Positions 1-31,577 of a stretch of 31,577 nucleotides of DNA are shown here, in pieces. A model generated the notes under the pieces. It ran no database searches and had not been told where the DNA came from. It worked only from the letters and a program-made list of their open reading frames with translations. The stretch is taken from IMG/VR virus record IMGVR_UViG_3300021959_000223, positions 1 through 31,577 of that record. The stretch is one strand, 5' to 3'. A program made the translations under genes and the position numbers. The number at the start of each line of letters is the position of its first letter. Positions within the stretch are counted from its first letter, which is position 1. The stretch is from a virus.

Positions 1-207
1 AATATTAAAAAGTTACAAGAGCAAATAGAAGTTTTGGGTGGCGCTTTAACAAGAGCGCTAAAAGACTTGGATGCTTTAAAAACTTTATCGCAAGGAACGC
101 TCACTGCCTTTCAATTACACATTGGAGAAGATGAGTGGAGTAAATTAGTAGACGAATTAAAAAACTTAGAAAATAGAAATGTGGAACCCAAACTGGAAAA
201 AAAATGA
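1..207 (+). CDS. Partial unknown protein upstream of ribonucleotide reductase (5' end outside window)
   Basis: Frame 1 is open from the first base to a TGA at 205-207, giving 68 visible residues; the start lies off the left edge. The visible part is charged and helical, with leucines spaced as in a coiled coil (KKLQEQIEVL, later LVDELKNLENR), and has the segment GTLTAFQLHIGEDEW. I do not recognise the family. Its last 29 bases overlap the start of the ribonucleotide reductase gene in another frame, so the two are probably co-transcribed and possibly translationally coupled. The overlap and the lack of in-frame stops argue it is real. A role in nucleotide metabolism is only suggested by position. 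Confidence 0.6.
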   Translation, partial: NIKKLQEQIEVLGGALTRALKDLDALKTLSQGTLTAFQLHIGEDEWSKLVDELKNLENRNVEPKLEKK

Positions 208-1900
208 AGATTACCCCTCGTGGGGTGATACAGACGTGTATAAAAAAACAATTGGAGGTGGTTATCTTATAGGAAATGAAACCCCAAAAGATGCTTATAT
301 GCGTGTTGCTACAACTGTAGCGAAACGTTTAAATCGTCCAGAACTAGCCGAAACTTTTTTTCAATATATATGGAAGGGTTGGCTATGTTTAGCGTCTCCT
401 GTGCTGTCTAATACTGGCACAGATCGAGGTTTGCCTATATCATGCTTTGGTATTGATGTTGGAGACTCGATATATGAGATTGGAATGAAAAACTTAGAGA
501 TGATGCTACTCGCAAAACACGGCGGCGGAGTGGGTATCGGAATAAATATGATTAGACCCGCCGGAGCTAATATAACTGGAAATGGAACATCTGACGGAGT
601 TGTGCCTTTTGCTAAGATATACGATTCAACTATACTTGCCACGAATCAAGGATCTGTCCGAAGAGGAGCTGCAAGCGTTAATATTAATATTGATCACCCC
701 GACTTTGAAGAGTGGTTGGAAATACGAGAGCCTAAAGGAGACGTTAATCGTCAATCGCTCAACTTACACCAGTGCGCTGTGGTCGGCGACAAGTTTATGC
801 GAAAACTTGATGCTGGCGATAAAGATGCGAGGAGGTTATGGGGTAAGCTACTTCAAAAACGTAAAGCAACTGGAGAACCTTATATCTTATTTAAGGGGAA
901 TACAAACAAAAATAATCCAGAGCAATACAGAAAGCACGGATTAAAAGTACATATGACAAACATATGCAGTGAGATTACATTACATACTGATGAATCTCAT
1001 TCGTTTGTTTGTTGTTTATCATCGTTAAACTTAGCCAAGTACGATGAATGGAAAAACACGAATCTTATATACGATAGTATATGGTTTTTAGATGGCGTGT
1101 TAGAAGAATTTATACAAAAGTCCAAAGGTAAAGTTGGTTTTCATAATTCTGTAAGATCTGCTGAAAAAGGTAGAGCTTTAGGATTAGGGGTGCTAGGCTG
1201 GCATACTTATTTACAAGATCAAGGTTTGCCGTTTGAAGGACTATTAGCACAATATGAAACAAGAAAAATATTTTCACAAATTAAAATTGAAAGCGAAAGA
1301 GCTTCCATGGCGCTTGCAGAAGAGTTTGGTGAGCCTCTATGGTGTAGGGGTTCAGGTTTTAGGAATACTCATCTCCGCGCCATTGCTCCTACTGTTAGCA
1401 ATAGTAAACTTAGTGGCAATGTTAGCCCCGGTATCGAACCCTGGGCCGCTAATGTATTTACGGAACAAAGCGCTAAAGGTACTTTCATTCGCAAGAACCC
1501 TACATTATTAAAATTATTTAAAAAACATAAAATTAATAATGAAAAAGTTTGGAACAAAATTTTAAAAGATGGGGGTTCTGTACAAGGCATTAAAGAACTT
1601 AATGATATAACTATAGGCAAATGGGATACGCCAGCAAAAGAAGTGTTTAAAACGTTTAAAGAAATTAATCAACTAGAATTAGTTAATCAAGCAGGTATAC
1701 GTCAACAATATATTGACCAATCTGTTTCTTTAAATTTAGCTTTTCCTTCTGTGGCTACGCCGAAGTGGATTAATAAGGTACATTATGAAGCATGGAAAAA
1801 AGGTATTAAAACCTTATATTATGTGCGAACGGAATCTGTTCTGAGAGGTGATATTGCTGATCAGGCAATGGATGAAAATTGTTTAGCGTGTGATGGTTAA
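179..1900 (+). CDS. nrdA: Class I ribonucleoside-diphosphate reductase large (alpha) subunit
   Basis: Reduces ribonucleotides to deoxyribonucleotides for phage DNA synthesis in the host cytoplasm, working with a radical-generating beta subunit not in this window. Key residues of the family are visible: active-site pair C89 (PISCFGIDVGDS) and C278 (SFVCCLSSLNL); the N-x-C-x-E catalytic triad N261, C263, E265 (TNICSE); the radical-transfer tyrosine pair in TLYYVRT near residue 545; and a C-terminal CLAC pair (C568, C571) that would be re-reduced by thioredoxin or glutaredoxin. At 573 residues it is much shorter than cellular NrdA (about 760) and has no N-terminal ATP cone, so dATP feedback through that domain should be absent. 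The ATG at 179 lies inside the upstream gene and leads directly into conserved sequence. It is followed by a hairpin terminator. Confidence 0.95.
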   Translation: MWNPNWKKNEDYPSWGDTDVYKKTIGGGYLIGNETPKDAYMRVATTVAKRLNRPELAETFFQYIWKGWLCLASPVLSNTGTDRGLPISCFGIDVGDSIYEIGMKNLEMMLLAKHGGGVGIGINMIRPAGANITGNGTSDGVVPFAKIYDSTILATNQGSVRRGAASVNINIDHPDFEEWLEIREPKGDVNRQSLNLHQCAVVGDKFMRKLDAGDKDARRLWGKLLQKRKATGEPYILFKGNTNKNNPEQYRKHGLKVHMTNICSEITLHTDESHSFVCCLSSLNLAKYDEWKNTNLIYDSIWFLDGVLEEFIQKSKGKVGFHNSVRSAEKGRALGLGVLGWHTYLQDQGLPFEGLLAQYETRKIFSQIKIESERASMALAEEFGEPLWCRGSGFRNTHLRAIAPTVSNSKLSGNVSPGIEPWAANVFTEQSAKGTFIRKNPTLLKLFKKHKINNEKVWNKILKDGGSVQGIKELNDITIGKWDTPAKEVFKTFKEINQLELVNQAGIRQQYIDQSVSLNLAFPSVATPKWINKVHYEAWKKGIKTLYYVRTESVLRGDIADQAMDENCLACDG

Positions 1901-1914
1901 AGGCTAAAAGTTAT

Positions 1915-1937
1915 AATTATTAGTTATTATAATAATT
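1915..1937. repeat. AT-rich inverted repeat just after the nrdA stop
   Basis: AATTATTA at 1915-1922 pairs with TAATAATT at 1930-1937 around a 7-base loop. The stem is all A-T, so its RNA would be weak. It sits 14 bases after the reductase stop and immediately before the stronger GC-containing terminator hairpin. It may simply be AT-rich spacer or may help terminator function. Confidence 0.4.
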
Positions 1938-1938
1938 A

Positions 1939-1968
1939 AAGGGAAGTCGTAAGACCTCCCTTTTTTTT
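1939..1968 (+). terminator. Intrinsic terminator after nrdA, between convergent transcription units
   Basis: The arms AAGGGAAGTC (1939-1948) and GACCTCCCTT (1953-1962) pair with a single mismatch around a GTAA loop, followed by an eight-T run (1961-1968). This is a standard rho-independent terminator for the rightward nrdA transcript. Read leftward, the same hairpin is followed by TTTAATT, a poor U tract, so it would stop the late leftward transcript less well. It marks the border between the metabolic and structural modules. Confidence 0.85.
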
Positions 1969-1979
1969 ATTTCTATTTG

Positions 1980-2018
1980 TTATTCACAAATGCAGTAAGG
2001 GCAATTACAATTTTCCAT
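1980..2018 (-). CDS. Possible 12-residue cysteine-rich peptide
   Basis: A tiny ORF with ATG at 2018 and TAA at 1980-1982 encodes MENCNCPYCICE. Four of its twelve residues are cysteine, arranged C-x-C-x2-C-x-C (positions 4, 6, 9, 11), a symmetric layout that could hold a metal ion. It begins 9 bases after the stop of the tail fibre gene and is the last possible gene of the leftward late unit, ahead of the terminator. No Shine-Dalgarno is visible, but neither do the neighbouring genes have one. An ORF this short can arise by chance; the cysteine pattern and position are the only support. Function unknown. Confidence 0.35.
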   Translation of the reverse strand: MENCNCPYCICE

Positions 2019-2027
2019 AGTTTTATA

Positions 2028-3524
2028 TTATATTTTTACTCTAATTTCTCCGGTTGCTGTTTTGTATAAATAACCAGTTGTTAATCCGCCAGCACCAGCA
2101 GCAGTATCATCAGCATACGTGGGCAATGATAGTTTAGTACCTATAGCATCAAATGTTACAACAACAACTCCGTGTCTTTGTATTCTTACAGCTGAATTTG
2201 CTTTTTGATACTCAAATATACCTGCATTAATTTGTCCGTCTTTTCCAACAACCACATATGAACTTCCAGATGTTCCGCTATTTGATAATACAGATATACC
2301 TGCAGAATTTCCATCAATTAGTACTTTAAAATCATCTGCACCACTAATAGGTGTTACGGCTAACGTGCCAATAGTATCAGAAGCGGTCAAAGTAACCCAT
2401 TCTAATTCTGTGCCCGATGAAGGTACTCTTAAAACTTGCTGAGCTGAACCAATTGTGTTTGGTATTGTGAATGCGCCAATAGTTGCTTTACCAGGTATAC
2501 TAAATGAGCTTTCATTTAATGTTCCAATAGTAGTTGTATCAGCATAAAATTTTATTGATGATCCACCACCTCCTGAAACGAATGTTTCGCCAGCAGGTAA
2601 AACAGTTAAATGTGCACTTGATTCGTAAGATACGGGAGCAGACATTGTTACTTGAAAATATGCAGCGCCTGTTGGATCAGTAGCAGAAAGAAATTGACTA
2701 CTTGCATTATAAAAACCATTAACAGAAGCTACAGTTTCGTCTGTATTACTTTGATAATTAGATCCTCCACCTAAACCATAAATAACATCACCAACTTCTA
2801 TAGTGTCAAATATGGTATTTGAATCTAATAAATCTCCAGATGTTCCATTACTATATTGATTTACATTAAACTGAATAGCTGTTCCTCCAGCATTGCCAAA
2901 TCTAGTCCTAAATAATTCAACACCCCAAGTATATCCTGTGTCATTATCACTATCCGCCCTCAATCCTAATTCCCCGTAGGCTTTTATTTCTGAAGCGGCA
3001 TCAGTTGTTTCGTTACCTAATTGTATATCCCCAGTAAATGTAGCTGTTGTACCTATTAAACCTCCAGTTAAAGTTCCCCCGGCTAAAGCTAAATAAGTCG
3101 TTGCTGCATCTGCAGTTTTTAAATATCCTTCAACATTATCCGCGTATATGTTTCTCCATATTTTATCTGAAGCACCTAAGTCGTATGTGTTTGTTATGTC
3201 AGGTATAACGTGTGAATTCACATCGGCACTAAAAGATACTGTGTCTGTATCAGCATCACCAAATGTTAAATTACCTGATATTGTTGCATTACCTGTTACT
3301 GATATATTGCCTGTTACTGACAAGTTACCCCCTATAGTTCCGTTACCCGTTGTAGTAACTGTAGTAAATGATCCCGCATTAGTACCACCTAATACATAAT
3401 TACTTATACCTCCTACAGTATAATTTCTAGTTACGTAACCGTTATTAGGATCTCCATCAGACCCTATTAGTTTATCTCCGGCGGTTATTGTACCGTCTTG
3501 GGCTACTGTGTGTATTCTTGGCAT
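2028..3524 (-). CDS. Tail fibre / receptor-binding structural protein
   Basis: A 498-residue protein rich in Gly, Thr, Ser and Asn with few charged residues, typical of phage fibres. An N-terminal region (1-50) is followed by short repeats at about 60-89 (GNLSVTGNISVTGNATISGN), which suggest a beta-helical shaft. Next comes the segment SHVIPDITNTYDLGASDKIW, which I recognise from marine phage fibre and structural proteins. The extreme C-terminus, with LPTYADDTAAGAGGL and GYLYKTATGEIRVKI, matches a widespread fibre-end motif. It lies downstream of the lysis genes as the last large gene of the late module, and probably binds the host surface. The ATG at 3524 is preceded by an AT leader without Shine-Dalgarno. 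The receptor cannot be deduced. Confidence 0.75.
   Translation of the reverse strand: MPRIHTVAQDGTITAGDKLIGSDGDPNNGYVTRNYTVGGISNYVLGGTNAGSFTTVTTTGNGTIGGNLSVTGNISVTGNATISGNLTFGDADTDTVSFSADVNSHVIPDITNTYDLGASDKIWRNIYADNVEGYLKTADAATTYLALAGGTLTGGLIGTTATFTGDIQLGNETTDAASEIKAYGELGLRADSDNDTGYTWGVELFRTRFGNAGGTAIQFNVNQYSNGTSGDLLDSNTIFDTIEVGDVIYGLGGGSNYQSNTDETVASVNGFYNASSQFLSATDPTGAAYFQVTMSAPVSYESSAHLTVLPAGETFVSGGGGSSIKFYADTTTIGTLNESSFSIPGKATIGAFTIPNTIGSAQQVLRVPSSGTELEWVTLTASDTIGTLAVTPISGADDFKVLIDGNSAGISVLSNSGTSGSSYVVVGKDGQINAGIFEYQKANSAVRIQRHGVVVVTFDAIGTKLSLPTYADDTAAGAGGLTTGYLYKTATGEIRVKI
3258..3347 (-). repeat. Degenerate short repeats in the tail fibre shaft
   Basis: Residues 60-89 of the fibre consist of imperfect units of about six residues built on G-N-[LIA]-[ST]-[VI]-[TS], visible in the DNA as recurring 'attacctgttact'-like words. 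Such arrays form beta-helical or beta-prism shafts, and their number can vary between related phages. This is seen directly; the structural meaning is inferred from fibre families. Confidence 0.55.
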
Positions 3525-3526
3525 AG

Positions 3527-3988
3527 TTAAATTATTTTATATTTAGTTTTTCCGTTTTCTTTATATGCTTTCAGACATCTTTGTCTGTTGGAATCATGGT
3601 CAACATAGCTAACATGAACCCAATTAGGGCTATTATCATCCCCAAATTCCCATATGAGCTGATCAAAATCAAGATTATTTTTAATGTATTCGTACATGTC
3701 TTTATTTGACATGTAACCGCACGTGTCATCTATATCAATTGCGCGGCCTTCACAATGTTGTGATTTACTTGACCCGCCAATTGCAGTATTTAATTTATCG
3801 CAGCGATAGAATGAGTTTATAGCTATAGGTCCATTAACTGCTTTTCTTAATGGCTCAAATATTTTTTCAGCAATCAATTCCATATTTTGCAAATGATACG
3901 CGGTAGGTGTGTTTTCAATACCTAATCTTTCCGCTGTTTTGCTATACACACCTTCCTTGTAGCTAATGTGTTCACTTATTTTATTCAT
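3527..3988 (-). CDS. Endolysin, peptidase M15 family (peptidoglycan endopeptidase / D-Ala-D-Ala carboxypeptidase type)
   Basis: A 153-residue enzyme that probably cuts peptide cross-links or stems in the host cell wall at lysis. The M15 zinc-site pattern is clear: FYRCDKLNTAIGGSSKSQHC followed by EGRAIDID supplies H78 and D85, and NWVHVSY supplies H125 as the third ligand; E114 in LIWEFGD is a candidate catalytic acid. The length fits a single-domain phage M15 enzyme with no separate wall-binding domain. No signal peptide is seen, so it should need a membrane hole to reach the wall, consistent with the holin-like gene two genes upstream. Two bases separate its stop from the tail fibre start. 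Confidence 0.88.
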   Translation of the reverse strand: MNKISEHISYKEGVYSKTAERLGIENTPTAYHLQNMELIAEKIFEPLRKAVNGPIAINSFYRCDKLNTAIGGSSKSQHCEGRAIDIDDTCGYMSNKDMYEYIKNNLDFDQLIWEFGDDNSPNWVHVSYVDHDSNRQRCLKAYKENGKTKYKII

Positions 3989-3995
3989 ATATTAT

Positions 3996-4337
3996 TTAAT
4001 TTGTTGATGCTCTTCTTGCTGGAACTTTAGCACTATCAATTATTTCTTGTACAGCTTCATAACGTACTTTTAATTTCATTGAAATATCCGCTTGCCATGT
4101 AGCTATAGGCCTACCGTCTTTTAATATAATAATAGCAGGCACAGATCGTATTGCTTGTTTTACATTTGGAGACTGGTCTTCGTAATCAACTTTAATGATT
4201 TTAGCTCCTTGTAATTTGTTTAAATGTTCGTAATCGTTTCTTGTATTCCAATGAGAATTCATATACAATACTTCAATTTTTTGTGAAAATGCGTGAGTAG
4301 ATAGGAAAAGTAATATTAAAATTAAAATATTTTTCAT
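3996..4337 (-). CDS. Secreted thioredoxin-fold-like protein lacking the active-site cysteines
   Basis: 113 residues. Residues 1-19 form a signal peptide: lysine after Met, a long run of Ile and Leu, then THAFS before Gln, a plausible signal peptidase I site. There is no lipobox cysteine. The remainder reads like thioredoxin: a beta strand (KIEVLYM), the W-x-x-x-x stretch WNTRN (residues 30-34) at the place of WCGPC, and SVPAIIILKDG with the cis-proline equivalent P67. Both cysteines of the redox pair are Asn, and the mature protein has no cysteine, so disulfide chemistry is not possible. Its place between the holin-like gene and the endolysin suggests an envelope role in lysis or virion entry, but that is inference. 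It ends 7 bases before the endolysin start. Confidence 0.6.
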   Translation of the reverse strand: MKNILILILLFLSTHAFSQKIEVLYMNSHWNTRNDYEHLNKLQGAKIIKVDYEDQSPNVKQAIRSVPAIIILKDGRPIATWQADISMKLKVRYEAVQEIIDSAKVPARRASTN

Positions 4338-4339
4338 GA

Positions 4340-4621
4340 TTATTTATTTATTATCTCAAATAGTTTTTCGTCTATTCGGTCAAGTTTCTTCGAATTTTTA
4401 TCTACCTTTTCATCTATATCTAATATAGTTGAACGAATTAATTCATCTTTTAAATCAAATTCAGTTCTTGATACAGGTGGTTCCGGTAATTGCTTAGCAA
4501 GCTCTATATCAGCTTGTAATGCAAAGTACATTGCTGCAAGTGATATTGCTCCACCAACAATTATTCCAATCGTTTTCAAATCAAGTTGTACTTGTGTATT
4601 TTCTGATATTTGTTGAGCCAT
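4340..4621 (-). CDS. Holin-like single-span membrane protein
   Basis: 93 residues. One hydrophobic segment at about 17-35 (TIGIIVGGAISLAAMYFAL) is preceded by a short polar N-terminus and followed by a charged helical tail rich in Lys, Asp and Glu (about 56-93), probably a coiled coil (KVDKNSKKLDRIDEKLFEI). This layout, together with its position two genes upstream of the endolysin, fits a class III-like holin or another lysis membrane protein such as a spanin component. It has no recognisable family signature, so the holin call rests mainly on topology and context. Two bases separate it from the thioredoxin-like gene. Confidence 0.55.
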   Translation of the reverse strand: MAQQISENTQVQLDLKTIGIIVGGAISLAAMYFALQADIELAKQLPEPPVSRTEFDLKDELIRSTILDIDEKVDKNSKKLDRIDEKLFEIINK

Positions 4622-4652
4622 GATGTTAAGTTTGTATAATATATGTAATTAC

Positions 4653-4931
4653 CTATTTTTTACGTCTTTTAAGATTTTTTACTCTTCTTGGTTTGCCAGC
4701 TGGTTGTCCTAATGATTTCTTCTCTCTAATCTTTTTTGCTTTTTCAGATGAGGACATTTCGCCAGATGTTTTTGGGGTTTTACTAGATACTCTTTTACTT
4801 GGTCTACAATATGGTACGCCTCTACCATCACCTTTGCGTCTTCCGCAAGGTTTACCAGTTCTAACGTCTATCCATTTTTCTTTGAACCAACGTTTTAATG
4901 CTGCACCTTTTTTAGTTTTTCTTACAGCCAT
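4653..4931 (-). CDS. Small basic protein, DUF5872-like
   Basis: 92 residues, very rich in Lys and Arg. The N-terminal half has the pattern LKRWFKEKWIDVRTGKPCGR, then GVPYCRP, then KTPKTSGEMSSSEKAK, which I recognise as the DUF5872-type family found in many phages. Two cysteines (in GKPCGR and PYCRP) could hold a metal or simply be conserved. The C-terminal tail is basic and probably disordered. The function is unknown; nucleic-acid binding is a guess from charge. Its ATG overlaps the stop of the 39-residue gene upstream as TAATG, indicating coupled translation and probably a shared role. Confidence 0.75.
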   Translation of the reverse strand: MAVRKTKKGAALKRWFKEKWIDVRTGKPCGRRKGDGRGVPYCRPSKRVSSKTPKTSGEMSSSEKAKKIREKKSLGQPAGKPRRVKNLKRRKK

Positions 4932-5050
4932 TATTTCTTTTTCTTTTTGCCTTTGTTTTTTCTACACTTAGCTATTGCTCCACTAGCATATGCTGATGGG
5001 AATACTTTGTATTGTTTTTTTACTTTATAGTAACACGCATCTTTAGCCAT
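4931..5050 (-). CDS. 39-residue basic protein with a YASGA-x3-CR motif
   Basis: ATG at 5050 and TAA at 4931-4933 bound a 39-codon gene. It starts MAKDACYYKVKKQYKVF, continues PSAYASGAIAKCRK, and ends in a run of lysines. The segment FPSAYASGAIAKCRK resembles a short conserved element I recall from marine phage proteins, including ones related to its downstream DUF5872-like partner. It fills the gap between the giant ejection protein and that partner. Its stop overlaps the partner's start by one base (TAATG), and it begins 2 bases after the upstream stop. Two cysteines and strong positive charge mirror the partner. Function unknown; the packing and motif make it very likely a real gene. Confidence 0.7.
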   Translation of the reverse strand: MAKDACYYKVKKQYKVFPSAYASGAIAKCRKNKGKKKKK

Positions 5051-5052
5051 AA

Positions 5053-8000
5053 TTATTTTCTTAGTTTTGGTGATCTTAAATTTCCACCGCTTAATTTTGG
5101 TGTTCTTAAATTTTTGTATTTTTTTCCATGATTAGCAGGTTTAACTCTTGGCTTTGAATCTTCATCAACACCTAATTGATATTTTGTCCAACCGCCAAGC
5201 AACGCTATTCTTTGCCAAGCATCTAAATCTTGAGTCACTGCGGTGCTAACATGATCATATTTTCTTAAAACTCTATCTACAGGTACATTTGTAAGTGCAG
5301 CTGTAACATTTGCCCCCGCCATCCAAGCTGGGTTTTTTAAGCCTATACCTTCAGATTTCATTTCGTCCATATCCCATTTTAAACTTCTAGCTGCCATTTT
5401 TAATCTTGTAAATTTAGCATCAATAGGCGGGGATAAAGCAACAAATTCATCTGCAACTTTTTCATAATCAGGATTCTTTTTATTTGACTCTTGCATTAAT
5501 TTTATAATTGCATTTTTTGCTACTGAAAAAAAAGCCGCTTTAGTCCCCATACCTCTTAATATAGAGTCGGCCATGCTATTGCCTACATCAAAATATTTTC
5601 TTTTATATTCTTCTTCTTCTTCATCTGTAAATGCTAATGCAAATAAACCTTTTTGTAATGCATTAAATATAATATTTTGTATAACTGCATAATAAGCAAT
5701 TCTTTGCATTCTTATTAAATCACTTTGTAATAAAGTTTTACCAGGTATTTTTCTTCTATTTATCATATCAAGAATATCTTTCTTTTTAATTCTTGCATAC
5801 TGAGCAGGTGTATTTGCCCAAGCTAAAACAAGCCTACCTAATTCGCTTGCTTGTTCTTTACTAATTTTATCCGGTCTACTTGATTGCTGAGATTCTTCAG
5901 CTGTTTCTTTAAAATCTAAAAATGCCTGAGCTTCAGCTTGATCTGTGGTCATTCCTTGCTTTTCATATGTTTTTACTCTGTTTCTGTAAAATGATGCACC
6001 ACCTAACGAAATTGCAAAACTATCTGCCATTTGTGTAGGTAAAAATCCTACTTGTAATATTTTAGCAATAACTCCTTTTGCACCTCTTTTCTTTGCAATA
6101 CTAGCAATATCAGATTCGCTTACATTTAATTTTAATCCACCTCTTCTGTCTCTTAAATATTTAGAATTAAATAAATTTATAAAATCTTTCCAAAATTGTT
6201 TTTGATTTGCAAAAGCTAAACCAGCTTTAAACATGTTGTTATCACTATAATTTATAAAATTAGCGGTAGATATTGTTTGTAGTAATGCCGATCTGGTGTT
6301 AAAGAACATTGTAACACCAATTGAGCCAGTCATCCAATCAATAAACCCTTGAACCATACTGTCTTTAGCGGGTTTTCTGTTAATACCGCTTTTCATTCTA
6401 CGGATTATATCCTCTACAGCTGCTCTATATTTTTTACCGTATAAAGCTTCTAGCTTATTTAAATTTTGTTTAGTAAATATTTTATCAATATTTTCATTAA
6501 ATTGTGTTAAATAATTACTTCTTTTAAAGCTATTAATATGTTCTGCCATATCTAAACCAATAGTACCAGCTACCCAGCTTTCATCTGGTTTTGGATAACT
6601 ATCATTTTTATATGTGGCTATTAAACCATCTGCAAATTCTTTTAGCTTAGGATCTTTTCTTACGTAATTAACTAATTTTTTTTCATCTGTTTTTGATAAC
6701 CCTGGAATAGTATGACCAGCTTTATTAAAAGCATATACTCTTACAGCATCTTCTTTAGTATATGGCTCTCCAGGTATTTCAGTAGTTAAATCTCTATTCT
6801 TTATACCAACTTGTTTTTTCATAGCATTAAAATCATCTAACATAGCCATTCTAGCGTTAGATAAATTATTTATACCTCTTGCAAATGGATCTAAAATATT
6901 TTCTTTTACCCAAGCAATTTGTCCTTCTCCTAGTTTTCCTTTACCCATAAATTTATACATAAGACCCATAAAGTCCTCTGCTTGCGGCGGAATAAATATA
7001 TCAAATCTTCCTTTCTTCCTTCCTGCTACTTTTGCTTTAGCATCACTATATCTTTTTTCTTTAGCAACACCAGTTGTTTCTTCAATAATTTTATTAAAGT
7101 CAGCATCTAAATCAACTTCATTAAAATATGATTGCTGCATTTTAGCATTCATATCATCAATTTTTTGAGCCTTATCTAATACAGAATTATTATTATCTGT
7201 GTTTACATCTGAACCTCTTAACAATGGTGCTTTCTTAAGATTATTTTTTGCTGTTTGTTTTGTTGCAAACTCACCTTGATTATTAATACCAAACGTTTGT
7301 CCAATTGATTTGCCGTCTGTAAATATAATATTATTTACATCAATACCGCCATCAATATTTCCAACAGATGTATTAAAATATCTTTGCCACCAGAAGTTTG
7401 ACATTACTTTCCAGCCAGGTAACATGCTTGTTCCAACGCCGCCTTTAGCTAATTTTTTGTTTTCTTTAGCATCTAAAGCAATTAATTTATAATTATCAAC
7501 AATAGCATTGTAATCTGCTTTGAAGTTTCTATTCGTTAATATACTATCAAATAAATAAGCATATGCACCGGTAGCGGGCATTGCGTGTTCCATTTCGTAT
7601 AATTTTAAAATACCATTTTTATTTACGGCTCCTTCAGGATTTAATGAATATCCAACAAATTCAGCACCTAATCTATGCGGATGATTTTTATTATTACTAA
7701 CAAAAGAATAATACACAGCTAATGCCCTAGCTGCTTCTTTGCTTTCTGTAGGATCATTTTTTATAGCTTCATTTGTTCTTTCCCACATAGCGCGATGTAT
7801 ACGCATATTTTTCTCATTCCATTTTTTTATTGGTGATTTACCATCTTTACCAGGAATTAAATTTCTAGCAATTTTTTCAGGAGTTTTTATCATTGTATCA
7901 TATGAAGATTGAGATAAATTATCTATATCAACTTTTTTGCCTTCTTCATTTGTATACGTATAATTTTCACCATAAACTATACTATCATCATTTTTTAACT

Positions 8001-11000
8001 CTTCTAATTTTTCTTGATAATAAGCATCCATTTTACCGGCAATACGATCGCTAACTCTCATTATAGCTTTTGTTGCAAAGAAAGCATCTTTTGGAAAATA
8101 CGGGAAAACATGATTTTTCAATGCTTCTACAAAATTATCAATTCCTTTTTCTGTTTGAAGATCAAAAGCTTCTTCAATACCAAGATGTTTTAAAACTTTA
8201 TTTATTATTTTAGTTCTCCCCTCTATAGCGGTTTCAGCTTCTAAAATAAATTCTCTATCAAGTATACTATCGGCTTTTTCTTGCGGTAATATTTCCGCTG
8301 TAAGCCCCACATCAGAATATAAAAAGTTTGATTTACCAGCTGCTGCATCTGCTCTAGCTTGCTGTTTTGCATCTGGTTTTATATCTAAGCTTTCTATTTT
8401 GTCAGTCGCAATTTTATTTACAGTATTTGCTGCTTTTACTTTAGCATAACCCTTTAAGTTCTGACCAATTTTTCTATCGTAGTTATTTAATTGGCCAGCC
8501 TCTGTAATACCTGCAAATTCAGACTGTACTTTTTCAATTGTTTCATTTAATATTTTTCCGGTAAATTCAGGTTTTAATTTATGTACAAAAGAGTTTTGTC
8601 TTCTTTTACCAGTATTATCATAAAAGAAATTTAAAACGTTTCTAGGTAAACCTATAGAAAGATTTTTTGCTTCTTTTGAAACTTCAACTTTTAATCCAGA
8701 CTCATCAAGTACAGATATGTCACCAGATATATTTTCGGGCGCTAATGATTTTACAAACTTTCTAACTTCGTTTGCGTCGGCTAAATCCCTTTGTATATTA
8801 CCCGCTTCAGAAGATTCAGGTATACCATCAGTTATTCTTTTAGCGTAAGTTAAATTAGCTTTTGGATTATCAATTTTATTTGCAGGTATATCAAACATTA
8901 TACTACCAACTTTACCAGCAAACTTATCAGATAGTTTTTTATAAGTTAATCCTTTATAATTTTTTTCATTAACCTTAACAGCATCTTTTATAGCATCAAC
9001 ATTATTTTTTACATTCTTATATTCTAATGGATTTACTCTTGTTTCTTTTGTAGTTGTAGTTTCTTTAAATTCTGTTTCAGTCATTGTTTCTGTGCTAAAA
9101 CTTTCTTCAAGAACTTGATCACCCATTTTTTTAGCTCTTTCAAATATTTCTGCTTTTCTACGCCCAAATACAGAGCTTAAATACGTTGTAACTTTTTCAG
9201 GTCCTGTATAATTTTTTAACACAGGGATTTTTCTTGCAGAAAAACCTTGCATTGCAGGAAATATACCATTTAATTGTTCTTTTACAGCATCTTTTACATT
9301 TTCCATTGTATATGGGCCAGATGGTGTAAACTTTAAAGCGCTGCTTATTACAGGCCAGTTGTGTTCAACAATTGCTTCAGTAATAGAAAATTTTGATGAA
9401 TTATTGGTCGAAGGCGAATTAAAAGTTTGAGCTAATAATTCATTTGTTATTAGGCCTTCATCTAAATCTTTTTTAAATTCTTTACCTAAATCAGTTACTA
9501 CATCGGAGCTTCTAAATTTACCTGTCTCAATATCTAATCCTGCGGTTTCAACTTCCCCTTCAAACGCGGCAAATTTTTCTTGTAATGCAAGCTGTATATT
9601 TTCTCTATTTATTCCTTTTGCATTTTTAAGCTTTTTTCTTAATTCATTTGCTGTATTTTGCGTTTCTAATTCATTAACCTTTTCTATTTGCGATTCAATT
9701 TGTTCTCTTCTTCCCCTTCGCATTATAGCATTATTTGGACCCATATCTTCATTTTCCTGTATCATAGCGTTTAGCTTTGCTATACCCTTTAATCTATCTG
9801 ATTCTAATTCCATATTAAACTCAGCTTTTCTAGTCTTTATTTCTTCTTCTTTTACAGGCGCTTTAGGTGTTGTAATAGGCCCAAGCTTAACTCTTCCTGA
9901 CTTTGCAAAGGTTTTATTGTAATTTTTTAAAAAATCAAATGCTTGTTGACCAGTTTTAATATTAGCTTTATTTATTTCGTCAGCTGATAATTTTAATTTA
10001 TATTTAAAATAATCATTTATTTTATCAGCAAAGTTTTGCCAAAATCCAGTATCTTGTCTTTTCCAATCAATATTTCCAATGTTTATTTCATCAGATATTG
10101 CAGTAAAAACTTCTTGTGCATATTCTGCTTCTGTATATACTCGTCCATCTTTTTGCTTTCTACCTACAAATGTTCCGTCTTCATTGTATTCTCCGTAAGT
10201 TCCTTTTAACCTACTTAATATATTATTTACAGTGCCTTCAGATATTCCTTTACCAGACTGTTCTTGTAAATAATTGTTTAAATCTTTGCTAATGTTTATT
10301 ATTTCTGCATCAGTAAAAGTACGATCTAAAACGGCATGCAATACTTCATGCGGCATAGCTGCAGACAATACATCTAATTTTGATTCAAACTGTGCTTGAG
10401 TACCACGAGTTCTTATTAACTTTTTATTTAAAAATATAAGCTGTTTACTTCCTTCAGTATATGGTGTTACAAAAGCAGGAGCATTTGAATTATTTACCGC
10501 TTCTTGCAGCTCTGGAGATATATCATCAGTAAATTTAAAATTACCATTTTCGTCACTTTCTACAAGTGTTACATCATCAGCAACACCTAATGATTTTAAA
10601 AAGCTTAATCCATTTTTAATACCTTTTTCGTAATTTTTTATATAATCATTGAAAGTAAGAACTCCACTTTCACTGAGTTCTCCTGTTGAACTTAGCTTAC
10701 TTATTTCTTGATCAATGTCACCTAGCTTGTTGCTTTTTGTATTTTGATCAGTAATCATTTTTCTTGTATGCAATAAGTCAGCAAGCCTAGCTCTATTTTT
10801 ATTATTTGCTTTATTGCCTAATTTAGCATTTGCTTCATCAAGAAATTGAGAATTTTCTAATATTTGATTTCCAACTTCTTCACTAATAAATTTTTTCTTT
10901 TTTAATCTATCTACAAATTTGATAACCTGTTTACCATCATAGTTACCGTTAACCATGTTATCTAAATTAGTAAGATTTTTTGCTAATTTTACTGAAAATC

Positions 11001-13383
11001 CTTTTGTTGAATTTTTGTACATTTCAAAAGCAACATTATGATAAGTACCTCCAATGCCACCAATAGCTTCATTAAACCCCTCTGTAAAACTTAAATCTTC
11101 ACCAGCAGTTTGTTGTGCTACCATTTCTCCACTAAATTCAAACCCAGGCTGCACTATAAGTTGTGACCCTAATGCTCTTGTAAATTGTTCACCACCGGTT
11201 GCCAAAGGTTTTACCATCATACCCGCCGCTTTAGCACTCATAAAGTTTGCAATCGCTATAGGTATACCTCTTTTAATTCCTTTTTCTCTTGCTTGACTTT
11301 GTATTTCAGGATTCATTAAAGCTTTTTCTACTGTTTCGGCATTGGTTATATCTATTTGATTTTCTTGCATAACATCTAAATATGCGTTTCCATATTCCAT
11401 ACCAAAACCAGCAATCGCTGTCCATGCTTGCAATGCCTTAGCTGCTGTTGGTGCACCCCCTATAGCTGCACCACCACCTACAATTGGAAAAAATATTTTT
11501 GAACCACTTCTTATTAATTGGCTCATTGAATTTCCAAATAAAGCTGTAGAAATTTCAAATGGATTTTGACCTAATAATTTTAATTGTTCCGCAACAGAGT
11601 CAGCATTTAAGTATTGTTCGTATACTCTAGAATTTAATATACCTTGTTGGTATGCTTTTTCTGTGGCTATTAATTTTGCAACTTCTGCGGCATCTTCAGG
11701 GTTATCCATGTCAACGCCACCGTAAAGTTCTGACATAATAGTAGAATTGATTTTACCACTACTCCAGCCGCTTTTTATATTATTTAAAAAATTCTTATAT
11801 TGATCTGTATACTCACCCCTAGTTCTTTGCACATCATCAAAGTTAAGCAACATTGTTGAAATTTCATTTAAATCGTTTAAATTTTTAGAACGTTGATATA
11901 GTGCACTGTGCTTAGTAGAAAAATCATTTAAAGGTTTTGCATTATTAACAATAGTGTTTAGCGCATCTATTTTTGAATTTAATAAATCATTTTCTTCTTT
12001 ACTTTTTGGTTTATATTTTTCTAATTTACTAATATCACTGCCAATAATTTGTTCAATTTCTTTTGTTGCATTATCTATTTGACTGTTAAATTCATTAACT
12101 TTTAATTCAAAATTTTTATTATTAAATTCTAAATCATATGCTTGTTCCCATTCTTGCTGTAGTTTTTTCTGCTCTTGTTCAATTACAGGAATTTCTTTTT
12201 CAATTTCAGCTCCTGCTTTATTTTTAATCTCAGCATAAAATAAATTTAAATCACCCTCTGCTTTTAAAAAATCAGGGTTAGTAGTTATATTTGAATAGTC
12301 TTTATTTTCCTTTTTAAATTTTTCTAATTCTGATTTTAAAATATCTCTTTTTGCAAAGCCATTTTGATCAAAATATTCAGGATATTTTTTTATTTCTTCT
12401 TCAGTGCCTTGATATGACCTTTGCATAATACCTGGCGCTAAAAGTTTTATTGTTAATGGAATTGGCACACTACCAGGTTGTTGATACCTTGTTGTTTTAA
12501 ATTGAAGTTGTTCAATAAAATTAATTCTTTCTTGATTATTTTTACTTTTATTTTTAAGGTTTTTTATGTCTTTATAATTAAACCCTCGGCTAGCATACCA
12601 ATGATCAGCAAATAATTCTTCAGTTTGATCTTCGTCATACATTTCGCCAGAGCTTCCTTTAAATTGAACTTTGCCATCAACTCCAGATTCTATCATTGAT
12701 TTTTTCAATTTTTGAAATTCTTTAAGATCAAATTCTTCAAGCTTTTTAGGTGAAGCATAACCTACAGCGTCTTTTTTATTTGCTTTAACAAATTCTTCTA
12801 ATTCATCAAAACTATTTCCCCCTCTGAATAAATCTCTTTTGTTAATTTTAAATGTTTTTGTTACAGGATTTTCAGCGTCAGTTGTAGATACTTTTACAAA
12901 ATCACCTATACCAGTTTCTTCAAAAACAAAACCATATTTGCCAAATCTTTTCATTAATTCTGGCTGTACTTTTTCTTCCGTAAAGTCTTGAAAACTAACG
13001 GCATTTGATTTTCTAGTTCTTATATTTTCAAAGTATTTAAAATCTTCTTGTTCTTGAGGGGTAAATTTACTTGCACCTCCAGTTAAAATATTAGCTCTGC
13101 TTGGCGCTGATACCGATGAACCAGGATCCAATTTGGAATCCGTACTGCTTAGGTTTTCTAACCCTACACTCGCAGTCTCCTGTACAGGGTCGTTTGACTT
13201 TCCCAGTTTAAACTGAGTTTTAAACGAATCAAAATCTTTTGTATATAAACCATCTTGCGATAGTTTATTATGCAATTTTTGAGCCGCTTCATCTTCTTCA
13301 AATTGTTTTAAAAAATCATCATAGGATTTTGTATATAATTTATCAGAAAATAAATTATTATATAAAATTTTTGGATCTGCCAT
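5053..13383 (-). CDS. Giant internal virion / ejection protein (T7 gp16 position) with HExxH metalloprotease-like site and LPD38-like C-terminus
   Basis: 2776 residues, third of a gp14-gp15-gp16-like trio, so probably packed in the virion and ejected with DNA into the host envelope. Visible parts: two N-terminal copies of an L-x-N-x-L...LYTK...QF repeat (7-58); charged coiled-coil stretches (about 350-500); a Gly/Ala-rich hydrophobic zone at about 625-790 that could insert into membrane; a zinc-protease-like site HEVLH at 1012-1016 with a possible third ligand E1091 in QEVFTAISDE; an unidentified conserved-looking stretch with YEMEHAMPAT near 1930; and a C-terminal region (about 2340-2720) resembling the large polyvalent protein-associated domain LPD38. 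No lytic transglycosylase motif was seen, unlike T7 gp16. The tail ends in two NLR-[TS]-PKL copies. Confidence 0.8.
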   Translation of the reverse strand: MADPKILYNNLFSDKLYTKSYDDFLKQFEEDEAAQKLHNKLSQDGLYTKDFDSFKTQFKLGKSNDPVQETASVGLENLSSTDSKLDPGSSVSAPSRANILTGGASKFTPQEQEDFKYFENIRTRKSNAVSFQDFTEEKVQPELMKRFGKYGFVFEETGIGDFVKVSTTDAENPVTKTFKINKRDLFRGGNSFDELEEFVKANKKDAVGYASPKKLEEFDLKEFQKLKKSMIESGVDGKVQFKGSSGEMYDEDQTEELFADHWYASRGFNYKDIKNLKNKSKNNQERINFIEQLQFKTTRYQQPGSVPIPLTIKLLAPGIMQRSYQGTEEEIKKYPEYFDQNGFAKRDILKSELEKFKKENKDYSNITTNPDFLKAEGDLNLFYAEIKNKAGAEIEKEIPVIEQEQKKLQQEWEQAYDLEFNNKNFELKVNEFNSQIDNATKEIEQIIGSDISKLEKYKPKSKEENDLLNSKIDALNTIVNNAKPLNDFSTKHSALYQRSKNLNDLNEISTMLLNFDDVQRTRGEYTDQYKNFLNNIKSGWSSGKINSTIMSELYGGVDMDNPEDAAEVAKLIATEKAYQQGILNSRVYEQYLNADSVAEQLKLLGQNPFEISTALFGNSMSQLIRSGSKIFFPIVGGGAAIGGAPTAAKALQAWTAIAGFGMEYGNAYLDVMQENQIDITNAETVEKALMNPEIQSQAREKGIKRGIPIAIANFMSAKAAGMMVKPLATGGEQFTRALGSQLIVQPGFEFSGEMVAQQTAGEDLSFTEGFNEAIGGIGGTYHNVAFEMYKNSTKGFSVKLAKNLTNLDNMVNGNYDGKQVIKFVDRLKKKKFISEEVGNQILENSQFLDEANAKLGNKANNKNRARLADLLHTRKMITDQNTKSNKLGDIDQEISKLSSTGELSESGVLTFNDYIKNYEKGIKNGLSFLKSLGVADDVTLVESDENGNFKFTDDISPELQEAVNNSNAPAFVTPYTEGSKQLIFLNKKLIRTRGTQAQFESKLDVLSAAMPHEVLHAVLDRTFTDAEIINISKDLNNYLQEQSGKGISEGTVNNILSRLKGTYGEYNEDGTFVGRKQKDGRVYTEAEYAQEVFTAISDEINIGNIDWKRQDTGFWQNFADKINDYFKYKLKLSADEINKANIKTGQQAFDFLKNYNKTFAKSGRVKLGPITTPKAPVKEEEIKTRKAEFNMELESDRLKGIAKLNAMIQENEDMGPNNAIMRRGRREQIESQIEKVNELETQNTANELRKKLKNAKGINRENIQLALQEKFAAFEGEVETAGLDIETGKFRSSDVVTDLGKEFKKDLDEGLITNELLAQTFNSPSTNNSSKFSITEAIVEHNWPVISSALKFTPSGPYTMENVKDAVKEQLNGIFPAMQGFSARKIPVLKNYTGPEKVTTYLSSVFGRRKAEIFERAKKMGDQVLEESFSTETMTETEFKETTTTKETRVNPLEYKNVKNNVDAIKDAVKVNEKNYKGLTYKKLSDKFAGKVGSIMFDIPANKIDNPKANLTYAKRITDGIPESSEAGNIQRDLADANEVRKFVKSLAPENISGDISVLDESGLKVEVSKEAKNLSIGLPRNVLNFFYDNTGKRRQNSFVHKLKPEFTGKILNETIEKVQSEFAGITEAGQLNNYDRKIGQNLKGYAKVKAANTVNKIATDKIESLDIKPDAKQQARADAAAGKSNFLYSDVGLTAEILPQEKADSILDREFILEAETAIEGRTKIINKVLKHLGIEEAFDLQTEKGIDNFVEALKNHVFPYFPKDAFFATKAIMRVSDRIAGKMDAYYQEKLEELKNDDSIVYGENYTYTNEEGKKVDIDNLSQSSYDTMIKTPEKIARNLIPGKDGKSPIKKWNEKNMRIHRAMWERTNEAIKNDPTESKEAARALAVYYSFVSNNKNHPHRLGAEFVGYSLNPEGAVNKNGILKLYEMEHAMPATGAYAYLFDSILTNRNFKADYNAIVDNYKLIALDAKENKKLAKGGVGTSMLPGWKVMSNFWWQRYFNTSVGNIDGGIDVNNIIFTDGKSIGQTFGINNQGEFATKQTAKNNLKKAPLLRGSDVNTDNNNSVLDKAQKIDDMNAKMQQSYFNEVDLDADFNKIIEETTGVAKEKRYSDAKAKVAGRKKGRFDIFIPPQAEDFMGLMYKFMGKGKLGEGQIAWVKENILDPFARGINNLSNARMAMLDDFNAMKKQVGIKNRDLTTEIPGEPYTKEDAVRVYAFNKAGHTIPGLSKTDEKKLVNYVRKDPKLKEFADGLIATYKNDSYPKPDESWVAGTIGLDMAEHINSFKRSNYLTQFNENIDKIFTKQNLNKLEALYGKKYRAAVEDIIRRMKSGINRKPAKDSMVQGFIDWMTGSIGVTMFFNTRSALLQTISTANFINYSDNNMFKAGLAFANQKQFWKDFINLFNSKYLRDRRGGLKLNVSESDIASIAKKRGAKGVIAKILQVGFLPTQMADSFAISLGGASFYRNRVKTYEKQGMTTDQAEAQAFLDFKETAEESQQSSRPDKISKEQASELGRLVLAWANTPAQYARIKKKDILDMINRRKIPGKTLLQSDLIRMQRIAYYAVIQNIIFNALQKGLFALAFTDEEEEEYKRKYFDVGNSMADSILRGMGTKAAFFSVAKNAIIKLMQESNKKNPDYEKVADEFVALSPPIDAKFTRLKMAARSLKWDMDEMKSEGIGLKNPAWMAGANVTAALTNVPVDRVLRKYDHVSTAVTQDLDAWQRIALLGGWTKYQLGVDEDSKPRVKPANHGKKYKNLRTPKLSGGNLRSPKLRK
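13210..13365 (-). repeat. Two-copy N-terminal repeat in the giant ejection protein
   Basis: Residues 7-28 (LYNNLFSDKLYTKSYDDF, ending LKQF) and 37-58 (LHNKLSQDGLYTKDFDSF, ending KTQF) are spaced exactly 30 residues apart and share L-x-N-x-L, LYTK, and [YF]-D-x-F-x-x-QF. This is a clear internal duplication, possibly a docking motif for another core protein or the capsid. The role is inferred; the repeat is seen directly. Confidence 0.75.
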
Positions 13384-13388
13384 ATTGT

Positions 13389-15323
13389 TTAATTTAAATC
13401 GTCGTAAGCGCCGCCAGTATTAGCTGGAGTATTTTTACCTGTAATTTCATTCCATAGTGGGCCAGTTGCATTTGCTTCATTTTTTTGGGCCCATTCTTGT
13501 AACCATTTTTTACCTGACTTTGTTCTGTTTAATTCGTTAAACCATTGTCTGTATCTTGCATCTTTAAATTTGCCTTTATCAGCTAATTCTTTTGCCCTTA
13601 TTATAATTTCGTCATTTGCTTTAACTTCATAATTTCTAGGATCTTTAGCTTCAGCTCCAAAGTTTATTAACAACTTTTTATAATCAGAAGGACTATAAGC
13701 ACTAAATGTAACTTTTTTAGCGTCAGTATCTGCTAAAAATTTAACATTTGCTATAGGTACATCTGGGTTATATCCAGGATCGCCTTTCTTTAATGTTACC
13801 TTATAGCTTTTTGGATCACCAGCATAAATAGTTATATTGCCATCGTAGTCAACGTTCACATCGGTAATTGATGTTTTTTCACCACCATCAAACTCGTATT
13901 TTTTGTTTTTAAATATACCTTTTAGTTCTTCAGCGCCTTGATTTACTTTCATATTGTCAACTTCAAAACCTAAATCAATAACATTAGTAAGATTATTTAA
14001 ACTTCTATTTAAATCATTTTTTTGAACATTATAATATCGGTTTTCATCATAAATACCTTTTTTCTGAAACTCTGAAAGACCTCCCGTTTCTTGTTGTTCT
14101 TTTGGTTTATTAAATTTATCTAATACACCATTATTTTTTATAGATTGTATTTGATAATTTCTAGTTAGTTTATGTTTAGCCACTAAACTAGCTCCATAAA
14201 TTTTATCGTATTTATCTTCATTTATTTTTAATGGGCCGTCTAATCCAACAATTCTATCATTTTTTAAACCTCCTACTCCAACTTTCATAGCTTTATCCAT
14301 TATTCTATCAATTTGATCATCGCTTAATCCATGATCATCACCAAACGCGGTTTTAAACGCAGCTAATTTTTCACCTGGGCTTGCTTTAACTATATTGTTA
14401 TAAAAATTATTTACTCCAGTAATATCTGGTATTTTTGAAAAATCATACGTCCCATCTTCATTTTTTATTTTTAGATCGCCATTGTCATCCAAATAACCTT
14501 CTAGGCCGTTTGTTCTATCAATTGCTGTTTTTATTTGTCCCTCAGCTTCAAAATATTCTTCATCATCATCATACGATGCTTTGGTAAATTTTTGGTTTAA
14601 TATATTATTAACTTCTGCTGTTATAGATCCATCACCTTCTTTTTGTGTATACGCTTTATCCCAAGCATTATTTATTTCAGTTCTAGCAGCTCTAGTGTCA
14701 GTATTCATTGCTAAATTCATTTCATTAGAGCTTATAACTTCACCAGTTGGGTTTCCCTTTGCGTCTAATACTTCAAAAGATGATTCAAATCCCTTACCTT
14801 TAACAAGTTTAAAATTAGTTTTTAATCTACCTTCTTGTTGTAAACTTTTATAATATAATTGTTTTTCCTGTCCCTCGCCACCTAAATCTAAATCTTCTGA
14901 TGGTATAGTTTCAACATCCCCTGCTACAACACTTAATGCTTTAATTGCAGCATACTCTGATTTAAAACTATTAGTATAATTTTTCATTTGTACGCCTTCT
15001 ATTCTATTTTCTTCACGAGGCGTAAACAAACCTTTTAGACCTTTTTGTCTTTCTCCTTTTTCAAAAGCAAATTCATAAAATTCATTTAGAGTACCTTGCA
15101 TTGTTTCCGCAGTCATTTTAGCATTGCCTACAAGTGTTTCTAAATGTGCCTCTAGTTTAGCTCCTTCTTCATATACACCTTCTTTATATTCATCTCTAGC
15201 TTCTTGTCTTTCTTGAAAAATTTTTTCTCCTTGAGCTAAGCCTCTTTGAAACGCTTGATCAAATGCTTTTGTGCCTGCAGTATAGTCTACTGAGAAAAAT
15301 TTTGGATTTTCGTATGCTCCCAT
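13389..15323 (-). CDS. Probable internal virion / ejection protein (T7 gp15 position)
   Basis: 644 residues, soluble and highly charged, with no membrane span and no enzymatic motif I can identify. The N-terminus (FFSVDYTAGTKAFDQAF, then QRGLAQGEKIFQERQEARDE) is typical of virion proteins that lie beside a gp14-like partner, and is predicted helical up to about residue 120; the remainder looks like mixed alpha/beta with many Lys, Asp and Asn. It lies between the gp14-like gene and the giant gp16-like gene, the T7 order of the ejectosome proteins (T7 gp15 is about 750 residues), which is the main basis for the call. Gaps to its neighbours are 13 and 5 bases. Direct similarity to T7 gp15 is not evident. 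Confidence 0.55.
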   Translation of the reverse strand: MGAYENPKFFSVDYTAGTKAFDQAFQRGLAQGEKIFQERQEARDEYKEGVYEEGAKLEAHLETLVGNAKMTAETMQGTLNEFYEFAFEKGERQKGLKGLFTPREENRIEGVQMKNYTNSFKSEYAAIKALSVVAGDVETIPSEDLDLGGEGQEKQLYYKSLQQEGRLKTNFKLVKGKGFESSFEVLDAKGNPTGEVISSNEMNLAMNTDTRAARTEINNAWDKAYTQKEGDGSITAEVNNILNQKFTKASYDDDEEYFEAEGQIKTAIDRTNGLEGYLDDNGDLKIKNEDGTYDFSKIPDITGVNNFYNNIVKASPGEKLAAFKTAFGDDHGLSDDQIDRIMDKAMKVGVGGLKNDRIVGLDGPLKINEDKYDKIYGASLVAKHKLTRNYQIQSIKNNGVLDKFNKPKEQQETGGLSEFQKKGIYDENRYYNVQKNDLNRSLNNLTNVIDLGFEVDNMKVNQGAEELKGIFKNKKYEFDGGEKTSITDVNVDYDGNITIYAGDPKSYKVTLKKGDPGYNPDVPIANVKFLADTDAKKVTFSAYSPSDYKKLLINFGAEAKDPRNYEVKANDEIIIRAKELADKGKFKDARYRQWFNELNRTKSGKKWLQEWAQKNEANATGPLWNEITGKNTPANTGGAYDDLN

Positions 15324-15336
15324 ATTTATTATTTTA

Positions 15337-16014
15337 TTAACCTGTGTCTTTTGACCCTATAATACCTCCTGCTAAAGCGCCGAACGCACCACCTAATGCT
15401 TGGCCAAACATTTGATTTCCTTGGTTAGCATATTGAGAAGCTTGATTTGCAGCGTTTTGCTGTTTTGCAGCTAATCTATTTAATAATTGATTGTCTCTTC
15501 TTTCTTGCGCGCCAAATTTAAACACAGCACCTTGTGCTCTTGCTTGTTGCACTCTTCCCTCTTCTCTTAATTGCAGTTGTTGCATTTGTTGTTCACCTTG
15601 TGCTCTTAGCCTAGTATTAGTTGCTTCTTGCTTTTGTATATCTGCAGCAATATTTGCTTTACTCCTCGATGCTGCTTGAGCTAATGCCGTAGCACCTCCA
15701 GCTCCAGCTCCCGTTGCTCTTAATGTATCTAGTGTAGTTGCTAATGATATATCCTGTTCTTGTGCTCTCATTTCAGCTGCAGCAGTTGCAACTTGCAAGT
15801 TTTCAAATGGATTACTAATCATATTACTAAGATTTTTAATATTAGCATATGGATCTATTACAGCTTGTCTATTTGCTTCAACATTTGATATTCTACGTTC
15901 TAAAGCAGCAGATTCTTTTCTTGCTCTTCTCGCCGCTCTTCTAGCTCGACCTGCACCAAATAAGCCACTTATTAGTGATGCCCCGCCGGAAATTGCCATT
16001 GTAATTGGGTCCAT
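15337..16014 (-). CDS. Internal virion protein, T7 gp14-like
   Basis: 225 residues with the architecture of the small podovirus core protein. A short hydrophobic Gly-rich start (ITMAISGGASLISGLFGAG) is followed by an Arg/Ala-rich segment, a long Gln/Ala/Arg-rich coiled coil (about 30-190), and a C-terminal glycine-zipper hydrophobic segment (MFGQALGGAFGALAGGIIG, about 201-219). In T7, gp14 forms the outer-membrane channel for DNA ejection; a similar role is likely here because the next two genes occupy the gp15 and gp16 positions. Its ATG follows an AATAATAAAT leader with no Shine-Dalgarno. Confidence 0.7.
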   Translation of the reverse strand: MDPITMAISGGASLISGLFGAGRARRAARRARKESAALERRISNVEANRQAVIDPYANIKNLSNMISNPFENLQVATAAAEMRAQEQDISLATTLDTLRATGAGAGGATALAQAASRSKANIAADIQKQEATNTRLRAQGEQQMQQLQLREEGRVQQARAQGAVFKFGAQERRDNQLLNRLAAKQQNAANQASQYANQGNQMFGQALGGAFGALAGGIIGSKDTG

Positions 16015-16019
16015 ATTTA

Positions 16020-17294
16020 TTATTTTGATGATTGCGCAACTTCACTTGAAACTGCAAATAATTCTTGTTTACTGTTTTCTGTTGTATTTAATGTAACATC
16101 CATATACATACCCTTAATCCCTGAGATATGTTCATGACCAAATAAAATTTCATTTTCACCTGGTGCGCTAGATTTATTTTGCAATATAGAGAAATATTTA
16201 TTTTCTTTTTTACTAAACATAGATGGTAAAATACTTATTAAATCATTGTTATTATCATAACCATAATCGTACTGATATTTTGATATATTCTCTGCTGTGT
16301 CAGATGAATTATTATTATCAGCATCTGTTTTTATATTATTAGCATACCAACCGCTAGTTCCTTCATACCCTAATGTTTTAAAGTTTTTAACTGTTGAAGC
16401 ATCTGTATTTACAATTAAAGAAATTGTTGAAGCATTTGAAGATAAACCATAAAATGTATTATAGCTACCAGATGTACTATGATGCTCATATATATTACTT
16501 TGATAAAAAGTATAAAATGTATTATTTAAAGTAAACCCAGCTTCTGGATAATATGTATAAAAACTTGTCCAGCCTCTAGAGTTCTCATCATAAGCAATTG
16601 TTTTTGCTGAATCTTTTAAATGTAATATATATTGGTCTTTTACATTATCATATAACCCAACTAGCTTTGTATTATTTTTAAGATTATCTTTAAAATAATC
16701 ATGCATACCATAATTTGATATTTCTGTTAATCCGTCTCTTGTTAATCTTAATACAACACCTCTTTTTCTATCTGTAAAATATTTTCTATTTCCTTTAATA
16801 GCAAAACTTTCTGGGTTTAAGCTTATACCATATTTGCCTAAATACGTTCTTACCTGCCCAATTACAATATTTGATGCTGTTGACAACGGTTGGCCTTCCG
16901 CTGTAAATATAAAATCTTTATTTATACCTGCCGCATTTACTTTATCTTCTTGCAATATAAATAGCTCACGATCTTCAGCATGAAGTTTTTGTATTGATCC
17001 ATCTGTAATATCAACTGCTTTTGTAATATTTGCACCAATAGGAAATTGATTTAATTCATTAACACCAGTTTTTGAATTATAAATACCAGAATATATCATG
17101 GCATTTTTTCTATTTATTACAGTATAATCGTCATTTACAGCATACGCACGGACGCCTTGATCCATTTGGGTATTATTAAATCCACCCTTTATTCTATTTT
17201 CTTCTATATGGTATTTATTACTAGCATTACTAGAATAGTCAAAAGACTTTACAAATATAGAGTTAAAATAACCGATTTCTTTAATAGCTGCCAT
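16020..17294 (-). CDS. Separate C-terminal part of the tail stabilization (muzzle-type) protein
   Basis: 424 residues. The central stretch (GISLNPESFAIKGNRKYFTD, then RGVVLRLTRDGLTEIS, then RGWTSFYTYYPEAGFTLNN) looks like the C-terminal beta-propeller-like part of long stabilization proteins that close the tail tube in crAss-like and marine podoviruses, where, as I recall them, it is normally fused to the N-terminal part. Here the N-terminal part is encoded by the gene upstream, ending 32 bases before this ATG. The stop and start are in different frames, so simple stop readthrough would not join them. Probably a structural tail component that assembles with its partner. The family call relies on pattern recognition; without it this would be an unassigned tail protein. 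Confidence 0.55.
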   Translation of the reverse strand: MAAIKEIGYFNSIFVKSFDYSSNASNKYHIEENRIKGGFNNTQMDQGVRAYAVNDDYTVINRKNAMIYSGIYNSKTGVNELNQFPIGANITKAVDITDGSIQKLHAEDRELFILQEDKVNAAGINKDFIFTAEGQPLSTASNIVIGQVRTYLGKYGISLNPESFAIKGNRKYFTDRKRGVVLRLTRDGLTEISNYGMHDYFKDNLKNNTKLVGLYDNVKDQYILHLKDSAKTIAYDENSRGWTSFYTYYPEAGFTLNNTFYTFYQSNIYEHHSTSGSYNTFYGLSSNASTISLIVNTDASTVKNFKTLGYEGTSGWYANNIKTDADNNNSSDTAENISKYQYDYGYDNNNDLISILPSMFSKKENKYFSILQNKSSAPGENEILFGHEHISGIKGMYMDVTLNTTENSKQELFAVSSEVAQSSK

Positions 17295-17326
17295 ATTATT
17301 TTATTATTACATATTTTCTTAATTCT

Positions 17327-20300
17327 CTAAGGACCAGGGTATCCGCTACAATTGTTGTCTTGGTCAATATATCGAACTTTACCACCAACTACTTCCGTAT
17401 GTATACCTGTGCCATCTCCCCCTCCAACAATCTGTGTTATAACAGCACCTGAATTAAACGCGGTAGTTAGAGCAGCGTCTGTATATACCTCATCATTATA
17501 TTGTGGTGTTAATGATGTTGACGTATTTGATGTAGGCCTTTTAATATAAAAGTTTTGACTAGGGGAATTAGAATTTATAACACCACAAATATCAAGTATT
17601 GCTCCATATAAATAATTACCCCAAAACCATCCCCCCATTGTAACATCACAAGTTGCGGATGCAGAAGTTAATCCGCCATCATCAGTAACAGTCATTGTAA
17701 TTCTATATATTTTTCCAACTTCACTTGCTGGAAAATTATGATTATTTGCTGAAACAGCGCCAGTGCTCCCATTTACTGTAAATTTAGAAATTTGTGTGCC
17801 ACTACTGTCTTCATCATTACCCCCTGGGTCATATGTAACACCAGTTATTGCATATGCACTTGTGCCTGTAAATATATTATCTTGATCAGGGTCTGCGCTA
17901 CCATTTACCGTTGTATTTAATGGACTAAATACTACTGCTGTTGATCTAAAATGTATATGATTTGCTGTTGCTGGTAAAACTAAAGTAGGTGTTGAATTAT
18001 TCAAAGTAATTGTAAAATTTTGATATATTGCAGGATTATTTTGATTATCTAATACTTTTATCCTTACGGTATATGTATGTCCAGACGAACCATAATAAAA
18101 TTCAGCATTAGTTATTCTTAATTGATATATGCTATTGCCTGCGTCGTGAATTCCAAAATGTGTTTCTGATGCTTCTTGCAATGGTGGAGTTGCCCCATCT
18201 TCTAATACACTAACAATTGAATATGTCAAACCACTAGGAATAACTGTACCATCTTGATCCAATGTTTGCAAATTAGTACCTACTTGATTAGGCGCTGATA
18301 ATCCTTCATCAAAACTTGCAGCTGTAGTGGTATTATTAAATTGTATAGTTGTTGGTATTTGGCCACTTGGTGTTCCTCCACCGCCAAATCCATCATTAAT
18401 TTCATTTTTTAAATCAGAAATTAAACCACAAGTTAAAGTCTCATAATATATATCTAAGGCGCTTTCAAATGGTTTTGTTTCCCATACTGAAAACCCTAAT
18501 GTTCCAATAAATATTAGCGGTTGCTGAGTTGATATATTAGCTAATGAAACCCCAATATCGCTACCATATCCATCTGGTAATTCAGCTAATAAAGGATTTT
18601 TTTTCCAATTATGAAATGGTAAATATGTATTACCTGTTTCTTGCTCTACGCCTGTATATGCAGGATTAATTAATTCTAATCCATGATCAATTGCTTTTCC
18701 AATACTTGTTATATCAATTAAAGGGCCATCATCCATTATATATGTTAAGTAACTATTTACTTTAGGATATAAGCTTACATTGGTTGGAAATACAGAATTA
18801 TCACCAACAGATTCTTCTGTTGTATCTCTAGGTACTTTATTTATATTATCACCATGCAATACTAACCAAGTTCTTTTATCTTCATCGCTGTGATATATAC
18901 CAGAATGAGCAGCCAACGTATTCACATTTGGCACGCCATCTTTTGCCTCTGGAGCATATACGTTATAATAATCTTGTTCTGTTTGTTTTACAACAATTTT
19001 ATAAGAATACCACCCAGTTGGATTAGCTGTTGGATTAAGTGGGTCATATAGTACTGAATTACTATTTATATCACTATCCGGTATTGGTTGATTAAATTTT
19101 ATTTTTAAAACTTCGCCATTCCAGCTATTTGAAACTTCATTAGTATTTTTTGCATTAACCTTTACTATTGAATTATCTATATTATCAGATAAAAATACAG
19201 GTGATTGTCTACCATATCTATCCGATAATACAATACCAACTTGATATGTTCTTCTTGTTTTTATTGTATGATATGGATACTGTATATGATATTTTTCGCC
19301 AGGTTCTGTGCTGCCTTTATTTTCTAAAAAAATTTCATAATCAAATGAATATGAACTATAAGGTTTATTATGAGGATTTTCTTGATAATTACCATAAACA
19401 ATTCTGTTACCTATTATTTCTTGTGCTTTAGCTTTAGCAGGTACATTATCATATACTCTAGTAACTTGTGCTTCTGGTAAAGTTTTATAAGGTAAATTAC
19501 CTTTGTACGTATAATTATATATTTTGTCAGATCCAACACTCGCATCTGTAACACTAAGTTGTGCCATAGCTTTCAATGATGGCTTATCTGATTCTTTATA
19601 TAATATCTCTATTTTGTCAATTTCAAAATCAGTTGTAGGACTTGCTGAGGGCAGTTCAATTTGTAACCTAACATGTGCAATATCATTAAGAAAACTTTCT
19701 AATTCTGTTGTTTTTGCAGCAAGCTCTTCTTGACTAGCTGTTATACCACCCGCGTTATAACTTGTTCCCGCTGAGTCTTCATAATTAGCATTATATGTTT
19801 TGGGTATAAAACAATGCTGCGTAAACGGTGATATTAATGAATATTCTCCATCTAAATATTTAAATCTATATGCAAATCTTACAAATTTTTCTTCTAATCG
19901 TTCATTTTGGTTTAAAAATGTTAATTCTACAGGGTTTACTCCATCGTATACAATAGTAACATTTTGGTCAACCGTAATTGTTAATCCATCCGAACTCACG
20001 CTTTCTACAACACCAATTGCTGTTCCGCTTTCATATATAGTTTGCCCCTCGTGAATATCATTGTTATAATCAGTTAATATTATATCTGTATTTGCTGTAA
20101 CTGAAGTTGTAGTTTCAGCTATTGTTTTAGCTTTTTGCATACCAGTGTAGTATGTAGAGCCTTGCTGAGTTAAAACTTGGGGAGGGGTATAAGGATAATA
20201 TTTTGCTACAGATATTTTATCTTCATTATTGTAATAACTTGTATTATTAAGGGCTGTTAATACATTTATTCTTCTTGGCTGATTTAAATTGTCTGTCCAA

Positions 20301-20710
20301 AATAATAAATTATCAATTAAATTAATTCCTGTAATTAAATAATTTGTATTAAATTTTAAAAAGTTACTTGTATTGTTTATTAAAGATATAGGGGCTGTTG
20401 TTGAACCTGCTTCATAATAATAAATATTATCAGTATAATTTCCAGTGCCCTTTACAAAATAAAATACTCTATATTCATTATTACTTGTTCTTTCGCTATC
20501 TACGTAATACCCTATAACAGTGCCTTTATTAATATTTGATGAATATGGCAATGCGTTGCCTAAAATATTTTGTACAGTACCAACATCAGAACCTTCAGAT
20601 TTAGTTATATAAATATTTTGAGCATCCACATATTCTCCGTTTTTTAATAAACGAGCATCTAAGTCTTTATTCATTTTACCTTCTAAAAAGGTATTTTTAA
20701 GTTCTGGCAT
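17327..20710 (-). CDS. Tail stabilization (muzzle-type) protein, N-terminal part, with Ig/cadherin-like domains
   Basis: 1127 residues. The start (MPELKNTFLEGKMNKDLDAR, then EGSDVGTVQNILGN) is the hallmark of the stabilization protein family of crAss-like and marine podoviruses, which plugs the end of the short tail. The family-like region runs to about residue 770. After a GGGG linker, about 775-1023 is beta-rich and looks like two Ig- or cadherin-like domains (for example YTVRIKVLDNQNN and YRITMTVTDDGG). A C-terminal cap (about 1023-1127) has VYTDAALTTAF and a final cysteine pair region (DNNCSGYPGP). The added domains may bind host polysaccharide or protein. The rest of the family protein seems to be in the next gene. 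Five bases separate it from the upstream ring protein gene. Confidence 0.7.
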   Translation of the reverse strand: MPELKNTFLEGKMNKDLDARLLKNGEYVDAQNIYITKSEGSDVGTVQNILGNALPYSSNINKGTVIGYYVDSERTSNNEYRVFYFVKGTGNYTDNIYYYEAGSTTAPISLINNTSNFLKFNTNYLITGINLIDNLLFWTDNLNQPRRINVLTALNNTSYYNNEDKISVAKYYPYTPPQVLTQQGSTYYTGMQKAKTIAETTTSVTANTDIILTDYNNDIHEGQTIYESGTAIGVVESVSSDGLTITVDQNVTIVYDGVNPVELTFLNQNERLEEKFVRFAYRFKYLDGEYSLISPFTQHCFIPKTYNANYEDSAGTSYNAGGITASQEELAAKTTELESFLNDIAHVRLQIELPSASPTTDFEIDKIEILYKESDKPSLKAMAQLSVTDASVGSDKIYNYTYKGNLPYKTLPEAQVTRVYDNVPAKAKAQEIIGNRIVYGNYQENPHNKPYSSYSFDYEIFLENKGSTEPGEKYHIQYPYHTIKTRRTYQVGIVLSDRYGRQSPVFLSDNIDNSIVKVNAKNTNEVSNSWNGEVLKIKFNQPIPDSDINSNSVLYDPLNPTANPTGWYSYKIVVKQTEQDYYNVYAPEAKDGVPNVNTLAAHSGIYHSDEDKRTWLVLHGDNINKVPRDTTEESVGDNSVFPTNVSLYPKVNSYLTYIMDDGPLIDITSIGKAIDHGLELINPAYTGVEQETGNTYLPFHNWKKNPLLAELPDGYGSDIGVSLANISTQQPLIFIGTLGFSVWETKPFESALDIYYETLTCGLISDLKNEINDGFGGGGTPSGQIPTTIQFNNTTTAASFDEGLSAPNQVGTNLQTLDQDGTVIPSGLTYSIVSVLEDGATPPLQEASETHFGIHDAGNSIYQLRITNAEFYYGSSGHTYTVRIKVLDNQNNPAIYQNFTITLNNSTPTLVLPATANHIHFRSTAVVFSPLNTTVNGSADPDQDNIFTGTSAYAITGVTYDPGGNDEDSSGTQISKFTVNGSTGAVSANNHNFPASEVGKIYRITMTVTDDGGLTSASATCDVTMGGWFWGNYLYGAILDICGVINSNSPSQNFYIKRPTSNTSTSLTPQYNDEVYTDAALTTAFNSGAVITQIVGGGDGTGIHTEVVGGKVRYIDQDNNCSGYPGP

Positions 20711-20714
20711 ATTG

Positions 20715-21809
20715 TTATTTAATTATCTTAGCTTTACCTTTCATTACTTGAGTAAGCTCCTCCATTTTTAAATTATACAATCTAATTTTAGCATTTCGCA
20801 TTGCTGCTCTACGCTCTTTTTTAAATCTATTAACTATATATTCTGGCATATTTGCCTTTGCGCTTGCAATACCAAGCGATATGTGTTTATATAATGCCTC
20901 CTCAGCAAACTTATGCACTTTCATTTCATCATCAGTTCCTAAGCCGTCTGATATATATCTTAATGTTATAATTTTATCAGCTATATTACTACTAAAACTA
21001 ATTTTACCATTTGCTTCATCAATTATAAAGACACCGTTTTCAGTTGTAGTTTCAGGATTTAATCCGTATCTGCCACCATAAACCATTAATCTATCTAAAC
21101 TGTTATCAGCATTATAATTTACCTCTGTATCATTTGCTGAGCCAGATATTTTAGTAATATCAAAGTTTTTAAATCTATCTTCAATAACCGAACTACCTAA
21201 TAGTAATTCATCGTTTTGGTCATATAAATATTTATAATCTTCGTCCTGCAGTATAGGTTCAGATGCTTTTGAAGATAATCTTGTCGGCATAATTAATCTT
21301 TCAATACCTGCGTCGTCTACAAATGATATTTTAACATAATTAACATAATCTTGCGGCATTGGTATTGATAAACTTGGGCCAACTTCTATTTCTTGTATTT
21401 TTTCAACTCTTGCAATATCAAAAGCAAATTCCTGTATACCTCTTTTCGCATGAAACAATACGTCTGTTTTATTTACGCTATTTATTAATTTGCCATCTCC
21501 AACATATGCAACCATATAGTTGCTCACGATGTCCGCTAATGTTGTAAATCTATATCTGCCTAATCCACTATCTTTTAATATAACAGTTACTACATCATTT
21601 AAATTTGTAGCAGCTATTGTTATTACGCCTGTATCTGCATTATATGTTAAGCCTGAAGTTATTTCAACATTATTAAGTGTAACATTAAATCTTTCAGTGC
21701 TTTCAGGTAATGGGTCTAATGTTACTGTAAAATCAGTCTGGCCTTGCGTTGCAATAAAAGTTTGCTTAGACTCGTAATATTGATATGCTGTTTCTTGTAG
21801 TAGTCCCAT
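20715..21809 (-). CDS. Neck/tail ring protein with an N-terminal beta domain
   Basis: 364 residues. The core (RYRFTTLADIVSNYMVAYVG, then LFHAKRGIQEFAFD, then VGPSLSIPMPQDYVNYVKIS) matches ring or tail-tube proteins of crAss-like and marine podoviruses that link the portal to the stabilization protein, comparable in role to P22 gp4/T7 gp11. Ahead of it, residues about 18-78 (FIATQGQTDFTVTLD, later LTYNADTGVITIAA) form a small beta domain of the kind usually seen in phage tail fibres, so this protein looks like a ring core with a fibre-type module at its N-terminus. The C-terminus is helical and basic, as in other ring proteins. It starts 3 bases after the upstream ring gene stop. Confidence 0.7.
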   Translation of the reverse strand: MGLLQETAYQYYESKQTFIATQGQTDFTVTLDPLPESTERFNVTLNNVEITSGLTYNADTGVITIAATNLNDVVTVILKDSGLGRYRFTTLADIVSNYMVAYVGDGKLINSVNKTDVLFHAKRGIQEFAFDIARVEKIQEIEVGPSLSIPMPQDYVNYVKISFVDDAGIERLIMPTRLSSKASEPILQDEDYKYLYDQNDELLLGSSVIEDRFKNFDITKISGSANDTEVNYNADNSLDRLMVYGGRYGLNPETTTENGVFIIDEANGKISFSSNIADKIITLRYISDGLGTDDEMKVHKFAEEALYKHISLGIASAKANMPEYIVNRFKKERRAAMRNAKIRLYNLKMEELTQVMKGKAKIIK

Positions 21810-21812
21810 TTA

Positions 21813-22565
21813 TTATGAATTTTCTAGTTGTATTACCTTTTGTTCCTCAGCGTTTGCTACTTGTATTACAGTAGGGTCTTTTATTATTACACCAGCGTGT
21901 GCTAATATTTTTATAATTAAATCAACTTGGTCGGATTTATGTATTTCAAAATCATATGACGTGCTTGCTTGATAATTATAAGCATTTGTATCAGTAACCC
22001 TTGTAAAGCTCCATTTAGGTTCTTGTGGAACTTTTACATAATCTATCGTAGCAGATGATAAAGTTGATGGTAAAAATTTAATGTTTGTACTAATTGTGTT
22101 ATCTGCAGAAGTTTCTTGATTTGTAGTATTTGCAGATGATGATTCAATATAGTATACGGGGTAAGATAATGTAGGTGATGTTAATTTTGAAGCATTTATA
22201 TATGTTAATTCAGATTTTTTAACTTCTTGCAAGTTAATTGTTCTACTTTTTGTAGTTATACCTATAACTCTATATAAATCTGCTGGTAATGTTGATGCTC
22301 CAGCTGTTATACTTAATGATGCTTCTTTTGATAAAATATCAATTTTTTCTTTTATGTTTTTTGGCAAGTTACCGTATTCGTCATTAGTTACATAGCTTTT
22401 TTTTCTATTCATTGCTTTATTATAATCATAAAAAGCTCTTTCAAGTAAGTCTAACTGCACTTGTGCACCTATTCTATTAAATTGATCCGGCGTCAAATAT
22501 CCTCTACCTTCTTTATTTAATATTGAAAGTACGGTTCTATATACTGAATTTACTGATATTGCCAT
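21813..22565 (-). CDS. Neck/tail ring protein (portal-proximal adaptor)
   Basis: 250 residues. The N-terminus (SVYRTVLSILNKEGRGYLTP, then DQFNRIGAQVQLDLLERAFYD) is a helical signature I recognise from the second conserved ring/adaptor protein of crAss-like and marine podoviruses, always close to the capsid and stabilization genes. The middle is beta-rich with Ser/Thr, and the C-terminus is helical (DLIIKILAHAGVII). It probably forms a dodecameric ring below the portal. The ATG at 22565 has an A-rich leader; the UUCG hairpin lies just upstream, in the 52-base gap to the preceding gene. Confidence 0.7.
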   Translation of the reverse strand: MAISVNSVYRTVLSILNKEGRGYLTPDQFNRIGAQVQLDLLERAFYDYNKAMNRKKSYVTNDEYGNLPKNIKEKIDILSKEASLSITAGASTLPADLYRVIGITTKSRTINLQEVKKSELTYINASKLTSPTLSYPVYYIESSSANTTNQETSADNTISTNIKFLPSTLSSATIDYVKVPQEPKWSFTRVTDTNAYNYQASTSYDFEIHKSDQVDLIIKILAHAGVIIKDPTVIQVANAEEQKVIQLENS

Positions 22566-22587
22566 ATTTTTTTTATATAATGATTAA

Positions 22588-22601
22588 GCCGCCGAAGCGG
22601 C
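22588..22601 (-). promoter_or_regulatory. Hairpin with cUUCGg tetraloop in the gap before the ring protein gene
   Basis: On the transcribed strand GCCGC and GCGGC pair around TTCG, closed by C-G: the unusually stable cUUCGg RNA tetraloop, in a GC-poor genome. It follows the preceding gene's stop by 16 bases and lies 22 bases before the next ATG. The sequence after it (TTAATCATTATATA) has no clean U run, so it would be a weak terminator or an RNA-stability/processing element. Confidence 0.65.
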
Positions 22602-22617
22602 ATAACCACTGTAACGA

Positions 22618-23376
22618 CTATTTAAGTTTTTTCTCAATTGTTTGATAAACTTCAACACCTTCATCTGTTTTAAACCAAGCAGCTAAAGCTGAATATGGAT
22701 TTTCATCAAATGGTACTGTTATAAGTTTTCTATCTGTCGATCCCCAAGTAAATGTTCTTTGATCGCTTGAAAGTTTAATAATGTTATTTTCTACGGCTTT
22801 TATACCCATATTTCTAACATTTATGTTTTCGTCATTTGCAAGTTCTAAGAACAGGTTTGGATTGTTTCTAGCAAATAATAGTAGATCTCTTTTAAGCTCC
22901 TTAGAAGTCATCTTAGATACCTCATTTCCAATTTCTGACCTCAAAATTGCTTCAGCGTGATCAACATCTAAAGTTCTTGCTGTGTTCAACGCTTCGATTT
23001 CTAATTCCAATACATCTAAATCATCTTCTGCGATAGCAACTGGATTGTATTCAATAAATTTGCTACCGTTATGTGGATGATGTGCTAGAAAAATTTGTAA
23101 TGTTTGTTTTTCTTTTGGAACAAATAATTTACCATCTCTAAATGATATATGGTCTAATCTTTGATCTCCTTTCATTTCATCTACAAATATTGTTTTTTGA
23201 TTTGCACAATATTTAATTTCTCTTTCGTATCCTTTTTCTTTATCAAACCATAAGATACCTCTTGTTTTGATTTTGTATACAACAGGTGTTTCTCTTATGT
23301 TTAATTCGTATAATTTGTCTTTAATTTCCCATTTAGGCGCTTGCACCTCAACAGGCTTTGTTTTTGTTTTTGCCAT
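22618..23376 (-). CDS. Capsid-linked protein of unknown function
   Basis: 252 residues, soluble, between the major capsid and ring genes. The N-terminal half is beta-rich (ETPVVYKIKTRGILWFDKEK, then LAHHPHNGSKF). The C-terminal half is helical with the stretch LFARNNPNLFLELANDENIN and ends with PYSALAAWFKTDEGVEVYQT, elements I have seen in conserved proteins near capsid genes of marine phages, without a known role. Head completion, decoration or neck assembly are all possible; I would not choose between them. It is flanked by RNA hairpins on both sides, so its level may be set apart from that of the capsid protein. Confidence 0.6.
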   Translation of the reverse strand: MAKTKTKPVEVQAPKWEIKDKLYELNIRETPVVYKIKTRGILWFDKEKGYEREIKYCANQKTIFVDEMKGDQRLDHISFRDGKLFVPKEKQTLQIFLAHHPHNGSKFIEYNPVAIAEDDLDVLELEIEALNTARTLDVDHAEAILRSEIGNEVSKMTSKELKRDLLLFARNNPNLFLELANDENINVRNMGIKAVENNIIKLSSDQRTFTWGSTDRKLITVPFDENPYSALAAWFKTDEGVEVYQTIEKKLK

Positions 23377-23412
23377 GATATAATATAATAAAAATGTTAA
23401 TAAAGGTAAAGA

Positions 23413-23439
23413 TTACCCCCGTAGTTACAACGAGGGTAA
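23413..23439 (-). terminator. Hairpin following the major capsid gene (partial terminator)
   Basis: In the leftward RNA, UUACCC-U-CGU pairs with ACG-G-GGGUAA (ten pairs including one U-G wobble) around a 7-base loop. The matching DNA-strand pairing has a mismatch at the wobble site, so the structure favours the leftward transcript. It is followed by TCTTTACCTTTATTAAC, a broken U-rich stretch. It sits 15 bases after the capsid stop and could reduce readthrough or protect the abundant capsid message from 3' decay. Confidence 0.7.
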
Positions 23440-23454
23440 AATTTACTTTAAATA

Positions 23455-24879
23455 TTAAGAGTCAAATCTAACAAAGTTGTTAGCAGCTTGAACTACTAAA
23501 CATCTTTCTGATAGATAGTGTACTTCCATCTTGTCATCACCGATTGTAGATGCACCACCTACTGAACCTGTAATCCAAGTTTTCATTTTTCTATCATCAG
23601 CTTCGCTAGCTCTATATCTTACGTGTAAGAAAGGTCTCTTAACGTTTTTACCTAATTGCTGATCGTAAACAGATGTAGTACCTGCTGGGATTAATAATCC
23701 GCTTAAACCACCAACTAAACCTCTTGTAGACTTATTATTTAAGTACTTCCAGTCAGTTTTGTAAAAATCATAAGATCCTCTTCTAAATCCTGTAAATCCA
23801 AGATTTAATGCCATATCTTCTGAGTTATTAAATACCCCATAAGCAGTACCACCTTGTGCACCTGCTGATAGACCAGCTAATAAATCATCGAATACTAAAT
23901 TAGCGTCTCTATTTAAGAACAACATGTTTTCTTCAATAGCTCCTTGCTTATCTAGTTCTTTTAATAAGTCATCATACTCGCTTAATGTAGCACCTGAATC
24001 AAATTGATTGCTTGCAACAATCCCTCTGTTTCCGATAGCTTGTAATAAACCTTCAGATCCTTCAACACCTACTGTAGATGTACCATCAGCTTTTTCAGCT
24101 TCTACTAGTACCATCTCTAAGTAATCTTCAAATCTTTTAGTTGTATCACCTTGCGATTTTAAATACCACAAGTATCCACCTTGTCCAGATTCTCCAGAAA
24201 CTTCAACCCACCCAATTTGAGCAGCATCAGATCCTTGAATTTCAAAGTGATCTTTAATGATCATTGGTTTGTTAGTGAAAGTTTTGAAGTTTGGCTCTAC
24301 TGAGTCAGTCATACTTGCACTACCTTTGATAAATTCAGAACCGTAAACAAAGAAAGAAATTGCAACCGCAGTATCACCCGCTGCTAAATTTCCTACGTCT
24401 TGTAAATTTGCACCTGCATAAGGCTTAATAGTTAAACCTGTTTCAGAAGCTTCGATACCAGCTGTTACTAAACATTTTACAACTTCAGTACCACCAGCAC
24501 CTACAACAGAAGCTACAACAGTAGCACCTTTTCTTACAGCGTGCTTGTTGCTTGACCCACCGTCGATGTCAGTGATTGCAGTAATTTCTCCGTTAGTACA
24601 GTTAACAGTACCGTTATATGCTAAGTGTAATCTACCTTGCTCCGACCAAATTACTTGATCAGAAGCCATAGGCATTTCAGCACCTATCATTTTAATAAAT
24701 CCAGATATAGATCTATCTCCATATCTTTCTACTTCAGCCTCATATAGCTCTGGTAAATATTGTTGTGCCCAACCGTTGTTTTGGATGTCTAAGTAGTTTT
24801 GCCCATAGACCATCTTTTGCGCAGCTGGTGAAACAATACTTCCTGCTACAGGACCTACAAATGTATTATTGTTTGCCAT
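23455..24879 (-). CDS. Major capsid protein (crAss-like/marine podovirus type)
   Basis: 474 residues forming the icosahedral shell, with HK97 fold expected. The call rests on: N-terminal helix and start (GQNYLDIQNNGWAQQYLPEL) as in crAss-like capsid proteins; size close to that family's (about 490); position just after the scaffold-like gene and two genes after the portal; and richer, more GC-containing codons than its neighbours, as expected for the most expressed virion gene. Downstream sections such as NRDANLVFDDLLAGLS and DWKYLNNKSTRGLVGG are typical of the family. No N-terminal cleavage region is evident. A hairpin follows the stop, suggesting controlled output. Confidence 0.85.
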   Translation of the reverse strand: MANNNTFVGPVAGSIVSPAAQKMVYGQNYLDIQNNGWAQQYLPELYEAEVERYGDRSISGFIKMIGAEMPMASDQVIWSEQGRLHLAYNGTVNCTNGEITAITDIDGGSSNKHAVRKGATVVASVVGAGGTEVVKCLVTAGIEASETGLTIKPYAGANLQDVGNLAAGDTAVAISFFVYGSEFIKGSASMTDSVEPNFKTFTNKPMIIKDHFEIQGSDAAQIGWVEVSGESGQGGYLWYLKSQGDTTKRFEDYLEMVLVEAEKADGTSTVGVEGSEGLLQAIGNRGIVASNQFDSGATLSEYDDLLKELDKQGAIEENMLFLNRDANLVFDDLLAGLSAGAQGGTAYGVFNNSEDMALNLGFTGFRRGSYDFYKTDWKYLNNKSTRGLVGGLSGLLIPAGTTSVYDQQLGKNVKRPFLHVRYRASEADDRKMKTWITGSVGGASTIGDDKMEVHYLSERCLVVQAANNFVRFDS

Positions 24880-24899
24880 TTTTAATTAATTTTTTTAGT

Positions 24900-26114
24900 T
24901 TAATAATTTTTCAGTTTTAATTTTAGCCCTGAATTATTATCACCTGAAATAACTCTCACTTTTGTGCCGCCGGCTTCAACAAACCCATCAGCAGTTTTTC
25001 TAGGATCCATATTAATGTTCTTAGCTTCTGCCGTCATTTGTTTTATAGTGTCTGCTTTGCCTTGCTCATAAAAGTGATTAGCTATTGCGTCAGGATTAGA
25101 AGCAGCAAATAAAGCTTTATGAAAATCACCAGAGTTGGTTAGGAGCGAATCCTGATTAACAAATTTATCAAAGACACTTGATATATTCTGTGTTTTCACT
25201 TTGCTTACATCTTTAACATTGAAACGATATTTTTTTTCTCCAACATTGAAATTAAAACCTTTAAAATCATTATTGAAAACTTTATTAGTTTCTTGCTCAA
25301 AATGTGATGTTTGCTTCTGCAATAATTCATCGGCTTGTTTTTGCTCTTCAGTATATCGATTGAAAAAGTCAACTGCTTTTTGTTGCTCAGGAGCTAACTT
25401 AGAACCCAACTTGACTTCTTTGTAATATGTGTCCTTGAGACCTGTCAAAAAGTTTTTAGCTTTTGCAACCTCTTCCTTAAGAGCTAATTTTTTTCTTTTT
25501 ATATCTCTATCCTCATCTACTTCTTCGTCATATGAAAAATTATCTTCCATAAGGAATTGTATTTCATCATAACTTAAATGAGGTTTAGTTTGTTTATAGT
25601 ATTCAGCTAATAATGCATCTTGATCTACATTACTATAATCCGCGTTTAACCTAACATAATCTTCCAGGGTACCACCTGTTTCATTCATGAACTTTACTAA
25701 GTCCATCATGTTTTCAGGATATTCTACCTCTGGTTCTTTTGTTTTAGCTTTGATTTCTTCAGCTGGCTCAGTTTTGCTTTCTTCTTGCTCTGCAACCACT
25801 GGAGCCTCACCATTACTGGTTTCGTCATTAATTATTTCTTCTAATACTGGTGTTTCTTCTACTTTTTCTTGTTGTACTTCTTGCAATTCCACTTCGGTTT
25901 CTTGCCCAGCTTTTTCATTCTCGCTGCTTCCGCGTAACACGCCATTTTCTGTTTCTTGTTCTTGAACGGCATCTGTTTCTGTTTTAGGTTCGCTTAAATT
26001 TACTTTGTACATGCCAGACTCCGTGTCATAATTGGAATCTTTCTGCACCGCTTCTTCTTGTTCAGCAATAGACTTTTCTTCAGCATCTATTACTTTTGCT
26101 TTAATTTCTGCCAT
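24900..26114 (-). CDS. Scaffold-like capsid assembly protein
   Basis: 404 residues, strongly acidic. Residues 1-130 are low complexity, mostly Glu, Gln, Val, Thr and Pro, probably disordered. From about 135 (YPENMMDLVKFMNETGGTLE, then DYVRLNADYSNVDQDAL) it becomes helical and charged, with long coiled coils through about 300, then a basic patch and a C-terminus ending SGLKLKLKNY. Acidic, helical composition between portal and major capsid genes is the standard place and look for a scaffolding protein that guides shell assembly and then leaves. No protease is visible in the window that could remove it. Its ATG follows an AT leader. Confidence 0.7.
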   Translation of the reverse strand: MAEIKAKVIDAEEKSIAEQEEAVQKDSNYDTESGMYKVNLSEPKTETDAVQEQETENGVLRGSSENEKAGQETEVELQEVQQEKVEETPVLEEIINDETSNGEAPVVAEQEESKTEPAEEIKAKTKEPEVEYPENMMDLVKFMNETGGTLEDYVRLNADYSNVDQDALLAEYYKQTKPHLSYDEIQFLMEDNFSYDEEVDEDRDIKRKKLALKEEVAKAKNFLTGLKDTYYKEVKLGSKLAPEQQKAVDFFNRYTEEQKQADELLQKQTSHFEQETNKVFNNDFKGFNFNVGEKKYRFNVKDVSKVKTQNISSVFDKFVNQDSLLTNSGDFHKALFAASNPDAIANHFYEQGKADTIKQMTAEAKNINMDPRKTADGFVEAGGTKVRVISGDNNSGLKLKLKNY

Positions 26115-26143
26115 AATAAAATATTATATAATTATTTAAAAAT

Positions 26144-28561
26144 TTATCTTGGTTCAAATTGTTCTAAACCAAACCCACCTAAGTTATCCATACCCGCGGA
26201 TTCAAACTGTTTAGGTGGTTTACCAGATTTTCTCTGATCTATAAGTTCACTTTGTTGTGAAGCCTGTATTTTTGTTCTTTCGTCTTTTCTATCTTCTTTA
26301 TACTTCTCTTTATCTTTAATTACATTTGATTCAGCTTCCTTAAGCTTTAAATTTAAATCAAATTCAAATTGCATTAATTCTTTCTTAATTGCTGCTTCTC
26401 TTTCTAATTTTGCAATATCAAATTGAGATTGTGCTTGTGCAATTTGTATTTTACTTTCAGCTGTTCCTTGTTGTTTTTGTATTTCAGCTTCTGCTGCTGC
26501 TTGAGCTGATTGTGCATTAGATTGTGATTGAGCTTGGATATTTTCTTGTTGTATTTGTCTATCCTGCTCAAACTTTTTACGTCTTCTAATTTTTAGTAAT
26601 TGATTAGCAAGTTTTAAATTTCTTACTTCTCTTACATCAATAGCATCTTCTAAATTTATTTGCTGTTGTTGAATTGCCATTTGAATATTATTTTCAAGCA
26701 ATTGTTTTTCTTCTTCGTCTGGTGATAATTCTAAAAATATACCAAAGTCATGTATATGTAACTCTTTTATTTCATTTAAATTACCAACATCAATTTTGCC
26801 TAAAGATTGCATAAATTGTTGATGTGTATTTCCATATTCTAATACATCTGATATTCTTAATGAAACAGCTTCAGCAGTTTTCAATGTTAAATATAAACCG
26901 CCTTGCAATATATGTCTTGTAGCTGTATTACTATTAGCTGCTGCTATTTTTTGTAAACCAACTAATGCATTTCTATCAGGCGTGCTTCCGTCTCTTGCTT
27001 CATTTAATCCTGTCACATCTCGCATCATTTGTAAATAATAATTATACGATTGAATTAAACTTGCAATTTTATTATTACCACCACCTGTTTGTAATTCTTG
27101 AATAGGCACTTTTGCATTATTAAGATCGCCATCTTGTGTAAATGATCTACCAATAACAGAACCTGTTTGGAAATACATATTCAATGCTTCTTGTGGATTA
27201 TAATTTGTACCGTTTCCTAAATCCACTTCAGCAATACCGTCCGCATCTAAGAATACTCCGTTTGGAACCATTCTGGAGAGTACTTGCTGTAATTTAAGAT
27301 GCGTTATTTGAATCATGTCTGCGAACGACGTCATTCTTCCGACTAATGATTCAGGCTTACCTTTATATATTCTAGGCGCCACAATATTATAGCTCATCTG
27401 TACTTTTGTAACATCTGACTTAGGTCTTGTCATATTAACAGCTTTACGCCATTTTAATAATTTTTCAATACCCACTATTTTTGACCCCTCATATAATACC
27501 TCAATTGATCTATTTACTTTTTGAAATCTAGCTCTACTATCTTTAGGCGGGTTAAATTGATCATCTTTCTTTAATGCTTTTTGATAACCGCTTCCACCCT
27601 CTTTTATTTTATAAACTTGATTTTCAAAAGTTTTATATTCAAAATTTAATATATAAACATAATTTTTATCTGCAGCATCTGCAGTGTATGATTTATTATA
27701 TAATTTTGAATTACCAGAACCGTAATTTTCTAATTCTTCTAAATCCTCGGTGGTTAACTCTGGATATTCTTTTTTAAGTTCAGCTATGGGTGTTTTTCTT
27801 ATTTCACCTACATAATATATATCATCAAAATATGGTGATTCAGTATAAGAATAAACTAAATCAGCTGGATCAACGTATTGTAACTTAATACCTTCTGCTG
27901 TATTAAAACTATTCCTTACAGCCCCAATGCCCAATACTGTAATATCATAATCAACTCTTTTCTTTAATAAATCGTATTTATTTAATTCAAATACATTTGT
28001 TAAAGCTTGCTCTTGTGCAATTTCAATTGATTGTTTGTAGTTTAATTGCATATGCAATTGTAATTCTTCATCAGATTGGGGTAAATTATTTTTATCATTT
28101 TTAAATGTATTTAAACCCGTATCTTGCTCAACAGCTTCTTTAAAGCTAAATAAACGCATGTCTTCAATAATGCCTTTAACATATTCTGTTCTTTCAGCTG
28201 ACGCAATATTATCTACTGAATATGCTTTTAAATCATATGTTCTTTCTTGTATACCATTTACAACTATATCAACAAACTTAGGTATAATAGGAACAGGTTT
28301 CCAATCTAAGTTTAAATATGATAAATCACCGTTAATTGATAATTCGTTTTTATATTTTTCTACGCTTTGCTCTCCTCTCGCATATAACCTTAATCTATGA
28401 AAGTTATCTCTATTTGCAAAGTAACGTGTACTTCCCGAATCTTTTTTAAACCATTCAGACTCTACGGCTTTTGCAACTTGCAATCCGTATGCCTCTCCTG
28501 ATTTCTCAGCGTCGCTTACCGCTTGGCTTGGGAAGATACCTTTTGTTATTATCTTTGACAT
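26144..28561 (-). CDS. Portal protein
   Basis: 805 residues forming the twelve-subunit ring at one capsid vertex through which DNA is packaged and ejected. The N-terminal third carries a segment I recognise from crAss-like and marine podovirus portals (LNLDWKPVPIIPKFVDIVVN, then GIQERTYDLKAYS, about 83-113). The length agrees with that family (about 800). The last 200 residues are a Gln/Ala/Lys-rich coiled coil (for example IQAQSQSNAQSAQAAAEAEI), expected for the barrel that projects inside the head. It begins immediately after the terminase stop with no gap, in keeping with the usual terminase-portal order. It ends with a short Gly/Phe tail. Confidence 0.87.
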   Translation of the reverse strand: MSKIITKGIFPSQAVSDAEKSGEAYGLQVAKAVESEWFKKDSGSTRYFANRDNFHRLRLYARGEQSVEKYKNELSINGDLSYLNLDWKPVPIIPKFVDIVVNGIQERTYDLKAYSVDNIASAERTEYVKGIIEDMRLFSFKEAVEQDTGLNTFKNDKNNLPQSDEELQLHMQLNYKQSIEIAQEQALTNVFELNKYDLLKKRVDYDITVLGIGAVRNSFNTAEGIKLQYVDPADLVYSYTESPYFDDIYYVGEIRKTPIAELKKEYPELTTEDLEELENYGSGNSKLYNKSYTADAADKNYVYILNFEYKTFENQVYKIKEGGSGYQKALKKDDQFNPPKDSRARFQKVNRSIEVLYEGSKIVGIEKLLKWRKAVNMTRPKSDVTKVQMSYNIVAPRIYKGKPESLVGRMTSFADMIQITHLKLQQVLSRMVPNGVFLDADGIAEVDLGNGTNYNPQEALNMYFQTGSVIGRSFTQDGDLNNAKVPIQELQTGGGNNKIASLIQSYNYYLQMMRDVTGLNEARDGSTPDRNALVGLQKIAAANSNTATRHILQGGLYLTLKTAEAVSLRISDVLEYGNTHQQFMQSLGKIDVGNLNEIKELHIHDFGIFLELSPDEEEKQLLENNIQMAIQQQQINLEDAIDVREVRNLKLANQLLKIRRRKKFEQDRQIQQENIQAQSQSNAQSAQAAAEAEIQKQQGTAESKIQIAQAQSQFDIAKLEREAAIKKELMQFEFDLNLKLKEAESNVIKDKEKYKEDRKDERTKIQASQQSELIDQRKSGKPPKQFESAGMDNLGGFGLEQFEPR

Positions 28562-30772
28562 CTATATTAATTTTGAATAATTTCCTCTATTATCGTATTT
28601 AGCAAAGCTAAAACTAACTTTATTTTTTAATTCTTTTATTTGTTTTGGGGCGTATAAATTTTTGTTACATGCCATAATTGCAAGACCAGAACTAATCGCG
28701 GCATCAAACTTTGTTCTTTTATTTATATCAAACTTAGCCCAATCATTTAATGTTTCATTAAAATATAAATCACCATACTCGCCATCTGATTTAATACCTA
28801 CATATGAATTTATGTAACTTTCAATTGCGGCTGCGTGTGCTTGTTTTATATCTTCACTTGAGTTTGGTATACCACCTATTTCTTTTTCTGCCGCTGATAA
28901 CTTATTCCAAGTTCTATCTGGTCGGTTCATTGAGTAACCTCTATAGCCTCTTCTTTTTAAATAGTATAGTAATCTTGGTTTATTATTTTCTGCAAGTATT
29001 GGCATACCATAAAAATGCAATGCCATAAGTATATCTTCAAAAAATATTTCTGCTGTTTGCGGTCTCGCTATATACTCCAAAAAAAACCGATTTGCTGGCA
29101 CCTCTTCCATGCTGAACTTAGTGAGCCCGTGAAGCGATCCCTTTGAACCTTTACCATCTGTAGTTCCGGATATATCGTAGCTATCACAGCCAAAAGCGCC
29201 AACATGTTCGTTTCCTGGGTATTTGCTCCCATTTTTTATTATTACTCTATTTTGTAAATTCTTACCTGGTACCCAACTTACATTAAACCTTCCGTTAGGA
29301 TTTGGCGTGAATTCTACTTCTGTATCTTTGATCCCGTTTTTCCATTGAAAACTGCCACGAGTGACAAGAGCAGAGTATCTAGCTTCTTCATTAAAATCAA
29401 TTTGTTCGTAAAGCTTAGCAAGATTAAATATGCTATTTTTAGTTTCATCTCTGAAAGCGTGTTCTTCAGTTCTTGGAAATTGTCTATAAAATTCATTTAA
29501 ACCGTCTTGATCTCCTTTTAAACCTTCAACTTCATTTTCCCAGTGATCGATAACCCCGACATCAATGTATTCCCGATGGTTGTCTTCAATTGGTTCTTCG
29601 GGAGTATTGAATACAGGTATTCCATAAGAATCAATGAATCCCTCGAAGTTCCATTCCATAGGTATGAACAAACTATATAATCCTGAGCGAGTCTGTCCAT
29701 TACGGTTTCTTTTTGTAACATCTGAGTCATTGTATAATTTTTTAAAGTTCTCGCCACCTTTATCTAATGAGTTACTTGTTGAACCCATCATACATTTACC
29801 AATAACTCTACTCCCTAATCTTAACGTGGTTTTCGTGACACGCCAGTTGTTGAGGATGTTCTCGGGCCTCTCCCATTTCCCCGCTTCATCGTGGACCAAG
29901 AGCGAAAGCTTTTCACCATCATAGGAGTTATCTCCCGTGTTCTTCCAGTCGATGGTAGTGTCCAATCCCGCGAGTTCCTCGTTCCTTTGATTCGTGAGTA
30001 TACTTTTCTTTGTAAACTTACTTGCGGGTACACGATAAGCCAATTCTGTCTTAGGCCTATCCATTCCATCCTGTATGGGTTTAAAAAAGAATGGGTAATT
30101 AACGGATATTGGAACGACCTTATCTGTAAACATTTTCTTGGCGTCAGAACCAGATTTGGATAATATCCCAAACCTAGAGTCTGAAGAGATAGTAGCTTGG
30201 TTGACAGTCTCTGCTGATGCCATGAATGAAAACCCACTCCGTCTATTCTTGAGGTAGCACATTCCATAACATCGAACGTCTGCTTTGCAAGCTTCCCAGA
30301 ATAAAAAGAATAATCTGTTTGCTTCCCTGAAGTCTGGAGCACCCACGTCGATTTTAGTCCACTGCAGGTACATATAATGAGACCCAGTAATATAAGTAGG
30401 GACATCTTTGTTATAGAACCAATAACCTTCATCGCGTTTGGTAAATTCTGTATCAATGTATGCATTCCACTTATTTTTAAATTCATTCGGTAAATCTTTC
30501 CAATCGAATATCGTTTTTAACTTTGCAAGTTCTTTTGGATATTCTATTTTACTCCATTTATTATTTTCTTTATCTAAGTTCTTCGGTGCTGGAGGCAATG
30601 CTATTTTTAAATTTTGTATGCTATACACATCACCAATCTGTCCAGTCTTGCTGATAACAATCACGTCATGGTCTTTATCGTATCCGTATTTCCACTTTTT
30701 TGCTTTATTAAGCCTTTTGATCGTATTGATTTTTATAGGCTCTATAACGCGATATAATGATTGCTCGTACAT
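28562..30772 (-). CDS. terL: Terminase large subunit
   Basis: 736 residues: ATPase and nuclease that pumps DNA into the procapsid and cuts it. ATPase motifs: Walker A-like YLKNRRSGFSFM near 172 (a degenerate form with Arg-Arg-Ser-Gly instead of GKS/T, as in crAss-like terminases), Walker B LLVHDEAGKW with D295 and E296, and coupling motif CMMGSTSN near 325. RNase H-like nuclease: D530 (FGCDSYDISGT) and D690 (RTKFDAAISSG) are likely metal ligands. The ATG overlaps the upstream stop as TAATG, and the stop abuts the portal ATG. Its central part is markedly richer in GC than its ends (see findings). Confidence 0.92.
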   Translation of the reverse strand: MYEQSLYRVIEPIKINTIKRLNKAKKWKYGYDKDHDVIVISKTGQIGDVYSIQNLKIALPPAPKNLDKENNKWSKIEYPKELAKLKTIFDWKDLPNEFKNKWNAYIDTEFTKRDEGYWFYNKDVPTYITGSHYMYLQWTKIDVGAPDFREANRLFFLFWEACKADVRCYGMCYLKNRRSGFSFMASAETVNQATISSDSRFGILSKSGSDAKKMFTDKVVPISVNYPFFFKPIQDGMDRPKTELAYRVPASKFTKKSILTNQRNEELAGLDTTIDWKNTGDNSYDGEKLSLLVHDEAGKWERPENILNNWRVTKTTLRLGSRVIGKCMMGSTSNSLDKGGENFKKLYNDSDVTKRNRNGQTRSGLYSLFIPMEWNFEGFIDSYGIPVFNTPEEPIEDNHREYIDVGVIDHWENEVEGLKGDQDGLNEFYRQFPRTEEHAFRDETKNSIFNLAKLYEQIDFNEEARYSALVTRGSFQWKNGIKDTEVEFTPNPNGRFNVSWVPGKNLQNRVIIKNGSKYPGNEHVGAFGCDSYDISGTTDGKGSKGSLHGLTKFSMEEVPANRFFLEYIARPQTAEIFFEDILMALHFYGMPILAENNKPRLLYYLKRRGYRGYSMNRPDRTWNKLSAAEKEIGGIPNSSEDIKQAHAAAIESYINSYVGIKSDGEYGDLYFNETLNDWAKFDINKRTKFDAAISSGLAIMACNKNLYAPKQIKELKNKVSFSFAKYDNRGNYSKLI

Positions 30773-31044
30773 TACTTAGATCTTCTTTCCGCAAAGCCTT
30801 TAAATGACTCAGCTCTTTCTTCTATATTCTTGCCTTCTAATAATGCTTTTTCAATTTCGATTCTATTTAATATCTCAAATGCATCGAATATTGCGAGCTT
30901 TTTAGTGGCTGCAGCGTTCTTGAGTCGATCGGCTGAAACATCATCATCAGTTTCAACAATCGGTTCTTTTGCAACTTTAATGAGCTCTTTGACTGCTTCA
31001 TAGCCAGCTTGGATTATATTCTGTTTCTGTTCCTTGACGTTCAT
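30772..31044 (-). CDS. Small helical protein, candidate terminase small subunit
   Basis: 90 residues, all-helical and charged, with the central stretch VSADRLKNAAATKKLAIFDA followed by FEILNRIEIEKALL. It lies directly upstream of the large terminase and is coupled to it by a TAATG overlap, the usual place of the DNA-recognising small subunit. No helix-turn-helix is evident, and 90 residues is short for most known small terminases, so the assignment rests on position. It overlaps the end of the upstream GroES-like gene by 47 bases. A comparable short protein upstream of the terminase is familiar to me from marine phages, but without demonstrated function. Confidence 0.5.
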   Translation of the reverse strand: MNVKEQKQNIIQAGYEAVKELIKVAKEPIVETDDDVSADRLKNAAATKKLAIFDAFEILNRIEIEKALLEGKNIEERAESFKGFAERRSK

Positions 31045-31577
31045 ACTTAATCGATATTGAATTAGTTAATACTCTATACATTCTTTCACCATCAACAATG
31101 AATTCATATTCACTCATTGGCGTGAAACCAACTAAATCTTCTTTTTGTATATCTTTAAGTTCTTTATCAACATACTTTATAATACCACGCAAAGGCATTT
31201 CTTTTTCAATAATATCATTTGATTCAATTGGTTTAACAAAACAATAACCTTTTGGCGCGTGCCATTTACCGTTTCGTTTATATAAAAATATTTGGTCTTT
31301 ATAAACAAGGTATTGATCTTCTTTATAATAGCTTTTACTATTTCTTTCTTTACCTCGCCCATCAAACCATCTCCTAAATACATTGTGATGTACAATAACT
31401 TCGTCACCCACTTGTATTTCAGTTTTTTCTGATTTAGGTAATGATGTCACAATCCCAACACGACTAACATATCGATGATCAGAGATCTCTGTATTTAACA
31501 AAAGCTCCTGACCATCAATATATTTTTTGTTATTGTATCTTTCGTTCTTAGGTTTAACTATAAAGTTAAATAAACTG
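30998..31577 (-). CDS. Two-domain GroES-like co-chaperonin (partial; 5' end outside window)
   Basis: The frame ending at 30998 is open to the right edge, giving 192 visible residues. A TTG at 31501 could be taken as the start, but open sequence upstream (FIVKPKNERYNN) is needed to complete the first domain, so the gene is cut by the window. The first domain reads like GroES/Cpn10: a strand with VKP, a flexible loop, VGIVTSL, then IQVGDEVIVHHNVFR. Near the middle CFVKPIE restarts the same order: LRGIIKYV, then EDLVGFTPMSEYEFIVDGER. Phage GroES relatives such as T4 gp31 team with host GroEL to fold capsid protein, so placement at the head of the structural module fits. Family call is moderate; loop residues contacting GroEL cannot be confirmed. 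Confidence 0.55.
   Translation of the reverse strand, partial: SLFNFIVKPKNERYNNKKYIDGQELLLNTEISDHRYVSRVGIVTSLPKSEKTEIQVGDEVIVHHNVFRRWFDGRGKERNSKSYYKEDQYLVYKDQIFLYKRNGKWHAPKGYCFVKPIESNDIIEKEMPLRGIIKYVDKELKDIQKEDLVGFTPMSEYEFIVDGERMYRVLTNSISIKYERQGTETEYNPSWL

Follow-up and report, generated by a model that had tools for sequence, protein, structure and literature searches.

A Phage Protein Family with a Predicted Thioredoxin Fold and No Active-Site Cysteines, Encoded Beside a Putative Inner-Membrane Coiled-Coil Protein

The Locus and Its Phages

The stretch of DNA analyzed here (the window) is the whole IMG/VR virus record IMGVR_UViG_3300021959_000223, a fragment of 31,577 nt. Its minus strand carries, in this order, a giant gene, a DUF5872 gene, the genes for two small proteins denoted here as TMC93 and TRX, an M15-type endolysin gene and a fibre-like ORF, while a gene resembling those of ribonucleotide reductase (RNR) lies on the opposite strand. 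The features considered in this work are the following:

5053-13383, minus strand: giant gene, 2776 aa (our own label, without family match)
4653-4931, minus strand: DUF5872 gene
4340-4621, minus strand: TMC93, 93 aa, the "holin-like" gene of a preliminary description of this DNA; N-terminal transmembrane (TM) helix, then a coiled coil
4445-4468, minus strand: juxtamembrane segment RTEFDLKD of TMC93, residues 52-59; candidate docking site for TRX
3996-4337, minus strand: TRX, 113 aa, putative secreted, redox-dead thioredoxin-fold protein (from the ORF, profile matches and predicted fold)
4284-4337, minus strand: predicted signal peptide of TRX, residues 1-18, with a putative mature start at Gln19 according to the Bacteroidetes Q-rule
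4236-4250, minus strand: WNTRN, residues 30-34 of TRX, in place of WCGPC; with Asn27, MNSHWNTRN (sequence and family alignment)
4137-4139, minus strand: Pro67 of TRX, at the thioredoxin cis-proline position (VP at 66-67), kept in 229/229 sequences
4071-4097, minus strand: family-specific segment WQADISMKL of TRX, residues 81-89, its pattern conserved in the family
3527-3988, minus strand: M15-type endolysin (Pfam Peptidase_M15_3, PHROG phrog_894)
2028-3524, minus strand: fibre-like ORF, 498 aa (our own label, without family match)
179-1900, plus strand: RNR-like gene (our own label, without family match)

Only 2 nt separate TMC93 from TRX in the window, and 7 nt separate TRX from the endolysin gene. 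The product of 28562-30772 matches annotated terminases of Flavobacterium, Cellulophaga and Tenacibaculum phages (31-45%) and that of one environmental phage (63%); TRX is carried by marine phages whose hosts are probably Bacteroidota. By eye, the giant protein includes HEVLH, a zinc-metalloprotease-like motif, and the RNR-like gene is split across several ORFs in one contig (L005:6476-8260; L045:6422-8206). The TMC93-TRX pair is also present on a contig of jumbo-phage size (IMGVR_UViG_3300030202_003189, 231,285 bases; L293) and, together with the outer-membrane (OM)-barrel-like gene described below, on CALBOT010000064.1 (L351), which is filed as a Candidatus Nitrosopelagicus MAG and is probably a misbinned Bacteroidota phage contig.

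TRX Lacks Both Active-Site Cysteines Throughout Its Family

The TRX ORF runs from ATG to TAA and encodes a precursor without any cysteine. The preliminary description had seen in it an exported thioredoxin-like protein, with WNTRN at the position of WCGPC and the cis-proline kept, and both landmarks were found where it had placed them (residues 30-34, and VP at 66-67). Its further claims could be examined across 229 distinct TRX sequences, the window included, each of at least 95 aa, shorter ones having been dropped. These came from scans of viral contigs with the TRX protein, two alignments and three TMC93 proteins, four of the scans contributing the best 80 of 81, 134, 192 and 550 loci; loci from separate scans overlap on the same contigs, and only exact copies were discarded in counting distinct sequences. 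Since the pattern of one TRX-anchored scan demanded Trp30 and the first Asn, the motif frequencies given here lean on the TMC93-anchored scans too.

The claim that both cysteines are changed to Asn is true of the window, and cysteine is absent family-wide at position 31 (0/229) and at position 34 (0/229, with seven sequences gapped), which makes the loss of both active-site cysteines a fixed trait of the family. The replacement by Asn is less general, N-x-x-N being present in just 177 of the 229 sequences: residues 30-34 read WNxxN in 159, FNxxN in 18, FVxxN in 16, FTxxS in 11, FIxxD in 8 and otherwise in 17. Likewise, the mature chain of the window has no cysteine at all, as had been stated, but 108/229 carry a lone one elsewhere, never as CxxC. 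In conservation among residues 19-104, position 34 ranks fifth and position 31 ninth. All 15 viral loci of the first two TRX scans read [WF]NxxN, and both AAT and AAC are used at both Asn codons in these loci, as expected under selection for Asn. In a tree of the family, N-x-x-N is present in 103 of 125 representatives and the labels need four changes; the motif is missing mainly in one clade of 21 rows (support 100/98; FVxxN, FTxxS, FIxxD and the like are the readings of one clade), with groups on both of its sides keeping it, and the few columns and the midpoint root leave the direction of the change unproven. From these sequence patterns, we read the Asn pair as being under purifying selection, with one clade having moved on. 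Decay of a thioredoxin in a single genome was ruled out by the [WF]NxxN reading in 15/15 loci and by the lack of Cys at 31 and 34 in the 229-sequence set.

As a separate observation, the DUF5872-TMC93-TRX block is duplicated in tandem in some loci (L030:4646-6291, L031:4892-6039, L101 and L102); in the duplicated blocks one TRX copy is truncated or out of frame, and the broken copy of L031 reads WYSRN.

The proposed signal peptide is likewise consistent with the family data. In Bacteroidetes, cleavage by signal peptidase I exposes a Gln residue, the Q-rule (PMC5837995), and Gln19, the putative mature N-terminus, is preceded by a short hydrophobic leader in 225 of the 229 sequences, while a lipobox-like motif occurs in just one. 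Because its leader fits the Q-rule and lipobox-like motifs are limited to that single case, TRX is most likely soluble and periplasmic.

A Predicted Thioredoxin Fold Outside the Redox Thioredoxins

Alone, the window TRX matches Pfam Thioredoxin at E 0.012 (16.0 bits), below the curated cut-off of 23.5, and phmmer aligns it with PDB thioredoxins at E 0.0044 to 1. Of 44 family representatives, 13, not including that of the window, match Pfam Thioredoxin at E <=0.01 (best 3.4e-07), and the Pfam cut-off is passed by four deep-clade TRX genes in 18 long records (G008, G013, G014 and G017). A profile of 11 relatives finds many PDB thioredoxins at E 1e-5 to 1e-4; its best PDB chain (E 2e-06) has three domains, and none of its stretches passes on its own. 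AlphaFold models had a pLDDT of 83 with 11 sequences and of 87.5 with 44, with a core above 90. When the first of these (pLDDT 83) was compared with PDB structures, thioredoxins were the top Foldseek matches (E about 1e-4, TM-score about 0.5 to 0.6), a few of the 50 listed being fusions or other entries; all 50 matches listed by VIA-align were thioredoxins or thioredoxin-like (Z 10.5 to 8.6 over about 80 residues), the best superimposing at 1.7 A over 78 residues (Z 10.5). Both searches speak only for the families among the matches listed. In a viral structure library searched with the second model, four unnamed proteins rank first, followed by named phage thioredoxins. The profile matches, the models and the structure searches together make the thioredoxin fold well supported as a prediction, in line with the preliminary description; neither a predicted structure lacking this fold nor homologues with the motif aligned elsewhere were found. 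Chance resemblance to thioredoxin was ruled out by the profile, the structure matches and the conservation across the 229 sequences.

Both the thioredoxin fold and redox-inactive versions of it are known. With thioredoxin itself (PF00085/TrxA), TRX shares the predicted fold, the order of strands and helices, the Trp before the motif and the cis-proline, and it differs in having no CxxC, in its export leader and in being paired with a TM gene; its Tyr25 occupies what we take to be the place of the buried Asp of TrxA. Membership of the redox thioredoxins was rejected because CxxC is absent, Cys is found in 0/229 at 31 and 34, and the window protein falls below the Pfam cut-off. ERp29 and YbbN-type proteins are redox-inactive thioredoxin-fold binding proteins, and they share with TRX the use of this fold without the CxxC reaction (E. 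coli YbbN matches the TRX model with a VIA-align Z of 8.9). Unlike them, TRX is phage-encoded, has an export leader, mostly carries Asn at both positions and has a membrane partner gene.

Pfam and PHROG scans gave no family of its own for TRX, and tblastn with the TRX proteins of the window, L138 and L077 found no match in 50,697 GenBank phage records. In parts of five relatives chosen by their terminases (MW202828, elemoE, phi46:3, phi38:1 and Gundel_1), the best profile match had an E of 0.11. No description of such a protein was found in the literature searched, and "thioredoxin" occurs zero times in the main text of PMC8776804. As far as these searches show, what appears to be new is a phage family in which both active-site cysteines are replaced throughout, in a fixed gene pair with TMC93 and with a frequent third partner.

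TMC93 Is the Constant Partner of TRX

The gene pairing was examined from both sides. In the TRX-anchored set (L001-L096 minus L012, which is the window; one of its scans kept the best 80 of 81 loci), TMC93 lies upstream of TRX in 89 of 95 loci, and the other six begin no more than 251 nt from TRX; a stricter ORF filter lowers the figure to 86/95, the exceptions being the same six and three in which TRX is cut by the contig end. Anchored on TMC93 (best 80 of 134 loci), TRX is directly downstream in 76 of 80, the other four ending soon after TMC93. In two further scans (best 80 of 192 and of 550), TRX lies within 400 nt of 156 of 159 TMC93 ORFs; two of the three exceptions are at a contig end, and in L299 TRX comes 577 nt on, past two small ORFs. 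The commonest spacings among 234 distinct pairs are -4 (61), +2 (48), -1 (41) and +3 nt (17). The constant neighbour of TRX is TMC93, not the endolysin.

TMC93 has one TM helix, with a median best 19-residue mean hydropathy of 1.94, followed by a short part with a median length of 58 aa. Of the two flanks of the helix, the C-terminal one is the more negative in 168 of 210 proteins, and the two are equal in 33; the insertions of seven residues, one heptad in length, that occur in L137 and L167 are consistent with a coiled coil. An i-spanin would be oriented N-in/C-out with a coiled coil in the periplasm, an arrangement that the charge bias and the insertions would fit, and TMC93 is most likely an inner-membrane protein whose coiled coil would point into the periplasm.

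Pfam and PHROGs give TMC93 no consistent name: among the matches of 20 members there was no Pfam holin, and two PHROG holin families were matched by one member each (E 0.0013 and 0.08). In GenBank phage records, tblastn found no match for the TMC93 proteins of L009 and L164 and just two short chance matches for that of the window. A scan of genome contigs with the window protein found none; the same scan with the L009 protein found three MAG contigs, in all of which a TRX-like ORF lies downstream (by eye) and which hint at Flavobacteriales or Winogradskyella as hosts. Separately, a second ORF of the TM-plus-coil type, 104 aa long, occurs near TRX in some loci (L011:5232-5546, L017:6296-6610, L019, L021 and L029); it has the N-terminus and TM helix in common with TMC93 and differs in the part that follows (WPRGEMGALPDDAKQDLRI).

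Thioredoxins bind extended peptides beside the cis-proline, and for this reason the juxtamembrane segment of TMC93 is proposed here as a candidate docked peptide. In 184 pairs with an N-x-x-N TRX, TMC93 has R/K at position 52 in 183, E54 in 183, D/E at 56 in 176 and L/M at 57 in 183. In the 50 pairs without N-x-x-N, position 56 is T/S/Q/R in 42 and position 57 is Y/F in 47, with E54, K58, D59 and R63 retained. When TRX was scored simply as having Asn31 (186 pairs) or not (48), any residue being allowed its best state, position 57 of TMC93 told the state in 233 of 234 pairs, the highest value of all columns; one of two exceptions at this position is a pairing with the second TM/coil ORF. The next columns by mutual information are 56 and 65, and all three fall in or beside the juxtamembrane segment. 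The co-change of Asn31 and TMC93 may thus point to this segment, as a pointer rather than proof: it is weak evidence, because the switch is essentially one event in one clade.

Endolysins and Holins Around the Pair

The preliminary description had set TRX between a holin-like gene and an endolysin, in the lysis region. The region was confirmed, while the stable neighbour proved to be the "holin-like" gene, TMC93, which in many relatives is probably not the main holin; adjacency to the endolysin did not hold up among relatives. An M15 endolysin profile matches in 65 of 105 loci, adjacent downstream of the pair in just 38, within 3 kb downstream in 21, within 3 kb upstream in 5 and farther away in 1. 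The remaining loci comprise 24 too short to tell and 16 without M15 within 3 kb on both sides. Among these 16, Amidase_2 was confirmed in L139 and L081, in the endolysin's place adjacent downstream, and in L140, after one more gene; L119 has an amidase by eye, an L080 protein matches an endolysin PHROG and L093 has a look-alike ORF. In others of the 16 no endolysin was found, as in L043, where tail genes including a tape measure follow the pair. Two long records, G001 and G005, have an M15 endolysin about 2 kb from a three-TM holin match and, in contig coordinates, about 30 kb or more from the pair, and seven of nine pieces fetched around three-TM holin matches showed no M15 or recognisable amidase. 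An endolysin as fixed partner of TRX was therefore rejected, its type and place varying over the 105 loci.

The three-TM holin family PF11351 is found in 11 of 18 long records, six of them above the cut-off, and in 0/14 control genomes. Its carriers include G002 and G003, close kin of the window; in the window's own record, a fragment, it has no match. In L139, L154 and L143, the endolysin is likewise followed by a three-TM holin-like ORF, in each case with a score below Pfam's cut-off, and similar ORFs of L081 and L032 have no Pfam match. With a separate holin family in 11/18 long records, the name "holin" is doubtful for TMC93. The pair, then, often accompanies lysis genes, although the endolysins are of two types or more and the structural genes beside it differ; the M15, amidase and three-TM holin placements imply that an endolysin neighbour is not needed and that TMC93 need not be a holin. 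As a side observation, a small protein encoded between TRX and the endolysin in L135 (4928-5278) matches a PHROG lipoprotein family (E 8e-06), and similar small ORFs were seen by eye in the deep-clade loci L138, L143 and L163.

These data bear on the main alternative, possible but rather unlikely, which is modelled on T and RI of phage T4 and in which TMC93 would be a single-TM holin with a periplasmic domain, and the secreted TRX would bind that domain and delay lysis. T4 T has one TM helix and a periplasmic domain (PMC11413866), and RI, whose signal peptide is cleavable, functions in the periplasm (PMC8385771). The layout would thus be alike, each pair combining a protein that spans the membrane once and extends into the periplasm with a small one that is secreted, and the TRX leader, fitting Q-rule cleavage, may be compared with that of RI. 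By eye, no other listed ORF between the giant gene and the endolysin stood out as a membrane protein, which, with the lack of a PF11351 match in the window record, favours this alternative. The PF11351 matches of the long records, the three-TM ORFs after the endolysin and the weakness of the PHROG holin matches of TMC93 all speak against it. The fold of RI is helical, whereas that predicted for TRX is that of thioredoxin; the adjacent gene pair and the separate three-TM holin in many records are further differences. Neither T nor RI was listed by name as a family in the Pfam and PHROG scans.

A Third Gene Beside the Pair in Other Clades

In clades other than that of the window, the pair is adjoined by an exported-looking family of about 360 aa. 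This third gene is found in 157 loci and is next to the pair in 125. Of 326 loci with TMC93, 61 have it immediately upstream of TMC93, 64 have it after TRX, within 1.2 kb of the TMC93 end, and 31 have it elsewhere. It is absent from 94 loci with flanks and from 76 with short flanks. Among 19 long records it is present in four and missing from the 15 on the window's side of the tree, the window included. Windows with the character of amphipathic strands exceed the mean of shuffled sequences in 60 of 60 proteins tested (of 129 distinct sequences in all), and the C-terminal residue is F in 65/129 and L in 45/129, as in outer-membrane barrels. Only 74/129 agree with a crude pattern for a Gln leader, some leaders being lipoprotein-like by eye. 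An alignment of the family gave no PHROG match, no PDB chain and only weak, unrelated-looking Pfam matches, and tblastn with one of its proteins found no match in GenBank phage records.

A Possible Role in the Envelope Step of Lysis

The reading favoured here, tentatively and with somewhat less than even confidence, is that TRX works in the periplasm as a subunit without catalytic activity, binding TMC93 during the envelope step of lysis. TRX would be exported to the periplasm, fold as a thioredoxin incapable of redox chemistry and serve as the soluble subunit of a two-gene unit with the inner-membrane TMC93. What was once the substrate groove, formed by Asn27, Trp30, Asn31, Asn34 and the loop of the cis-Pro, would bind a peptide non-covalently, namely, the conserved TMC93 segment just outside the membrane. 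The complex would work at the envelope step, where the thioredoxin fold would keep TMC93 clamped or in position for as long as holin and endolysin have not done their part. In the other clades, the OM-barrel-like protein may complete an inner-membrane, periplasmic and outer-membrane set. The computation shows the sequence family, its loss of Cys, the predicted fold, the pairing of the two genes and their frequent linkage to an endolysin. Export, topology, binding and its site, and a direct role of TRX in lysis or host interaction, as suggested in the preliminary description, are what we infer. The short part of TMC93 after its TM helix, the absence of the OM-barrel gene on the window's side, the loci without M15, the distant M15 endolysins of G001 and G005 and the predicted spanins of some Bacteroidota phages (see below) count against the favoured role.

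Superinfection exclusion or envelope take-over is quite improbable as the function: TRX and TMC93, joined in some clades by the OM-barrel-like protein, would be produced late and change the envelope, thereby blocking injection by further phages. A set of components of the inner membrane, the periplasm and the OM type, none of them recognised as an enzyme, would suit such a function, as would the distance of the endolysin from the pair in some records; the frequent company of endolysin genes (65/105 loci) and the change of endolysin type while the pair stays are against it. It is very improbable that TRX is a virion or injection component, packaged or tail-bound, that crosses the envelope at infection: the pair does follow the giant gene, taken for a virion protein, in many window-clade loci, but a leader followed by Gln at +1 implies that TRX would be exported in the host, and the pair is also found beside other structural genes, such as the tail genes of L043. 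Phage thioredoxins often accompany RNR genes and RNR is near the pair in many window-clade loci, but that TRX is a decayed reductant for the nearby enzyme (179-1900) is hardly credible given its export leader, the lack of Cys at either position in 229/229, the Asn kept with mixed codons and the presence of the pair in 12-kb loci without an RNR match (e.g., L032 and L043).

Returning to the favoured lytic role, a more far-reaching version of it would make TRX and TMC93, with the OM barrel in several clades, the substitute for spanins among marine Bacteroidota phages. The outer membrane would then be breached jointly by a coiled coil in the inner membrane, a thioredoxin fold in the periplasm that lacks the active-site cysteines and binds peptides in an Asn-x-x-Asn groove, and an outer-membrane protein (OMP), which we consider unlikely on balance. 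How spanin-less phages open the outer membrane was posed as a question in PMC6139136, which lists Bacteroides and Croceibacter phages among them and considers an OMP possible as o-spanin, an idea that the third gene of the other clades resembles. With two-component spanins (lambda Rz/Rz1), the pair shares small size, adjacent or overlapping genes near the endolysin and an inner-membrane member with a coiled coil; unlike them, TRX is predicted to be globular and not a lipoprotein, and the part of TMC93 after the TM helix is short. TRX as the o-spanin of such a system was ruled out by the lipobox-like motif in only 1/229. A crude lipobox scan of the window gave one lipobox-like ORF (25687-25965, plus strand), antisense to a large ORF. 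The host of phage B40-8 is Bacteroides. Predicted spanins are reported for this phage (PMC6139136) and for the Cellulophaga phages Ingeline and Nekkels (PMC8776804), and their presence in some Bacteroidota phages counts against a spanin replacement.

Widespread as it is, and joined in many loci by an OM-barrel-like gene, the pair provides a concrete candidate for how the outer membrane may be breached without recognisable spanins. If this is true, the thioredoxin fold would serve in TRX purely as a binding module, selection having retained Asn at the positions of the former catalytic cysteines.
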